64,000 bases of DNA. Source: Chitinophagaceae bacterium (GTDB lineage Bacteria > Bacteroidota > Bacteroidia > Chitinophagales > Chitinophagaceae). The position numbers and the translations under genes are program-made. Below are positions 1 through 64,000 of the stretch, one piece after another; position 1 is the first letter of the stretch, and each line of letters starts with the position of its first letter. A model generated the notes under the pieces. The model was not told the origin of the DNA and made no database searches. It was given only the letters and a program-made list of their open reading frames with translations. The stretch is taken from contig JAHBTL010000021.1 of NCBI GenBank assembly GCA_019638615.1, positions 1-64,000 of the forward strand, given 5' to 3'.

Positions 1-125
1 CCGGTAGTGGTGCGACTTTTGAGCTAATTGCACTTCCTGACTGTGGCATATGGTGTTTTTCTCTTAGCGCCGTCCAAGCCAATTTTCTTAACGCCATTTT
101 TCCGGGGCCGATCTCCCTTAAGTCG
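1..125. repeat. Left copy of a dispersed repeat (inverted relative to 63352..63475)
   Basis: The reverse complement of this stretch matches 63352..63475, with about nine in ten bases identical by eye. The core (1..102 versus about 63374..63475) is best conserved. On the minus strand an ATG at 97..95 opens a frame that stays open to the window edge. The right copy has the same frame and most differences are silent or conservative, so the repeat may carry a small coding sequence. The copy continues outside the window. The nature of the repeat is unknown. Confidence 0.7.
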
Positions 126-149
126 CACCGGGGTCTTTATTTAAAGCTA

Positions 150-210
150 TTGCGGGTAGCCATGAGAGACCCTGGTGCTGAGGGGTTCCGCCGCGGTGGA
201 CTACCCGTAA
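150..210 (+). other. Possible structured RNA or DNA element
   Basis: A 10-bp stem with one G-U pair can form between 150..159 and 201..210. It encloses a GC-rich segment with at least one further possible hairpin (GACCC near 168 with GGGTT near 183). It sits about 100 bases upstream of the gene at 306. It could be a regulatory leader, a terminator of an upstream gene without a T-run, or part of a repeat. No known riboswitch family is recognised. Confidence 0.25.
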
Positions 211-305
211 TGTAAAGTGATCAGTGAAGTACAGGAAACTTGCGGTTGATGCTAATTAAAGTTATCTTAGTATACTACCGTTGAGCTTACGGGAGATCGC
301 TATTT

Positions 306-1886
306 ATGAACCGGAAAGATTTTGTAAAAACCATTGTTGCCCTTGGCTGCCTGAATTACCAGGACAGCTTTTCCCAGGCATTCGATCAGCCTCAAAACAG
401 GAGTTACCACGTTAGCATGGCCCCGGATATACTATTAGCCAACCTGGCCTATGTAAAAGCGTTTGAAGATGCCGGTATTGATAAAGTCTGGTTAACCGGT
501 TTTATGTATGGGTACTGGTACAGTAAAGCCGCTGTTTTACGTAAGGCTCGGCGTTTGTTAAACGATGCAGGCATCGCAACAGGAATTATAAACATTCCGT
601 TGGGCCACCCCGGCGATTCGTTGGGGAGCAGTTCGGGAGAAGTGCCATTAACTCCTCCCCATCACTGGGAAATGAAAACCGATATAAACGGCAGGCAGGT
701 CAGTGGCACGCATATTTTTCCCGGGGCGGTCAATGAGAACCTGGATGCGTTGAGACAACTGCGTGATGATGATTTTTCTGATTTTTTCCTCGACGATGAT
801 TTCCGTCTCGCTGTCGGTCCCGGGCAGGTGGGAGGCAATTTTGATGATGAAGCAAAAAGAACTTTTCTCAACTCGCATCGTTACAATGAGCGCGACTGGC
901 AAACGATGCTTTCCAATATCAGGCAGGGAAAGCTTGATTATAAGCTGAAGGCTTTCATTGATTACCAGTGTGATTTATTGTCTGATGCATTTAAAAAAAT
1001 AAGCAAAGTATCGCGCAACCGTACCGGGAATATGGTCATGTACCTGGGCTCGGAAAAAGCAGGTATCCGACTGAAGGATTATTCCGGCTTCCCGTTCAGG
1101 GTGGGGGAGGGCGCTTTTAATGATGAGAGCTTTCGTTCCGTAAAATCAAAAACGAATGAACTGTTCAGTGTGTTGTTCCACAGGCAGTTTACAACCCCTG
1201 AATTGGCATACAGCGAAACTACCGCCTTCCCGCACGATCAGCTAAGCGTTGAAAATCTCTGCGCCAAGCTCTGCATCTCCACATTAGCCGATGTAAGGAA
1301 TACCATGTTTATGAGCGGGCTTACGCCTTTTCCCCTGTCTTACTGGCGAACGCTCACTCCCGCCATGCAGGAGCAGCGTCGTATACATGCAACGGTGGCG
1401 GGCGTAACGGCAAGGGGTATACTAAAAGGTTTTTTTGGAGAACATTCCCGCTATGTGGGCAAAGACAACCCGTACAGTTTGTTTTTTGCGATTGGTATCC
1501 CGTTCGAAATAAGTGCTACTGCCACTATTGAAGAAGATATGGTATTTATGGGCGATGAAGATGCACAGGCGTTTACGGAAGGATTGGTGCCGGGATTGAA
1601 ATCGGTGCAGGTCATGCATCGCTTAAAGGGCGCCGGCTTTAAAGGAATGTGTGTAGAAGAAAAGCTCGAAGCATTGTTCTGCTGGAAGAACGAGCGGCTT
1701 CACTTATGGAAGGATGTTCCGTATGTACAGGAAGATGAGCCGGTAGTATGCCGCTGGTATCCCGCTATTCGCCTTGTGTTGCTGTGGAACCTGGCAGAAG
1801 CCAAAAGAACGGTCACGCTGAACTGGAGGGAAAAAAAATATACCGTTGCCATCGAAAAGCTGAAGCTGGCGGAGGTTAGGTTGTAA
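306..1886 (+). CDS. Exported protein of unknown family, glycoside-hydrolase-like
   Basis: This 526-residue protein starts at an ATG after a stretch without an open frame. The first 26 residues (basic N-R-K, then a short hydrophobic run) fit a signal peptide. The body alternates hydrophobic strands with acidic or aromatic segments, for example an acidic DDDF motif around residues 160-170. The last 90 residues look like a small beta-rich domain. That layout resembles TIM-barrel glycoside hydrolases with an accessory sandwich, but I recognise no named family and cannot assign catalytic residues. It stands alone, followed by about 140 bases of low-complexity sequence before the small gene at 2026. 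Confidence 0.6.
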   Translation: MNRKDFVKTIVALGCLNYQDSFSQAFDQPQNRSYHVSMAPDILLANLAYVKAFEDAGIDKVWLTGFMYGYWYSKAAVLRKARRLLNDAGIATGIINIPLGHPGDSLGSSSGEVPLTPPHHWEMKTDINGRQVSGTHIFPGAVNENLDALRQLRDDDFSDFFLDDDFRLAVGPGQVGGNFDDEAKRTFLNSHRYNERDWQTMLSNIRQGKLDYKLKAFIDYQCDLLSDAFKKISKVSRNRTGNMVMYLGSEKAGIRLKDYSGFPFRVGEGAFNDESFRSVKSKTNELFSVLFHRQFTTPELAYSETTAFPHDQLSVENLCAKLCISTLADVRNTMFMSGLTPFPLSYWRTLTPAMQEQRRIHATVAGVTARGILKGFFGEHSRYVGKDNPYSLFFAIGIPFEISATATIEEDMVFMGDEDAQAFTEGLVPGLKSVQVMHRLKGAGFKGMCVEEKLEALFCWKNERLHLWKDVPYVQEDEPVVCRWYPAIRLVLLWNLAEAKRTVTLNWREKKYTVAIEKLKLAEVRL

Positions 1887-2025
1887 GAGTTTGTAGTTTG
1901 GGGTTTGAGGTTCCGGGTTGCAGGTACAGGAAGATTTCTGATTTATACATTTCAAATCTCAAATTTCAAATCCATCATCTCCTAACTGGCATTATTTTTT
2001 ATTTCTCTAAATCAAAATTATACAT

Positions 2026-2142
2026 ATGCAAAACTGGTTAAGAACCTTACTCGCGGGCTATGGCGCTTATAAATGGGGAGGAGGATGCCTCGGCTCCATT
2101 CTTGTTTTTGTTATTATTTACTGGTTGCTGGGTTATTGTTGA
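2026..2142 (+). CDS. Small membrane protein, 38 residues
   Basis: An ATG opens a 38-codon frame ending in TGA at 2142. A basic, aromatic N-terminus (M-Q-N-W-L-R) leads into a glycine-rich segment with G-G-G-C near residues 18-21. A strongly hydrophobic helix follows (about residues 23-36, rich in I, V, L, W, Y), ending in Cys. An A/T-rich leader of Bacteroidota type precedes it. The architecture suggests a single-span inner-membrane peptide, and similar Gly-rich one-helix peptides occur in this phylum. The function is unknown. It lies in the gap between 306..1886 and 2207..3580. Confidence 0.55.
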   Translation: MQNWLRTLLAGYGAYKWGGGCLGSILVFVIIYWLLGYC

Positions 2143-2206
2143 TTTTATTCCACAATATTTCATGCGCATATTTCAGTTATTTTGCCGGATGTAGGCATTA
2201 ATTTAC

Positions 2207-3580
2207 ATGAAGCTCAGGAAAATTACAGGCATACTGTTACGGCTGCTATGCACTGGCGCGATCATATATATTGGCTGGCTGGCTTACCTGCTGGCCCCTG
2301 TTATCAGCGCCTATGGGGCTAAAGCACTGGCTTCCGGCATTTACCTTCAGCAGCGTACAGCATCGGAGTTTGAGCAACACGACCTGTCGGATTTTCCATT
2401 TTACCTGGGCCGCTATACCGTTAACGAAAATGATTCTTCAGTAACAGGATCAGTATTGGGATTTGCTGAACGGAAAGCCATCTACAGGAAAAACGCGGGA
2501 GTAACGGTGATTAACGACTATTCGGAAAATGAAGTAAGGCAACAGCAGTTTTACAAACCCCCGGTTCCGGCTGTTGATGTAGATGCTGCTGCCTGGCCTG
2601 CCGGTAACAGGCTGGCCGATACAACTGTTGCAGGCGTTGATAAAAATGCCCTGCTTACAACCATGCAACGGGCAATGCAGGAAAAGTTCAACGGGCAACC
2701 ATCGGAAACAAGAGCCATTGTTATTGTGCATAACGGGCAGCTAATAGCGGAACAGTATGCCAAAGGCTATGACCGGAACAGCAGGATGCCTGCCTGGTCG
2801 ATGACGAAAAGTATTACTGCATCCCTGATAGGTATTCTGGTAAAACAAAATAAGCTGGATATCAATAGTCCCGCACCGGTTGCCGGATGGCAGAGCAACA
2901 ATAAAAAAGCAATTACTATCCGGCAGTTACTGCAACAATGTTCGGGACTGGATTACGAGGAAAACTACAAGGGGCCCGGCGAAGCGGTGAATATGCTTTT
3001 TAAAAAAGGAGATATGGCATCGTATATAGCAGGACTGCCGCTGCTGCACCCACCCGGAACAGTATTTAATTATTCAAGCGGGAACTCCAATATATTAAGC
3101 CGTATCATACGAAATACCGTAGGCGAGGAGGGCTACCAGGCATTCCCTTACGAGGAATTGCTGTATAAAATAAACATGTACTCTGCCCAACTGGAGCCGG
3201 ATGCTTCGGGTACCTATGTGGGCTCTTCCTATTGTTATGCTACCGCCCGCGATTTCGCACGCTTTGGACTGTTTTGCTGCAATAACGGAAAATGGAACGG
3301 CGAACAGGTATTACCGGAAACCTGGATGAAAGAATCAACGCAGCCTTATGACGCTGACCCGCAGCAACAGTATGGGTATCATTTCTGGCTGAATGGATTT
3401 GCCGATGCTACTAAAACCACCCGTATTTTTCCTTCGGCGCCGGCAGATATGTATTATGCATCGGGCTATGGTGGTCAATACATTTATATCATTCCTTCCA
3501 AGAAACTTGTTATTGTGCGCCTGGGGTTGAGAAAGATGGATGATGACAGGTTCCTGAAAGAAGTAACGGATGCATTTTGA
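2207..3580 (+). CDS. Serine hydrolase, class C beta-lactamase-like
   Basis: A 457-residue protein of the beta-lactamase/penicillin-binding-protein-like serine hydrolase family. Residues 1-45 form an N-terminal membrane anchor or signal. The nucleophile motif S-M-T-K is at residues 198-201. The second motif, Y-S-S-G-N, begins at residue 289. A glycine-rich G-Y-G-G-Q stretch near residue 425 replaces the usual third motif. Such proteins are usually peptidases, esterases or cell-wall enzymes in the periplasm, and the substrate cannot be read from sequence. The call rests on the SxxK and YSS motifs in order. The region before residue 130 is not assigned. Confidence 0.85.
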   Translation: MKLRKITGILLRLLCTGAIIYIGWLAYLLAPVISAYGAKALASGIYLQQRTASEFEQHDLSDFPFYLGRYTVNENDSSVTGSVLGFAERKAIYRKNAGVTVINDYSENEVRQQQFYKPPVPAVDVDAAAWPAGNRLADTTVAGVDKNALLTTMQRAMQEKFNGQPSETRAIVIVHNGQLIAEQYAKGYDRNSRMPAWSMTKSITASLIGILVKQNKLDINSPAPVAGWQSNNKKAITIRQLLQQCSGLDYEENYKGPGEAVNMLFKKGDMASYIAGLPLLHPPGTVFNYSSGNSNILSRIIRNTVGEEGYQAFPYEELLYKINMYSAQLEPDASGTYVGSSYCYATARDFARFGLFCCNNGKWNGEQVLPETWMKESTQPYDADPQQQYGYHFWLNGFADATKTTRIFPSAPADMYYASGYGGQYIYIIPSKKLVIVRLGLRKMDDDRFLKEVTDAF

Positions 3581-3991
3581 GCTGTTAGCAGTCAGCCATC
3601 AGCTATCAGCCGTGATCAGCTGTAAGTAATTTATAGTTTATAGTTTTTTGTTTATGGTTTAGGTATGTATATCCTGGAGCTTGCAATCAGATATCAGTCA
3701 TTTTTGAACCACAAAGCCACCGAGACGCAAAGGTACACAGAGAATATTCCGGCTGTCAGGTATCAGACATGAACAATGGATGGAATGTTTATCGTTTGTG
3801 GTTTATAGTCATCTCAAATCAGAAATCAACAAATCAGGAATCTCCCAATCAGCAATCAGTTTATGGTTGAAGCCCACAACCTCAAACCCGAAACGACAAA
3901 CTATAAACCCTGCAACCTGAAACTTGTAACAGCCATTAAATCTCAAATTTCAAATCCATCCCCCCTTTTTTATTATTTTTAAAGAAAAAAC
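3581..3991. other. Non-coding stretch with degenerate short repeats
   Basis: No credible gene. The sequence is made of variants of short words such as 'cagctatcag' and 'aatcagcaatcag', plus a 'ccgagacgcaaaggt' word common in such spacers. A tail at about 3938..3961 closely repeats the one at 1953..1976, upstream of the 38-residue gene. These look like decayed dispersed repeats. Confidence 0.5.
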
Positions 3992-4447
3992 ATGTCCTCC
4001 AAAGCTGCCACCCCCGAAGAGTACCTCAATGTATTACCTGCCGACAGGAAAGAAGCTGTAAGCAGGCTCCGGAAAGCGGTGCTGGAAAACCTTCCCAAAG
4101 GCTTTAAAGAAGAGATGTCGTACGGTATGATTGGGTATGTAGTGCCGCATGACATTTACCCGGATGGATATCATTGCGATCCCAGGTTGCCCTTGCCCTT
4201 TGCGAATATCGCTTCACAAAAGAATTTTATCGCTTTATATCACATGGGCTTGTATGCTAAACCCGACCTGATGAAGTGGTTTACCGATGCATATCCGAAG
4301 CATAGTACCGGTAAGCTTGATATGGGCAAAAGCTGCATCCGGTTCAAAAAGCCGGAGCACATACCCTATGAGCTTATAGGAGCGCTCATGAAAAAAATGA
4401 CGGTAAAGGAATGGATCAGGGTATATGAAGAAAATGTGAAACGGTAG
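3992..4447 (+). CDS. DUF1801 (YdhG-like) domain protein
   Basis: A 151-residue cytosolic protein. The N-terminal T-P-E-E-Y-L segment, the central F-K-E-E-M-S-Y-G-M-I-G-Y region, the F-I-A-L-Y-H-M-G stretch and the K-S-C-I-R-F-K-K segment near residue 115 match the DUF1801 family. Members are small single-domain proteins of unclear role, sometimes called iron-chaperone-like by relation to YdhG. Length is typical. There is no operon partner: the downstream gene converges from the opposite strand with 3 bases between stop codons. Confidence 0.8.
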   Translation: MSSKAATPEEYLNVLPADRKEAVSRLRKAVLENLPKGFKEEMSYGMIGYVVPHDIYPDGYHCDPRLPLPFANIASQKNFIALYHMGLYAKPDLMKWFTDAYPKHSTGKLDMGKSCIRFKKPEHIPYELIGALMKKMTVKEWIRVYEENVKR

Positions 4448-4450
4448 GGT

Positions 4451-5227
4451 TTAATAATCTGAATACGGTGCGGCTTTCATTAATATGATCTCCGAGCGGG
4501 AAACGTTTTTCTGGTATTCCTGCTTTGAAGAAAGCGATTTCCATTCGTTGTCGGCCCGGAAGGTCGTCCAGTGAGCATCCCGGTCCTGCATGTTTTCAAA
4601 GCTCGTCATATACATCAGGTTGGGCATGCGGCTTCCCGCTATCACTTCTCCGTAAAATACTGCGTTAAAATTTAGTCTTTTGAACAAAGGCACTTCTCCG
4701 CCTTCATTGAACATATGTATTTTGTTTCGGGATATTTTTTCCGTGTGCCCTTCATAGCTTCTCAGCTCATATATATGTTCTGCCTTTGCCGACTGAAGGC
4801 GGGGCAATTGCATTACAGGAGCTGTTTTAAATGCCTTCAGCAAAACAGACTCTATCCTGTTGTAAGGAGGAGCGGTATAAGGAGCGTTGATGTAGTCGTT
4901 CCCGTTGGTTGTATACGCACTGTTTTTTTCCAACTGAAATGGCAGGTCGATCATTTGTTCCGTTGAAGCAAAAGGAAGGACAACATACAGGCATTTATCC
5001 GTTGCCGTGTCGTTGCCCACCGGTTTAAATACGCCTACCTGTCTGATGCCCGCCTGGTGGGCGGCCGGTATAAAAGCTTTTTCATAATACCTGTCAAGCA
5101 GCGCTTCCTGTTCCTTGCTGCTGAAATGATAGATCTTTATTTCGTAAAAGGTTTGCTTTTGTTGCGCGTTCAGCCAAACTGAGGTTGATAAAAGAGAGAT
5201 GATCAACAACATTGCTTTTTGAAACAT
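4451..5227 (-). CDS. NIPSNAP-family exported protein
   Basis: 258 residues with a signal peptide (about residues 1-21, ending L-N-A-Q). Two ferredoxin-like NIPSNAP repeats follow: the first opens Y-E-I-K-I-Y-H-F near residue 28, the second Y-E-L-R-S-Y-E-G-H near residue 153 and contains F-N-A-V-F-Y-G. Dimeric alpha-beta-barrel proteins of this kind are widespread in Bacteroidota, and their biochemical role is not established. It is divergent from nothing nearby and is probably transcribed alone. Confidence 0.8.
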   Translation of the reverse strand: MFQKAMLLIISLLSTSVWLNAQQKQTFYEIKIYHFSSKEQEALLDRYYEKAFIPAAHQAGIRQVGVFKPVGNDTATDKCLYVVLPFASTEQMIDLPFQLEKNSAYTTNGNDYINAPYTAPPYNRIESVLLKAFKTAPVMQLPRLQSAKAEHIYELRSYEGHTEKISRNKIHMFNEGGEVPLFKRLNFNAVFYGEVIAGSRMPNLMYMTSFENMQDRDAHWTTFRADNEWKSLSSKQEYQKNVSRSEIILMKAAPYSDY

Positions 5228-5285
5228 AGCCGGGTAATTTTGTTTAAAGCGAATTGTTTTGCGGTATTGCCATTATTGCTCTTCA

Positions 5286-6086
5286 TTATTGATCTGTGGA
5301 GATCTTATCATAGCTCGCTACGATGCCTTTTATTAAAGAGGAGCTGAAGCCCTGGTGCTCCATTTCATTTAAGCCCGCGATGGTGCATCCTTTCGGAGTG
5401 GTTACCTTATCTATTTCCTGCTCAGGATGTGAGTTCTTCTGCAATAATAATTCCGCGGCGCCTTTTACCGTTTGTGCAGCTATAAGACTGGCAGTGGCCG
5501 CATCAAAGCCAATTTCAATGCCGCCCTGTATATTGGCGCGAATGTAGCGCATGGCGTAGGCTGTGCCGCAGGCGGCCAGTACGGTAGCCGCATCCATCAG
5601 CTTTTCTTCAATGACCACTACCTTACCCAACTGGTTAAATAGTTCTTTCACATAATTGAGCTGCTCACTGGTAATATCCCTGGCGCTCAGGCAGGTCATG
5701 CTTTCCCGTATGGCAATGGCAGTATTGGGCATCGCCCTGACAGTAGATATCTTTTTGCCAAGTACACCGTGAATATGCGCAGTAGTAATGCCGGTAACAA
5801 CGGAAACAAGCGTATGCCGGTTTTCTTCGAATAATAACTGAAGGGAAGTTAATACATCGTCCACCTGGAAAGGCTTTACGGCAAGTATTACAAGATCGGC
5901 AAACCGAATGGCTTCTGCATTGTCGTTGCTCACTAATACGCCTTTTTCTTCGAGGCTATGCAGCGTGTGTATATTCCTTTTGGTGATGAGCAGTTGCCCG
6001 GGCTGTACAAACTCACTCATTATTAATCCTTCTGCAATGGCAGATCCCAGGTTGCCCCCGCCTATGATGGCTATTTTTTTATTCAT
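5286..6086 (-). CDS. proC: Pyrroline-5-carboxylate reductase
   Basis: Catalyses the NAD(P)H-dependent last step of proline synthesis in the cytosol. The Rossmann motif I-G-G-G-N-L-G-S-A is at residues 6-14. The C-terminal dimerisation domain contains M-D-A-A-T-V-L-A-A-C-G-T-A-Y (about residues 155-168) and T-P-K-G-C-T near residue 235, as in ProC. The ATG at 6086 is chosen because it precedes the Rossmann strand directly. A longer frame to 6176 would overlap hldD and adds no conserved sequence. One base separates the hldD stop from this start, so the two genes are almost certainly one operon. Confidence 0.93.
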   Translation of the reverse strand: MNKKIAIIGGGNLGSAIAEGLIMSEFVQPGQLLITKRNIHTLHSLEEKGVLVSNDNAEAIRFADLVILAVKPFQVDDVLTSLQLLFEENRHTLVSVVTGITTAHIHGVLGKKISTVRAMPNTAIAIRESMTCLSARDITSEQLNYVKELFNQLGKVVVIEEKLMDAATVLAACGTAYAMRYIRANIQGGIEIGFDAATASLIAAQTVKGAAELLLQKNSHPEQEIDKVTTPKGCTIAGLNEMEHQGFSSSLIKGIVASYDKISTDQ

Positions 6087-6087
6087 T

Positions 6088-7095
6088 TTAATAATGGTTT
6101 CCTGTTGCCAGATAGTTTTTAACATAATCACCGATGCCTTCTTCCAGACTGTAAAAAGAAGAAGCGTATCCTGCATTTTTCAGTTTGGTCATATCCGCTT
6201 CTGTAAAATACTGGTATTTTTCCCTTATGTCGGCAGGCATGTCAATGAACCGGATGTCCGGTCGCTGATCCAATCCTGCAAATGTAGCCGCAGCAAGATC
6301 GTAAAAAGTTCTTGATTTGCCAGTGCCCAGGTTATATAATGCGGAGTCCGGTTGATTTTCCATTAACCAGTAACAAACATGCACAACATCTTTCACATAA
6401 ATAAAGTCACGCAACTGTTCCCCGTCTTTATAATCCGGCCGGTGCGACTTAAAGAGGTTAACAAATCCATTCTTTTTTATTTGGTTGAAAGCATGAAAGA
6501 TCACACTGGCCATTCTTCCTTTGTGATACTCATTGGGGCCATATACATTGAAGAACTTTAACCCGGCCCAGAACGGAGGACAGCTATGTTGCCTGATTGC
6601 CCACTTATCAAATTCGTTTTTCGAAACTCCGTATGGATTGAGGGGATGCAATTGGTCAACAACGCCATGGTCGTCTTTATAGCCTGATTCACCTGCACCG
6701 TATGTTGCTGCCGAGGAGGCATATAGCATAGGTATGTCGTGAACAACGCAAACGTTCCATATATCTTTGGAATACTCAAGGTTCAGTCTTTCATGCACTT
6801 CATAATCAAATTCTGTAGTATCGGTACGAGCGCCTAAGTGAAAAACAAACCGGATGTCAGGCTTATGATCGTGCAGCCAGTTAAAGAACAGGTCTCTTTC
6901 AATTTTATGCAGGAATTTTTTGTTCAGGAGGTTACTGACCTTGTCTTCTCTTTCAAACTCGTCTACGAGGATAAGCTTATTGTAACCTTTTTCGTTGAGG
7001 TAGCTTACCATGCAACTGCCTATAAATCCTGCTGCACCGGTTACAACAACCGTATCATCCGGGGAGAGCGTATGCTTTTTGCCTTTTGAAGCCAT
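6088..7095 (-). CDS. hldD: ADP-L-glycero-D-manno-heptose 6-epimerase
   Basis: A 335-residue short-chain dehydrogenase/epimerase that converts ADP-D-glycero- to ADP-L-glycero-manno-heptose for the LPS inner core. The cofactor motif T-G-A-A-G-F-I-G-S lies in the first 30 residues. Others are the F-H-L-G-A-R-T-D-T-T-E segment, the S-S-A-A-T-Y-G motif, the catalytic Y-G-V-S-K (about residues 147-151), and the F-F-N-V-Y-G-P-N-E and R-D-F-I-Y-V-K-D segments of HldD. ATG at 7095 is preferred over an upstream TTG at 7116. It is the first gene of an operon with proC. The alternative name is rfaD. Confidence 0.9.
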   Translation of the reverse strand: MASKGKKHTLSPDDTVVVTGAAGFIGSCMVSYLNEKGYNKLILVDEFEREDKVSNLLNKKFLHKIERDLFFNWLHDHKPDIRFVFHLGARTDTTEFDYEVHERLNLEYSKDIWNVCVVHDIPMLYASSAATYGAGESGYKDDHGVVDQLHPLNPYGVSKNEFDKWAIRQHSCPPFWAGLKFFNVYGPNEYHKGRMASVIFHAFNQIKKNGFVNLFKSHRPDYKDGEQLRDFIYVKDVVHVCYWLMENQPDSALYNLGTGKSRTFYDLAAATFAGLDQRPDIRFIDMPADIREKYQYFTEADMTKLKNAGYASSFYSLEEGIGDYVKNYLATGNHY

Positions 7096-7158
7096 GTTTC
7101 GCTTTAAAGATTGCAAGTTAATTGAAGCGGAACAATTTATAAAAAGCGAAAAAATTAC

Positions 7159-7404
7159 GGGCGCATTCCAAATCGTAGCTGTATATTTAATTGCCCTCCC
7201 CTTTTTTATTCCTTCTTCGCATCCCGCATGAGCGGGAGCGAGGGAAAAACGGTGCTACAATTATTATATATACTCCATGTAGAAATTGCCGCAGACCTGT
7301 CCGCCGTAGGCAGATACACGGATTAAATCTGCGAATCTGTGGCTAAAAAACCACGGTATATCCCTTGTTTTGCAGGCCTGCGGGGCTAATTTGGAATGCG
7401 CCCG
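7159..7404. repeat. Inverted-repeat element, family A (GCGCATTCCAAAT ends)
   Basis: The left end reads GGGCGCATTCCAAAT (from 7159) and the right end is its near reverse complement (ATTTGGAATGCGCCC, to 7403). The interior has no gene. The same termini bound 35893..36035, 56619..56922 and 56983..57085. No clear target duplication is visible here. It fills most of the gap between hldD and the thioredoxin lipoprotein gene. It looks like a small non-autonomous mobile element or a REP-like palindromic unit. Confidence 0.65.
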
Positions 7405-7412
7405 ATAACCCC

Positions 7413-8144
7413 CTACTTTTTCCTTACTGCTTCATTGGCGAGGTTGCGAAGGGTGGCTGCGCTTTGAAAGCCTGTAACACGGTTTATTTCAACGCCGTTT
7501 TTATAAGTGGCTATAACCGGGATACCCTCAATGTTCAGCGCTTTTGCAAGTTGTTTTGCCTGATCGACGTTCACCCGGTAAACAGTCAGCTTCCCTTTGT
7601 ATTGTTTTGACAGCCGCGTAATGGAAGGCTCCATTTCCCGGCAGGGCATGCACCAGGGCGCGTAAAAATCTATCATCAGGGTAGGGTGTTGCGCCAGAAG
7701 ACTGTCGAAATGAGCCATTGTAAACGAATCGTTCACTTTGTTCTCCACTGTTTTTTCCACCGGGAAATGATTGTGCTCCCAGCTCATGATACCCCCTTCC
7801 AGATCGTAAATATTTTTGAATCCCATTTTTTGCATTTGCCTGGCAGCATCTGCGCTTCTTGCCCCGCCTTTGCAATATACCAGTACGGGAATGTTTTTAT
7901 CAAGGCTGCCTATCTGTTCAGGGAAGTCAGCGTCGTAGATATTTATATTCCTTGCGCCGGGTATGTAACCTGCTTTAAATTCTTCGGAAGTCCTTACATC
8001 TATAACCTGTTTGTCGGTGATGGAATCAAGCGCCTTTTTGAACAGGTCTGAGGAAAGTAGCTGAAGGTTTTTACCGGATTGCGAACAGGCATTTGTAATG
8101 CACGCAGCCAGGAAAAAAACAGTATATACAAAAATCTTTTTCAT
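7413..8144 (-). CDS. Lipoprotein with rhodanese and thioredoxin domains
   Basis: 243 residues. The lipoprotein signal has candidate lipid-attachment Cys15 (L-A-A-C) or Cys20. Residues about 30-130 form a rhodanese domain with active-site loop C91-K-G-G-A-R-S. Residues about 140-240 form a thioredoxin domain with W-C165-M-P-C168 and cis-proline G-I-P-V. Periplasmic proteins that join sulfur-transfer and dithiol-disulfide domains are expected to handle thiols or persulfides in the envelope, but the substrate is unknown. Its ATG overlaps the stop of the thioredoxin gene as ATGA, so the two are translationally coupled. Confidence 0.88.
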
Positions 8145-8443
8145 TGATTGGAATGTTGTTGGATGATCTGTTTGAGCTGGTCAACCGGCACCACGCCAGA
8201 CTGCCGCCATAATACTTTTCCGTGTTTAAATAAAATAAGGGTTGGTACGCCCTGCACCTGGTAGACGTTTGCCGCTGCCGGGTTTTTGTCAACGTCTATT
8301 TTTATAATGGTCGCGGTATCGCCCACGGACTCCTTTAGCTTTTCAAGCATAGGAGCCATCACCTTACATGGACCACACCATGTGGCAAAAAAATCTACCA
8401 GCACAGGTTTATTTCCATTGATCAATTCTCCAAATGTAGCCAT
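8141..8443 (-). CDS. trxA: Thioredoxin
   Basis: A 100-residue single thioredoxin domain with W-C23-G-P-C26-K and cis-proline V-P-T near residue 73. It is a cytosolic dithiol reductant, of standard length and without signal peptide. It is the first gene of a two-gene operon with the rhodanese-thioredoxin lipoprotein (4-base overlap). Pairing a cytosolic and a periplasmic thioredoxin suggests a shared redox task. Bacteroidota usually have several thioredoxins, so the trxA name is by family only. Confidence 0.88.
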
Positions 8444-8490
8444 GACAGTTTATTGAATATAAACAGAATAGATAATCAGCTTTTGGCAGG

Positions 8491-8498
8491 CAAATTTA
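8491..8498 (-). promoter_or_regulatory. Candidate -7 box of the thioredoxin operon
   Basis: On the minus strand this reads TAAATTTG, matching the Bacteroidota -7 consensus TAnnTTTG, about 50 bases before the trxA start. No convincing TTTG box lies at the usual spacing upstream, so the call is tentative. Confidence 0.4.
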
Positions 8499-8602
8499 CA
8501 ACATTGAATGTTAAGGAACCGTGACATTGGTTACGGGAGGCACATTTCAAATTGTTGAAGCAGTCGTGTCTGCAAAACAGGGATATACCCTGGGTTTAGC
8601 CA

Positions 8603-8842
8603 GGGGCTGACTAAAAAGGTCGTTGAATATTGCGAGTTAATATAATTAAGGGGCCTCAATCATTGAGCCGTGACAAGTTTGTATTCGTATTTTGCAGCTT
8701 TCGTATTTGTTTGGAAACGTTCTGATTCCAGAGAAAATATATAAAGATTCTTTTGTTGAGATCACAGTAATACAAGGTTAATCAAGGCTCCCGAATGTTC
8801 GGGGTGGTCGGGATCATAATGACGACCTTTTTGGTCAACCCC
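8603..8842. repeat. Inverted-repeat element, family B (copy 1)
   Basis: Bounded by GGGGCTGACTAAAAAGGTCG (from 8603) and its near reverse complement CGACCTTTTTGGTCAACCCC (to 8842). The interior shares phrases with copy 2 at 10589..11074, such as GCCGTGACAAGTT and a later word with ACAGTA. No open frame of note. Probably a short non-autonomous element; its transposase, if any, is not in the window. Confidence 0.6.
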
Positions 8843-8940
8843 GCTGATATGTCTTTCCCCCACCTTTTATCTTCCACCCTTCACCTCATACCCTGATTTT
8901 TGTTATTTTCACGTTTTCAAAGCTTCAATTTGTTGCATTC

Positions 8941-9933
8941 ATGAAAGCAATAATACCCGTAGCAGGTGCAGGTACCAAACTGCGTCCTCATACATATACT
9001 CAACCCAAAGCCCTCATACCACTGGCCGGCAAAACACTGCTTAGCATTATTGTAGACCAACTGGCAGAAGCAGGTGTTAAAGAGTTTGTTTTTATTATCG
9101 GTTACCTGGGCGATAAAATACAGGACTATGTAAAACAGCATTACCCTCACCTGGAATGTTATTTTGTATTGCAGAATGAAAGGCATGGCCTGGGGCATGC
9201 CATTTATCTTACAAAAGATATTGTAGCCAACGATGAGGTTTTCATTGTATTGGGTGACACCATTTGTGAATACAATGTATCGGAAATGCTGTACAGCCAG
9301 GATTCGGTGCTGGGAGTAAAAAAAGTAGATGATCCCAGGAATTTTGGCGTGGCGGAAATAGGAGAGGATGGCTTAATAGCCCGGGTGGTGGAAAAGCCGC
9401 AGATACCTAAATCGAACCAGGCATTGGTAGGATTGTATAAGATAAAAGATACGGCGTTTTTGTTTACCTGTTTGGCCGAAATGATAAACGAGGGACAGAA
9501 AAACAGGAGTGAATACGGGTTAACGGATGCCCTGGAGTGTATGATCAAAAAAGGAGTGGTGTTTCGTCCGTTTAAGGTGCAGAACTGGTTTGATTGTGGC
9601 CGCATTGAAACCCTGCTTGAAAGCAACGCTACGCTCATGAAAAAGCTGGGAGGCAGGATTTCGCAGGAGCATGTATTTGAAAATGTAATTATCGTGCCGC
9701 CTGTTAGCATAGGACGCGGTTGCGAAATCAATAATTCCATTATAGGCCCCAATGTGGCAATAGGGGAGGAAGCCAGGATTACCTATTCAATAGTCAGGGA
9801 TTCAATTATAGGAGATTTTGCTAATTTATATGATGTGGTGCTGCACGATTCACTCATTGGCAGCGATACCGAAATAAAAGGTGAAACCCGTTCACTGAAT
9901 ATTGGCGATAATACCCAGATAGACCTGGGTTAA
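8941..9933 (+). CDS. Sugar-phosphate nucleotidyltransferase with left-handed beta-helix tail
   Basis: 330 residues. The N-terminal catalytic domain opens with the nucleotide-binding signature M-K-A-I-I-P-V-A-G-A-G-T-K-L-R-P, followed by P-K-A-L. G-D-T near residue 102 and E-K-P near residue 152 are typical of NTP-transferases acting on sugar 1-phosphates. From about residue 245, hexapeptide-like repeats (I-G-R-G, I-G-P-N, I-G-D-F) form a beta-helix. The reaction joins a sugar 1-phosphate to a nucleotide for polysaccharide or dTDP-sugar synthesis. The glycine-rich loop is A-G-A-G-T-K rather than the common G-G-x-G-T-R, so the exact sugar is not assigned. Confidence 0.85.
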   Translation: MKAIIPVAGAGTKLRPHTYTQPKALIPLAGKTLLSIIVDQLAEAGVKEFVFIIGYLGDKIQDYVKQHYPHLECYFVLQNERHGLGHAIYLTKDIVANDEVFIVLGDTICEYNVSEMLYSQDSVLGVKKVDDPRNFGVAEIGEDGLIARVVEKPQIPKSNQALVGLYKIKDTAFLFTCLAEMINEGQKNRSEYGLTDALECMIKKGVVFRPFKVQNWFDCGRIETLLESNATLMKKLGGRISQEHVFENVIIVPPVSIGRGCEINNSIIGPNVAIGEEARITYSIVRDSIIGDFANLYDVVLHDSLIGSDTEIKGETRSLNIGDNTQIDLG

Positions 9934-10056
9934 GCTGACGCTCCTTTTATTTGCTTTTCTTGGAAGAAAGAAAAAGCTGTTTCCCTGTATGTTGCAGGCC
10001 CGTACTGCATTGTAATGTGCTGCAGCACAAATCAGCATTTTTATTTTTACAAGTTT

Positions 10057-10087
10057 TTTGAGAATTAGTTCTGCCACCCTACTTTTG
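10057..10087 (+). promoter_or_regulatory. Promoter of tRNA-Ser
   Basis: TTTG (10057..10060), a 19-base spacer and TACTTTTG (10080..10087) match the Bacteroidota -33 and -7 elements. The tRNA starts five bases after the -7 box, so transcription would begin at or next to the mature 5' end. The spacing is identical to the promoters at 36041 and 37737. Confidence 0.7.
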
Positions 10088-10091
10088 CGCC

Positions 10092-10176
10092 GGAGAGATG
10101 GCAGAGCGGTCGAATGCGGCGGTCTTGAAAACCGTTGACTGTAACAGGTCCGGGGGTTCGAATCCCTCTCTCTCCG
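10092..10176 (+). tRNA. tRNA-Ser (anticodon TGA)
   Basis: An 85-nt cloverleaf: acceptor GGAGAGA (10092..10098) with TCTCTCC (10169..10175) and discriminator G. The anticodon loop is CTTGAAA with TGA in the centre. It has the long variable arm of class II tRNAs and the T-loop TTCGAAT. CCA is not encoded. It reads UCN serine codons. Confidence 0.95.
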
Positions 10177-10177
10177 C

Positions 10178-10298
10178 AAGCCAATAAATGACCCTGCATT
10201 GCGGGGCATTTTTGTTTGGGAGCGGCACCAGGCTTGCCTGGGGGATGCGGACAAACAAAAATGATGGTGAGCGACGCGAACAGGTCATTTATTGGCTT
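10178..10298. repeat. Palindromic element directly downstream of tRNA-Ser
   Basis: Two nested perfect blocks pair: 10178..10193 with 10283..10298 (16 bp) and 10207..10218 with 10252..10263 (12 bp). It begins two bases after the tRNA. It may be a terminator-containing repeat or a trace of integration at the tRNA 3' end. No integrase gene is visible. Confidence 0.6.
10192..10213 (+). terminator. Terminator after tRNA-Ser
   Basis: A 6-bp stem CCCTGC/GCGGGG (one G-U pair) with a 3-base loop, followed by CATTTTTG. It lies 16 bases after the tRNA and inside the larger palindrome. Confidence 0.5.
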
Positions 10299-10396
10299 GA
10301 AGCCACCCACGCCGGGATCATGCAATAATCCCTCTTTCCCGCTTCGCCCGCCGGAGCTTCAGCATAGGCAATCACATGGGAATAAGTTGAAGATCA

Positions 10397-10588
10397 CTAT
10401 TTCTTTGCTCGAAAGAAGTTCTCGTGAATAGACTCAATTAGATATCTATACCCGCCTGTCTCACTTTTTTTAAATTCAACCAGCCCCTCCTTTCCTGCCA
10501 GGTAAAGTTTGTGTTTGTTGTTCCAAATTGTTAACTCAGTTACTGTCCGGACAGTAACCCAGGTTTTTTTCCCATTTGTTGAATGCAT
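10397..10588 (-). CDS. Short hypothetical protein, possibly a 5'-truncated gene
   Basis: A 63-codon frame from ATG 10588, with plausible protein-like composition (alternating charged and hydrophobic residues, W-V-T-V-R-T and Y-R-Y-L-I-E-S-I segments). No family is recognised. The ATG lies exactly one base inside the boundary of repeat family B copy 2, so the frame may be the C-terminal remainder of a gene whose front was displaced by that element. It could also be a chance frame. Confidence 0.3.
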   Translation of the reverse strand: MHSTNGKKTWVTVRTVTELTIWNNKHKLYLAGKEGLVEFKKSETGGYRYLIESIHENFFRAKK

Positions 10589-11074
10589 GGGACTGACCAA
10601 AAAGGTCGCTGAACGTCATTGCGAGTTACTAATTAGGCGGCGCCTCCATCATTGCGCCGTGACAAGTTGCATTTGTTTGTCACAGCTTTCTGATTTGTAA
10701 GTATCCTAAGTCGGCTAAGTTATCAGCAAACGTATCAGGGCTCTGTTGCTGAATTCACAGTAGTACTAAAGCTTCATCAGAGCGTTCCGGGAAATTGCGG
10801 TAATAATTTCCCGGCGGCTTTTGGGTTACTTTTTTCCGCAAAAAAGTAACAGAAAAAAGCGGAGGGATTGTAGTTGAAAGGAAAACCGGGTTTGTGGAAC
10901 AACAAATTGAAGTTCATAACCGGTTGATAAATAGCAAACTGGATGATATGTCATTGGCAGGGAGGAATCCCGACTGTGTCGGGAAAGCAATCCCATTGAA
11001 CGATAACGGATCAAGTATTTGGGATTGCTTCTCCGCCGCGGCGGATCGCAATGACGACCTTTTTGGTCAGCCCC
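10589..11074. repeat. Inverted-repeat element, family B (copy 2)
   Basis: The left end GGGACTGACCAAAAAGGTCG (from 10589) is the near reverse complement of the right end CGACCTTTTTGGTCAGCCCC (to 11074). The left half parallels copy 1 (8603..8842). The additional right half contains several smaller hairpins, for example TTTTTTCCGCAAAAAAG near 10830. No gene was found inside. Confidence 0.6.
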
Positions 11075-11422
11075 TACGATCAATAGATTTTAATAATCAT
11101 TCTTGTTCAACGGTCATATTTAACTTGATTTGCTCACAAAAAGTAATGAGAGTCGCCTGTCTTATTTTAAGCTGTTGTGATATTGTTGAAAGTGGGTAGC
11201 TCCACACTAAATCATAAAAGGACTGTCTAGGAAAGTGGTAAGCTGATTTCTGAAAGCACCATTATATATTGTGTTTTTATGTCATATTGATGAGGGCGAG
11301 AGGATGTTTGATTTTGCGGTTTCAAATATGGAACAAATGTTTTACTTTTAACCAAAATTTCACTCAAAAGTGAAATAATTGTCTAAAAAATAGCGTTAAC
11401 CTTGAAATCATTTTAGCTAAAA
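11075..11422. other. AT-rich non-coding stretch
   Basis: No credible gene. It becomes increasingly A/T-rich toward the broken toxin gene. Near 11355..11430 three related phrases occur (CACTCAAAAGTGAAATAA, AAATCATTTTAGC, CTAAAAGTGAATT), which could include the operator of the toxin-antitoxin operon. No -7 box of good quality is visible. Confidence 0.4.
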
Positions 11423-11914
11423 GTGAATTACAAAATAGTAGAACTTAAGCACTTGTCCGGCAAAGAAACCACAATCTATCCGTAATTATAGATGATGACG
11501 ACTGCTCGCTTTATGATCAGTTTTTAATTCAATATCATGAAAAATACAGTTATGCCATAAAAGATATTCAGACAAGGATTCGTACTATGGCAAACAAAAC
11601 AGGAGCAAGAGACATCTATTTTAAAGGTGGAGAAGGGGTGCCTGGAGATGGTGTCTGCGCCTTATTCGATTTGCCAAATTCTAACCTTCGGTTATATTGT
11701 ATAAGATATGGACTTAATCTGATAATATTAGGTGGAGGCGGCCCAAAAAATGTAAGGGGCATGGCAGGATGATAAAAAATTAAGCTCCGAAGTTAAAAAA
11801 TTGATGAAGATATCAGAGGCTATTACTAAAAGAATGATGGAGAAGGATATATACTGGTCAAACGATAAAATGCATCTATTGGGAGAACTAAACTTTAATG
11901 ATGATGAAAAATAA
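11423..11914 (+). pseudogene. Frameshifted HigB/RelE-like toxin gene
   Basis: Joining three frames gives one continuous protein of about 163 residues. Frame one runs from GTG 11423 to a stop at 11483. Frame two runs from about 11482 and stops at 11770. Frame three runs from about 11759 to TAA 11912..11914. The middle part has a charged helix ending K-T-G-A-R-D, then F-D-L, L-R-L-Y-C-I-R-Y-G and I-L-G-G-G-G-P-K, followed by T/A-W-Q-D-D-K-K-L in frame three. That order (helix, R-L-Y strand, G-G-G-P-K turn) is typical of RelE/HigB-type toxins paired with a downstream XRE antitoxin. The second lesion is in a run of four G and the first near TATCCGTAATT. Sequencing error is possible, so inactivity is not proven. 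Confidence 0.65.
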
Positions 11915-12347
11915 TACCGCAAGAAAATACTCAAGTCCGATAATCGAAAAAATCACTTCTGAAGCGTCTGCGGAAGAAACCAATCGCATAGAAAACAAAA
12001 TGCTTTTTGCTGCGAGGCTTGATGATCTGATTAAAGAGAAAGGCTGGTCAAAAGTTTTTTTTGCAGAAAAACTTGGCAAAAAACCTTCTGAAATAACAAA
12101 GTGGTTGAGCGGTACCCACAACTTTACCATGGACACATTATCAGATATCGCTTTTGTTTTCGATTTGAGTTTGCCTGGATTGATGGAACAAAAAGAAGTA
12201 ACAGTAGTCAACAAATATGAAGTAATTCTTGTTGCTCATGAGGTTAGGTCAAGTATACAATATGTTACACCCTTTTGGCAGCCTCCTGCTAAAGGTGCGG
12301 TAATCACCGGAGCTAAATCATCTCAGCATTTAAACGTCTCAGCGTAG
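11898..12347 (+). CDS. XRE-family antitoxin with C-terminal extension
   Basis: 149 residues. A helix-turn-helix of the XRE/HigA type occupies about residues 39-92 (K-G-W-S-K-V-F-F-A-E-K-L-G-K-K-P-S-E-I-T-K). Residues 100-149 form an extension with an aromatic, proline-rich patch (Y-V-T-P-F-W-Q-P-P, residues 122-130). Its start overlaps the last codons of the toxin frame, the usual toxin-first arrangement. A SecB-like gene starts 2 bases after its stop. In toxin-antitoxin-chaperone systems the antitoxin carries a C-terminal chaperone-dependence segment; the extension here may be such a segment (inference). Three consecutive ATG codons open the gene, and the exact start is uncertain by two codons. 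Confidence 0.75.
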   Translation: MMMKNNTARKYSSPIIEKITSEASAEETNRIENKMLFAARLDDLIKEKGWSKVFFAEKLGKKPSEITKWLSGTHNFTMDTLSDIAFVFDLSLPGLMEQKEVTVVNKYEVILVAHEVRSSIQYVTPFWQPPAKGAVITGAKSSQHLNVSA

Positions 12348-12349
12348 TA

Positions 12350-12823
12350 ATGAATATGTCAAGAAGTAAAAAGGTACGGAAGCAGGAAAAATTAGTAAAT
12401 GCGCAATTGCAGTTTCAGTCAATTGAATTGTTAAGCGGTTCTATAAATGCGCCACACTCTTTGAATCCGACATCTGACTACAATTTTAATATCAATATTC
12501 AAACACAGGTTGATGAGTCGAAAGCTTTAATATTTTCGATAGTGTATGTTGACATTACAAATCCGGAACGCACTTTTACATACGGATCGCTGGTGGCGAG
12601 CTGCATTTATGCTCTTGGGAATTTTAATGAGATAATTACAAAGGATGAGATGGGTAGGCATATAATTCCTAAAGGACTTGCTGATACGCTGAATATGATT
12701 TCAATTTCAACTACAAGAGGAATTATGTTCTCAACATTTAAAGGAACTTTTTTGCATAATGCAATAATGCCACTTGTGAACCCACAACAGATAGTCTCAC
12801 ATTCAGCACAGCAGCAGCTATAG
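12350..12823 (+). CDS. SecB-like chaperone of a toxin-antitoxin locus
   Basis: 157 residues with no signal peptide. An N-terminal basic helix is followed by beta-rich sequence (Y-N-F-N-I-N-I near residue 44, F-S-I-V-Y-V-D near residue 62, F-T-Y-G-S near residue 76). The C-terminal signature (residues 117-148) has R123, G132, P141 and N144 spaced almost as in SecB, whose end reads R, then G-G-F-P, then P-I-N-F. It is the third gene of the operon with the antitoxin. Rv1957-type SecB-like chaperones protect such antitoxins. The identification rests on this pattern and context; a profile search would settle it. The 3' end contains a 36-bp segment found again at 15132. Confidence 0.6.
   Translation: MNMSRSKKVRKQEKLVNAQLQFQSIELLSGSINAPHSLNPTSDYNFNINIQTQVDESKALIFSIVYVDITNPERTFTYGSLVASCIYALGNFNEIITKDEMGRHIIPKGLADTLNMISISTTRGIMFSTFKGTFLHNAIMPLVNPQQIVSHSAQQQL
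12766..12801 (+). repeat. 36-bp direct repeat, copy 1
   Basis: Identical over 36 bases to 15132..15167 and in the same orientation. Here it encodes residues around 139-150 of the SecB-like protein. The two copies bracket the GH140-like gene and the second SecB-like remnant. Confidence 0.9.
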
Positions 12824-12906
12824 CCATTTTTCCATCTCGCGAGGAAAACATTGCCAGTTTAAACAGCGCCCCGGTTAACAAAAAAGTTAACAACCATGCC
12901 TTTTTT

Positions 12907-14583
12907 TTACTTTTTTATTTTTTCGAGCACAAGTATCCAGTCCTGAGGCGATGGCAGCTTTTTCTGGAAATCGGGATGGACCTTCTTTTTTCCTGGTGTA
13001 TCCTTCAATGAGCTAATGATGCCGATATCAAATTTCCTGCCCGTAGCCGGATCAAAGTAGTAGCCACGCCAGTCAACATCCGCGTCGAGGTTTTTTATTG
13101 TAGGGCCACTCCAGTCATAAATGTTGCGCCGGGGTAAGTATATAAAGCGTACTTCTCCAGGGATGCCTGATGCAAAACAAATCGAATCGCTCCATTCAGC
13201 GTGCGGCTTAAAACGCCACCATTCGTATTTTTCCAAAAGCTTTTTGCCGATACCTATCTGGAAAGATCCCGGATAGTTCATTCCTTCCTCCCAGGTTGTC
13301 CAGTCGTAAACCCTTTTCTCCGCTCCATTCGCCGCGCAGCCGGGATCACCCTCCACGCTGGCGTGCCATACGCCCGCCGCTCCATAGGTATGCCCTGAGG
13401 CGCCGCTTAACATGTACATCCAGAAGATGTGTCGTTGCACATATTGAAAACCCTGCTGCATATGGCCCTCATAACAGGTTTCACCTACCAGTGCAGGCAT
13501 GGGTGGTTCAACCCTGAGCGCATGTGTTAAACGGTGTAGCGTTTCGGGCGTCGTTGCTATTGCTTCATCATGGTGTGCGCCAATCATATCGAAACTGATA
13601 ATTTTCTTATCAGCGTCGCCTGCCCGTGCTACCCCGGGATATGAATGAAAACTGAGCGGATGATGATAGGCATCTGCATTTTTAACATACCAACCCAGTT
13701 CACTCCAGGGTCCCTCGCCGTTTTTGCTTACATCAGGCACCTCTCCGCCTACAATCCACATTACCGGGTAGGCCCCATAACGAGCTACCAGGTAGCGCCA
13801 ATGTCGTTTCAAACCTTCAATGCCCACATTTTTCATAGCGTCGCAATCGGCTCTTCCCCACGCGCCAACGATTGCAGGGGTCAACCCTTCGTTTACCAGG
13901 TGCTGAATACGACGGTCGGCATATTCAAAATAAGCGGGATTTACCACGCTGAAATCTTCTTTGGTATATGGCATGCCTCCTTCGTTGGCCCATGACGGCT
14001 GGAAGGGGTCTTCATCAGGATAAGGCCCACATACAATCTGGATGACGGAAAATCCTTTTGTTTTACGATCAGCCGCTAATTTTTTAAATCCCTCCCATGT
14101 CATTCTTTTACACAGGTTTTTCCACCATGTATCTCCCAGCCAAAGAAAAGGTGTACCATCTGCATACTCAAAATGCATGTTACCTTCAACCGTCTTTGGA
14201 AACCCATGTATGTATAGTAGATTCTTACCTGTATAGGGAACAACTTTCAGCGATCCCTTTTTAGAGTTTAGCTTGGTATTCCTGCTGTCGCTGCATTTAA
14301 CAGTGAATTGGTACTCCCCGGTTTTGGGTGGAGCAAACCGCACGGACCATGTATTCTTACCTGACCAAAATGCCGGTATTGTCCAACGTTGCTCTCCACT
14401 CGAAAAAACGACATTCACTTCTATGTCTGTAAATGGATTGTTGTATTTGTATGCCGATTCGAAAGCTGTTTCAAACACAGTCCATTGTTGTACCACAGGA
14501 ACTGTATTTGAATAAGATTTTGAGCAGGAAAAACAGATAAGAAAAAGAATAAAAAAATATTTTTCTATGATCTTACATTTCAT
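12907..14583 (-). CDS. GH140-like glycoside hydrolase lipoprotein (DUF5060/DUF4038)
   Basis: 558 residues from ATG 14583, chosen because it begins a lipoprotein signal (Cys17 or Cys20 in F-L-I-C-F-S-C). The upstream extension to 14754 adds no signal-like or conserved sequence. Residues about 30-135 form a beta-sandwich of the DUF5060 type. Then a TIM-barrel of the DUF4038/apiosidase type opens with F-E-Y-A-D-G-T-P-F-L-W-L-G-D-T-W-W. Likely catalytic regions are V-G-G-E-V-P-D and the V-G-E-T-C-Y-E-G segment, with glutamates as in clan GH-A. The C-terminal 90 residues look like a putative collagen-binding-like sandwich. It should cleave a plant or algal polysaccharide side chain at the cell surface; the substrate is not determined. 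No carbohydrate-utilisation genes flank it. Confidence 0.8.
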   Translation of the reverse strand: MKCKIIEKYFFILFLICFSCSKSYSNTVPVVQQWTVFETAFESAYKYNNPFTDIEVNVVFSSGEQRWTIPAFWSGKNTWSVRFAPPKTGEYQFTVKCSDSRNTKLNSKKGSLKVVPYTGKNLLYIHGFPKTVEGNMHFEYADGTPFLWLGDTWWKNLCKRMTWEGFKKLAADRKTKGFSVIQIVCGPYPDEDPFQPSWANEGGMPYTKEDFSVVNPAYFEYADRRIQHLVNEGLTPAIVGAWGRADCDAMKNVGIEGLKRHWRYLVARYGAYPVMWIVGGEVPDVSKNGEGPWSELGWYVKNADAYHHPLSFHSYPGVARAGDADKKIISFDMIGAHHDEAIATTPETLHRLTHALRVEPPMPALVGETCYEGHMQQGFQYVQRHIFWMYMLSGASGHTYGAAGVWHASVEGDPGCAANGAEKRVYDWTTWEEGMNYPGSFQIGIGKKLLEKYEWWRFKPHAEWSDSICFASGIPGEVRFIYLPRRNIYDWSGPTIKNLDADVDWRGYYFDPATGRKFDIGIISSLKDTPGKKKVHPDFQKKLPSPQDWILVLEKIKK

Positions 14584-14780
14584 AATTTGATTTTTTACAG
14601 GGACTAATACCCGGGGTTTAATTCCAATAAAATCTGCTGAAACTAAATTTAATAGAATTTCTGAAATCTTTAAGTAAGGAGGAAAAATAAATATGATGAG
14701 AGCGTAATGATAAAAAGTTAGGCAATGTTTGACCGCGGTCTTATTGGGGTTCACCAGAAATAATTCTTTCAGGCGGATGA

Positions 14781-15069
14781 CTATCTGAAAGTATACCCGG
14801 GAAAATGTTCTGCGACAGATTCCTGGTTCAAAATAGGCAGCATCACATTATCATATAAAGTTCCGGCCAGGCTTTTTGCAAATAATGCTCTGGCATGCGA
14901 AATGGAAACGCCCACAATATTAATGATTACCTCCGGAGGTAAAAGAGTTTTCCCGCCCGGGGAAGTATATTGTTTTAAATTTTCTATCTCAAAAAACATG
15001 CTGCGCCTGCATTTCGGCTATTACTTTACTGGCATTGTATTCGTCATAATAAGACTGCACACAGGACGA
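14781..15069 (-). pseudogene. Remnant of a second SecB-like gene
   Basis: On the minus strand, codons from about 15069 to 14994 and from 14999 to 14781 join into one protein if one T is removed from a run of six near 14994. The joined C-terminal part reads S-I-S-H-A-R-A-L-F-A-K-S-L-A-G-T, then N-V-M-L-P-I-L-N, which aligns with the signature of the intact gene at 12350 (R, G-T, N, P, N all in register). An in-frame stop lies further upstream, so the gene lacks its front half. No toxin or antitoxin remains beside it on this strand. Confidence 0.55.
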
Positions 15070-15131
15070 AACTTAGTCAATTTGTATTGGTATCAGGAAT
15101 AAGCAGATTGTATTCATGCCGAAGCAGGTAA

Positions 15132-15167
15132 AATGCCACTTGTGAACCCACAACAGATAGTCTCACA
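15132..15167 (+). repeat. 36-bp direct repeat, copy 2 (fragment of the SecB-like gene 3' end)
   Basis: An identical copy of 12766..12801. In the same frame it would encode M-P-L-V-N-P-Q-Q-I-V-S and stop shortly after, so it is a gene scrap. Together with copy 1 it suggests duplication and insertion or recombination across this interval. Confidence 0.9.
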
Positions 15168-15891
15168 AAGTTAAGGGGTATCATGCCCTGTGCAAAGGGC
15201 TGCGTTTTTTGTGTTCGCCAATATAGCATATGTTTTAAGTGAAAAGACGCGTGTCCAGAGCGATAAATCCATATCAAAGAGGGGCTGCAATTTTCTGAGA
15301 AAAAAAGTATTTATACTTTGTTTTTTTAGTAAAAATACGGCTATTAATTTTTTAAAAAGTGTTGATTCTCACCTTTTAGGGTATTAAAGATATTTTCATG
15401 AATTTTTCATATTTTTTTCTGCAATCCTTGATTTGTAACCGGCTTTATCGTACATTTATTTAAGATTCAATTTTACCTGTTCACAGTTATTGTGAAGCGT
15501 AATAATTGAAGTCGCGTTTCCTTCCTTGCTGATCAGGTGCACATGATCGCAGGTTGATCCGCTACTTATTTTCTCCCATTTTTTAAAGGCTTATAAATAG
15601 GCCGGTAATTCTTTTCTCCTAAATCTTGCGTTATGAAATCACAACTTATTATGCCGCTTTTTTATCATTCCTGTATGCTTACAGCCATGAGCTTAGTGAT
15701 CAGGGGATCAACATAAAAGGCACTTCCGATATAAAGCAATGCGATAGAAACTTCTGTAAGAACAGGAATAAAAATTCCTGCCACAGAAAAAATATTCTAT
15801 GCCCTGTTTTGCAGGCGGATATTCTCCCTGCATTATAGAGGTGTGCCAGGTATGTTGAATAAGTATATAACAACCCAAAATTCTTCAGGTT
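15168..15891. other. Long AT-rich non-coding stretch with a palindrome
   Basis: No credible gene. A perfect 6-bp-arm palindrome TTCACA-GTTAT-TGTGAA lies at 15480..15496 and could be an operator for the cluster starting at 15892. The short open frames here (for example around 15626) lack protein-like character. Confidence 0.4.
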
Positions 15892-17883
15892 ATGAGCAAT
15901 GGTAAAGCAGCGGATGGAGAACAGCAGATGTACTCCAATGTAATTAATACGCTCAAGCAAATATTAGACAGTATTCCTAAAGTCAGGAAGGCGGAGCAGG
16001 GGGCTTTGATCTTTTTAACCGGCACTGATGAAAAAGAAGGTGAGATGAATATAAAGATGGTGCCCCTGTACAGGAACCGAAGCATTGAGGAAAGCGATCT
16101 TACCCGGGAACAAAAAGACTATATTTTTAATAAGCTTTGCGATACGCGGTATTATTCAGAACTCTGGCATAGCTCATCTTTTGTTGCGGATTACGAAAAA
16201 ATTGATCATTTATTCACCAGGGTGCCATCTGAAAATATTATTCAGTACGATAGTGCGGGGATCATGTATGATGGCAATGAAAAGAAAACCTGGCAGGAAT
16301 TTTACCATGCACTGCGCAAGGGAGAAGTGAACAGAAATACTTGTGATCAATTAATGTTCAGGTCAGGCTGCGCGGAAGTATCTTATATTCCTCTGCCCGT
16401 GTTAAGCACACCGTTTGTAATTGTGGTGCTTAACAGTGAGCTCCTGAACACGGAAAGGGATCCACTGCTGATATCCATATATTTCAGGACGCGTGATATT
16501 GTATCAAAATACCTGTATACAAAAATATTAAAGGAAATGACCCTTTTTGTTGACAGGAAGGCGGCATCAGCAAGTGAGGAGGAACTTGTCATGAAATTTG
16601 TAAAAGTATTATGCAGTGTATTCCTCCCCGTTTCATACAATGTAAATAAGGGACCGGAAGTCTGTTATTTCCCCCAATGGCCTCATAATGATAATATACC
16701 GGTGTATACTTTAAAGCTGCTGGACGGGAAATACCTTATAGAATTCAGGCTTACTTCGTTCCGGTTCGCTGACTTTGTTCACGGTGAAACAGACAGTTGT
16801 CCGATGTTCCATGAATCGGGGCTGTTTGGAGCTACAGTTGACCAGTCTTCGGCTTTAATTTGCAAGCTGTTTGACCTGATATATTTTGGCTGGAGCCTCC
16901 AGGTGAGCGCTGAGAAAAACGCTTACGAAAGGATACTTAAATCTGTAGACCCTGTATTTGTTGACAACCTGGTAGAAAATATGCAGAAGCTCCAGAATAA
17001 GATACGGGATAATCGCCAGGTTTTGCAGAAGCTTAATAAAGGGGCAACCAATACAATTGTTTTCGGTACAGCGAAGGTTAGCATTATCCTGGATGGAGAA
17101 GCTGTTTTCGAGGTGCCTTATAATCCCAATTCTCCAATAGTTCAGGGTCTGCTATATCTCGAATATATCCTTAAAGGTTCAGCTAAATCGCGATACAGGT
17201 TCACCGTTCATGCTCACGAGCTGGTTAAATTGACGGACAGGGAAGAAAAAAACAGCCATGTTATGACTGAATTGAAAAAAGAGCAGTCTTTTCAGGAGGA
17301 TGCCGAACTGGTGGCATGTCTTGTGAGTTTTTATAGATCAAACAGACCATATATAGATAATGCAGTTGAAGAAGGGGTGCCAAATCATACAAAGTCCTTT
17401 AACGAAGGGCTGTATCCGATGTTCTACCTGGCTGTTTGCCTTACACACTCGGCGGCAAAGAAAAAAATAGAGAACGGCCGGACCGCCATTTCACAAATTA
17501 TCCGCCTTTTAAAAATTTATGAAGCGCAGGATACCGGGTTTCATGAAAAATTCGACAATGCAAAAGAATCGGAGGTGGTTCGGGGAATATTGGGCGAAAA
17601 GCAATCTGCCAGGATGAACGAGTCGATAAGCAGGGAAAGAGATTTTGTAAAATACAGATTTAAAGCTTTATTCAAGAAGCTTATAACTTCAAGAGATATG
17701 CATGAAGAAGGTTCGTCTAAAAGAGAGAAGCTATCCCTTCTGATCCATAATCTTGAAATATCCGGATTAAAAAAGCCTAATTCGGCGGAGGTACTTCATC
17801 AAACCAGCTATTTTTATAATCAATCTACTTATGAATACAATATTCCGTGGGACTATGATAATCCTGTAACAGCAGCTTCCTGA
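15892..17883 (+). CDS. Large cytosolic protein of unknown function
   Basis: 663 residues, with no signal peptide, clear membrane span or recognised family. It is acidic-basic mixed and mostly helical in the last 250 residues, where charged segments rich in K, E and R (about residues 440-640) could form coiled-coil or helical-repeat structure. The middle 150-430 region is mixed alpha/beta. The first 40 residues contain an amphipathic helix. It is followed by an exported protein (102-base gap) and a TraG-like ATPase on the same strand, and the three may form an operon. No catalytic motif is visible. Confidence 0.7.
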   Translation: MSNGKAADGEQQMYSNVINTLKQILDSIPKVRKAEQGALIFLTGTDEKEGEMNIKMVPLYRNRSIEESDLTREQKDYIFNKLCDTRYYSELWHSSSFVADYEKIDHLFTRVPSENIIQYDSAGIMYDGNEKKTWQEFYHALRKGEVNRNTCDQLMFRSGCAEVSYIPLPVLSTPFVIVVLNSELLNTERDPLLISIYFRTRDIVSKYLYTKILKEMTLFVDRKAASASEEELVMKFVKVLCSVFLPVSYNVNKGPEVCYFPQWPHNDNIPVYTLKLLDGKYLIEFRLTSFRFADFVHGETDSCPMFHESGLFGATVDQSSALICKLFDLIYFGWSLQVSAEKNAYERILKSVDPVFVDNLVENMQKLQNKIRDNRQVLQKLNKGATNTIVFGTAKVSIILDGEAVFEVPYNPNSPIVQGLLYLEYILKGSAKSRYRFTVHAHELVKLTDREEKNSHVMTELKKEQSFQEDAELVACLVSFYRSNRPYIDNAVEEGVPNHTKSFNEGLYPMFYLAVCLTHSAAKKKIENGRTAISQIIRLLKIYEAQDTGFHEKFDNAKESEVVRGILGEKQSARMNESISRERDFVKYRFKALFKKLITSRDMHEEGSSKREKLSLLIHNLEISGLKKPNSAEVLHQTSYFYNQSTYEYNIPWDYDNPVTAAS

Positions 17884-17984
17884 TATTTTCAATACTACAG
17901 AAGAGTAGGTTTAATATTTCTATAGCAGAAAAAAGAATTTGTCATAATAAGTATAGAAAGCCGATCTCTAATACTTCTAAACTT

Positions 17985-19262
17985 ATGTATATGAAACTCT
18001 TTTTTGCAACCCTGTTATTTATGATGTCTTTTCCCTTTGCCTATTCTCAAATCCAGGTATCAAGATCCGGAAGGGACAAGATCATTGTGTCCAACCTGTC
18101 TGACGCGAGTAAAGATATTTTTGTAGGCAAAAGGGCTCCTTTTATTTTAGGGCCGCATTCATCAAGGCAGGTTGATTTTACTCTATCGCGCTCCAATGTT
18201 AAAAATACAACAGTCTCCGCAATATATGATATAGCGGCCCAATCTTTTGACAGTGTGTTGTGTGTAAACGACGCGGTAAGGGAAAAGTTTCTTATGGAAC
18301 GGGTACATGTTCTCATTGGTCTTGCGGAAGCCCTATTTGCAGAGAGAATGAGATTTGAACTTTTCATTATATCGTTAAGGATTGTGGCAGGCGCGTTTGG
18401 TCTGCCAACAGCGAACCTTGACAGTTTTATTAATGGTATGATTGAGATTTGGAAAAAAGACCTGACCCAAGACATAAAGCTCGTTAGGATGAAGGGGCTT
18501 ATCAAGTCTTATTTTGATCGTAGTAATGAAATTTCAGTAGCTATGGATATATGCATAGAAAGAACGCAGGAGCAATTAGGTAGAATAAGACCTACGTCCA
18601 TAAACATGAGCGATTATATAAAACCCCAGTTAAAAAGCTTTTTCCAGGTTTCCGGGTTCGCATGTACAGGTACCCGGGTTCGCATGTTTAAGGGCGTTGG
18701 TGATCAGAAAACAATTCAGCGGCTTGATTTTTTTTCACAGCCCTCTTATGGAGCTTCAATCAGTTATGTGTTTAACTCATACAATCGCTCCGGTTACAGA
18801 AAGGCAGGAATCAGGAATTATATACCACTGTCTTTTATTCAAAGCAGCGCTGTATTTAAATCAGCAGAAGATCCCATATTCAGCGGTATGTCGCAGGCCT
18901 ACTCCTGGCAATTGATGAGCGCAGGCCTTGGCTGGTCTTTTGAAGAGTATAAAAGAGGCGGAAATTTCCCTACAAACGCTCTTTTTTTTGATGCGGGAAT
19001 AATAACAGGAATTATGTCAAAGCATGGGGTTACAAAGGGAAAGATCGTTGAACGTACGAGCGTTGGAAATATTAAGGATATGGCTTTGTATGTAAATGCA
19101 GGCTACAGGTATAGAATTGCCGGACCGGTTGACCTGTTCGGATCATGGACGTCAACCATATTTCATTCCGGCAGGAAAGCTGCGAACGACTTACCTAACT
19201 TTTTCATGTTCCAGTTCGGGCTTTCCATCCGTTTTGGAAGCCATTTCAGCTATCAATATTGA
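17985..19262 (+). CDS. Exported protein with beta-barrel-like C-terminus
   Basis: 425 residues. Signal peptide at about residues 1-22 (F-P-F-A-Y-S-Q). The N-terminal region is a beta-domain up to about residue 75, followed by a helical middle (about 100-210). From about residue 215, alternating hydrophobic strands with aromatic girdles run to an aromatic C-terminus (F-S-Y-Q-Y), as in outer-membrane barrels. A second in-frame ATG two codons later is an alternative start. I recognise no family. Its place between an unknown cytosolic protein and a VirD4-like ATPase suggests a shared envelope role, which is an inference. Confidence 0.65.
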   Translation: MYMKLFFATLLFMMSFPFAYSQIQVSRSGRDKIIVSNLSDASKDIFVGKRAPFILGPHSSRQVDFTLSRSNVKNTTVSAIYDIAAQSFDSVLCVNDAVREKFLMERVHVLIGLAEALFAERMRFELFIISLRIVAGAFGLPTANLDSFINGMIEIWKKDLTQDIKLVRMKGLIKSYFDRSNEISVAMDICIERTQEQLGRIRPTSINMSDYIKPQLKSFFQVSGFACTGTRVRMFKGVGDQKTIQRLDFFSQPSYGASISYVFNSYNRSGYRKAGIRNYIPLSFIQSSAVFKSAEDPIFSGMSQAYSWQLMSAGLGWSFEEYKRGGNFPTNALFFDAGIITGIMSKHGVTKGKIVERTSVGNIKDMALYVNAGYRYRIAGPVDLFGSWTSTIFHSGRKAANDLPNFFMFQFGLSIRFGSHFSYQY

Positions 19263-19314
19263 TTCCTGGAAATCGAAGGTATAGAATGGGATTGCTGATA
19301 TAAAACAATTTTTT

Positions 19315-20619
19315 ATGTCAATATTATTAGGTTATACGGTGGCGGATCGTAAGAAAACCTCGGCGATCGGATTCGTTCAAAACGAGACGGCGTTGTTTTC
19401 CGACCATCAGTTGATCACGGATGACGGAGACGCTCACCTTATGACGATCGCCCCAACAGGGTCAGGTAAGGGAAGGAGCAACGTCATACCCACCTGCCTA
19501 ACCTATCCCGGAAGCCTCATTGTAATTGATACGAAAGGTGAGGCGGCAAATGTTACTGCTGAGGTGAGAAAACGCTACGGAAATGTAGTGATCATTGACC
19601 CGTTTAAAGTAGTAACAAAAGAGCCGGACCGGTTCAATCCAATGGATATGGCGCTCCCCGGCTATCCTTTGGAGCAGCAAGGGGTAATGCTTGCAAATGC
19701 AATTATGGGTGAACAGCCCACCTTTGCATCTGATCCGTTTTGGGATCACAAGAGCCTGGAGCTGATAGCAGGATTGATCATTCACGAGCTGGAAACGGAA
19801 CGCGAATTGAATAATGTGCGAAAGAGGCTTTTTAATAATGATACAGATTATAACATTGCACTGCTGCTGGACAGCAAAGTTATAAAAAGCAGCTACGCTT
19901 ATGAACTGATTGCAGCTTACCTGCAAATGCCCAGTGAGAAAACAAGGCCAAGCGTGCTATCAACGGTTCAACAGTACTTTTCTGTTCTGGGAGAGCCATG
20001 TGTAATGAAAAGCCTTTCGGGGCCTTCTTCCTTTGATATCCATTCATTAATAAGGGGCGATCCTGTTACTATCTATCTTGTCATTCCGCCCAATAAGCTT
20101 CGGTCGTTTGCCATGCTTCTGCGTTTATGGATCATGTGCCTGCTTTCGATACTTACAGAAAGAGAAACGAGGCCCAGGGTACCGACATTAATGATACTTG
20201 ACGAGGCGGCGAATCTCGGGCGCATTGACCCGTTGATTTCGGCCATTACCCTGATGCGCGGCTACGGGTTGAGGATATGGACTATTTTTCAGGATATCGG
20301 TCAGCTTAAGCTCTTATATGAAAAGGAGTGGACGACAATGATCAACAACTGCGATGTATTGCAGGCGTATGGTATCCGTACACACCTGATGGCAAAAGAA
20401 CTTGCCGAAATTATAGGAGAGATTCCGGCAAAAGAGCTGCTTCATCTTCCGGAAGACTGCGCTGTTATGTGCAGACCCGGAAAGGGGGCTACAAAAGTTA
20501 AGCGTTTGGATTATCTGTCCGACAGGCTGTTTAAGCAATACCCCTTCAGGCAGAATAAAATCTACGCGTCATCCAATGAACCGGCAATTATTGAAAAAGA
20601 CAATTGCCTGACAGGCTGA
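19315..20619 (+). CDS. VirD4/TraG-like coupling ATPase, soluble and orphan
   Basis: 434 residues. Walker A A-P-T-G-S-G-K-G-R-S at residues 46-55 (K52). Walker B L-M-I-L-D296-E297. Motifs L-I-V-I-D-T-K-G-E (about residues 68-76) and I-I-D-P-F (about residues 91-96) are characteristic of type IV coupling proteins. Family members pump DNA or effectors toward a type IV secretion channel. Conjugative TraG/VirD4 proteins are usually 550-700 residues with N-terminal membrane helices. This one has none and starts almost at the nucleotide-binding domain. No relaxase, Tra or T4SS gene is present in the window. It could be a relic of a conjugative element or a component of a different machine with the two upstream genes. 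Confidence 0.85.
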   Translation: MSILLGYTVADRKKTSAIGFVQNETALFSDHQLITDDGDAHLMTIAPTGSGKGRSNVIPTCLTYPGSLIVIDTKGEAANVTAEVRKRYGNVVIIDPFKVVTKEPDRFNPMDMALPGYPLEQQGVMLANAIMGEQPTFASDPFWDHKSLELIAGLIIHELETERELNNVRKRLFNNDTDYNIALLLDSKVIKSSYAYELIAAYLQMPSEKTRPSVLSTVQQYFSVLGEPCVMKSLSGPSSFDIHSLIRGDPVTIYLVIPPNKLRSFAMLLRLWIMCLLSILTERETRPRVPTLMILDEAANLGRIDPLISAITLMRGYGLRIWTIFQDIGQLKLLYEKEWTTMINNCDVLQAYGIRTHLMAKELAEIIGEIPAKELLHLPEDCAVMCRPGKGATKVKRLDYLSDRLFKQYPFRQNKIYASSNEPAIIEKDNCLTG

Positions 20620-20924
20620 AAGTATAAATAGGAAGAACAGGAAACGGGTGAAGACAAATGAAGGCATGGCTTAGGATGAAAAGACAATGATAGCAAGAAT
20701 TATTTTTTTAAATAAAAACTGAATATAAAATTTGTATGATGTAGCTGATTCGTTACTTTCAATGTAAGATATTTATGTATCGGATTAAAATTAACGGTCT
20801 CATCTGCATTCAGTTTTCAATCCAATTTTCCACAGTTTCTTTTATAGTCAATAGTACCTTTTGAAGCTTTTTTAACAGGCTTAGCCAAATTCCTGGCGGC
20901 ATCACTGAATTAAATATATTCATT
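20620..20924. other. Non-coding gap
   Basis: About 300 A/T-rich bases with no gene, hairpin or repeat that I can support. A TAAAATTTG near 20726 resembles a -7 box with one extra base. Confidence 0.35.
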
Positions 20925-21977
20925 ATGAAGAAATGTACGTTCATATTTCTACTGGCAATGCTGTGCCGCGCAGAAAATAGTTTTGCCCGGATTATCAGGG
21001 TAAATAACAATCCCGGAACTGCCACCCAATACACAACCCTTATTGCAGCACACGATGAAGCGAGCAATGGGGACACGATTCACCTGGAAGGATCACCAAC
21101 CAGTTACGGAACTGCCACCATTCAAAAAAAACTTGTTATCATAGGTGCCGGTTATTATCTGGCAGAGAATCCCAATTCTCAATATTTACCTCAAAGTTCA
21201 AAAGTTGGGACTATTCAAATGTATGCAGGATCGAAAGGTTCTGTATTGATGGGGTTAGATTTTAACGGTGCTCATTTAGCAATCTATTCAGATGGAATAA
21301 TTATCAAGCGAAACAGATTTAATCAATATGCTTATGGTAATCCGGAATATAACATTGGTCAAATCCTTGTTGCCTACATTTATCCGAGAACTGTAAGCGC
21401 AGATATACCGGTCAATAATATTTTAATCCTGCAAAATTACGGCGTCAGAATTGACGTTCAGTATGCTTGTTCAGGAATACTCATTTCGAACAACTATATA
21501 ATTTCCGGAGGGGCTAGCCTGGAAATGAATGCAAATTCCGATGCCATTATCAGGAATAATATATTCAGGAACTCCGTTTCTGTAAGCAATGGTTCCACTT
21601 TTCAAAATAATATCATGCTGAGTGGAAACTTTAACGCCTCTCCAACCATCTTCACTAATAATATTGGCAACAGCACCCAATTCGGAACGGAGAATGGAAA
21701 TAAATCCAACATTACCATGACCTCTGTCTTTGTCGGTCTTGGAACCTCACCTTATTCAGATCGCCAATGGGTTTTAAAAGAAGATTCTCCCGCAAAAGGA
21801 GCTGCCTATGGAAGTACAGCTCAAAATCCTATTGATGCGGGTATTTTTGGAGGACAACTTCCTTATGTTCTTGCGGGGCTTCCCTCTGTTCCGGCAATCT
21901 ATTATTTTGACGCAACGCCTATCGGAAGTAATACAGAGCCCATCAATGTTACGATCAAAGCAAAATCTGTTAATTAA
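20925..21977 (+). CDS. Exported right-handed beta-helix protein
   Basis: 350 residues with a signal peptide (residues 1-20, ending S-F-A-R). The body has short beta rungs with conserved N-N and G-I-L-I-S-N-N-Y-I patterns (about residues 130-245) typical of parallel beta-helix (pectate-lyase-like or NosD-like) proteins. No catalytic set is visible and no sorting domain is seen. It precedes the giant CARDB protein by about 80 bases on the same strand and may be co-transcribed. It is probably a surface or secreted carbohydrate-binding or structural protein. Confidence 0.7.
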   Translation: MKKCTFIFLLAMLCRAENSFARIIRVNNNPGTATQYTTLIAAHDEASNGDTIHLEGSPTSYGTATIQKKLVIIGAGYYLAENPNSQYLPQSSKVGTIQMYAGSKGSVLMGLDFNGAHLAIYSDGIIIKRNRFNQYAYGNPEYNIGQILVAYIYPRTVSADIPVNNILILQNYGVRIDVQYACSGILISNNYIISGGASLEMNANSDAIIRNNIFRNSVSVSNGSTFQNNIMLSGNFNASPTIFTNNIGNSTQFGTENGNKSNITMTSVFVGLGTSPYSDRQWVLKEDSPAKGAAYGSTAQNPIDAGIFGGQLPYVLAGLPSVPAIYYFDATPIGSNTEPINVTIKAKSVN

Positions 21978-22055
21978 GCCACCTAAAACTCAACTAAATA
22001 AAACATCAGTTCATAAGGGAATACCATGCATAATACTCAACTATAATCAGCTCAA

Positions 22056-25000
22056 TTGCTTCCATCTAAATTAACATACAACCTCATTCTGTCGGTAATG
22101 GTCTGCTTTATTTCCGTCGCTGGTTTTGGCCAATCCATTACTAAGGCAGAGTATTTTGTTGACAATGACCCCGGATTTGGAAATGCCATACCGTTGCCTC
22201 CTGGTTTTCTGAATAACACGCGACCCTTTTCGTTGGATATAAGCGGCCTCACTCCGGGGATGCACCAGCTATACATTCGTACTTTCCAACCACATGAGAG
22301 CTCTGCATTGGGAGATATGGATGCAAAAGGAGGCTGGTCTCTCACCGCTTCAAAAAGTTTTTACAAGGAAACAATTCCGGTTTCAGCCATCTCAATGTTG
22401 TATGCCTATGAATATTTCTTCGATACCGATCCGGGCTTTGGAAAAGGGACGCGTGTGTTATTGTCTCCGCGTTCTAGGGATAGCTTGCATGTCCCTTTGA
22501 GTATACAATCCCTGGATAACGGCTTTCACAGTCTTTATATGCGCTTTCAAGACGAATATGGCAGGTGGGGACTGACCGGCGTAAAATCATTTTATAAGGA
22601 TAAGCTGACTACAAACACCGGCACTCCGTCTTCTATCATTCGGGGAGAATATTTTTTTGATACAGATCCGGGCTTTGGTGCCGCTACCACAATACCTGGC
22701 ACCAGCATTTCGACTAACCAGGACTTATTTTTTTCTGTTGATATAGCAGCATTGTCAGATGGGTTTCATCTTCTGTATACGCGTTTCTTAAATGCCGATG
22801 GCCATTGGGGACACACTGCCGTAAAAACGTTCTTTAAAAATAATTTTTCTACAAAAGACTCAGCGAAACTTACGGCACTGGAATATTTCATTGATAGCGA
22901 TCCGGGTTTCGGAAATGGCATTCCTGTTCAAATATCTCAGCCTGCTGCAAATCCCGGCGATATTATCTTTCAGGTTGATCTTGATGGTGTGCCAGCGGGC
23001 AATCATCTATTATATGTAAGAGCCAAAGATGAAAAGAATGTATGGAGCCTTACAAATGTAGATACAATTACAGTACAAAGCGCAATACCGAGAAAAATCT
23101 CGATTGACTCAGTTGCTTCTCGGATTTGTGCAGGTAGTTCAGTAGATATTCCTTTCAAAGTGTCTAATAAGTTTAGTGCCGGGAATATTTTTAAGGCACA
23201 GCTATCTTCATCTACTGGCCAATTCAGTGCTCCTGTCGAAATAGGAACATTAGCATCGGATACATCAGGAATAATTAGTGCTACTATTCCGGCTTCGATA
23301 ACTTATGGCATCGGTTACCGCATACGCATTGTATCTACCAACGTTACGGATACAAGTACCGTCAGCAATGTTATACTTATTAATAAAATTCCCAACCAAA
23401 CAATAGTAATAAGTGGAGAAAAAGAAACATGTGTTGGAGCGCAAGAGTATTCCATAGTATCCAGCCCGGGTGTTGACTATCGATGGTCTGTGGCGGGTGT
23501 TAGTAGTTACGATACAAGTGGAGCGAGTTCAACCGTTCAATGGAGTAATACAGGAGTCTACACACTTTCTGTACAGTCAAAAAATTATTGCGGAAACGGT
23601 ACACAAGCCTCTATCGAGGTCTATGTATTTGAAGCACCTCCCGGCATTACGCCGACGCTTACCAATAACAATGGTTTGCTGTCTGCAACACCTGGCACAA
23701 AAGAACAAGGCGTTACGGGCTACCAATGGTTCAGGGATGGTGGACTGATCGCGAACGCAACGGGCAGTACCTATGCAACAGGAGGAACGGAAGGAGCTTA
23801 TACCGTAAGGTATGTCAATCCATGTGGAACAGGAAGTTTTTCCGAAAGTATTATTGTGGGAGGAAGTACGGGATTGCCACAAACAATTTCTTTTACTCCT
23901 GTGCCTGACAAAACATTTGGCGATGCAGCTTTCAGATTGTCCGCCGCTGCTTCTTCGGGTTTGCCTGTTACGTTTACAATAATCAGTGGTTCGGCCACTA
24001 TTTCAACCGATACTGTAACAATTATGGGAGCAGGCAGCATTACAATAGAAGCTTCACAGCCCGGCAATGAATCATACAGCCCGGCTGTTGAAAGACTGAC
24101 GTTGAATGTAAGCAAGGCTTCTCAGGTTATCAATTTTACGGCTCAGCCCGACAGTGTTGACGGACGCTCTGTTTATACTTTGGCTGCCGGCGCCAGCAGT
24201 GGCTTGCCGGTATCTTTTTATGTTGTCAGCGGGTCTGCTAAAGTAGAGGGGAACCTGCTCTTGTTCATTGGTGCAGGAGAGGTAAAGGTACGGGCGGTTC
24301 AAAATGGCAATAGCAACTACCTGCCGGTTTTTGATGAAAAAGTATTTTGTGTTGTACCGGGAATGCCTGGCGACCTGAACGGGATGAGAAATGTTTGTAA
24401 GGGAAGTCAGCGCTATTCAGTAAGTGATATTCCCGGTGCTACATTTAAGTGGACTTTATCAGGAGGCGGGACAGTTTCTAATACATCAGGTAATAATATA
24501 ACTGTAAACTGGACGGAGTATGGAACATTTGATCTAACGGTTACTGCGAGTGCTCAATGTGCTCCCGGATCTGAAATTTCAAGATCGTTTACAATAGCGG
24601 TATCCAGCGCCATTGTGCCCGGGCAGATTTCAGGACTCTACCCTGTGAACGATACTTTAATACAGGACTTTCCTTTCCTGCTCTCGTGGCAGCCTTCTGC
24701 CAACGCGCAACAGTATGATGTATACATATGGGAAGATGGAACAGCTAAACCGGCTGCAGCAGCGATCAGCAATCTTGAGCGGATAGGAGTTGCGCTGTAT
24801 TCCTATCAGATTCCCGGATTTGTGGCAGGAAGGAAATACAACTGGCAGGTACATGCAAAAAATGCCTGTGAAAGTGTTCAGAGCAGTATTTCAACATTCA
24901 GGGTGCCCGACCTGCCTAATCTTGTGATCGAATCCGTAACCGTGCGGGACGATTTGTTCTCAGGGCAGTCTACCGAAATTGGGGTAGTTGTTAAAAATAT

Positions 25001-28000
25001 CGGGAAGGCGGCTACCCGTGAAAAGGACTGGCGGGAAACAGTCTGGTTTTCAACCGACGATACTACAGACAGGATAGACGATAAATTCCTGGGCGATAAG
25101 ATGCGTGTTTCTGCTTTGCAACCCGGTGAAAGCTACTCAACTACGATTCCCATTACGATTCCCGAAAATGTAAGCGACACTTACTATCTGATTGCCGAGA
25201 CCAATAAATACAGGTCTCTGCCCGAGGCGGATTTTTCGGATAATGTTTTTGTGAAAGCGATCAATATCAATCTTACGCCACCCCCGGATCTTAAAGTCTT
25301 ACAGGTGGTAGCAAAGCAAGAGGCATTTTCGGGAGATACCATTGAGTTGAATTATACTGTTGCTAACAAAGGGACAGGAGATACCCGTGTTAATAGTTGG
25401 ATGGATAGGATTTACCTGAGCACAGAGGAAGTGTTGGATATTAATGCAGCCATTCTTCTCGGGGAAGTGATGCATAAAGGGTATCTTCAAAAAGACGACA
25501 GCTATGATGTTCAGTGTAACGTGACTTTACCGAGAAAAATATTTGGCCGGCACTACATACATATAGTAACCGACGCAAAGAATGAGGTGTTGGAGTTTTC
25601 ATTTGAGACGAACAACACTCTCGCGAGTGAAGCGATAGCAATATATCTTACCCCGCCACCTGATTTTACTGTAAATGATCTTATTGCTCCTGCCAGGGCT
25701 ACCAGCGGTTCAGGAATGAAAGTTGACATAGTGGTTAAGAACGAAGGTGCGTCGGCGCCCCATCGTTCAGAGAAATATTGGTACGATGCGGTGTATGCAT
25801 CAAGAAACGCTGTTTTTAAACGTGAAGAAGCTATATTAATAGGTAGCAGCATACAGCCCGAGGCGCTCATTAAGGATAATTCATTGATAACGACCGGGCA
25901 GTCTTACACGAATTCAATTGATATCACACTTCCGGCAGCAACAAGCGGCGATTGGTATCTGCATGCTTATACAGATTACCAGGATAATGTGTTTGAGTTT
26001 AATAAGGAAGACAACAACGTGATGAGCCGGAAGATCACCCTCGTTAATCCTGATTTTATAATCACCGGGGTAAAAGCGCCTGGAACAGTGTATTCCGGTA
26101 GCCAGGTAAATATTGAGTACAGCATAAAAAATAAGGGTGCGGGCAAAAGCCTCGACAGGCATCAGCTGGATGTTATCAGGATATCAACGACGCCTTCTTT
26201 CGACCATAATGCTGTGCAGTTAGGGAGCCTGAGCTTTAGCGGAGCGATGGATACCGGAAGTGTGCTTAATAAGGAAATAACTGTCAGGATACCCGATACA
26301 CTTTCCGGATTGCATTATTTGATGGTAGAAACCGATTATAACCGCGCCCAGTATGAGGAAGATGAAGCCAACAACAAAAGTGCTGCCATTCCCGTACAAA
26401 TTATTTTGTCTTCTTTCCCCGACCTGAAGGCGATCAGCATTCATGCAGCGGCAGGGAATTTCGTAGCAGACAACAAGCTGGGTTTCTCTTACCGCGTTCA
26501 GAATGCAGGAGACACGGATATAGTAGCAAAATCCTGGATTGATAATATTTACATCTCTAAAAGCAGTACATGGCCTGCAGGGGATGCCTATAGGCTAAAA
26601 TCGATTGAGCAAAACCGTACACTGCTGCGTAATGATTATTACGATGTACAGGACTCCGTTGAAATAAGTTCGTTGCTGTTGCGCCAGTTAAATATTGACA
26701 GCACTGACTGCTACTTGTTCATCGTATCGGATTCGAGAGGCGATATTTTTGAATACCGGAAAGAAGATAATAATACAGCGGTAACGCCGCCATTTTTTGT
26801 CTCCCGTCCCCAAAGAGCTGACCTGGTCATGCAGTCCGTTTCGGGTACGGTAGATTCGGTGAAAGCAGGGGGGCAGATCACATTAGAATGGACAGTTATA
26901 AACAAAGGCGGAAGGACGGGCTATTATTCAAAGTATTGGGAAGACATGCCACTCCTGTCTTCCGACAGTATACCCGATAATAATGACCGTCGTTTAACCG
27001 GTACAGTGGTCTACGGACCCCTGGAAACAGATAGCAGCTACACTAAAAAGATGGTGCTTTCTATTCCCAATGGCATTCAGGGTGAGTTTTATGTGTTGAT
27101 GGTAGCAGATTATTACAACCGCAACGATGATATTGATCCTTCGGATAATCATAAGGTTTTGTCATTGCGTGTTACCGACGATCATGGAGATACTGTGGAA
27201 ATAAAAAAGCCGATACAGGTTACGCTTCCGCCATCTTCAGACCTGGCAGTTTCATTTAACGCGCCTTCTATTGTGTATGCCGGGCAACCCTTTGTAATCC
27301 GTTACAAGGTGGTTAATGATGGCGTTGCGGCAACAACTGGAAGCGGCTGGACGGACAGGGTTCGGATTTCTCTTGACGGCTTGCCGGATTATGCGGACTA
27401 CATCGTTGGCGAAAATATATTTAAAGGAAAACTTCAACCCGGTGAATTTTACGAAGACAGCATTGTTGTAAAGATCCCGTTAACGGCTGAGGGAAATTAT
27501 TACCTGTTGCTTAAGACCGATGATAACAATATTGTTTATGAGCATAATGGTGAAGAAAATAACGTCGCCGCTTCGATATTATTTGTTGAGCCCCAGCTTC
27601 CCGCAGACCTCGTAGTATCGACTGTAGAAACTGTTGCTGAAGCCGGGATAAATACCACCATTAATGTAAAATGGACAACAAGGAATAGCGGAGCCAACCC
27701 GGCCGCCGGCCAGGTCACTCATATTATTTATGCATCTACCGACACTGTATTGGATGAAAAAGATATCGTTCTGTCAACAGTTTCCAATAGCGTTAATCTT
27801 GCGCCTTTCAACGAAATGCAGATCAGCACCAATGTTAAGCTGAAAGCGCCGCAGGATGGATGGAATCATATTTTAGTGCGTACGGACGGAAGTAATAACA
27901 TACTGGAAAGTGATGAATCCAATAATGTACGGAGTTCGGATAGCATTCGGGTGAATATTCCCCAACTGCACATCGGCACGGTGCTGAATACAACTCTTGT

Positions 28001-28979
28001 GAGAGATGATGAGTATTACTATAAAATTGTAGTGCCGGATAGTGTGGCTGCGGAAACATTGCAGGTTTTACTTACAGCCGACACGTCTCATAAAAACAGC
28101 AATGAGCTTTTTGTAAAATACGGATCATTGCCTTCGGCGTCAGACGCGGATTTTGTATTCCGTAACCCGTTTAAAGCGAACCAGGATATTGTTATTCCGT
28201 CACTCCGGGCGGGCACTTATTATGTAATGGTGAAAGGGAGCTCTTCGCAGTCGCAGAAGCAGGCGGACCTTTTGGCCAAAATCATCAATTTTGAAATTCA
28301 TGCTGTAACAAGCAATAAAGGCGGCAACACGGGTTCAGTTACGGTTAAAATAACCGGCGCCAAGTTTGAAAATAACATGCAGGTATCTGTTACGGATGCC
28401 ACGCTGGGCACGATTACAGCGCATGCCGTTACGGTAAAAAACAGCCTGGAGCTTTTTGCCACCTTTAACCTGGCAGGCGCCGACACCGGGCTGTATGATA
28501 TTAAAATCGTAAAGCCCGGTAACGAAACGGCAACGCTCAACCGAAGCTTTTCCGTTGTGTCCGGATCAGGAGGCCGCTCAACCGGCGGCAACAACGCGCC
28601 GGATGGCTTCTACTGTACCATTCAGAATCTTGATGCGGATGGCGGATTGGAAATAACGCCCGATTATCCGCCGGCAGTAAGGGTAAACAGGATTTTCCCG
28701 ATCGTTATAAAGTATGGCAACTCCGGCAATGTTGATATTCCCATACCCACAAGACGGTTGATCAGTATGACGGATGCACCCATATCGTTCTCCTTTGAGG
28801 ATATCCTGAAAATTATTGGCGACAAGTTATTGGAACGGGCATTAACAGAGTTATCCCTGGAGTTCCAGGACCCGGATGGCATAGGCGGAGTCCTGCGCCC
28901 GGGAGCGGCAGGAACAATTATCATTCATTCGGCAGCCTTCAATGTAGGTGAACTCCTGCGATTCAGATTACTGGAATAA
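22056..28979 (+). CDS. Giant exported repeat protein (four DPGFG repeats, PKD-like and CARDB domains)
   Basis: 2307 residues. TTG at 22056 is the likely start: it gives a full signal peptide ending G-F-G-Q, whereas the first in-frame ATG (22098) cuts it short. Four repeats of about 75 residues, each opening (E)Y-F-x-D-x-D-P-G-F-G, occupy about residues 30-345. PKD/Ig-like and MBG-like domains follow to about residue 900. Then come about eight CARDB modules, each opening with a P-D-L-x type strand and V-K-N-x-G, to about residue 1970. A TIG-like and a G-N-S-G domain end the chain. No T9SS sorting domain is present. In related giant proteins these last modules continue into the kind of sequence now encoded separately at 33943. 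Confidence 0.8.
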   Translation: MLPSKLTYNLILSVMVCFISVAGFGQSITKAEYFVDNDPGFGNAIPLPPGFLNNTRPFSLDISGLTPGMHQLYIRTFQPHESSALGDMDAKGGWSLTASKSFYKETIPVSAISMLYAYEYFFDTDPGFGKGTRVLLSPRSRDSLHVPLSIQSLDNGFHSLYMRFQDEYGRWGLTGVKSFYKDKLTTNTGTPSSIIRGEYFFDTDPGFGAATTIPGTSISTNQDLFFSVDIAALSDGFHLLYTRFLNADGHWGHTAVKTFFKNNFSTKDSAKLTALEYFIDSDPGFGNGIPVQISQPAANPGDIIFQVDLDGVPAGNHLLYVRAKDEKNVWSLTNVDTITVQSAIPRKISIDSVASRICAGSSVDIPFKVSNKFSAGNIFKAQLSSSTGQFSAPVEIGTLASDTSGIISATIPASITYGIGYRIRIVSTNVTDTSTVSNVILINKIPNQTIVISGEKETCVGAQEYSIVSSPGVDYRWSVAGVSSYDTSGASSTVQWSNTGVYTLSVQSKNYCGNGTQASIEVYVFEAPPGITPTLTNNNGLLSATPGTKEQGVTGYQWFRDGGLIANATGSTYATGGTEGAYTVRYVNPCGTGSFSESIIVGGSTGLPQTISFTPVPDKTFGDAAFRLSAAASSGLPVTFTIISGSATISTDTVTIMGAGSITIEASQPGNESYSPAVERLTLNVSKASQVINFTAQPDSVDGRSVYTLAAGASSGLPVSFYVVSGSAKVEGNLLLFIGAGEVKVRAVQNGNSNYLPVFDEKVFCVVPGMPGDLNGMRNVCKGSQRYSVSDIPGATFKWTLSGGGTVSNTSGNNITVNWTEYGTFDLTVTASAQCAPGSEISRSFTIAVSSAIVPGQISGLYPVNDTLIQDFPFLLSWQPSANAQQYDVYIWEDGTAKPAAAAISNLERIGVALYSYQIPGFVAGRKYNWQVHAKNACESVQSSISTFRVPDLPNLVIESVTVRDDLFSGQSTEIGVVVKNIGKAATREKDWRETVWFSTDDTTDRIDDKFLGDKMRVSALQPGESYSTTIPITIPENVSDTYYLIAETNKYRSLPEADFSDNVFVKAININLTPPPDLKVLQVVAKQEAFSGDTIELNYTVANKGTGDTRVNSWMDRIYLSTEEVLDINAAILLGEVMHKGYLQKDDSYDVQCNVTLPRKIFGRHYIHIVTDAKNEVLEFSFETNNTLASEAIAIYLTPPPDFTVNDLIAPARATSGSGMKVDIVVKNEGASAPHRSEKYWYDAVYASRNAVFKREEAILIGSSIQPEALIKDNSLITTGQSYTNSIDITLPAATSGDWYLHAYTDYQDNVFEFNKEDNNVMSRKITLVNPDFIITGVKAPGTVYSGSQVNIEYSIKNKGAGKSLDRHQLDVIRISTTPSFDHNAVQLGSLSFSGAMDTGSVLNKEITVRIPDTLSGLHYLMVETDYNRAQYEEDEANNKSAAIPVQIILSSFPDLKAISIHAAAGNFVADNKLGFSYRVQNAGDTDIVAKSWIDNIYISKSSTWPAGDAYRLKSIEQNRTLLRNDYYDVQDSVEISSLLLRQLNIDSTDCYLFIVSDSRGDIFEYRKEDNNTAVTPPFFVSRPQRADLVMQSVSGTVDSVKAGGQITLEWTVINKGGRTGYYSKYWEDMPLLSSDSIPDNNDRRLTGTVVYGPLETDSSYTKKMVLSIPNGIQGEFYVLMVADYYNRNDDIDPSDNHKVLSLRVTDDHGDTVEIKKPIQVTLPPSSDLAVSFNAPSIVYAGQPFVIRYKVVNDGVAATTGSGWTDRVRISLDGLPDYADYIVGENIFKGKLQPGEFYEDSIVVKIPLTAEGNYYLLLKTDDNNIVYEHNGEENNVAASILFVEPQLPADLVVSTVETVAEAGINTTINVKWTTRNSGANPAAGQVTHIIYASTDTVLDEKDIVLSTVSNSVNLAPFNEMQISTNVKLKAPQDGWNHILVRTDGSNNILESDESNNVRSSDSIRVNIPQLHIGTVLNTTLVRDDEYYYKIVVPDSVAAETLQVLLTADTSHKNSNELFVKYGSLPSASDADFVFRNPFKANQDIVIPSLRAGTYYVMVKGSSSQSQKQADLLAKIINFEIHAVTSNKGGNTGSVTVKITGAKFENNMQVSVTDATLGTITAHAVTVKNSLELFATFNLAGADTGLYDIKIVKPGNETATLNRSFSVVSGSGGRSTGGNNAPDGFYCTIQNLDADGGLEITPDYPPAVRVNRIFPIVIKYGNSGNVDIPIPTRRLISMTDAPISFSFEDILKIIGDKLLERALTELSLEFQDPDGIGGVLRPGAAGTIIIHSAAFNVGELLRFRLLE

Positions 28980-29008
28980 GCTGTGAGCAAAAATTTTAAA
29001 ATGGAAGT

Positions 29009-32000
29009 ATGAAACGGACTAAACAAATAGAAAACAGGTTGAGCATCTACACAGTGCTGTTAAAAGTATTTGTGTGGATCGTTGGCCCAATGTTTTTTGC
29101 TTCCACTTTAAACGGGCAAAATATTGTTCGTCCGAATATCGAGGGACCGGCAGGCTTGCAGGTCAACACTTTTACCGGTAGTCTTTTTTATCAGCGTACA
29201 GATATGTTCATTCCCGGAAGGGGATTATCCATTGATCTTTCCTTTTCCTATAACAGTGCTGATCGGGCATTTGATCTTGGGTTCGGCTATGGATGGACAT
29301 GTTCTTATCATCAGTTTTATATCAAAGACAGCGCTACCGGCAGCATACGCTTATACAGGGAAGACGGGCGAAAAGACCTGTATGAAAAGAAAGGAGCGGC
29401 GTTTATACCGCCTGTTGGAATCTTTGACCAATTAACGGAATATGAAACCGGCAAATACCGCTACCGTACAAAAAGCGGCACGCAATATTTTTTCGAAAAT
29501 CCTGCACACCAGAAACTCACCCGCATTCGTGACAGGAATGGTAATGAAATAATTTTATCATATAGCGGAAATGCCCTTAACTCAATTGCCGACGCATCGG
29601 GTCGCAGTGTTGAATTGGTATGGAATGGCAACCGGTTGCAGGAACTGAGAGCGACGCTCGGCAATGAAACGAGAAGTGTTAAATATACCTACACCTCTAA
29701 CGGTTGTTTGGCAAGCGTACGTAATCCGGAAAATGGGCTGATCAATTATACCTACAATGCGAACCGGATGATGCAGAGCCTGATGACGCCTAACAGGTTC
29801 CTGATCAATATTACCTATGACAAAAACACAGCGGTAGAAAAGCTGGTGTCGTGCCGGAAAGAGCAAAGGATCATGTATGAAGGGTCCAACCTGAAGACAT
29901 ACCTTATTGAGCGCGGGGAAAACAAGAATACAACCACTACCTATTCATTTGATGAGAAGGGCAGGCTGATCCAGCGGGCAGGCAATTGTTGCGGTTTTAA
30001 AAACGCCTACACGTATGATGAGTACAACAATATTGCTTCGATCACCGATGCCAACGGAAGACAAACGAAATACACCTACGATAAAACAGGCAATCTCGTT
30101 TCGGAAACGAATGCACTCAACCAAACGGCAGTATACCGGTATGAGCCTGTTTTTAACCAGGTAACCGAATATATTGACAAAGCCGGGAACAGAACCTTCT
30201 ATGAGTACGATGAAAGGGGTAACCTGGTTAAGATCACACATCCGTTGAATATCGTCGAAACTTTTGAATACGATCAGTACGGCAATAAAATAAAAGCAAA
30301 AAACGGGCGCGGCTTCATCACAACCTATGGATATGACAGTTACGGATATCTGCAGAAAATAACGAATGCCCTGGGCTTTTCCGACAGCTATCTGTATGAT
30401 GCGTGGGGCAACCTGCGCGAGCAAACCGATGCCAGGAATAATAAAACTGCTTATACCTACACAAAGCTGAACCAGCTGAAAGATGAGACAGACGCCACAG
30501 GTGCAAAAACAAGCCTGGAGTATGATGGCAACGGCAATGTGAAGCTGGAGCGGGATGCAAAAGGCAATGCTACACAATACGTATACGATGAGAACGATAA
30601 CCCGGTTATTGTAAGAGACGCTCTCGGCAAAAGCACCATTAATCAATACGATCCCTTTGGCAATCTTGTTTCCAGCATTGATGCCACCGGCGCTGAAACA
30701 AAGTACACCTACGACAACCTGAACCGCCTTATTACAAAGGTGAACCCGGAGGGAGAACGTACGCAATATGCCTATGACGCCAATGGCAACAGGATCGCGG
30801 TCAACTATCCCAACGGCAATACGGTCAACATTCAATACGATGTACTGAACCGGGTTGTACAGACGAGTGATCAGTATGGTTTGATAGCCGCTTATGAATA
30901 CGATGCCAGCGGCAATAAGAAATCGGAACGGAACGGGAACGGGCATATCATTACCTATCGCTATGACGCGCTCAACAGGTTGCTCTCTGTTACCGACCCC
31001 GCCGGCAACGCGGTATTTTATGCATACGATGCCAACGATAACCTGCTCACGGAAACCGACCACAATAACCGCGTTACCCAATATGTATACGATGAAGATG
31101 ACCGGCAAATCCAGGTAAAAGACGCGCTCAATCATATATCCCACTCAGCTTACGACCGGGCGGGCAATCTTGAATCCGTTAAAGATGCCAATGGAAATAC
31201 GACACAGTATACCTATGATGCGGTAAACCGGAAAACTGCAGAACGCTTTGCCGATAACAGCACCCGCAGTTATGAATATGATAAGAACAGCAATCTTGTT
31301 AAGCGTACAGATGCCAAAGGACAGGCGACGGAGTATATCTACGATGAGCGGGATCGGCTGAATACAAGACGCTATCCCGGTAGTACCGAAAATTTCGATT
31401 ATGATGATGCAGACAGGATGATCCTTGCAAGAAACCCCAATGCCGAGGTCACATTCAGGTATGATAAAGTGGGACGCATTATTTCCGAAACGCTGAACGG
31501 GAAGGTTACGGCATATCAATACAGCATTCAACAGAATACCAAAACCATTGTCTATCCCGGCGGGCGCGTTATTAAAAGAGAGCTGGATGGCCGCAACCGC
31601 ATCCGCAATATAAGAGATGCGCAAAAGCTGCTGGCGGAATTCAGTTACGATAACGGCGGAAAACTGACCAACAGACGATATGCTAATAATACCTCATCCG
31701 GTTATACGTACAACAGCACGGGCACACTGGCAACTGTTGCGCACCAGCCCGGATCCTTTGTAAACCTTGCCTACAGTTACGACAAAGCCGGCAATCCTTT
31801 GCAGGTTCAATTTGCCCATCGTTCGTTCACGGAGCAATATACGTATGATGCTTTGCACCAGGTAACGGGTTACCAGCAAGGGTCAAACAATGCAACCTAT
31901 ACTTACGACGCTGTAGGCAATCGCAGTGCTGCGCAAATAAATGCTGTTTCTTACGGCTATCAGGTAAATGCTATGAATGCCTATAGCAGCATTACCGGCA

Positions 32001-33298
32001 CTAATTCCGTTGAGCCGGTCTATGACGCGAATGGCAATACGGCCAACGATGGCCGGTTTACCTACGGGTATGACCCCGAAAACCGGATGACTGCCGTAAA
32101 CAACGGTTCCGTACTGGCGAATGTGTATGATGCATTAGGCAGGCGGATACAGCGAAGAACCGCAACGGACACTGTTTTTTATTATTACGACGGGCAACAG
32201 GTAATAGAAGAACGCAACAGCGTTGATGCCGTATTGGCAACCTACGCATGGGGTGGATGGATAGACGATGCCGTGAACATGCAGCGAAACGGGCAGGATT
32301 ATTTTTATCATGCCAACCACCTCGGCTCCATTGCCGCGATTACCAATCAAAGCGGATCAGTTACCGAACGTTATGAATATGATGTTTACGGAAAGATAAA
32401 AGTATACGATGCGAATTACAACCTGTTGGCTCGCTCAGCTATAGGCAACAGCTATACGTATACCGGCAGGCAATACGAATGGGAGACCGGCTTCTATTTT
32501 TACCGCGCCAGGACCTATGATCCCGAACATGGCCGGTTTATGCAACGCGATCCGTTGGGCTATGTGGACGGGTTGGGGTTATATACTTACGTAAATAACG
32601 CGGCAACGGTGATGGCTGATCCTATGGGGATGGAGGGTGTTGACTTATGTAAATGGTGGAACAAGGCTTCGGATTTTATTGGAGGTTTTGGAGAAGGAGT
32701 AAAGGATGGCTTTTTTGAAACTATTGATTTCATCCTAAACGACGTATGGAGACCTCAGTTCTGGAAGGACGTTTATGCAGGACTTAGCTCTCTGACCCCA
32801 GAAGGTGTAGAAGCTGCCATCACTAATGCAATTAGAAATATTCCGAACCTTACGGCAAGAGATTGGGGATATATCTTGGGAAAGGGGGGATTTGATCTTT
32901 TGCTCGGATCTAAAGGCGTAAAAACTGCTGTACAAGGTTCAGTAAGAGGATTAAAATATTTTAAAGGCGCTCAAGAGATTAGTAAAGCCGCTAAGGGTGG
33001 AAGTTTTGCAGAAAGAGTATTTTTAAGCGAAAAATTTGGGATCACATCTGAAAGATTTGCGAATAGTATTACTGGTGTAAAAGGCACTTGGAATAATCAA
33101 GGTGGTTTATTCAAAATGGGATGGTCTACCCAAAGTAAATATGGTGGGGGCATGCAATTAAGAATTGGCTTTGGTAGCAAAGTTGGGAATCCCAATCAAG
33201 CATGGCGACATATATATGTTCCTAAAACATTTGTTCCGAATAGTTTTGCTAATCCATCAATCCAAGTAAAGCGATCGTTATTTAAACTGGGACAATAA
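29009..33298 (+). CDS. Rhs-repeat polymorphic toxin
   Basis: 1429 residues with its own signal-like N-terminus (to about residue 37). Dense YD repeats (Y-D-x-x-G-N and variants) run from about residue 150 to 1150. The Rhs core-associated motif ends the shell (R-A-R-T-Y-D-P-E-H-G-R-F, R-D-P-L-G-Y near 1160-1180, and D-P-M-G-M at about 1204). Residues 1205-1429 are the variable C-terminal toxin region: a helical linker rich in Gly and Lys, then an unrecognised domain with G-L-F-K-M-G-W-S-T, R-I-G-F-G and W-R-H-I-Y-V-P-K-T-F. Family knowledge: the shell encloses a toxin released into competing cells. The toxin region is visibly more A/T-rich than the shell. The immunity gene follows after 2 bases. 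Confidence 0.9.
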   Translation: MKRTKQIENRLSIYTVLLKVFVWIVGPMFFASTLNGQNIVRPNIEGPAGLQVNTFTGSLFYQRTDMFIPGRGLSIDLSFSYNSADRAFDLGFGYGWTCSYHQFYIKDSATGSIRLYREDGRKDLYEKKGAAFIPPVGIFDQLTEYETGKYRYRTKSGTQYFFENPAHQKLTRIRDRNGNEIILSYSGNALNSIADASGRSVELVWNGNRLQELRATLGNETRSVKYTYTSNGCLASVRNPENGLINYTYNANRMMQSLMTPNRFLINITYDKNTAVEKLVSCRKEQRIMYEGSNLKTYLIERGENKNTTTTYSFDEKGRLIQRAGNCCGFKNAYTYDEYNNIASITDANGRQTKYTYDKTGNLVSETNALNQTAVYRYEPVFNQVTEYIDKAGNRTFYEYDERGNLVKITHPLNIVETFEYDQYGNKIKAKNGRGFITTYGYDSYGYLQKITNALGFSDSYLYDAWGNLREQTDARNNKTAYTYTKLNQLKDETDATGAKTSLEYDGNGNVKLERDAKGNATQYVYDENDNPVIVRDALGKSTINQYDPFGNLVSSIDATGAETKYTYDNLNRLITKVNPEGERTQYAYDANGNRIAVNYPNGNTVNIQYDVLNRVVQTSDQYGLIAAYEYDASGNKKSERNGNGHIITYRYDALNRLLSVTDPAGNAVFYAYDANDNLLTETDHNNRVTQYVYDEDDRQIQVKDALNHISHSAYDRAGNLESVKDANGNTTQYTYDAVNRKTAERFADNSTRSYEYDKNSNLVKRTDAKGQATEYIYDERDRLNTRRYPGSTENFDYDDADRMILARNPNAEVTFRYDKVGRIISETLNGKVTAYQYSIQQNTKTIVYPGGRVIKRELDGRNRIRNIRDAQKLLAEFSYDNGGKLTNRRYANNTSSGYTYNSTGTLATVAHQPGSFVNLAYSYDKAGNPLQVQFAHRSFTEQYTYDALHQVTGYQQGSNNATYTYDAVGNRSAAQINAVSYGYQVNAMNAYSSITGTNSVEPVYDANGNTANDGRFTYGYDPENRMTAVNNGSVLANVYDALGRRIQRRTATDTVFYYYDGQQVIEERNSVDAVLATYAWGGWIDDAVNMQRNGQDYFYHANHLGSIAAITNQSGSVTERYEYDVYGKIKVYDANYNLLARSAIGNSYTYTGRQYEWETGFYFYRARTYDPEHGRFMQRDPLGYVDGLGLYTYVNNAATVMADPMGMEGVDLCKWWNKASDFIGGFGEGVKDGFFETIDFILNDVWRPQFWKDVYAGLSSLTPEGVEAAITNAIRNIPNLTARDWGYILGKGGFDLLLGSKGVKTAVQGSVRGLKYFKGAQEISKAAKGGSFAERVFLSEKFGITSERFANSITGVKGTWNNQGGLFKMGWSTQSKYGGGMQLRIGFGSKVGNPNQAWRHIYVPKTFVPNSFANPSIQVKRSLFKLGQ

Positions 33299-33300
33299 TC

Positions 33301-33750
33301 ATGAAGTATTCAGATAAGATAATACATATGGTTGATTATATCAATTCATTGTTGAAGAAATACAACGAGACGCCAATTTTTAATAACAAAAACTTCATAG
33401 TCGATGGAATGGGTTGGGAAGAGTATTTAAAAATTACTTTTAAAAAAACAGATTCAATAAGCTTTGAAATAATCTTCTCTTCAAATGACTTTCAAATAAA
33501 TATCGACAGAGCCCATGAAGCAGTAGATTTAAGTTACAGCGATTTCAATGATAATAAATTAATAATAAAAGATTTTTTTGAAATTTTATTTACTTGCGGT
33601 GTTAAGGTAAAGTATTGTGGTTCAAATTATACCAAAATATATTTTTTTGATAGTAGTGAGAACTGCGTTAAAACTTTAAAATATGTAACAGGTTTGTATT
33701 TAAAAGTAAGCTGTCAAACAAAAAAGTACCAACCGATATATGCTAAGTGA
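33301..33750 (+). CDS. Candidate immunity protein for the Rhs toxin
   Basis: 149 residues, small and cytosolic, with no signal peptide. It starts 2 bases after the Rhs stop on the same strand and is strongly A/T-rich, like most polymorphic-toxin immunity genes. The sequence (an N-terminal helix, then strands with S-F-E-I-I-F-S and I-K-D-F-F-E-I-L-F) matches no immunity family I can name. The role is inferred from position alone. Confidence 0.7.
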   Translation: MKYSDKIIHMVDYINSLLKKYNETPIFNNKNFIVDGMGWEEYLKITFKKTDSISFEIIFSSNDFQINIDRAHEAVDLSYSDFNDNKLIIKDFFEILFTCGVKVKYCGSNYTKIYFFDSSENCVKTLKYVTGLYLKVSCQTKKYQPIYAK

Positions 33751-33762
33751 AAATACTTTTAA

Positions 33763-33885
33763 AACTATTATTTTTTATACTTAGCAAAAGAGTTTATAGA
33801 AGATTGGGTGGCAAGCTTGGACTATCAGCCAACTATAGAAGAAAAGGCGAAAGAACTATACGATTATGCAATGAATGACGAGTAA
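33763..33885 (+). pseudogene. C-terminal remnant of another immunity gene
   Basis: A frame open from just after a stop at 33760 to TAA 33883..33885 encodes about 40 residues ending E-D-W-V-A-S-L-D-Y-Q-P-T, then K-A-K-E-L-Y-D-Y-A-M-N-D-E. It has no start codon or front part. The helical, acidic C-terminus is typical of small immunity proteins and unrelated to the intact gene just upstream. Scraps of displaced immunity genes after an Rhs toxin are what is left when the toxin tip and its immunity gene are exchanged. Confidence 0.5.
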
Positions 33886-33942
33886 ATAACTGAAGCTTCA
33901 GTCTACAAGACTTTGACTACTAAATGTTTAAAAATCGTAAAT

Positions 33943-35571
33943 ATGAAACTACGATTAGCTATAATAGTTTGTTTTTCTTTTGTTATTAATACTTCTATTG
34001 CCCAACCATCATCTAATTGTCCTTTAGGGGGCATTCAAGATGGACTATTCGGCTCCGGCGGTTTGGACAGTCTTGCAAAAAATATCGCTAACTATATTGA
34101 TATCCTCATCCGTGTTGTCCGCTCCATTGACCCTAACGATATTGTTGGCCCCAAAGGCTATGCCGATAAACAATTTGTATCGGTAAAAAGCAAAATGGGC
34201 TTTACGGTGCGGTTTGAGAACAGCGCCAACTTTGCCACGGCGCCGGCGCAAAATGTAACGGTGCATTTACCGGTTGATCCAAAAATCAATATTAATTCAC
34301 TCCGGCTCAGCAATTTCGGTTTCGGCATCTACCGGTTTGATGTACCGGAGGATAAAACCTATCACACTGCGCGTCTTGACCTGAGAGATTCATTGGGTTT
34401 GTTCGTTGATCTTACATCAGGCATTGATATTGTGAATAATGAAATATTCTGGATATTCCGTTCCATTGATCCTGCTACGGGACTTGCTCCAACGGAAGCA
34501 ATGAAAGGATTTCTTGCCATTAATGATACAACTGCCAAAGCAGATAGTGCTGCCTACGGCGCAGGCGAGGGGTTTGTAAGTTTTTACGTGGTGCCAAATA
34601 GTACGGTGGCTAAAACCGGCGATACGGTTTCCGCAAAAGCAAGTATTGTGTTCGATATCAATGAACCCATTGAAACCAATACCTGGCAAAATACGATTGA
34701 CGCGGTGGCGCCGGTTAGCAAAATAGAATCCGCTTCAGCCAAAAACGGGGACATTACGCTTAACTGGTCGGGTATAGACGATGCAGGCGGCAGCGGCGTA
34801 AAAGAATACGCGCTGTATGTATCAGAAAACAATCAGCCCTATGAATTGTTCCAGGATAAGATTGCGGATCATTCCATTGTATACCCCGGCATCCCCGGCA
34901 ACTCCTATTGCTTTTATACATTGGCAACCGATCATACCGGAAACCCTGAACCGGAAAAAATCAATGGCTGTGAGTTTGCCGTAACACTGAACCTCGATGG
35001 AACGGCATTGCCTTTGACCTGGTTATATATCGATGCCAAACAATCCGGTGAAGATGTATTGCTGCAATGGGGAACTGTGGCGGAAGAGAATACAAAATAT
35101 TTTGTAATTGAACGTTCAACAGACGGCGTCAACTTTGTAGATGCAGGAACGGTAGCGGCTGCCGGCAACAGTGTTCAAACGCAGAATTATACATTCACAG
35201 ACAGGAATGCAACGCAATTGCAATCTCCCGTGCTTTATTATCGTTTAAGGCAGATAGATGCCGACGGAAACTACAGCTATTCTAACGTTGAGAAAATCAA
35301 TATCCGGTCAAAAGCTCCTGTAATAAAAGCATTCCCTAATCCGTTCCGGTACCGGCTTTCATTGACCATACAGCATGTAAGCAGGTCAGACAAAGCCGAA
35401 AGCGTTTCTTTATATACACGGGATGGCAGGCTTGTTTATCATCGTAAGCTTCAGCATTCCGGAAATGCAACGATCCTGCTGGATGATATTCCGCCATTTG
35501 CAGCGGGTGTATATATCCTGCAGGCTGTTATTAATGGCAGGGCGTATACAATGCAATTGTTACGTGAATAA
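33943..35571 (+). CDS. Exported T9SS-sorted protein (C-terminal module of a giant protein)
   Basis: 542 residues from ATG 33943; a TTG ten codons upstream is less likely. Signal peptide to about residue 21. Residues about 60-260 match a module common at the C-terminal side of giant Bacteroidota proteins (S-I-D-P-N-D-I-V-G-P-K-G-Y, then F-A-T-A-P-A-Q-N-V-T-V, then S-I-V-F-D-I-N-E-P-I). A fibronectin-like region follows. The last 75 residues are a type A T9SS sorting domain (A-F-P-N-P-F near residue 464, G-V-Y-I-L-Q near the end). It is therefore predicted to be secreted through the outer membrane. It lies downstream of the Rhs toxin and may be the detached end of the giant protein at 22056. 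Confidence 0.8.
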   Translation: MKLRLAIIVCFSFVINTSIAQPSSNCPLGGIQDGLFGSGGLDSLAKNIANYIDILIRVVRSIDPNDIVGPKGYADKQFVSVKSKMGFTVRFENSANFATAPAQNVTVHLPVDPKININSLRLSNFGFGIYRFDVPEDKTYHTARLDLRDSLGLFVDLTSGIDIVNNEIFWIFRSIDPATGLAPTEAMKGFLAINDTTAKADSAAYGAGEGFVSFYVVPNSTVAKTGDTVSAKASIVFDINEPIETNTWQNTIDAVAPVSKIESASAKNGDITLNWSGIDDAGGSGVKEYALYVSENNQPYELFQDKIADHSIVYPGIPGNSYCFYTLATDHTGNPEPEKINGCEFAVTLNLDGTALPLTWLYIDAKQSGEDVLLQWGTVAEENTKYFVIERSTDGVNFVDAGTVAAAGNSVQTQNYTFTDRNATQLQSPVLYYRLRQIDADGNYSYSNVEKINIRSKAPVIKAFPNPFRYRLSLTIQHVSRSDKAESVSLYTRDGRLVYHRKLQHSGNATILLDDIPPFAAGVYILQAVINGRAYTMQLLRE

Positions 35572-35880
35572 GATAAAAGGTGTAAGGTGTAGGGTGGAAG
35601 GTATAAGGTTGTGAGAGTATGTATTTGCAGTCAGAAAATCTATCAGGTAATAAGGTAGGGCATATATAGTACAGATCTGTTACTTAGGTAATAAGCTTGC
35701 CTGTTGGCAGGCAGAGTTCCCGGACTACGCGATAAACCTTAGAGCGCTAACATTATTTTTGTTCCTGTTTTGAAGCAAAGATTTGAGCTTTATTGCGGTA
35801 TGTGCTTATTTCTGATTTTGCCGTAATGAAAATAGTTCTCACTGAAGGTAACTTTTCTCACCGCAGGTAAATGCCCCTTA
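35572..35880. other. Non-coding stretch
   Basis: No gene. The first 70 bases are made of 'aaggtgtaaggtg'-like repeats, and the rest is unremarkable. No terminator with a T-run is obvious. Confidence 0.4.
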
Positions 35881-36047
35881 GAATATTTGGTTGGGTGCAT
35901 TTCAAATTTTCGCGCTATACAAATTTTCCGGTCGGTGAGACCTGCCCGACTACGTCATTCAGGCGGGCATCGACCGGTAGTGAGTCCTACAGGCGGGTAT
36001 CACCACCCGCCTGCGAAAATTTGAAATGCGCCCCGGAATATTTGGTT
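35881..36047. mobile_element. Small inverted-repeat element with target-site duplication (family A)
   Basis: The termini GGGTGCATTTCAAATTTTCG (from 35893) and CGAAAATTTGAAATGCGCCC (to about 36033) are near-perfect inverted repeats enclosing about 100 bases of GC-rich hairpins. The 12-base word GAATATTTGGTT occurs immediately on both sides (35881..35892 and 36036..36047), as expected for a target-site duplication. There is no coding capacity, so it is a MITE-like unit moved by a transposase elsewhere. The right duplication contains the TTTG box of the tRNA-operon promoter. Confidence 0.75.
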
Positions 36048-36071
36048 TGTATTTTATTTTTTCTATCTTTG
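36041..36071 (+). promoter_or_regulatory. Promoter of the leader-tRNA operon
   Basis: TTTG (36041..36044), a 19-base spacer and TATCTTTG (36064..36071) match the Bacteroidota consensus with the same spacing as the tRNA-Ser promoter. Start of transcription is expected four to seven bases after the -7 box, at about 36075..36078, which coincides with the ATG of the leader frame. Confidence 0.75.
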
Positions 36072-36075
36072 CATT

Positions 36076-36150
36076 ATGAATTTAGTACTCCATATACAAC
36101 GACCACTGCAACCCGGATCAGGGCTGTGTGAGCGTTTGTGTATATACTAA
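36076..36150 (+). CDS. Leader peptide of the tRNA operon (24 residues)
   Basis: ATG 36076 to TAA 36148..36150. Codons 5-13 read Leu-His-Ile-Gln-Arg-Pro-Leu-Gln-Pro, and eight of these nine codons begin with C: CTC at 36088, CAT at 36091, CAA at 36097 and 36109, CGA at 36100, CCA at 36103, CTG at 36106 and CCC at 36112. Every tRNA of the operon downstream reads at least one of them. The frame overlaps the arms of a possible hairpin (36109..36114 with 36121..36126) and ends before the antiterminator and terminator. This is the layout of an amino-acid-biosynthesis leader peptide, here before tRNA genes. The predicted transcript starts at or next to the ATG, so translation may be leaderless. Translation is not proven. 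Confidence 0.65.
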   Translation: MNLVLHIQRPLQPGSGLCERLCIY

Positions 36151-36180
36151 AGCGTTATATTCAAAACTTATTACAGCCCT
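36109..36180 (+). promoter_or_regulatory. Attenuator: sequestering hairpin and antiterminator
   Basis: Segment AGGGCTGT (36120..36127) pairs perfectly with ACAGCCCT (36173..36180), 8 bp. That second arm includes the first four bases of the terminator stem (36177..36180), so the two structures exclude each other. Segment 36109..36114 can instead pair with 36121..36126 (five of six pairs), hiding the antiterminator arm. A ribosome stalled on the C-first codons at 36091..36114 would cover the hiding arm and free the antiterminator. Folding is by eye. Confidence 0.65.
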
Positions 36181-36202
36181 CGCAGCAATGCGGGGGTTTT
36201 TT
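36177..36202 (+). terminator. Rho-independent terminator between leader and tRNA genes
   Basis: Stem CCCTCGCA (36177..36184) with TGCGGGGG (36189..36196), 8 bp with one G-U pair, loop GCAA, then six T (36197..36202). It lies only 5 bases before the first tRNA and between the promoter and all five tRNA genes, so it would have to be bypassed for tRNA synthesis. Confidence 0.8.
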
Positions 36203-36206
36203 ATTT

Positions 36207-36282
36207 CGGGTAATGGAGGAGCCAGGTCGTCCTCGCTTGCCCTGGAAGCAGGAGTTCCCGGGTTCGAATCCTGGTTACCCGA
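36207..36282 (+). tRNA. tRNA-Pro (anticodon TGG)
   Basis: A full cloverleaf: acceptor CGGGTAA/TTACCCG with discriminator A, D-stem GAGG/CCTC, anticodon stem CTTGC/GCAGG, loop CCTGGAA, T-arm CCGGG-TTCGAAT-CCTGG. Two oddities: position 33 is C instead of the near-universal T, and position 37 is A where bacterial tRNA-Pro normally has G (the TrmD m1G37 site). It reads CCN codons. No CCA is encoded. Confidence 0.8.
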
Positions 36283-36287
36283 CCTAT

Positions 36288-36359
36288 TGCCACTTGGTAT
36301 ACCGGTTAGTACGGCTGTCTTTGACACAGCAGGAATAAGTTCGATTCTTTTAGTGGCAA
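36288..36359 (+). tRNA. tRNA-Gln (anticodon TTG)
   Basis: Acceptor TGCCACT/AGTGGCA with discriminator A, D-stem GTAT/GTAC, anticodon stem GCTGT/ACAGC, loop CTTTGAC. The T-stem ATAAG/CTTTT has one mismatch. 72 nt. It starts 5 bases after tRNA-Pro and reads CAA and CAG. Confidence 0.8.
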
Positions 36360-36361
36360 CC

Positions 36362-36435
36362 GGTGGTCTTAGCTTAACCGGAAGAGCGCAGCATTGTGAC
36401 TGCTGTATGTACGGGTTCGATCCCCGTAGATCACC
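36362..36435 (+). tRNA. tRNA-His (anticodon GTG)
   Basis: The extra G(-1) at 36362 faces C73, the histidine identity pair. Acceptor GTGGTCT/AGATCAC, D-stem GCTT/GAGC, anticodon stem CAGCA/TGCTG, loop TTGTGAC, T-arm ACGGG-TTCGATC-CCCGT. It starts 2 bases after tRNA-Gln and reads CAT and CAC. Confidence 0.88.
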
Positions 36436-36441
36436 CTGCAA

Positions 36442-36523
36442 GCCGATGTGATGGAACCGGGAGACATACTGGTCTTAGAAACCAGGGCCAAAAGCATTGC
36501 AGGTTCGATCCCTGCCATCGGCA
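36442..36523 (+). tRNA. tRNA-Leu (anticodon TAG)
   Basis: A class II tRNA: acceptor GCCGATG/CATCGGC with discriminator A, D-stem ATG/CAT, anticodon stem CTGGT/ACCAG, loop CTTAGAA, a variable arm of about 13 bases, T-arm GCAGG-TTCGATC-CCTGC. Position 37 is A, whereas bacterial tRNA-Leu(TAG) normally has G37. It reads CTN codons. Confidence 0.88.
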
Positions 36524-36528
36524 CATTT

Positions 36529-36600
36529 TCCTCATTAGCTCAATGGATAGAGCATGTGGCTACGAACCACAGGATACTTGTTCGATTCAGGTATGGGGAA
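36529..36600 (+). tRNA. tRNA-Arg (anticodon ACG)
   Basis: Acceptor TCCTCAT/ATGGGGA with discriminator A, D-stem GCTC/GAGC, anticodon stem TGTGG/CCACA, loop CTACGAA, T-arm ACTTG-TTCGATT-CAGGT. A34 would be deaminated to inosine by TadA and read CGT, CGC and CGA. No terminator is evident between here and the monooxygenase gene at 36694. Confidence 0.85.
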
Positions 36601-36693
36601 CATATCCTGGCGCCGGAAAGAATAAAAAAATTGTTGCGGCAAATAAAAAATGGATAATAATAATTGGCTACTTTTCGGCAAGAAAGAAGAGGT

Positions 36694-37716
36694 ATGAAAA
36701 AAATAGGATTTTTATCGTTTGGGCATTGGTCTGACCATTCCGCCTATAGTACCCGTACTGCGAGCGACACGTTGCTTCAGTCTATTGACCTGGCTGTTGC
36801 TGCCGAGGAAATTGGTTTGGACGGTGCTTACTTTCGGGTACATCATTTTGCCGCTCAGTTGGCATCACCCTTTCCTTTGCTTTCGGCCATCGGCGCCAAA
36901 ACAAGCAAAATAGAGATTGGAACGGGCGTAATTGATATGCGTTACGAAAACCCGTTGTATATGGTGGAAGACGCCGGAGCTGCTGATTTAATTTCCCGGG
37001 GACGGTTGCAATTGGGGATCAGCAGGGGTTCGCCGGAACAGGTGATCGATGGGTGGCGCTATTTTGGATACGAGCCGGCCGAAGGGGAGACGGATGCTGA
37101 TATGGGGCGCCGTAAAGCGTTGGAATTCCTGGATAAGTTAAAGGGGGTCGGCTTTGCACGGCCGAATCCGTACCCGATGTTCCCGAACCCGCCGGGTCTG
37201 CTGCGTCTGGAACCACACTCCGAAGGGTTGCGGGAACGGATCTGGTGGGGAGCCGCGTCTAATGCTACAGCGGTATGGGCGGCCGAGAACGGCATGTACC
37301 TTCAAAGTTCTACCCTGAAGTACGATGAAAGCGGCAAACCTTTTCATGTACAGCAGGCAGAGCAGATCAGGTTGTACAAAGAAGCCTGGAAAAAAGCGGG
37401 ACACCGGCGTGAACCGAGGGTTTCGGTGAGTCGTTCCATCTTCGCATTGGTAACCGACCAGGACCGTTATTTCTTTGGTCAGGAGGCCAACAGGGTTGAT
37501 ACGATCGGAATGATTGAACAGGACAAACGCGCCATTTTCGGAAGAAGCTATGCCGCGGAACCGGATCAGCTCGTAAAAGAACTGGCTGCCGACGAAGCCA
37601 TCCGGGAAGCCGATACCCTCCTTTTGACCATACCCAATACGTTGGGGGTTGAGTACAATGTACATGTACTGTCTTCGATCCTGGAGCATGTTGCACCCGG
37701 ATTGGGCTGGCGTTAA
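36694..37716 (+). CDS. Luciferase-like flavin monooxygenase
   Basis: 340 residues of the LLM class: F420- or FMN-dependent TIM-barrel oxidoreductases. Family marks are the N-terminal I-G-F-L-S-F-G-H-W, A-E-E-I-G-L-D-G-A-Y-F-R-V-H-H-F near residue 33, the S-K-I-E-I-G-T-G-V-I-D-M segment, and the phosphate-binding-type Gly-rich G-R-L-Q-L-G-I-S-R-G-S near residue 98. The substrate is unknown. ATG 36694 with an A/G-rich ribosome site is preferred over a TTG ten codons upstream. It is 93 bases after tRNA-Arg on the same strand. It is more GC-rich than its neighbours, so it may have a separate origin. Confidence 0.88.
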   Translation: MKKIGFLSFGHWSDHSAYSTRTASDTLLQSIDLAVAAEEIGLDGAYFRVHHFAAQLASPFPLLSAIGAKTSKIEIGTGVIDMRYENPLYMVEDAGAADLISRGRLQLGISRGSPEQVIDGWRYFGYEPAEGETDADMGRRKALEFLDKLKGVGFARPNPYPMFPNPPGLLRLEPHSEGLRERIWWGAASNATAVWAAENGMYLQSSTLKYDESGKPFHVQQAEQIRLYKEAWKKAGHRREPRVSVSRSIFALVTDQDRYFFGQEANRVDTIGMIEQDKRAIFGRSYAAEPDQLVKELAADEAIREADTLLLTIPNTLGVEYNVHVLSSILEHVAPGLGWR

Positions 37717-37736
37717 ATTTTAGCATTCCTGATTTT

Positions 37737-37767
37737 TTTGCCGGATTCATCCTAATTTTTATATTTG
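37737..37767 (+). promoter_or_regulatory. Promoter upstream of the His/Cys-rich small protein
   Basis: TTTG (37737..37740), 19 bases, TATATTTG (37760..37767): the same arrangement as the tRNA promoters in this window. The start of transcription is expected near 37772, giving a leader of about 18 bases before TTG 37790. Confidence 0.7.
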
Positions 37768-37789
37768 CATCGATGTTGCAAATATAAAA

Positions 37790-38137
37790 TTGACTTTTCA
37801 ACCACGATACAGGCAAATTATTGCGGCTATACTTCTTATCGTATACGCATTTATCGCTACGCCGGTATTGCTCTGGCATCACCATCCTGTTACCGGTGAA
37901 AAGCATCATGCAATTTATTCAGACAAGGATGAGGTTTCTCAAAGTCATGGCGTATTTTCTGAAGCCGGATGTGCTGTATGTGCACATAAATATGCTGCAT
38001 ATCATGGCGATATCTTTATTCCCACACTGTCGCCGGCAATCGTTTACAGTCCGTTGGAAAATGGCTGTTATGCAGCAACGCATCTTTCCTCTTCCTGTTT
38101 CCTTTTTTCCAATAAAAGCCCCCCGGCATTATCCTGA
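37790..38137 (+). CDS. Small exported His/Cys-rich protein
   Basis: 115 residues starting at TTG 37790; no in-frame ATG fits. A single hydrophobic segment (residues 9-28) is a signal or anchor, followed by W-H-H-H-P, further histidines, and A-G-C-A-V-C-A-H-K-Y-A-A-Y-H. The His and Cys residues suggest metal binding in the periplasm. It lies 205 bases before a TonB-dependent receptor, a common position for such small proteins in metal-uptake loci of this phylum. No family name is certain. Confidence 0.6.
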   Translation: MTFQPRYRQIIAAILLIVYAFIATPVLLWHHHPVTGEKHHAIYSDKDEVSQSHGVFSEAGCAVCAHKYAAYHGDIFIPTLSPAIVYSPLENGCYAATHLSSSCFLFSNKSPPALS

Positions 38138-38342
38138 TCTGCGGCATTTGATATAGTATGGCCTCCCGCCGTACGGGTTGATTGTATCCAATCACCTCTT
38201 TTTTCATGAGCATAAGAACTGGTATTATGAAACGGGGCAGCCTGCTGCATACCATTTCTACAAAAGATACCACAACAAACGAATGGCAAAAGCTTTACCC
38301 GGAAATCATCTGACCATTATTGCCCCGTCTGATTTTAAAGAA

Positions 38343-40466
38343 ATGCGTAAATATTTTTCAATAACTGTACTGCTTGTTTGTTCGTTACCGGTATTTGCAC
38401 AGGTGAGAGATACCCTCACTTCCGTAACAGATACTGCTGCCTCAAAAGAATTAGAGACAGTGACCATTACAGCAGATCGTCTCGATGCGATAAGAAAACA
38501 ACCACTTTCCGTATCCGTCATTGATGTAAAGAAATTCCATACAAGAAGCATGAATGCTGTTGATATATTAGGCACAGTGTCGGGAGTAAGAGTACGCCAG
38601 CAGGGAGGATTGGGCAGTAACACTACTATTTCACTAAACGGGATAGCAGGAAAGCAGGTCCGTTATTTCCTGGACGGCATTCCTCTCGAATTTATGGGCA
38701 GTGCGCTGGCTATGAACAATATCCCTTCCATTATTATAGACCGGATGGAAGTATACAAAGGAGTAGTGCCAGTTTCGCTGGGTGCAGACGCCCTGGGCGG
38801 AGCAATACAGCTCGTTAGCCGGAGGGATCATCCCGATTACCTGGATGCCTCTTATCAATTCGGGTCATTTCATACGCATAAAGCCAGTGTGAACGGAAGA
38901 CATACATGGAACAATAAATATTTCGCTTCGCTTTCTTCTTTCTACAACTTTTCTAAAAACGATTACAAAATAGATGTGGAAATCCCGAACCAATACGGTA
39001 ATCCTGTGCCGGCAAGGGTGAAACGTTTTCATGACGGGTTCAGCAGTTTCAGGGTCAATGCGGAAGCCGGTATGATCAATCAACGCTGGGCTGACCTGTT
39101 TTCTGTAACACTCAATTCGGCATCTGTAGATAAGGATATACAGCACAACCTGATCATGACACAACCTTACGGAGCAGCAACAACAGAAAGCAATAATAAT
39201 TCCGTGTATATAAAATGGATGGCGGACTCTCTTTTAAAATATACGCGGCTCAATTTCTTTGCAGGCTATAACAATGAACGGTCGCAATTAACAGACAGTA
39301 CGCTGAACGCTTATACGTGGGACGGCAAAATAGCCAACAGGAGAAGTTACGGAGGCGAGTTTTCCTCCATCCAGACAAACCTGAAGCTGCATACCCGTCA
39401 GTTCTTAACGAGGTTCAATGCGAGCTATTCAAAGGATAACATCAACTCCCTGAACCTGAATATCGTTTGTGGATATTTCACCCGGAGCGGAAAAGATGAT
39501 TATTCCGCTGATTACTATGGAGAAGACATTTACGAAAATGCAACTACATTAAAAAAGCTGACCGCAGGTTTGGGATATGAAAAGAAATTTCAAAAGCTGA
39601 ATCTCACGGCTGTAACTGCGGCAAAGCTCTTCCTGTTCAATGCGGGCGGTTATTCCCTTGTAAACAACAATGTAATTCCAATCAGCCAGTCGCGGAGCCG
39701 GTTTGGATTCAGCGAGGCGTTGAAATGGCAACCTGTTATGCCGCTTATTGTTAAGGTTTCCTATGAGTATGCCACAAGGATTCCCGATGCCGAAGAATTG
39801 TTTGGCGATTTCTCGCTCATCAAACAAAATGCAAAGTTAAAACCGGAGACCAGTCACAATATCAACCTCGGTATTGGCTATAATCAACCTGTATGGAGTG
39901 GCGAACTGAATGCTTTTTACAGGAGAACAGATGATATCATTTATTTACAGATCGCACAGTACACAGCTCAATATCAAAACCTGCTGAAATCGGCCATTGC
40001 CGGTATGGAAGCATCATTTCTTGTACGACCTGCGGAGGGCTGGCAGATTACGGTAAACGGAACTTACCAGGACATCAGGAATAAGACGGGCGCTAAATAC
40101 GCATCGTCTCCTGAATCCAAATATTATAACGACCGCCTGCCGAATATACCCTACCTGTTTGGAAATGCCGAAATCAACTGGCGCAGCAAAGCCGGTCCCT
40201 CCGGCAATACATTCCAGTGCTGGATCAACGGCTCTTATGTTCATGAATTTTACCTGTACTGGGCTTCTGATGGCAACCCTGATCTTAAAGTAACCATTCC
40301 GTCTCAATACCTGCAGCATATGGGTGCGAGCTATGCGGTAAATAAAATTAAGACAACGATTACCGGTGAGATACACAACCTTTTTGATGAAAAGGCATTC
40401 GACAATTTCAACGTACAGCGACCAGGCAGGTCATTTCATATTAAACTAAATTTTTTAATCAGGTAA
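38343..40466 (+). CDS. TonB-dependent receptor
   Basis: 707 residues from ATG 38343, which begins the signal peptide; the frame upstream to 38178 lacks signal-like sequence. After a TonB-box-like T-V-T-I-T-A region near residue 40, a plug domain (to about residue 170) contains I-S-L-N-G-I and the M-E-V-Y-K-G-V-V-P-V-S-L-G-A-D-A-L-G-G-A-I motif. A 22-strand barrel follows. Such receptors import iron complexes, vitamin B12 or glycans. The adjacent DUF4374 lipoprotein and His/Cys-rich protein favour a metal or siderophore ligand (inference). Confidence 0.9.
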   Translation: MRKYFSITVLLVCSLPVFAQVRDTLTSVTDTAASKELETVTITADRLDAIRKQPLSVSVIDVKKFHTRSMNAVDILGTVSGVRVRQQGGLGSNTTISLNGIAGKQVRYFLDGIPLEFMGSALAMNNIPSIIIDRMEVYKGVVPVSLGADALGGAIQLVSRRDHPDYLDASYQFGSFHTHKASVNGRHTWNNKYFASLSSFYNFSKNDYKIDVEIPNQYGNPVPARVKRFHDGFSSFRVNAEAGMINQRWADLFSVTLNSASVDKDIQHNLIMTQPYGAATTESNNNSVYIKWMADSLLKYTRLNFFAGYNNERSQLTDSTLNAYTWDGKIANRRSYGGEFSSIQTNLKLHTRQFLTRFNASYSKDNINSLNLNIVCGYFTRSGKDDYSADYYGEDIYENATTLKKLTAGLGYEKKFQKLNLTAVTAAKLFLFNAGGYSLVNNNVIPISQSRSRFGFSEALKWQPVMPLIVKVSYEYATRIPDAEELFGDFSLIKQNAKLKPETSHNINLGIGYNQPVWSGELNAFYRRTDDIIYLQIAQYTAQYQNLLKSAIAGMEASFLVRPAEGWQITVNGTYQDIRNKTGAKYASSPESKYYNDRLPNIPYLFGNAEINWRSKAGPSGNTFQCWINGSYVHEFYLYWASDGNPDLKVTIPSQYLQHMGASYAVNKIKTTITGEIHNLFDEKAFDNFNVQRPGRSFHIKLNFLIR

Positions 40467-40481
40467 AATAAATTAATACAA

Positions 40482-41651
40482 ATGAAAAAAGCGGGTGTTT
40501 TTGTTTTCGCACTATGTGCAGTCGTTCTATTCTCAAAATGCAGTAAAAATAACGATGATCCCAAGCGGGAAGAACCAAAAGAGATTAACTATGCCTTTGC
40601 TGTGGTAGGCGGTGTAGCCCCCAGCCTCACCACCTATATAATAGGGACTGCTGATCTCAATTTTTCGCATCTGGGTAATACCAATGCGGCTGAGCAACCA
40701 AGCTCTGCTTCGATGTGGCATTATAAAAAGGCTGTTTACGTTACGGCGTTCGGTGCACCAGCCTCCATGGTCAAATATGAATTTGACGATAAGGGTATTG
40801 CGGCACAAAAGCAAAAGCTTGTCGTTCCGGGTGCAAATACGTTTTCATCTATTGAGTTTATTAGTGACGATGTAGCCTACGCTTCAGTTGGTGGCGGATT
40901 GGCAAGAGTAGTGAAATTTAACCCCACCACAATGCAGATAACCGGGGAGATTAATTTGAACAGCATATTAAAGCCTGCTGCTACTTCAACTTTTTATTTG
41001 GGAATGAAAGCGCGTGGAGGAAAGCTGTTTTTAGGTGTTTATTATGGGGGTAGTTTAGAGCTGCTTACCAAAGCGTATATGGCTGTCATAAACCTGGAAA
41101 CAGACGCAGTAGAAAAGCTGATAGAAGATGAGCGTACCGCTGCAATATTCCAGGGAGGTTCTTCTGCAAATGGTATAGAGGTGGACGAAAACGGTGATAT
41201 GTATGTGATGGGCGTAGGCTCTCCGAGCAGGCCCAGCGGTATTCTCCGAATTAAAAAAGATGCAACCGATTTTGACCCGGACTATTTTATGAACCTTGAT
41301 GAAGTTACCGGAAATAGTTGCAGAAATTTAAGACTCTTCAATAACGGACTTGCATTTGTAAACAGGGTGGTAAATGTAGCAGACCCTTATGAACTGGACG
41401 GTGCAAACTATGAGTTTTATCAAATTGATATAACAAATAAAGCCTCTAAAGGAAAAGTGGGCAACTTACCTGTTATATGGGGAAGCTCTACCGGTATTAT
41501 ACGCAAATACTCCGAGGGTGAGTTGTTGTTCTCTGTTTCGGGGGAAACAGAAAATGCCATTTACGCTTACAACATTGCCAACGGCAGTTTAACCAAAAAA
41601 TTCACTTTGGATGGTTCACGCACAACAGGTTTCACAATGTTGAAACAATAG
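40482..41651 (+). CDS. DUF4374 lipoprotein
   Basis: 389 residues with a lipoprotein signal (L-F-S-K-C20). The body has repeating beta-propeller-like blades, including V-A-Y-A-S-V-G-G-G, N-G-I-E-V-D-E-N-G-D-M-Y-V and L-R-L-F-N-N-G-L-A-F-V, as in DUF4374 proteins. These sit next to TonB-dependent receptors and are thought to be surface partners in iron acquisition. It follows the receptor at 38343 after 15 bases, so the two are co-transcribed. Confidence 0.82.
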   Translation: MKKAGVFVFALCAVVLFSKCSKNNDDPKREEPKEINYAFAVVGGVAPSLTTYIIGTADLNFSHLGNTNAAEQPSSASMWHYKKAVYVTAFGAPASMVKYEFDDKGIAAQKQKLVVPGANTFSSIEFISDDVAYASVGGGLARVVKFNPTTMQITGEINLNSILKPAATSTFYLGMKARGGKLFLGVYYGGSLELLTKAYMAVINLETDAVEKLIEDERTAAIFQGGSSANGIEVDENGDMYVMGVGSPSRPSGILRIKKDATDFDPDYFMNLDEVTGNSCRNLRLFNNGLAFVNRVVNVADPYELDGANYEFYQIDITNKASKGKVGNLPVIWGSSTGIIRKYSEGELLFSVSGETENAIYAYNIANGSLTKKFTLDGSRTTGFTMLKQ

Positions 41652-41679
41652 TTTTTTTCTAATCTAAAACGGGTAAGTA

Positions 41680-43095
41680 ATGCGGTCGATATTCAGATAT
41701 GAATTGAGGAGAAGTTTCAGGGATAACAAAGCAATGCTGCTTTGCCTGTTGATCTGGCTGCTGCTGGGTCTGTCGTTTTACATAAACCATGTAAAAGTAA
41801 AGCAGGCGAATACACAGGTCGAAACGGCTTTGGTATTGAAAAAGCAGCAATGGCTGAAACAAGACCCCAAGCACCCGCATGTGGCGGCACATTTTGGTCA
41901 GTTTGTTTTTAAGCCCGTTTTAGCGCTTAGCCAGATAGATCCGGGAGTGAATGCTTTTGCGGGTAATTATGTTTATCTTGAGCCCCACCGGCAAAATGAT
42001 TTTGTATTTACATCTGCACAGGAACAAAACGCTTCGGTTCGTTTCGGAGAATTGACCCCTGCTTTAATCTTACAGATGCTGGTGCCGTTACTTATTATTT
42101 TTATGAGTTTCGGTTCCATTGCATCCGACAGGGAAAATGGTACGCTGAAGCTTTTAACGGCACAGGGTGCAAAAATGTACCGGTTGATATCGGGCAAGGC
42201 TTTTGCCGGTTTCGCATTAATTACTGCTGTTATACTCCCTGTATTTTTGCTTTTACCTGTAGTTTCTTCTGACTTCCGGAACAATGCAATGCAAACATTT
42301 CCACGGGGAGCATTATTATGTGCCGCCTATCTTTTGTATTACCTCCTTTTAAGTATAATTGTTGTATGGATATCGGCTTTAGTGAAAAATGCAAAGTCGT
42401 CATTATTGGTATCACTATGCTGCTGGATTTGTTTCATCATTATTATTCCTAAAGCCATTGCCAATGTAAGCGCTGATGCGAACCCGCTAATATCGAATGA
42501 AGCATTTCAATCGAAAATAAGCAATGATATAAAAAAAGGGATAGACGGGCACAATCCTGATGAAAAAAGAAGAGAAGAGCTGATTGCTGCAACGCTGAAG
42601 AAATACAATGTAGATTCACTACCGGAGTTACCGGTCAATATAGAGGGTATTGTTATGCAAACGGCAGAAGAATACAGCTCCAAAGTATACGACCTGCATT
42701 TTGGAAAAGTGCAACAAACGCTTCGCAATCAGAATAAATGGAGTTCTTATGCCGCTATTGTAAATCCGTACAATGCTATCCGTAATATTTCTATGGGATT
42801 AGCGCTTACGGATGTAAACAGTCATATTTATTTTCAAAAATCTGCAGAAGCATACAGGAGAGAATTTGTTAAGTTTTTGAATGACGATATGACCTATCAT
42901 TCTAAGGCAGGGACTTTCTTTACCTACAAACTTGAACCAGGTATGTATGCCAAAGTGCCTGTCTTTAAATACAAATACCCATCGGTGCCGGATACATTGC
43001 GAAATAGCAGGATAGAATTTTTATCGCTTTTTGCAGCGATAATCATTCTCCTGCTGCTTGTCCGTTACACCTCACACAAAATATCCGTTAGCTAA
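41680..43095 (+). CDS. ABC-2 type permease, DUF3526 family
   Basis: 471 residues: N-terminal helix (residues 18-36), a large extracytoplasmic domain with F-G-E-L-T-P-A-L-I-L-Q near residue 123, four to five helices (about 130-290), a second soluble domain and a last helix (about 445-462). It is predicted to be the membrane half of an ABC exporter. It overlaps the next gene by one base (TAATG) and is paralogous to 51681..53087 (F-G-E-L-T-P-A, S-F-G/A-x-V/I region). No ATP-binding gene is nearby. Confidence 0.85.
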   Translation: MRSIFRYELRRSFRDNKAMLLCLLIWLLLGLSFYINHVKVKQANTQVETALVLKKQQWLKQDPKHPHVAAHFGQFVFKPVLALSQIDPGVNAFAGNYVYLEPHRQNDFVFTSAQEQNASVRFGELTPALILQMLVPLLIIFMSFGSIASDRENGTLKLLTAQGAKMYRLISGKAFAGFALITAVILPVFLLLPVVSSDFRNNAMQTFPRGALLCAAYLLYYLLLSIIVVWISALVKNAKSSLLVSLCCWICFIIIIPKAIANVSADANPLISNEAFQSKISNDIKKGIDGHNPDEKRREELIAATLKKYNVDSLPELPVNIEGIVMQTAEEYSSKVYDLHFGKVQQTLRNQNKWSSYAAIVNPYNAIRNISMGLALTDVNSHIYFQKSAEAYRREFVKFLNDDMTYHSKAGTFFTYKLEPGMYAKVPVFKYKYPSVPDTLRNSRIEFLSLFAAIIILLLLVRYTSHKISVS

Positions 43096-44492
43096 TGATA
43101 CAATTGATATTTAAGTACGAATGGAAGCATTTTTACCGTAACTGGCTACAGGTAGCCTTTTATGTATTCCTTTTTGTGATCGGGATCTATTCGATTGGTT
43201 ATGGCTACCGGGAGATAGCAAAACAAAGAGACAATATAGCATTGATAGAGGAAAACGAACGGGAGCAATTCAATAAAATTACCGAAGCGTTTAAAGCAGA
43301 CACTGCCACTAAAGATGGTAAGACTGACTATATGAGATCCATGTTGCCAGGTTTGGGACGTTGGATGCACAGATACAATGCTATTTTTTACCCGGCATCT
43401 TTAACGGCATTTTCTTTAGGGCAAAGAGACCTCTTCCCTTATTATCACAAGCTCAATTCACACAGCCTGTATATGCAGGTATTCAAAAATGAGATCGTCA
43501 ATCCGCAAAAGCTTCTGGCGGGAAATTTAGATCTGGCCTTTGTCATTATTTATTTGATTCCCCTGTTTATCATTGCATTGAGTTATGGACTGGTATCAGG
43601 TGAAAAGGAAAACGGCACTTATCCGTTTCTGAAAACAGGCAAAGTTTCAGTACGAAGATTATTTGCGTACCGGATGGGCTTTCGGTTTCTTCTTTCCGTT
43701 TTACCGGTTGTTTTGTTGTCTTTAATAGCTGCTATAATTAATAAGTCGCCCATAGACGGGCTATTTCTTTCCTGGTTGGTAGTGGCTGTATTATATGTTG
43801 CCGTTTGGTGCGCTATAGCGCTTTTAATTGCTTCATTTAACAAGCCATCGCCTGTTAATGCGGTAATTCTATTGGGCGCCTGGTTATTTTTCCTCATTAT
43901 GCTTCCTGCTTTCCTTAATGCTGTTTCAGTAAATAAATATCCCATCAATCAAACGCTTATCAGCGATGCCATTCGCAGGGTACAGTTAGATGAAACCGAA
44001 CACGGGCAGGAAGAGCTGTTTGAAAAATATTATAAACTATATCCGGAGTACAGGGAGTATCATATACAATCTCCTTATAACCTTCCCAAACTGTATGCTA
44101 TGGGTGGAGCGTTAAAGGATAAGGAGAATAAACCCGTGATTGAAAGCTATTATGAATTGATCAGGTCGAGAGATAAATATGTGAACGTTTTCAATATTAT
44201 TTCGCCTGCTTTACAAACGCAGCAATTATTCAATTATATCTCCGGTTCAGATATTCAATATTATCTGGATTATAACAGGCAACTGGCGCTGTTTCATAAG
44301 GAATTGTATCATTTCTATGCTGATCCATTATATAAGAACAAAACCCTGTCTGCAAAGGATTATGACAACCGCCCACGCTTTTTAATGAAAACTGAAATTG
44401 GATGGATTACTATATATACCGGTATGCTGACTTTAGCAGGATGGGGCCTGATCTTGTGGGGACTTGCTCACTGGAAGATGAAAAAAATGTAG
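43095..44492 (+). CDS. ABC-2 type permease, DUF3526 family (partner)
   Basis: 465 residues with an overall plan like its neighbour: one N-terminal helix (about residues 18-38), an external domain, then a helix bundle (about 150-290) with G-E-K-E-N-G-T-Y, and a terminal helix. Its start shares one base with the stop of 41680..43095, so the two are translationally coupled and presumably form a heterodimeric permease. Confidence 0.83.
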   Translation: MIQLIFKYEWKHFYRNWLQVAFYVFLFVIGIYSIGYGYREIAKQRDNIALIEENEREQFNKITEAFKADTATKDGKTDYMRSMLPGLGRWMHRYNAIFYPASLTAFSLGQRDLFPYYHKLNSHSLYMQVFKNEIVNPQKLLAGNLDLAFVIIYLIPLFIIALSYGLVSGEKENGTYPFLKTGKVSVRRLFAYRMGFRFLLSVLPVVLLSLIAAIINKSPIDGLFLSWLVVAVLYVAVWCAIALLIASFNKPSPVNAVILLGAWLFFLIMLPAFLNAVSVNKYPINQTLISDAIRRVQLDETEHGQEELFEKYYKLYPEYREYHIQSPYNLPKLYAMGGALKDKENKPVIESYYELIRSRDKYVNVFNIISPALQTQQLFNYISGSDIQYYLDYNRQLALFHKELYHFYADPLYKNKTLSAKDYDNRPRFLMKTEIGWITIYTGMLTLAGWGLILWGLAHWKMKKM

Positions 44493-44602
44493 CAATACAG
44501 ATAAAGACATTAGAAGAATGGATCAAACAAATTCTTCAAAACCGGGAGCATCGTCCTGCTGTTAGCGGCTCCTGAAGCACTGCCGGCTAAAAAGTTTGTG
44601 AA

Positions 44603-46999
44603 ATGAAAAAACAACATTTCCTGCTCATCATTTTTTTGCTGCTGCATGGCAGCTTTCTGCCTGCACAGCAATACCATATTGACGGCACTGTTCAGAACAG
44701 GCAGCAGGAAAAACTATCACGATCAACTATTGTATTGCAAAATATTTCAGGTAAGAAAAATTTTATCTCTGTTGTCGGCGACACTTCGGGATATTACCGG
44801 TTTGAAAACCTTTCAGCAGGACGATATATATTAACGGCATCACACACAGGTTATGTAAGCGCGGTGAGCGATACCATAACGGTTAATATAGCTGCCAGTA
44901 ATTATACCTGGCATTTTGTGCTGGTGGAAGAAAGCGCTACCCTGAAGGAAATAACCGTGAAAAGCAAAAAACAACCGGTAGAAATTGACAAAGGCAAAAT
45001 TATTTTCAACCTGCAGAATATGGCTACTACAGCGGGGCTTACTGCTTTTGATGCTTTGAAGAAGCTGCCCGGCATTACGATTGACCAGGAAGAAAATATC
45101 CTGCTGCGCGGGTCATCCGGCGTAAATGTTTTGATTGACGGGAAAATGACCTATTTGTCCGGCAGGCAGTTAAGCAATTTTTTGAAAGGCATCAGCGCAG
45201 AAGATCTTAATAAAATAGAGCTGAACCTTACCCCTTCTGCTGAATATGACGCCGCGGGAAATACCGGTATTATCAATATAGTACCGAAAAAAAATCTGAA
45301 AAAAGGATATGCGGTGGATATCAGGTCAGGGATCAGCAAAGGAAAATACTGGATGGCCAATGAAAATATTTCAGTGAGCCACCGTTCAAAGAAAACCAGT
45401 ATTTACGGCTCATTCGATTTTAAAATGCCTCGCTATTTCTGGAACAGCAATAGTGGCAATACCATTCACAAGGATGGCGAATTGATCACCCTGCAGCGGC
45501 AGAACCTGGCTTCAGGCACCCCCCTGTATTATTCCTGGCGTGTGGGAGGCGAGTGGCAGGTGTTGCCAAAGCACAGGCTGGGTATAGATTACAATGGTTA
45601 CTTCGATGACTGGAAATCGGGAAATCATTCAACAATAAAAAGCGCCGATGGCAGCGGCAGCCTGCTTTCAACCATCCGTTCCTCCAACGCTATTATTGAA
45701 CCTTATTATTACGATGCGCTCAATCTCAATTACCGCATTGATATAGACAGCGCCGGGAAAAAGATTACTGCAGAAACCCATTATGTCAGCTACCGGAATT
45801 ATTCCGATGGCGTTTTAACAACCGATGTATACAATGCAGATGAAAGCTTTGCCGGCAGCAGCCTGCTTCGCTCTCACCAGCCCGGCTTTATAAAAATTAA
45901 GTCCGCGAAAGCAGACGCGGAGCTGCCCTTCAAAAAAATAACCATCAAAACAGGATTGAAATACGCGGAGGTAAACAACGACAATCAATACCGGTTCGAC
46001 TCGCTGCACAACGGCATGTATACAGAAATGGACAGCATGTCCAATCATTTTAAGTACAAAGAAGGGATTGCCGCCGCCTATATTTCCGCTTCGGAAAAAT
46101 TCAATAAAACAAGCATCACTGCCGGACTTCGGTGGGAATATACAAAAGCAGACGGATACACGGTAAAGCAGGATGTAAGCAACCACTGGAAGTATGGCAA
46201 ACTGTTCCCCACGCTTTCCATAGAGCAGGAACTCAATGAACGGGACAAAATGACTTTTTCCGTAAGCCGGAGGATCAACCGCCCCGCCTACAGCGAATTA
46301 AACCCGGTACGCTGGTATACCGACCGGTATTTTTATTATTCGGGCAACCCCGACCTGGTTCCTGAAATAGCATGGATACTTTCAACGGCATATACTTTAC
46401 AACGCAAATATGTTTTCACCATTACCTACAACCACAGCAGCAACTATATTAACCGCAAACTTACGCAGGACGGCAGCGCTGTCAAAACACAGGCGTATAA
46501 CCTGGGCGTAATGCAAAGATTCGACATGATGGTATCACTGCCCCTGCAGGTAACATCGTTTTGGGAAATGCAATTGATGCCGGTAGTGAGCTATATGGCT
46601 TATCCCATATCCCTGCTTACAGGCGATAAAACATTGTCTAAGTGGTTTGCCACCCTGTCGGCACAACAGCAGTTTAAACTGCCGGCCAACATAAAAATGG
46701 ATATATCAACGCAATGCGCTTCTGCTTCTATCCGTGGTGTTTATATTACCCGAAGCTATTTCTATACAGACATAGGATTTAAGCGATCATTCTTCAGCGG
46801 AAAATTAGATGTGCAGCTTTCGTTCAGCGACATCCTCAATACCAATGTGTACAGGGGTGTTTCGCAAAGTGATATCAGCAACTATTATTACAGGGATAAA
46901 CCGGATACGCGAAGGGTAGGCTTTACGTTGCACTATCATTTTGGAAGCGACCTGGTTAAAGGCAATGGTAAAAAAACAGAGGAGCAGGAACGATTATAA
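44603..46999 (+). CDS. Outer-membrane beta-barrel receptor with regulatory-like domain
   Basis: 798 residues. Signal peptide ends near residue 22 (L-P-A-Q). A CarboxypepD-regulatory-like beta-sandwich (residues about 24-105) is followed by a plug-like region (L-R-G-S-S-G-V-N-V-L-I-D-G-K near residue 172) and a large barrel of the outer-membrane beta-barrel-family 3 type. It belongs to the TonB-dependent receptor superfamily; the ligand is unknown. It is separated from the ABC-2 pair by about 110 bases. Confidence 0.82.
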   Translation: MKKQHFLLIIFLLLHGSFLPAQQYHIDGTVQNRQQEKLSRSTIVLQNISGKKNFISVVGDTSGYYRFENLSAGRYILTASHTGYVSAVSDTITVNIAASNYTWHFVLVEESATLKEITVKSKKQPVEIDKGKIIFNLQNMATTAGLTAFDALKKLPGITIDQEENILLRGSSGVNVLIDGKMTYLSGRQLSNFLKGISAEDLNKIELNLTPSAEYDAAGNTGIINIVPKKNLKKGYAVDIRSGISKGKYWMANENISVSHRSKKTSIYGSFDFKMPRYFWNSNSGNTIHKDGELITLQRQNLASGTPLYYSWRVGGEWQVLPKHRLGIDYNGYFDDWKSGNHSTIKSADGSGSLLSTIRSSNAIIEPYYYDALNLNYRIDIDSAGKKITAETHYVSYRNYSDGVLTTDVYNADESFAGSSLLRSHQPGFIKIKSAKADAELPFKKITIKTGLKYAEVNNDNQYRFDSLHNGMYTEMDSMSNHFKYKEGIAAAYISASEKFNKTSITAGLRWEYTKADGYTVKQDVSNHWKYGKLFPTLSIEQELNERDKMTFSVSRRINRPAYSELNPVRWYTDRYFYYSGNPDLVPEIAWILSTAYTLQRKYVFTITYNHSSNYINRKLTQDGSAVKTQAYNLGVMQRFDMMVSLPLQVTSFWEMQLMPVVSYMAYPISLLTGDKTLSKWFATLSAQQQFKLPANIKMDISTQCASASIRGVYITRSYFYTDIGFKRSFFSGKLDVQLSFSDILNTNVYRGVSQSDISNYYYRDKPDTRRVGFTLHYHFGSDLVKGNGKKTEEQERL

Positions 47000-47077
47000 A
47001 CACAGGAGCAGGACAAATAACATAGCAAACAAATTAAAAGAGCTCTATTCATAAACCATTTTATAAATGATATTCAC

Positions 47078-49336
47078 ATGAAACAATTTTTATTGGTAGC
47101 AGCATTATTTCAAACATTTCTTTCCTCAGCACAGATCAGTGGCCGGGTTACCGATGCACAAACCGGAGATCCTTTAGCCGGCGCTACCGTAAAAGGTAAA
47201 ACCAGTACCGTTACAAATGATGAAGGACTGTTCACCCTGGATGAACCAGCCCAAATGATCACTGTTTCAATGACCGGTTATGAAACTGCCACCCTGAAAG
47301 CAGTCAATTCTTTTCTTACCATAGCATTGCTACGCAGTACCCGGCAGCTTGGTGAAGTAGTGGTAAGCGCTTATGAAGGAAGACGGAAATTATTAGAAAC
47401 ATCCGGAGCTGTTACAGTGCTGGGAAAAAAAGACCTTAATCGTGGTGACGGTATCAGCATTGTAAATGTCATCAACCAGTCGCCGGGCGTAAGAATGGAT
47501 TTCTACACCACTAACGATTACAGGGTAAGCATACGCGGTAGCTCAATGGCGCAGCCCAGCGTGCATGACGGAGGGTATAAAATGTACTGGAACGATATTC
47601 CTTACAGCCCGGCAAGCGGCACTTCATCGTTAGGAAATTTTGATGTAAACAGCTTAAATAATATTGAAATTATCCGCGGGCCGGCGAGCAGTCTGTACGG
47701 CGGCGGATTTGGAGGTGTGCTGTTGCTACAATCTGATAAAGCAGTGAGAGGAGAAAACAGTGTGAGCGTTGAAGCGCAGGCGGGCAGCTATCATACCCGC
47801 CGCATAACCACCCAGGTGAAGCTTTCCGGCGATAAGACATCGGTATACGGGCAGTTCACCAACCTGCAAAGTGATGGCTACAGGGATGGCGCTTTTGCCC
47901 ATGCAAAGTACGGTAATGTATATGCGCAGTTTTATGGTGCAAGATCTGTCACTTCAGTGCTGGCTACTTACAATTACCGTCGCACGGGTATTGCTGGCAA
48001 TCTCACCAAAGCGCAGGTGGAAGAAAATCCACGCCAGTCGCTGATGTTGCCTTCGGAAGGATTCGGGCCGGAATTTTCGGGCGTAGGAGTAAATAACAAA
48101 TACACTTTTAACAAAAAATGGCAGAACTCCATCTCCGCCTATTACGAGAACAACTATGGGGAGATATTCACCATGAAAGATCCCTATTTCAGCATTTATG
48201 AAAAATACAACGGCTCAAATCTCACTTTCCGGAATACTGTCACTTACAAAGATGATTGGGGGGCTGTTCAATCTAAGATCGTTTTTGGTATGGAGCACAT
48301 ACACAGCAGCGGTAAATCATTTGATTATGACGGCGGGTTTGATCAGCCCCTGTTGTCGCTGAATGGGGCCGGCGTTACCAGCACTATCGGTTTTGCACAG
48401 GGTGAGTTTAGTTTTTCCCAAAGCTGGATACTGACTGCAGGAGCCAGCTATAATGCTTTTTATTACCAGATACGTTCTCATATATTGCCTTCCTGGTTCA
48501 GCAATACTGTCAGCAATTTCAGCCCCCGCGTTGCGCTGCTGAAAAAGATAACGGAAAATACATCAGCATATGCCAGCTTCAGTAAAGGGTTCGATGCTCC
48601 CAACAGCTCGGATTTCAATAATTATGACGGCACTTATAATAAAGACATACTACCGACTAAAGGCAACAACACGGAGATTGGGTTTCGCTCTTCTCTGTTC
48701 AGCCGTAAATTATATGTGGATATTGCCGCTTACCAGGCCAATCTCACCAATGCGCTGATACCCGTATTATACAATCCTTCCGCCGGTATTTCTATAGAAA
48801 GAAAAGCCAATGCCGGTAAGGTGCGTCAGCAGGGTATTGAGGCGAGCATAACATATAATATTATCAGCGCAGGCAGCGGTTTCATTAAAGATGCCGGGGT
48901 AAGACTGAACTATACATACAATAATTATACCTATAAAGATTTTGTAACGGTAAAGGATAACGGTTCAGGGCCGGAGAAAGCGGATTATACCGGCAAAAAA
49001 GTACCGGGCATTAATCCACATACTTTGGTGGGGAATATTGACATCTATACCACTCCCGGCTTTTATTTTACGGCTTCCGCTTTTTACTACGGAAAGCAAT
49101 ACCTCACCCACGATAACACTTTCAGCTTTAAGGATTACAGCCTGCTCAACCTGAAAGCGGGTTATAATAAACATATCGCTGCCCGGTGGGAGCTGAATAT
49201 ATACGCAGGTATCAACAATGCAACAAGTACCAGCTATAGCGGGCTGCTGGCCTATAACGACGCCTATGGCGCTTATTACAACCCGGCAGCAACGGCTAAC
49301 TATTACGGAGGGCTGAGTTTAAAATATCATTTTTAA
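47078..49336 (+). CDS. TonB-dependent receptor with CarboxypepD-regulatory-like domain
   Basis: 752 residues. Signal peptide to about residue 18 (S-S-A-Q). The regulatory-like domain (residues 20-95) carries D-A-Q-T-G-D-P-L-A-G-A-T. The plug contains I-R-G-P-A-S-S-L-Y-G-G-G-F-G-G-V near residues 200-215. The barrel ends with the typical C-terminal aromatic (K-Y-H-F). It is followed after 12 bases by a siderophore-type receptor, and both lie between the two permease pairs. Confidence 0.9.
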   Translation: MKQFLLVAALFQTFLSSAQISGRVTDAQTGDPLAGATVKGKTSTVTNDEGLFTLDEPAQMITVSMTGYETATLKAVNSFLTIALLRSTRQLGEVVVSAYEGRRKLLETSGAVTVLGKKDLNRGDGISIVNVINQSPGVRMDFYTTNDYRVSIRGSSMAQPSVHDGGYKMYWNDIPYSPASGTSSLGNFDVNSLNNIEIIRGPASSLYGGGFGGVLLLQSDKAVRGENSVSVEAQAGSYHTRRITTQVKLSGDKTSVYGQFTNLQSDGYRDGAFAHAKYGNVYAQFYGARSVTSVLATYNYRRTGIAGNLTKAQVEENPRQSLMLPSEGFGPEFSGVGVNNKYTFNKKWQNSISAYYENNYGEIFTMKDPYFSIYEKYNGSNLTFRNTVTYKDDWGAVQSKIVFGMEHIHSSGKSFDYDGGFDQPLLSLNGAGVTSTIGFAQGEFSFSQSWILTAGASYNAFYYQIRSHILPSWFSNTVSNFSPRVALLKKITENTSAYASFSKGFDAPNSSDFNNYDGTYNKDILPTKGNNTEIGFRSSLFSRKLYVDIAAYQANLTNALIPVLYNPSAGISIERKANAGKVRQQGIEASITYNIISAGSGFIKDAGVRLNYTYNNYTYKDFVTVKDNGSGPEKADYTGKKVPGINPHTLVGNIDIYTTPGFYFTASAFYYGKQYLTHDNTFSFKDYSLLNLKAGYNKHIAARWELNIYAGINNATSTSYSGLLAYNDAYGAYYNPAATANYYGGLSLKYHF

Positions 49337-49348
49337 TAAAAATCAACA

Positions 49349-51670
49349 ATGAAAAAAAAATTATTACTTGTTATTTTACTATTTACAGCCGCTTTTTCAT
49401 TTGCACAAACCGGCGGCATTTCAGGACAGATTGTGGATGAAGCCAGCCAGCCCCTGGAAGGCGTTACCGTTTTTTTACAGAGAACTGCTCACAGAACAAT
49501 AACCAATGCAGATGGGTATTACAGCCTTTCCGGAATTCCTGCCGGCTCTTATACCATTGCGGTCTCCTTCACGGGTAAAGAAGCTGTTAAGCAAAATATA
49601 GCGGTTGAACAGAAGAACCTGGTACTCTCCCTGCAGCTCAACAGATCGCAGAATATATTAAGCGAAGTGGTGGTAACCGGTATAAAAAACAGGCGTTATA
49701 CTCAGATCACGTCTGACTTTGCTTTGCGCAGCAATGCAAACCTGAAAGATGTTCCGCAGGCCATACAGGTAATACCCAGGCAGGTACTGGCCGATCAGAA
49801 TGTATATCGTTTGAGTGATGTATTTAAGAATGTCGCCGGCGTTACGGAACAAAGCGATTTTAACTATGTGAACATGCGCGGTTTCCTTACTTCATCCGCC
49901 AACTTTATGATCAATGGTCAGCGCAGCAGCTATTTCGGACTGGCATCTTCGCCCCAAATTCCTTATGCTGAAAAAGTGGAAGTGTTAAAAGGGCCGTCAT
50001 CCGTATTATTTGGCAATGGCGCTATTGGCGGTACTATTAATATCATTACTAAAAAACCGAAGAAAGACTTTGCAACCAGTGCAAATATTACCGCCGGCAG
50101 CTTTGGATTACTTCGGGTACAGGCCGACGTTACCGGTTCGCTGAACAAATCAAAAACATTATCAGCGCTGCTGAATATCGGTGCCGAAACCGGCGGCTCG
50201 TTTTATAAAGATTTTAAAAACAGGAGCATAACCATCACTCCTGTTTTGAGCTGGAACATCAGCAGTAAAACGGAATTAAAATCTACCACCATTGTCCAGT
50301 TTTACAACCAAACATCGCCCAGCTCAGGACTGCCGGTGATTGGTATAAACGACCTGTTTGCAGTTCCGGTAAGCTTCAGGTATGCCAGCGATGATAGTAA
50401 ATTCAATGCGCACAGTATACAGGAGCAGCTAAGTCTTAAGCATGATTTCAACGATAAGCTTTCAGCTAATATCTGGTTAAGCATAGCTAACAGGAAAACC
50501 GATGCCAGCTTTTACCAGCCCGGCGGGTATTCCCCGCGTACGGATAGCATTACCCGTATAAAAGCATTTTATGAAGGCAACCTGAAAGGGTATGGTATCA
50601 ATGCTTTTGTAAGCTATAAAGCACGCACCGGAAAAGTTACCCATCTTATTACCGCAGGTTTTGACTACAACAATGCTGCAGAGTATTACCCGAAAGGGGA
50701 AAAATACTGGTATGCGCCGGTCATTGATATAAACCATCCCAACTATACAGCATTCAATACTACGGGTATTACGCCTGACTATTACGACGCCGACAACGAA
50801 GCGTACGGCCCTATCCGCTCTGCCGGTGTTTACCTGCAGGATCAAATTTCCCTTTCCGAAAAATGGAAGGCATTGCTGGCTATACGTTACGATGATTATC
50901 TCAACAGGTCTTATTTTCTCATCAGCGGTTCTGAGTATTTCGACAGTTCAAAAGCACATGCCTTTGTTCCAAAAATCGGAATGGTATATCAACCGGTACA
51001 ATCTGTTTCGATTTACGGTAGCTATTCCGAAGGGTTTCAACCGCAGTATTCCAACAGCAGAGCATCAGGCGGGCCGTTTCCGCCACTAAAAGCAAAACAG
51101 ATGGAAGCCGGTTTTAAGGGAGCGTTTTTTCAAAAACGTCTTGTACCGACGGTTACCTGGTATTTAATTAAGCAGGCAAATGTGTTAAAACCTGATCCTT
51201 CAGATGCAACAGGAGTAAGGCAGGTAACAACCGGTGAAGTGACCAGCCGTGGCATAGAATTGACCTTAACCGGGAATCTTACTAAGCAATGGAACGTGCT
51301 CGCCAATTATGCGCACAATAAAATATTCATCAGCAAAAGCACTGTTGCCGGAGAAAAAGGAACAGGCTTCGGCGATACGCCGTCTGATGCATTCAGCCTC
51401 TGGACGACTTATCAGCTCAATGGTAAATTAAAAGGGCTGAAGGCAGGCGCCGGGTACCGGCAGGCGACGAAACGTTTCGTGTATGGTTTGGAGCTACCCG
51501 GTTATAGCGTCTGGGATGCTTTACTCTCTTATCAATACAACAAAATTGGCCTGGCTGTCAACGCATTCAACCTGGCTGATAAACGATATGCCATTGGCTC
51601 CTTCGGTACAAGCTATTATTTCCCTGGTGCACCCAGGAGCGTGCAGGTGAGCCTTAATTATAACTGGTAA
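49349..51670 (+). CDS. TonB-dependent siderophore-type receptor
   Basis: 773 residues. Signal peptide (F-S-F-A-Q), regulatory-like domain (about residues 22-100), then a plug with D-V-P-Q-A-I-Q-V-I-P-R-Q-V-L and K-G-P-S-S-V-L-F-G-N-G-A-I-G-G-T, the hallmark of siderophore receptors (FhuA/FecA class). The barrel ends in aromatic N-Y-N-W. Family knowledge points to Fe(III)-siderophore import; the ligand cannot be told. Confidence 0.9.
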   Translation: MKKKLLLVILLFTAAFSFAQTGGISGQIVDEASQPLEGVTVFLQRTAHRTITNADGYYSLSGIPAGSYTIAVSFTGKEAVKQNIAVEQKNLVLSLQLNRSQNILSEVVVTGIKNRRYTQITSDFALRSNANLKDVPQAIQVIPRQVLADQNVYRLSDVFKNVAGVTEQSDFNYVNMRGFLTSSANFMINGQRSSYFGLASSPQIPYAEKVEVLKGPSSVLFGNGAIGGTINIITKKPKKDFATSANITAGSFGLLRVQADVTGSLNKSKTLSALLNIGAETGGSFYKDFKNRSITITPVLSWNISSKTELKSTTIVQFYNQTSPSSGLPVIGINDLFAVPVSFRYASDDSKFNAHSIQEQLSLKHDFNDKLSANIWLSIANRKTDASFYQPGGYSPRTDSITRIKAFYEGNLKGYGINAFVSYKARTGKVTHLITAGFDYNNAAEYYPKGEKYWYAPVIDINHPNYTAFNTTGITPDYYDADNEAYGPIRSAGVYLQDQISLSEKWKALLAIRYDDYLNRSYFLISGSEYFDSSKAHAFVPKIGMVYQPVQSVSIYGSYSEGFQPQYSNSRASGGPFPPLKAKQMEAGFKGAFFQKRLVPTVTWYLIKQANVLKPDPSDATGVRQVTTGEVTSRGIELTLTGNLTKQWNVLANYAHNKIFISKSTVAGEKGTGFGDTPSDAFSLWTTYQLNGKLKGLKAGAGYRQATKRFVYGLELPGYSVWDALLSYQYNKIGLAVNAFNLADKRYAIGSFGTSYYFPGAPRSVQVSLNYNW

Positions 51671-51680
51671 AAAACAGGTC

Positions 51681-53087
51681 ATGATACGAATCATTGCAAT
51701 AAAAGAAATAAAAAGTCTACTGCGGGAAAAAAGATGCTGGGTTGTTGCTATTGTGTTGCTGCTGCTGTTTGCAACAGCACTCGTTACTTCGGCTGTTAAT
51801 CAAAAGCAGTTGAACAAAGCAAGAGCGGAAGCGCAGCAACTAAGCCGTATCGAATGGCTGGGACAATCTCCTAAAAACCCTCACAGCGCTGCGCATTTTG
51901 GCAATTTTGCTTTCCGGTTGAAAACGCCGTTGAGCTTGTTTGATAAAGGACTGGACACCTATACAGGTTCACAGGTTTTTTTAGAACCGCACAAGCAGGA
52001 TGATTTCAAATTCAGCGAGGCCGAAGACGCTGATGCGCTGGTGCGTTTCGGTGAGCTTACACCTGCCTTTATACTGCAAACCATCCTGCCCCTGCTGATC
52101 ATTTTTCTCAGCTTCGCTGCCGTAAGTAAGGAGCGCGAAGATAATACGCTCAGGCTACTGGTTGGCAACGGCACGCCGATGCCGAAAATTGTAGCAGGTA
52201 AAGTATTGGGTAACTGGGCATTAATTTCCGGGCTGATCATACTGTTTAGCTTGATGGCAGTGCTTTTTATACCTGCCAAAAGCAATGGCGATACCATAAA
52301 CCGGTTTGCATGCATATTGCTGAGTTATATTGTATATGCCGGTATCGTCACTACTATCAGTGTGGTTGTATCTGCCTACAGTAAAACCAGCAGGGCGTCC
52401 CTGATGAAGCTGTTAAGCCTTTGGATGCTGGCAGTGATCATTGTTCCGAAGGTAAGCAGCAATATTGGCGGCACACTCCATGCAACGCCTTCCCAGTTTG
52501 AATATGCCAATCTTGTACAGCATGATGTGGAAAACGGGTTAGACGGCCACGACCCTTCAGATAAAAGGAGGGAAGATCTTTTACGGGTTACTTTGAAAAA
52601 ATTTAATGTAGATACCATTACAAAGCTGCCTGTAAATTTTGATGCCATTGCCATGATGGAGAGTGAAAAGTATACCACCGAAGTATACCGGAAACGGATA
52701 GCCGAAGTAAGGAACATCTTCACAAAACAAAACAATATCAGTCTCCTCGCTTCTTTTATTAATCCCTACCAGGCAGTACAATATTGCAGCATGGCGCTCA
52801 GCGGTACAGACTATGCGCATTTCATCCACTTCCAGGATAAGGCAGAAGATTACCGCCTGTATTTTGTAAATACCATGAACGATTTTATGGCAAAGCATAC
52901 CAAAAGCGGCGACTGGAGAACAAAATTTGGTACTGAAACCTATAAAATGGTGGAACCCTTTGAATATACTGCGCCCTCGCTGATCTGGAGTATCCGCCAT
53001 CAGCCGGTGGCTTTTATTTCCCTGTTTGTATGGCTGGTGTTAAGCCTGCTATTCATCCAATCAATCAAAAGAATAAATATCGCGTAA
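51681..53087 (+). CDS. ABC-2 type permease, DUF3526 family (second pair, first member)
   Basis: 468 residues, paralogous to 41680..43095 with the same topology and the motif F-G-E-L-T-P-A-F-I-L-Q near residue 120. An N-terminal helix at residues 19-38, a helix bundle and a final helix (about 445-462) are visible. It starts 10 bases after the siderophore receptor, so it is in the same operon, and overlaps the next gene by one base. Confidence 0.85.
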   Translation: MIRIIAIKEIKSLLREKRCWVVAIVLLLLFATALVTSAVNQKQLNKARAEAQQLSRIEWLGQSPKNPHSAAHFGNFAFRLKTPLSLFDKGLDTYTGSQVFLEPHKQDDFKFSEAEDADALVRFGELTPAFILQTILPLLIIFLSFAAVSKEREDNTLRLLVGNGTPMPKIVAGKVLGNWALISGLIILFSLMAVLFIPAKSNGDTINRFACILLSYIVYAGIVTTISVVVSAYSKTSRASLMKLLSLWMLAVIIVPKVSSNIGGTLHATPSQFEYANLVQHDVENGLDGHDPSDKRREDLLRVTLKKFNVDTITKLPVNFDAIAMMESEKYTTEVYRKRIAEVRNIFTKQNNISLLASFINPYQAVQYCSMALSGTDYAHFIHFQDKAEDYRLYFVNTMNDFMAKHTKSGDWRTKFGTETYKMVEPFEYTAPSLIWSIRHQPVAFISLFVWLVLSLLFIQSIKRINIA

Positions 53088-54499
53088 TGAGTACGATCAA
53101 AACGATTATTATATATGAGTGGCTGCAGTTGAAGCGAAGCAGGACATTGTGGCTGTTGACATTGATCTTTTCTGTTATCAGCATATATGCTGCCTGGTAT
53201 GGCAGAAGCGAGGTAAAGGAGCAGCAACGCAAGATTGCCCTGTTGCAGGATTCCGTTGCTGTTAAAATGAATGTACTAAGCAGGGAGCTGCTGCAGCACG
53301 ATTCAACGGCATGGGAATATGATCCGTTATACAAAACGGTTTTTTACAACCGGCCTGATGGTATAGCGGCACTGGCCTTCGGCCAGAGAGACCTGCATAA
53401 ATTCGCGATCGAGATTTCGGAAGGCACCTATTATTATAATAAGTACGCCACCGGTTACAGCAATAAAACTTTATCCGGGGAGATCACTAACCCGCAAAAA
53501 CAACTGGCAGGGCATCTTGATCTCAGCTTTGTGATCGTTTTTTTGCTTCCCCTTTACTTTATACTGCTCTCCTATAATATTTTGAGCGCGGAAAAAGAAG
53601 AAGGTACTTTACCATTGCTTGCCGTGCAGGCTGTTTCGACCAGGAAAATATTTTTTGCAAAGCTTTTTGTACGCTGGCTGATCACTACGATGCTGGCGAT
53701 ATTGCTGTTGTTAACTGCAGCCCTTATAACCGGAGCTGTGACCGATGCAAGAATATTTTTATTCATCGCTGCTACAATGCTTTACAGTGTGGTATGGGCA
53801 GGCGTTGTATCATTGGTGGTGTCTTTTAAAAAAGCATCCGGGTTTAATGCCTTATTTCTTATCAGTACCTGGCTTGTTTTTGGTATGCTGCTGCCTGCTG
53901 CCTTTAATGCTTTCCTTACCGCAAAATACCCGGCAATCAATAAGATAGCTTTGGCGTCTGCGGTGCAAAAAGCGAATGTAGAGGTATTTGGTATTCCCCG
54001 CATTGCCGTGGCAGACAGCTTTTATGCGATGCACCCGCAATACAACAACCTTCCCGGTGATACGCTTCCCGGCGGTTGGTACAACCCCAGGTGGATACGC
54101 GCTACACATGCAGTGCTCGATAATAAAGTGCAACGGGTGGAAACGCCTTATCTCCGGGTGCTGGAAGATCGTATTCGTACTGCCGGTAAATTCAACTACT
54201 GTTCGCCGGCGCTGCTTATGCAATCCATCCTTACCGGTGCCGCTGCAAGTGACCATAAACAGATCTATGCTTTTGATACAGCATCCTGGCATTATTTTAA
54301 AACCTGGAACAGTTACTTAGACGACAGGATATTTTTTAAAAACAACCGGTTTACCAAAGCAGATTTTGACAACCTTCCTGTGTATACATTTAAACCTGTG
54401 GTTGATTACAGGCAGGTTGTTTTTTCACTACTGGTATTGCTGGCAACAGGATTGGTCTTGCTGGCAGTGTCATTGCTGAGATTGTCGGCTCCTTTTTAA
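53087..54499 (+). CDS. ABC-2 type permease, DUF3526 family (second pair, second member)
   Basis: 470 residues from ATG 53087. The longer frame to 53030 lies inside the preceding gene and is not used. The plan matches 43095..44492: N-terminal helix (about residues 20-40), external domain, helix bundle with S-A-E-K-E-E-G-T-L, terminal helix. The TAATG overlap is identical to that of the first pair, so the pairs probably arose by duplication of a two-gene unit. Confidence 0.83.
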   Translation: MSTIKTIIIYEWLQLKRSRTLWLLTLIFSVISIYAAWYGRSEVKEQQRKIALLQDSVAVKMNVLSRELLQHDSTAWEYDPLYKTVFYNRPDGIAALAFGQRDLHKFAIEISEGTYYYNKYATGYSNKTLSGEITNPQKQLAGHLDLSFVIVFLLPLYFILLSYNILSAEKEEGTLPLLAVQAVSTRKIFFAKLFVRWLITTMLAILLLLTAALITGAVTDARIFLFIAATMLYSVVWAGVVSLVVSFKKASGFNALFLISTWLVFGMLLPAAFNAFLTAKYPAINKIALASAVQKANVEVFGIPRIAVADSFYAMHPQYNNLPGDTLPGGWYNPRWIRATHAVLDNKVQRVETPYLRVLEDRIRTAGKFNYCSPALLMQSILTGAAASDHKQIYAFDTASWHYFKTWNSYLDDRIFFKNNRFTKADFDNLPVYTFKPVVDYRQVVFSLLVLLATGLVLLAVSLLRLSAPF

Positions 54500-54587
54500 A
54501 TAGATAAAAGCGTTTTGTATTCAGAAACAGAAAACTATGCGAACGGTTTCTTATCAGCCATTATAAACCAATAGCATCTTTGTTTAT

Positions 54588-55757
54588 ATGGAAAAAAATG
54601 TTTGGATAGCTTTAGTCGCTATGGCTATTATAGCTTGTACGAGTATCTCAGGTCCAAAAGAGAACGGCTCTTCTGACCGTAAAAAAATAAGTGATGCTGA
54701 AATCGCATGGATCCGAAGCAAAATAGAGCATACGTTGCGAAGCTGCAATATCCCGTCATTAGCAATCGGCATTGTTGGTAATAATGAGCTTGCATGGGCG
54801 GAAGGCTTTGGGCATCTGACCCGGGAAAGCCCTGTTAAAATGAATGCCAATGCCTTATTCCAGATTGCATCTGACACGAAAAAAATTACAGCCATCATTG
54901 TTAACAACCTGGTGGCAGAAGGGAAGCTGGAGCTGGAGGAACCTGTAATAACTTACTTAAGGGATGTGGTTTCAGCGAATAATGCAAATAAGCTAAGCGG
55001 CATTACGCTCAGACTTTTATTACTTCACAAATCGGGCATTCCCTATCGGGCGCCTGGTCAAAAAGGAATAGATGGAGAACCGATGCTGGTGGAATATACA
55101 GAGCAGGATATTATTAATGACCTGAACCCTGTACAACTGGAAACTTTGCCAGGCATTAGATTCAATTATTCAAATTTTGGCTACGCGGTGATCGGCTATA
55201 TTTGCGAAAAAGCAAGCGGGCAGAGTTATGCCGCATTGGTAAAAAAGTATATTGCTGATAAATATGGAATGAAGAATACATCTGTAGTTTTGGATAGCAA
55301 ACAGCTACAATTAATTGCGTGGCCATACAGGAAAGATAACAGGAATATAAAATCACTGCCCTGGAATATGGGAAAATTGACACCCGCCGGTGGCGTTTAC
55401 TCGAATATAAAAGATATTTCAACCTTATTGATTGCGCAAATGCGGGCATACCGGGAATTCAATAAAAGTGTCAACGAAAACAGCCCACTCATCCTGACGG
55501 AGAAATCAGAAACTGCCGGTGCGCATTATGGATTCGGGCTGGCAAAATTTGTTGATACATTGGGGGTCCGTTACGGGCATGGTGGAAATTTAGACGGTTA
55601 TGCAAGCGAGTATGTTTTTATGCCGAAAGAAGGGCTGGGCATAATCATGCTTACCTCAAGCGGAGGAGAATGGTTTGATGAATTAGGAAAAGAAATAAGA
55701 GCATATTTAATTATGAACGGGCGCTTTCAAAACGCTTCTGGGCGTAGTCCCAATTAA
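54588..55757 (+). CDS. Serine hydrolase lipoprotein, class C beta-lactamase-like
   Basis: 389 residues. Lipoprotein signal (I-I-A-C-T). Active-site motifs in order: S95-D-T-K98, Y194-S-N, and H331-G-G, the three class C/DD-peptidase-type motifs. It is likely a periplasmic D,D-peptidase, esterase or amidase of unknown substrate. The 3' end overlaps the converging superoxide-dismutase gene by 47 bases. Confidence 0.9.
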   Translation: MEKNVWIALVAMAIIACTSISGPKENGSSDRKKISDAEIAWIRSKIEHTLRSCNIPSLAIGIVGNNELAWAEGFGHLTRESPVKMNANALFQIASDTKKITAIIVNNLVAEGKLELEEPVITYLRDVVSANNANKLSGITLRLLLLHKSGIPYRAPGQKGIDGEPMLVEYTEQDIINDLNPVQLETLPGIRFNYSNFGYAVIGYICEKASGQSYAALVKKYIADKYGMKNTSVVLDSKQLQLIAWPYRKDNRNIKSLPWNMGKLTPAGGVYSNIKDISTLLIAQMRAYREFNKSVNENSPLILTEKSETAGAHYGFGLAKFVDTLGVRYGHGGNLDGYASEYVFMPKEGLGIIMLTSSGGEWFDELGKEIRAYLIMNGRFQNASGRSPN

Positions 55758-56472
55758 CAATGCTCCACCAGCCATTAATATAATCTGCTCTTTTATTTTG
55801 ATACTTCAGGTAGTAAGCATGTTCCCATACATCCAGTCCCAATACCGGAGCACCCTTGTATTCACTGATATCCATCAACGGGTTATCCTGGTTAGGTGTA
55901 GAACCGATCACTAATTTATTGTTACTTTTACTATATACCAGCCAGGCCCACCCGCTTCCGAACCTTGTAGTTGCTGCATTGGCAAACGCTTTCTGAAAGG
56001 CTTCAAAAGAATTAAAATCCCGGATGATTGCCGCTTCTAACGTTCCTTTCGGATGATTGCCGGCCTGCGCCGGCCGCAATAATTGCCAGAACAGCTCATG
56101 GTTATAATGGCCTCCGGTATTGTTGCGCATTTTCACGCTGTACTTAGAAATACCGGATAAGATATCTTCAACACTGGTGTTTTGGGTTGCCACATTTTCA
56201 TTCCTGGCTGCTTCTGCCATATTTTTTGCATAAGCCGATGCATGTTTGGAATAATGTATTTCCATTGTTGTTGCATCAATAACCGGCTCAAGGGCATTGT
56301 ATGCATAAGGCATCGGAGACTGCTGCCAACCTGTTACAGGATTCCCTGCACTTATATAACCTGATTTTTGCGCAACGGCAGCTACTGCCATGTTCGTAAA
56401 ACCCATTGCCAGTGCAGCTTTTCCGGCATTTTTCAGGAAAGTTCTTCTGCCGTTAAAAAAGTCCTTTTTCAT
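55711..56472 (-). CDS. Exported Fe/Mn superoxide dismutase
   Basis: 253 residues from ATG 56472; the frame before it has no signal. A twin-arginine-type signal (R-R-T-F-L-K, then a hydrophobic run, about residues 9-35) precedes a Fe/Mn-SOD fold. N-terminal helices carry H-Y-S-K-H. G-G-H-Y-N-H-E-L-F-W supplies further ligands, and L-D-V-W-E-H-A-Y-Y-L-K-Y contains the Asp and His ligands. It converts superoxide to peroxide and oxygen, presumably folded with its metal before Tat export to the periplasm. The metal type cannot be chosen by eye. Confidence 0.9.
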   Translation of the reverse strand: MKKDFFNGRRTFLKNAGKAALAMGFTNMAVAAVAQKSGYISAGNPVTGWQQSPMPYAYNALEPVIDATTMEIHYSKHASAYAKNMAEAARNENVATQNTSVEDILSGISKYSVKMRNNTGGHYNHELFWQLLRPAQAGNHPKGTLEAAIIRDFNSFEAFQKAFANAATTRFGSGWAWLVYSKSNNKLVIGSTPNQDNPLMDISEYKGAPVLGLDVWEHAYYLKYQNKRADYINGWWSIVNWDYAQKRFESARS

Positions 56473-56618
56473 ATCTTTTGTATTTTTTATTAATTGTTTT
56501 GGGTGCTGCATTATTTGCAACATCATTGTGGTTGTGCTGCTTCAGGATCGCATGACCCGGATTATGCGCTTGTAAAAATACACCAATTATCGCAACCATG
56601 TTGCAATAATTGAAAAAA

Positions 56619-56922
56619 GGGGCGCATTTCAAATTTTCGCGCTACTCAAATTTTGTCGGTGAGACACCATAGCCGTCAACTTAGGAAATCTGGCGCTTAA
56701 ATACCCCGAATGGGGTTTAATTTGAATAGCCATCGGTGTAACCGGTGGTATATTTGCGACAATTTTACATTGAACCCCGTAGGGGTTCAACAAAACTTCG
56801 GCATTGTTGTCCCCCAACAAAGTTGGGGGCTATTCAAATTCAAGCCCTTCGGGCTTAAGTTGACGGCTATGGTGTCTCACCGACCGAAAAATTTGCATAG
56901 TGCGAAAATTTGAAATGCGCCC
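56619..56922. repeat. Inverted-repeat element, family A (long copy)
   Basis: Ends GGGGCGCATTTCAAATTTTCGC (from 56619) and its near complement (to 56922). Inside, a second pair runs from about 56650 (gtcggtgagacaccatagcc) to its complement at about 56862..56884. The centre has several GC-rich hairpins. No gene and no obvious target duplication. Confidence 0.65.
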
Positions 56923-56982
56923 GATCTGTTGTACTTCCCTTCTTAAAATTAACTAACTTTAGAAGATGAATTGATATGTGTT

Positions 56983-57085
56983 GGGTGCATTCCAAATTGT
57001 TGCACCGCTTTTCCCTCGCCGCTCGTGGAGAGGGAATAAAAAGGGTGAGGGCAATTAATATGCAGCGACAATTTGGAATGTACCC
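56983..57085. repeat. Inverted-repeat element, family A (short copy)
   Basis: The ends GGGTGCATTCCAAATTGTTGC (from 56983) and GCGACAATTTGGAATGTACCC (to 57085) enclose about 60 bases. It lies 50 bases before the gene at 57137 and 60 bases after the previous copy, in the same family as 7159 and 35893. Confidence 0.6.
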
Positions 57086-57136
57086 TATGCGTCCAGAATA
57101 CCCGTTATCACTTATTTGTTTAACCAGAGTAGAAAG

Positions 57137-60100
57137 ATGATCACACGACGAACGAGGCTTGTATTGTTTTCTTTTTTTTTATTACTGGCAGTATTGTTTG
57201 CCGGTATATACGGGTTCTCTAAAAAAATCACGTTTCCCGCAGACGTGCAGCAGGCAATGAGCGGTCTTCCGGACCGGCTTGATTATAATGTTCATGTAAA
57301 AAAAATTTTATCCGATAAATGTTTCAGCTGTCACGGGCCTGACAGCAAGAAGCAGAAAGCTGATCTGAGGCTTGATGTTTCCGAAACGGCGTATAATAAA
57401 GTGACCGAAAGCGGTCTTAAAGCAATCAAGCCCGGCAATGTAGCGCAAAGTGAAGTGGTTCACCGTATTGTAAGCAGCGATCCTGAATACAGGATGCCTA
57501 CGCCGGATTCGCATTTGATGCTTACTGCTGCTGAAAAGGCTGTTATCATAAAGTGGATTGAACAGGGAGCGGTATATAAGCCGCATTGGGCCTTTACGGC
57601 TCCGGGAAAAAGCAATCCACCTAAAGTACATGATACGAAATGGGTCAGGAATGATATAGACCGTTTCGTATTGCAAAAGCTGGAGAATGAAGGATTGAAT
57701 CCGTCACCTGAAGCTGATAAAGAAACATTGATACGAAGGGTAAGCTTTGATCTTACGGGATTGCCCCCTTCTATAGCAGAAGCAGATGCATTTTTAAGCG
57801 ATCATAGTGAAAATGCCTACGAGAAAATGGTTGATCGTTTCCTGCAATCTCCGCGTTACGGAGAGCGGATGGCTGCTTACTGGCTGGACGTGGCCCGTTT
57901 TGCAGACAGCCACGGGTATCTCGATGACAAACACCGCGATGCCTCTCCCTGGCGCGATTGGGTGATTGACGCTTACAATAAAAACCTGCCATACGACCAG
58001 TTTATTACCTGGCAACTGGCAGGCGACCTTTTACCCAATGCCACCAAAGAACAAATACTGGCTACGGGGTTTAACCGCAATCAGAAACAAAATACCGAAG
58101 CGGGCATTATACCCGAAGAATTCCGGGTGGAATACAATGTGGACAGAACCAATACACTCGGCACAGCGATGCTGGGGCTTACACTGGGTTGCGCCAAATG
58201 CCACGATCATAAATATGACCCTGTAAGTCAAAAGGACTACTATTCTTTATATGCTTTCTTCAACAGAACCTTTGAGCTGGGAAGCTCTAACTATGGCAAT
58301 TATCACAACATGGTGCCTGGCCCCACCCTGTTACTTACAGACGCTGCAGACGACCATAAAATAGACAGCCTTCATACTGTCATTAAATATCTTGAGCAAA
58401 AAAATCAGCCCGTAAAATCTCAAAGCCCGGAAAAAAGCCTGTCGCAAAAGATTGTAGCCCACCTGTCGTTCGATCAAACAGAAACATTAAAAATTTCTGC
58501 CGGGAAAACGGCGACCGCTTTCCGTAATTCAGTTCAGCCTGCTTTTCCTGCGGCTGCCAGCAGGCAGAAATCAGGAAAAGGCATTGCCGGCAATGCACTG
58601 CTGCTGGATGAAGAAACGTTTGTAAACTTTCAGCCTTACGGTTTGGGGTATTTTGAAAGATATGAACCGTTCGCGGTTAGTATATGGGTTAAAGTCCCTC
58701 AAAAATACGAGGAGTCTGCCATTCTCCACCACAGCGATTCGCGGCGGTATGGATTCCAGGGATATGATTTAATGTTGTTCAATAACAAAGTAGGGTTCCG
58801 GCTGATGCATGCCTATCCGCACGACGCTCTCAGTATTATTGCTGACCAGGAAATGGATGCGGGTCAATGGTATCATATCACTGCAAGTTACGATGGCAGC
58901 AGCCGTGCCGCCGGTATGCGCATTTACATTAATGGCAAAGTGGTTCCTGTAACTGTAGAGTATGATCACCTGAAAAAAAATATCCGTTCTTTTCCCGATA
59001 TACACAAAGCCTCGCCCCTCGCCGGGCTTGCTTTTGGCGCCAGGGTGCTGGAGAAAACAATGAAGGGCGCGGCACTGGATGAGTTTTGTTTGTTCAATAA
59101 TACGCTGGATGAATCAGAAGCGGAATGGCTCTATAAGAGCAGGAGTATTGCCTTACAGCGCGATCCTTCCACGCCGTTGCATGTAAAGCCGGATAGCTTA
59201 ATGAACGCCAGAATGCAACTGGCTGCTGCATACGATTCGGTTAAAGAAGCAATGGTGATGGGTGATTTGCCCCAGCCGCTTACCACACATGTGCTTCTTC
59301 GTGGCGTATATGATAATTATGGAGAAGAAGTACGACCCGGAACCCCTGCTTCGGTGCTTCCTTTTCCCGACAGCCTTCCTGAAAACAGGCTGGGACTGGC
59401 AAAATGGTTATTTCTTCCCGCGCATCCGCTTACTGCCCGGGTAGCGGTAAATCATGTGTGGGAAATGTATTTTGGAAGAGGACTGGTAAAAACTTCCGAC
59501 GATTTTGGTAACCAGGGTGAAATGCCTTCACACCCCGAACTGCTGGATTACCTGTCGGTACTGTTCCGCGAAAGCGGCTGGAACCTTAAGCAACTGCAGA
59601 AAATGATCCTGATGAGCGCGACCTACCGGCAGCAATCGGTCATTACTCCCGAGCTGCATGAACGTGATCCGGAAAATATATTGCTTGCCAGGAGCTCACG
59701 GTACCGGATGCCCGCAGAAATGATCCGCGACCAGGCGCTGGCGATCAGCGGGTTGCTGTCGCCCAAAATTGGTGGTCCCAGTGTATATCCTTACCAGCCT
59801 CCCGGCCTGTGGGAAGCGTTGAGTGATAAATCGTGGCGCTATGTGTACAAATTGTCGGAAGGGGAGGATCTTTTTCGCAGGAGTATTTATACCATCGTGA
59901 AACGCTCAAGTCCTCCGCCTTATATGTTGATATTTGACGCGCCCGACCGGAATTTTTGTACGGTAAAAAGGCCTGTTTCCAGCTCGCCCCTGCAGGCGCT
60001 CGCATTAATGAATGATCCGACATTCATTGAAGCCTCGAAATTTATTGCGACACGTGCAATAAAGGAGGGCGGCAATAGTGTGGACGATAAGCTGTCTTTG

Positions 60101-60340
60101 GCTTTCAGGCTGGTAACGGGAAGATTGCCTGGTAAAGCTGAATCGGCGCTGTTGATGGAAATGTACCGGGCTGAAAGTGATATTTTTAAAAAGCATCCTG
60201 ATAAAGCGAAAAAAATATTAGCAGTAGGGAACGCAAACATGGAGCAACCTGCTTCATTGGAGGGATTGATGGAAGCGGCTGCTTATACCAACGTAACGAT
60301 GGCGTTGTTAAATACGGATGAGTTTATTACGCGGAAATAA
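57137..60340 (+). CDS. Cytochrome-c-type DUF1549/DUF1553 protein
   Basis: 1067 residues from ATG 57137; a TTG seven codons upstream is less likely. N-terminal anchor (residues 5-28), then a PSCyt1-type heme domain with C62-x-x-C65-H66. The DUF1549 domain (about 150-400) contains a second C-x-x-C-H (C-A-K-C-H) near residue 353. A concanavalin/LamG-like insert (about 440-680) is followed by DUF1553 to the C-terminus. Such proteins were first noted in planctomycetes and are frequent in Bacteroidota next to DUF1501 genes; the reaction is unknown. A DUF1501 protein and another cytochrome-type protein follow in one direction. Confidence 0.85.
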   Translation: MITRRTRLVLFSFFLLLAVLFAGIYGFSKKITFPADVQQAMSGLPDRLDYNVHVKKILSDKCFSCHGPDSKKQKADLRLDVSETAYNKVTESGLKAIKPGNVAQSEVVHRIVSSDPEYRMPTPDSHLMLTAAEKAVIIKWIEQGAVYKPHWAFTAPGKSNPPKVHDTKWVRNDIDRFVLQKLENEGLNPSPEADKETLIRRVSFDLTGLPPSIAEADAFLSDHSENAYEKMVDRFLQSPRYGERMAAYWLDVARFADSHGYLDDKHRDASPWRDWVIDAYNKNLPYDQFITWQLAGDLLPNATKEQILATGFNRNQKQNTEAGIIPEEFRVEYNVDRTNTLGTAMLGLTLGCAKCHDHKYDPVSQKDYYSLYAFFNRTFELGSSNYGNYHNMVPGPTLLLTDAADDHKIDSLHTVIKYLEQKNQPVKSQSPEKSLSQKIVAHLSFDQTETLKISAGKTATAFRNSVQPAFPAAASRQKSGKGIAGNALLLDEETFVNFQPYGLGYFERYEPFAVSIWVKVPQKYEESAILHHSDSRRYGFQGYDLMLFNNKVGFRLMHAYPHDALSIIADQEMDAGQWYHITASYDGSSRAAGMRIYINGKVVPVTVEYDHLKKNIRSFPDIHKASPLAGLAFGARVLEKTMKGAALDEFCLFNNTLDESEAEWLYKSRSIALQRDPSTPLHVKPDSLMNARMQLAAAYDSVKEAMVMGDLPQPLTTHVLLRGVYDNYGEEVRPGTPASVLPFPDSLPENRLGLAKWLFLPAHPLTARVAVNHVWEMYFGRGLVKTSDDFGNQGEMPSHPELLDYLSVLFRESGWNLKQLQKMILMSATYRQQSVITPELHERDPENILLARSSRYRMPAEMIRDQALAISGLLSPKIGGPSVYPYQPPGLWEALSDKSWRYVYKLSEGEDLFRRSIYTIVKRSSPPPYMLIFDAPDRNFCTVKRPVSSSPLQALALMNDPTFIEASKFIATRAIKEGGNSVDDKLSLAFRLVTGRLPGKAESALLMEMYRAESDIFKKHPDKAKKILAVGNANMEQPASLEGLMEAAAYTNVTMALLNTDEFITRK

Positions 60341-60420
60341 ATAATATAGCCGCTGATGCGCAGATGGAAACTGCGGGTTGGCAACAGATAATCAACAAAA
60401 ATGTTATTAATCCACTTCAT

Positions 60421-61893
60421 ATGGATGAAGCTCAAAAAATAATAAACAGCCGGGCGAGGCGTGATTTTTTAAAGGGTTCGGCATTGGGTTTGGGAAGCAT
60501 TGCTTTGGGAACCCTGCTGGGCTGCAACAACCGCGAAAAAACTGTAGCGCATGCAGGTAGTGTGGCTGAACCTGATGCAGAAAACCAACCTTTGGTTGAT
60601 CCGCATTTTGTGCCACGCGCCAAAAGGGTAATTTATCTTTTTCAAAGCGGGGGCCCCTCGCAAATGGAATTGTTTGATTATAAGCCCAAACTATATGAAA
60701 TGCACGGGCAGGAAATACCGCCGAGCGTGATTGGCGGCGGTCGTGTGTCCGGCATGGTGTCTAACCAGAATAGCTTTCCGTTGGCTGCCCCTATGACACA
60801 TTTTAAACAATATGGGAGCAACGGAGCTTACTTCAGCGATCTTATTCCGCATACTGCCGGCATTGCAGATGATATATGCGTGGTACGCAGTATGTTCACC
60901 GAGCAAATCAACCATGAGCCGGCGGTTATTTTTACACAAACCGGCAACCAGCTAAGCGGCAGGCCAAGTATGGGATCGTGGATCAGCTACGGTTTGGGCA
61001 GCCTGAATCATAACCTTCCTTCCTTTGTTGTGTTGTTATCAAAGGGTGGGGGAGACCAGCCCATCAGCAACCTGGCATGGAGCAATGGTTTTTTACCCTC
61101 GCATCACCAGGGCGTTCAGTTTATGTCTGGTAAAGATCCTGTGCTCTATCTTTCTTCACCCGATGGGGTAGACAGGATGGATCGTCGCCGGGCACTGGAT
61201 TTTATCAGGCAGTTTAACCTGCTTCAAAAAGACAAATGGCAGGATCCGGAAATTGACAGTCGTTTAAACCAGTATGAAATGGCCTACCGGATGCAGATGG
61301 CTGTACCCGAAATAACGGATCTTTCTAATGAGCCCCGGCATATCCTTGATATGTACGGACCGGATGTTACCACACCCGGCAGCTACGCCTATAATTGCCT
61401 GCTGGCAAGAAAGCTGGCAGAAAAAGATGTTCGTTTTATCCAGTTGTATCACCTGGGCTGGGATCATCATGGCAATCTTACCAGCGGAATTACCCGGGCA
61501 ACGCAGCAAACAGACCAGGCTTCGGCTGCATTGGTTAAAGATTTGAAGCAACGCGGTTTGCTGGACGATACACTGGTGATATGGGGCGGAGAATTTGGCA
61601 GAACCAGCTTCAGCCAGGGCAGGCTTACCAGGGAAAGTTTTGGACGTGATCATTTACCCAACGCCTATAGTATATGGATGGCGGGCGGCGGAATAAAATC
61701 AGGTATGCAGTATGGAGAAACAGATGATTTTGCACACAATGTAGTTCGCGATAAAGTGCATGTGCACGATTTCCAGGCAACCCTTTTATACCTGCTGGGA
61801 ATTGATCACGAACGATTTACTTACAAAAGCCAGGGCCGACGTTACCGGCTTACCGATGTGTCGGGCGATATTGTAAAAAGTATTATTGCCTGA
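60421..61893 (+). CDS. DUF1501 protein with Tat signal
   Basis: 490 residues from ATG 60421; the longer frame to 60364 adds an unlikely N-terminus. Tat signal S-R-A-R-R-D-F-L-K-G, then a Gly-rich hydrophobic run and L-L-G-C. The body is sulfatase/alkaline-phosphatase-like DUF1501 with F-Q-S-G-G-P-S-Q-M-E-L-F-D near residue 75 and W-G-G-E-F-G-R-T near residue 387. Partner of the DUF1549/DUF1553 protein in a typical pair. Substrate unknown. Confidence 0.88.
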   Translation: MDEAQKIINSRARRDFLKGSALGLGSIALGTLLGCNNREKTVAHAGSVAEPDAENQPLVDPHFVPRAKRVIYLFQSGGPSQMELFDYKPKLYEMHGQEIPPSVIGGGRVSGMVSNQNSFPLAAPMTHFKQYGSNGAYFSDLIPHTAGIADDICVVRSMFTEQINHEPAVIFTQTGNQLSGRPSMGSWISYGLGSLNHNLPSFVVLLSKGGGDQPISNLAWSNGFLPSHHQGVQFMSGKDPVLYLSSPDGVDRMDRRRALDFIRQFNLLQKDKWQDPEIDSRLNQYEMAYRMQMAVPEITDLSNEPRHILDMYGPDVTTPGSYAYNCLLARKLAEKDVRFIQLYHLGWDHHGNLTSGITRATQQTDQASAALVKDLKQRGLLDDTLVIWGGEFGRTSFSQGRLTRESFGRDHLPNAYSIWMAGGGIKSGMQYGETDDFAHNVVRDKVHVHDFQATLLYLLGIDHERFTYKSQGRRYRLTDVSGDIVKSIIA

Positions 61894-61906
61894 TTGTAAA
61901 AGGAAG

Positions 61907-63310
61907 ATGATGATGTTGCCTGACAGCCTCGATCAATGGTTTGCTTATTTGGGACGTTTCCACCCTGTGATCGTACACCTTCCGATAGGTATCCTTTTAC
62001 TTGCCTTTGTTATGGAGTTGGGTTTTTATAAAAAAACAACCATCCCTTCACCGCGGCAGGCTGTATCATTTATGTTAGCAGTGGGCTGCATCAGCGCATC
62101 GGCATCCTGCATAGCAGGGTGGCTGCTGAGTAAGCAAGGCAGCTACGATGAAAGTACGCTTGCTGTTCACCAGTGGATGGGGATAGGCGTAGCATTGTTT
62201 TCAGGATTGTGCTGGCTGGCCAGGCGGAAAAAGGATATCAGGACAAAAGCAAAGCCATTGTATACGGTGTTGATGGCATTGTTATTCCTATTCCTTATGA
62301 TAGCCGGGCACAACGGGGGGAGCATGACGCATGGCGATGATTACCTGACTGCTGAAATGCCGCAATGGCTGACAGGAGAAAATAAAGATACGACCCGTTT
62401 TATCAGGAAACCCATTACTGATGTGAACGAAGCATATATTTATGCCGACCTGGTACAAAATGTATTGGGTGATAAATGCTACAGTTGCCACAGCGCCAAA
62501 AAAGTAAAAGGCGGGTTAAGAGTGGATGACGAAAAGCTTTTATTCAAAGGCGGTAAGCACGGTACGGTCATCCGGCCGGGCAATGCTGAGGAAAGTGAGC
62601 TGATAATAAGAATACTGCTTCCTGAGGAGGATGACAAACGGATGCCTCCCAAGAAGCGGGAACCACTTACTCCTGAAGAAATTGATTTGCTGAAGTGGTG
62701 GATACAGCATGGCGCAGACACGCGCAAAAAGGTGAAAGATCTTTCCCCCGATTCCTCTGTACTGCCTGTACTGGCTTCTTTTGCTGCTCCGCTTGCAAAT
62801 AATAGCGATAGTATGGCGGCGCTCTCCGCTGTTTTTGATAAGGAACTGCCCCCTGCAGATCAAAAGACAATTGATACGTTGACCAGCCTTGGCATATTAG
62901 TGGCGCCGGTAGCTAAAAATAAAAACCTTCTGGAGATAAGCTGCGTGAATTACCCGGAGTTTGACGATGATAAAATGCGGTTGCTGACGAAAATTGCTGA
63001 TCATATTGTCTCACTGAAATTAGACGGTACCCGTATTACAGATGCGGCGTTTGATGATATATCGCAGTTTGTCAATCTTGTACGTTTGAATATCGCGCAT
63101 ACGCCGATTACTGGTGCCGCTATGGCGAAGCTGCAGCAGCTTGCTGCCATTGAGTATATCAATGTGGTGGGTACAAAGGTGGATGATGAGGGATTGCAGA
63201 AGTTAAATGTATTACCAGGCCTGAAACGGGTATATTGCTGGAATTCGCTGGTAACCGGTAAGGGCCTGGCGCTTTTCAATCAGCACAAAGCAATAGCCGT
63301 TGCAGAATAG
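61907..63310 (+). CDS. Membrane cytochrome-c-type protein with DUF2231 and leucine-rich-like end
   Basis: 467 residues from ATG 61907; the following two codons are also ATG and a TTG seven codons upstream is unlikely. The first 140 residues are a four-helix DUF2231 membrane domain (F-H-P-V-I-V-H-L-P-I-G-I). A PSCyt1-type heme segment has C-Y-S-C-H near residue 192 and M-P-P-K-K near 245. The last 110 residues carry leucine-rich-repeat-like units (L-V-R-L-N-I-A-H-T-P-I-T, I-N-V-V-G-T-K-V). It starts 13 bases after the DUF1501 gene, so it is the third operon member. Confidence 0.83.
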   Translation: MMMLPDSLDQWFAYLGRFHPVIVHLPIGILLLAFVMELGFYKKTTIPSPRQAVSFMLAVGCISASASCIAGWLLSKQGSYDESTLAVHQWMGIGVALFSGLCWLARRKKDIRTKAKPLYTVLMALLFLFLMIAGHNGGSMTHGDDYLTAEMPQWLTGENKDTTRFIRKPITDVNEAYIYADLVQNVLGDKCYSCHSAKKVKGGLRVDDEKLLFKGGKHGTVIRPGNAEESELIIRILLPEEDDKRMPPKKREPLTPEEIDLLKWWIQHGADTRKKVKDLSPDSSVLPVLASFAAPLANNSDSMAALSAVFDKELPPADQKTIDTLTSLGILVAPVAKNKNLLEISCVNYPEFDDDKMRLLTKIADHIVSLKLDGTRITDAAFDDISQFVNLVRLNIAHTPITGAAMAKLQQLAAIEYINVVGTKVDDEGLQKLNVLPGLKRVYCWNSLVTGKGLALFNQHKAIAVAE

Positions 63311-63351
63311 TCTGCTGCAGGAAAAACTTCAATACAGTATTGTCCGGTAAA

Positions 63352-63475
63352 ATACAAAGGGAGGTCGGCCTCGAAAAAATGGTGTTAAGAAAATTGGCTT
63401 GGACGGCGTTAAAAGAAAAACACCATATGCCAAAGTCAGGGAGTGCAATTAGCTCAAAAGTCGCATCACTACCGA
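63352..63475. repeat. Right copy of the dispersed repeat (inverted relative to 1..125)
   Basis: Matches the reverse complement of the left window edge over about 120 bases. The right copy includes an ATG at 63379 opening a frame described separately. Confidence 0.7.
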
Positions 63476-63570
63476 GTTTTGATCTGCTGCTTGAACTTGT
63501 TTTTCTTAGCCGGGAAAGACAATTTTTAGCCATTTTTCCGAAGCCCTGCCTGACCGGCAGGCGGGCTTGA
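63379..63570 (+). CDS. Repeat-borne small open frame, 63 residues
   Basis: ATG 63379 to TGA 63568..63570. The first 32 codons are shared with the left copy of the repeat; differences there are A/V, R/K, Q/K, P/S and silent changes, which hints at selection on the protein. The remainder is hydrophobic (L-L-L-E-L-V-F-L) then basic. No family is recognised. It may be a repeat-associated frame of no function. Confidence 0.25.
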   Translation: MVLRKLAWTALKEKHHMPKSGSAISSKVASLPSFDLLLELVFLSRERQFLAIFPKPCLTGRRA

Positions 63571-63804
63571 TTGTTTGCTCCACTTTTTTATCAAGAAAAA
63601 AGTGGAATATCCAATGGTAAGTGGAGCATGCCGTAAACTTTAATGAAAATCAGTACAGCGCTGACTTTAGTCGTTTTGGCTAACATTTTAACCGGGCAAT
63701 AATGATTTCCATATAGAGCTTGTGATTATACGAAAATTTCAATTCTTCTCATCAAAGGCAATACAACGGATTATATAACTTCCGGAAAATTTATTGTGCT
63801 ATGT
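63571..63804. other. Non-coding stretch
   Basis: Contains a hairpin-like TTTTTTATCAAGAAAAAAG near 63585 and nothing else that I can support. Confidence 0.35.
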
Positions 63805-64000
63805 TTAATAGCTGCCTTTTATCACCGGGTTCTTATCATTTCCCCCGGGCGACATTCCTTTCAGGCTGTTGTCTATCCGCAGGGTGATATTATTCTTGTC
63901 GAAACCCAGGCGCCATACCTCCGAATGCGGGCTTTCAATATAGCGCAGTTTTATTTCGAGCGATTGCTTATCTGTCCACGTATATGCGGCTGCCAGTGGT
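63805..64000 (-). CDS. C-terminal part of an unidentified gene, runs off the window
   Basis: On the minus strand a frame open from the window edge ends at TAA (63807..63805). The 64 visible residues include W-T-D-K-Q-S-L-E-I-K-L-R-Y-I-E and I-T-L-R-I-D-N-S, a beta-rich end such as is often found after the catalytic domain of exported serine hydrolases. The rest is outside the window, so no function is assigned. Confidence 0.55.
   Translation of the reverse strand, partial: PLAAAYTWTDKQSLEIKLRYIESPHSEVWRLGFDKNNITLRIDNSLKGMSPGGNDKNPVIKGSY

Follow-up and report, generated by a model that had tools for sequence, protein, structure and literature searches.

The window analysed here is a stretch of 64,000 nucleotides, positions 1 to 64,000 of the forward strand of contig JAHBTL010000021.1 in the assembly GCA_019638615.1 of a Chitinophagaceae bacterium. 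On its plus strand, a promoter, a short reading frame, an intrinsic terminator and five tRNA genes follow one another. The Bacteroidota-type promoter was read in the sequence at 36046..36071, with a -33-type box TTTG at 36046-36049 and a -7-type box TATCTTTG at 36064-36071; behind this call is the motif TAnnTTTG, which we take to be the Bacteroidota consensus. The leader frame (36076..36150) starts with ATG and has 24 codons, encoding MNLVLHIQRPLQPGSGLCERLCIY before a TAA stop. Since the TAnnTTTG box ends at 36071, transcription would start at or next to the ATG, and translation of the leader would therefore be leaderless or nearly so, with the ATG at about +1. Inside the frame lies an arm AGGGCTGT (36120..36127), complementary over 8 bp to ACAGCCCT at 36173..36180, as sequence and masked folds both indicate. 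This partner overlaps the 5' arm of the intrinsic terminator (36175..36202), which has a 10-bp stem, a GCAA loop and a T run. Its core reads CCCTCGCA-GCAA-TGCGGGGG at 36177-36196, followed by TTTTTT at 36197-36202. The terminator stands between the promoter and the first tRNA gene and ends 4 bases 5' of it. A terminator scan over 1.5 kb also recovered it, as one of 2 terminators found against 1.7 expected.

The five tRNA genes (36207-36601, all on the plus strand) are tRNA-Pro(tgg) at 36207..36284, tRNA-Gln(ttg) at 36288..36361, tRNA-His(gtg) at 36363..36436, tRNA-Leu(tag) at 36442..36524 and tRNA-Arg(acg) at 36529..36601. All of them exceed the Rfam gathering score and fold. The same five anticodons are also served by separate genes in the 7.18-Mb genome, so the tRNAs of the array are accessory; their identities to the separate copies are 65%, 60%, 68%, 65% and 67%, in the order given. 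The tRNA-Pro has an unusual C33, a C replacing the T before the anticodon. Promoter boxes, frame, complementary arms, terminator and the five tRNA genes are thus all present where a preliminary description of this DNA had placed them. A T-box was considered as the controlling element and rejected: the Rfam search of the window returned the tRNAs alone, with no T-box or other riboswitch above the gathering score. DNA searches with the whole five-tRNA cluster gave no match beyond its own genome in 58 relatives or in 394 family genomes, and no relative among plasmids. The search of phage DNA gave one match of 87 nt: positions 36198-36284, the tRNA-Pro region, are 76% identical to a stretch of Erythrobacter phage vB_EliS-L02 where no feature is annotated. 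No repair enzyme was found among the ten neighbouring proteins tested.

Two further observations concern the DNA upstream. A 21-nt inverted repeat (35893-36033, 95% complementary, 99 nt apart) ends just 5' of the promoter and resembles a small mobile element or repeat. An RHS-repeat protein (29009-33750; PF05593, DUF6531), whose C-terminal tail has no assignment, is followed by a 149-aa ORF with no Pfam match; the two, located about 2.3 kb 5' of the leader, are possibly a polymorphic toxin and its immunity gene.

We then quantified the codon content of the leader. Codons 5-13 (36088..36114, plus strand), proposed as the codons by which the leader senses its own tRNAs, read CTC CAT ATA CAA CGA CCA CTG CAA CCC, and eight of the nine begin with C. 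Codons of this kind make up 17.8% of the 15,124 codons in the 23 long ORFs of the window, close to the fifth that had been assumed beforehand, and none of the 14,940 nine-codon stretches of these ORFs reached eight of nine. Because this run was chosen after the fact, the figures for the whole frame after the start are the fairer ones: 10 of 23 codons are C-first (binomial p 0.0038; 85 of 14,618 ORF stretches as high), and 12 of 23 residues are P, Q, H, L or R (p 0.002; 33 of 14,618 stretches). The earlier assignment of leader codons to these tRNAs is to be corrected in two places: tRNA-Leu(TAG) need not read CTC, and tRNA-Pro(TGG) need not read CCC.

The pairing between the in-frame arm and its partner was stronger than in dinucleotide shuffles (p 0.004 and 0.007). 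The minimum-energy fold of 36076-36206 (-40.7 kcal/mol, z -3.9, none of 200 shuffles as low) consists of the terminator and a long leader hairpin at 36081..36151, a protector that holds the antiterminator arm in the state without a ribosome. We modelled ribosomes as masks over the 5' part of the leader. As long as the 3' half of the terminator was missing, the arm and ACAGCCCT formed an extended helix under each of the masks to 36100, 36105, 36110, 36115 and 36120. Once the terminator was complete, all 10 of its 10 pairs formed in the absence of a ribosome or under a mask to 36128, and masks to 36105, 36110 and 36115 left it with 4 of 10. The terminator persisted at equilibrium under the mask to 36100, equivalent to a stall on codon 5 (CTC); in the predicted folds, antiterminator and terminator are thus mutually exclusive under three of the four masks. 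Loss of the terminator in any of the four masked states occurred in 9 of 500 leader shuffles; we use this figure because a stricter test, in which all four masks must abolish the terminator, was passed by none of 500 shuffles and failed by the native leader as well. If the footprint of a ribosome extends about 12 nt past the first base of the codon in its A site, the masks to 36105-36115 place the ribosome at about codons 6 to 10 (CAT, ATA, CAA, CGA, CCA). The last C-first codons lie so close to the arm that a ribosome stalled on them would hide part of it, and Leu would be poorly sensed. Folding thus predicts a switch with three states: terminator when untranslated, antiterminator with a ribosome at about codons 6 to 10, and terminator again with a ribosome near the end of the frame.

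These features make it probable that 36041-36202 is a ribosome-mediated transcription attenuator, which turns on the five-tRNA array when a ribosome stalls for the tRNAs encoded there. When charged tRNAs are sufficient, the ribosome would reach the stop codon and cover the arm, and the terminator would end transcription before the first tRNA. With the ribosome stalled at about codons 6 to 10, the leader hairpin would be disrupted; the arm could then pair with the 5' half of the terminator, and the tRNAs of the array would be made. If the leader is not translated, leader hairpin and terminator would both form, and the default would therefore be off. The stress in question is probably the destruction or depletion of tRNA, since comparable leaders stand ahead of arrays of spare tRNAs, RtcB, an Rnl-type ligase, Ro60/TROVE and other genes. 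Such leaders, many with nearly every amino acid, occur in Chitinophagaceae and in some other Bacteroidota. The type of signal (nuclease damage, starvation or antibiotics) we infer from this gene content.

To describe the family, the exact pattern of arm and terminator was located in 44 of 294 sampled Chitinophagaceae genomes, and a reversed control gave 0. The matches in two of the 44 genomes (G084 and G169) were dyad repeats and were dropped. From the other 42 genomes we read 46 loci: 44 pattern loci, a second array in the genome of the window (contig C45) and one Taibaiella locus. An ATG frame is present in 44 of the 46, so the start codon is conserved among the relatives. It begins 61-72 nt before the arm (27 at 67 nt; among several in-frame ATGs we took whichever was closest to this distance) and stops 21-30 nt after the start of the arm, which places the arm in the last third of a leader of about 30 codons. 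L423 has no ATG in frame and has a GTG at 64 nt before the arm, L425 is incomplete in the sequence read, and L426 and L430 end shortly after the leader. Promoter-like boxes precede 43 of 44 related leaders under a loose pattern. At least one tRNA, and up to 18, lie downstream in 33 of the 46 loci; the 13 loci without tRNAs comprise 10 with RtcB, 2 cut by a contig end and L441 with neither. Within 7 kb of the 46 loci, we counted RtcB in 25, an AAA ATPase in 23, an RNase H-like protein in 22, SPFH/Band 7 in 14, an unnamed 265-aa family in 10, a DinB-like protein in 9, TROVE/Ro60 (presumably the type of rsr in the Salmonella repair operon) in 3 and Rnl ligase in 2. These counts come from BLAST with one reference per family, the references being identified by Pfam and 'DinB-like' being our own label. 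Judged from this gene content, the family loci are tRNA-supply and RNA-repair operons. The 265-aa family (length of the reference) has no Pfam match and lies downstream of, for example, L074 (+3571), L427 (+1176) and L450 (+1798); it is a candidate for a new RNA-repair component.

The second array of the same genome (L039) also has a promoter-like upstream region. Its leader of 31 codons (L039 4532-4627), MQRTMLVHIKSISWFSPEVGYTVCGAYNAVD, contains all twenty amino acids, its arm is GCGGGGC, and its terminator is GCCCCGC..GCGGGG with a T run. The tRNAs stand around an RNA ligase gene (PF09414). RtcB is encoded on the same contig at G000:C45:131-1210, more than 40 kb from the array, and none of the listed R1 matches lies near this gene.

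We also considered the RNA ligase as a marker of the system and discarded it: at least three tRNAs accompany it in 14 of 80 ligase loci, five of eight ligase loci retrieved from the family have no tRNAs, and the ligase occurs in 2 of the 46 leader loci. A class-wide search found the ligase in 9 of 395 genomes. The same ligase family occurs on the viral contigs L194, L210, L226 and L233 with 14-21 tRNAs within 13-17 kb, and at least four tRNAs are present in 15 of 80 viral ligase loci. A viral pattern scan comprised 120 stretches. The 80 phage ligase loci gave two weak matches (E 0.37 and 0.69) to R1, a model built on 33 family leaders; both were rejected, as we take them to be the tail of a longer coding frame. 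In many of the array-bearing ligase loci, the first attenuator is followed by a second frame and terminator (L096 8548-8759, L097 9512-9727, L100 9742-9953 and others). Some of these second frames hold 19-20 kinds of amino acid. Their in-frame pairing was not below p 0.05 in any of ten, no better than in shuffles, and the p for kinds was 0.03-0.26 in five; we therefore claim no mechanism for them. R1 also matched weakly in other families and within the window's own genome (E 0.0016 or worse); 13 of these matches were examined, and most lack a comparable leader. L495, from another family of the order, has a weak match and a 29-codon frame with 16 kinds of amino acid before a terminator, and is possibly a further leader outside Chitinophagaceae.

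The RNA evidence across the family is uneven. Alignment A2 contains 33 leaders of 43 prepared; left out were L421, the divergent L427, L445, L450 and L453, and six near-duplicates. A 5-bp hairpin of the AGTCC/GGACT type, located in the frame before the arm and named after inspection of the alignment, shows two-sided changes at all 5 of its 5 pairs, which 23 of 500 shuffles match, and 13 cells with such changes, which none of 500 matches. Nor did any of 500 shuffles attain its covariation score of 0.286, and slid versions did not exceed 0.112; pairing is absent in 25% of its cells. The consensus that RNAalifold itself drew from the family leaders is the terminator alone. Arm and terminator change together between lineages, with GCAGGGC opposite GCCCTGC in L481, GCGGGGTT opposite AACCCCGC in L485, GGGCTTT opposite AAAGCCC in L112 (Emticicia), and AGGGCTGT opposite ACAGCCCT in the window. 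Among 21 loci not chosen by the arm pattern, the in-frame antiterminator reached p<0.05 in 10, with differing arms across lineages and an alternative terminator, and it was not below p 0.05 in the other 11 (L144, L152, L153, L122 and others). The combined Fisher p without the window was 1.5e-11 for these loci, and it was 0.0024 for the six loci not titled Chitinophagaceae (three merely 'Bacteroidetes' or 'Bacteroidia'), two of which pair in frame; both values overstate the evidence, since the loci are kin and 10 of the 21 were found by R1, which holds the arm consensus, so that R1-found loci are not fully independent of the arm. The attenuator inferred in the preliminary description is thereby supported at the level of the family, by the ATG frame, the in-frame antiterminator with its alternative terminator, the covarying hairpin and folding, together with codons matched to the tRNAs (below).

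By architecture, the window is largely a member of this family, with an in-frame arm, a stop 28 nt after the start of the arm (21-30 in the family), a terminator and five accessory tRNAs. The distance from start to arm is 44 nt, versus 61-72 nt in the family. In the 64-kb window, R1 gave a single match up to E 10; it falls on the window leader and starts on the ATG at 36076, with E 0.17. In the genome, 150 of 2,902 R1 candidates were scored, and the ten matches listed do not include the window leader. Given these two results, homology between this leader and those of the family is unproven. We class the array as a compact, C-box form of the family layout that would work in the same manner, common descent being likewise unproven.

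Next, we compared the amino-acid composition of the leaders with that of ordinary proteins, for which 157 mechanical ORFs of at least 300 codons served as the null. The 44 family leaders contain on average 17.95 kinds of amino acid, compared with 14.6 in stretches of equal length from the ORFs of the loci. For 22 representatives sharing less than 50% identity, the values were 17.77 and 14.60 (sd 0.33), and the highest of 5,000 simulations was 15.77. Nineteen or twenty kinds occur in 14 of the 44 leaders (0.18 expected), and all twenty in 5 (0.006 expected). Emticicia leaders have 19 kinds in 31 codons, with R1 matches at E 0.55 and 0.79. Leaders of ligase loci without tRNAs in or near Chitinophaga (L117, L141, L150, L165) have 15-17 kinds and show no one-of-each composition. 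Such composition is absent from the window leader too, with 14 kinds in 24 codons (p 0.42).

A leader of this kind could also respond to slow translation in general, caused by antibiotics, ribosome trouble or a shortage of any amino acid; the tRNAs would then be one stress output, and their match to the leader incidental. Many related leaders do hold nearly all amino acids, several precede RtcB or an RNA ligase without tRNAs, and inhibitors of translation switch on the trn operon in Anabaena (PMC10272220). What speaks against such a general sensor is the match between leaders and their own tRNAs. We examined 54 leaders, 9 from ligase loci, of which 42 have tRNAs; L098 (a duplicate of L075) and L112, L113, L116 and L159 (no leader assigned) were left out. 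For the 42 clusters with tRNAs, the share of leader residues carried by the cluster's own tRNAs, compared with the leaders of other clusters, exceeded all 20,000 and all 50,000 permutations (z 6.2). None of 50,000 permutations reached it without the window either (n=41), nor with representatives of less than 50% identity and no window (n=20, z 4.4), which bears out at family level the codon match first seen at this locus. When representatives were drawn at random 20 times for each of four thresholds, p rose to 0.0015 at worst. Restricted to the pattern-selected Chitinophagaceae, the test had the observed value reached in 1 of 50,000 permutations (n=32), and in 35 of 50,000 for 14 representatives. 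For each of the 21 clusters with one to six kinds of tRNA, its leader was ranked among all 54. The C-box-rich window leader, with a content of 0.52 against a mean of 0.24, ranked 1 of 54; L122 (array Arg-Cys-Arg) and L443 were also first and L451 and L420 second for their tRNAs, several others were middling (L074 22, L440 23), and L449 was low (rank 44). We therefore regard a purely general sensor as unlikely.

A still less probable explanation is that the array is a phage-like remnant, its terminator belonging to an upstream transcript and its tRNAs being silent or made by low, constant read-through. The divergence of the tRNAs from the separate genome copies (60-68% identity), the resemblance of the tRNA-Pro region to a phage stretch, and the lack of the five-tRNA cluster in any relative (58 and 394 genomes) would fit a remnant. 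Promoter-like boxes directly ahead of the unit, the rarity among shuffles of terminator loss under a mask (9/500), the folding of all five tRNAs and the recurrence of comparable units across genera would not. An untranslated switch, namely a leader that binds a protein or tRNA and contains the frame by coincidence, would account for the stable fold (z -3.9) but is very improbable, as family leaders keep the ATG, the stop and the frame around the arm with an equalised amino-acid composition, and a search of the window gave neither a T-box nor any other Rfam riboswitch at or above its gathering score.

Returning to the attenuator, we lean towards a broader reading, held with somewhat less confidence than that of the window itself: Bacteroidota may possess a response to tRNA damage that works without a protein sensor. 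Leader peptides would let the ribosome report missing tRNAs, general leaders through nearly all amino acids and special ones through the codons of their own array, and would switch on replacement tRNAs together with RtcB, Rnl and Ro60; the window would hold a specialised form that covers the C row of the codon table in full. Leader-peptide attenuation, textbook knowledge for amino-acid operons, appears here to guard tRNA itself, in a self-matched feedback between tRNA supply and tRNA genes that appears to be coupled to RNA repair in relatives. This could account for the control of RNA-repair operons in these Bacteroidota and give accessory tRNA arrays a use, and it would predict that resistance to toxins that cleave tRNA, and to phage-defence nucleases, can be induced. 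As short putative sensors of translation, the leaders with all twenty amino acids lend themselves to testing.

The preliminary description knew of no leader-peptide attenuator before tRNA genes, and among the titles and abstract starts listed in our literature searches we likewise met none ahead of tRNA genes or rtcB. Burroughs and Aravind (2016) reportedly survey RNA-repair systems broadly and may include descriptions of such operons. In a T-box, uncharged tRNA binds directly to the RNA, and no leader peptide is involved; the leader described here would resemble T-boxes in that a cis-acting RNA senses the state of tRNA and controls termination, and would differ by its leader peptide. In trp/his-type attenuators, a short leader frame carries regulatory codons, and protector, antiterminator and terminator compete such that a stall means on. 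In enterobacteria, these attenuators control amino-acid biosynthesis and sense one or few amino acids. The unit described here shares with them the leader frame with proposed regulatory codons, the competing hairpins and the predicted on state upon stalling; its output, in contrast, would be tRNAs (with RNA repair in relatives), and its arm lies inside the frame. An entry to the literature on trp/his-type ribosome-mediated attenuation is PMC1183508.

Among tRNA operons, the dense accessory arrays known as tRNA array units of bacteria and phages (PMC5966550, PMC6409571) and the arrays with which jumbo phages provide tRNAs together with RNA ligases (PMC7824862) are similar in gene content, but the parts of these descriptions consulted mention no attenuator. 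The Anabaena trn operon of 26 tRNAs, normally silent and induced by translational stress, is placed with rtcB under the repressor TrcR (PMC10272220). Like the family loci, it joins accessory tRNAs and rtcB in one regulon; unlike in the model for the window, control lies with a DNA-binding repressor, and 'attenuat' and 'leader peptide' have no occurrence in that text (PMC10272220). In Salmonella, the rsr-yrlBA-rtcBA RNA repair operon is switched on by tRNA damage under RtcR, a CARF-domain activator that binds tRNA fragments (PMC7790460). This is likewise an RtcB operon answering tRNA damage, and it differs from the model proposed for the window, in which the translating ribosome would take the place of a protein sensor.
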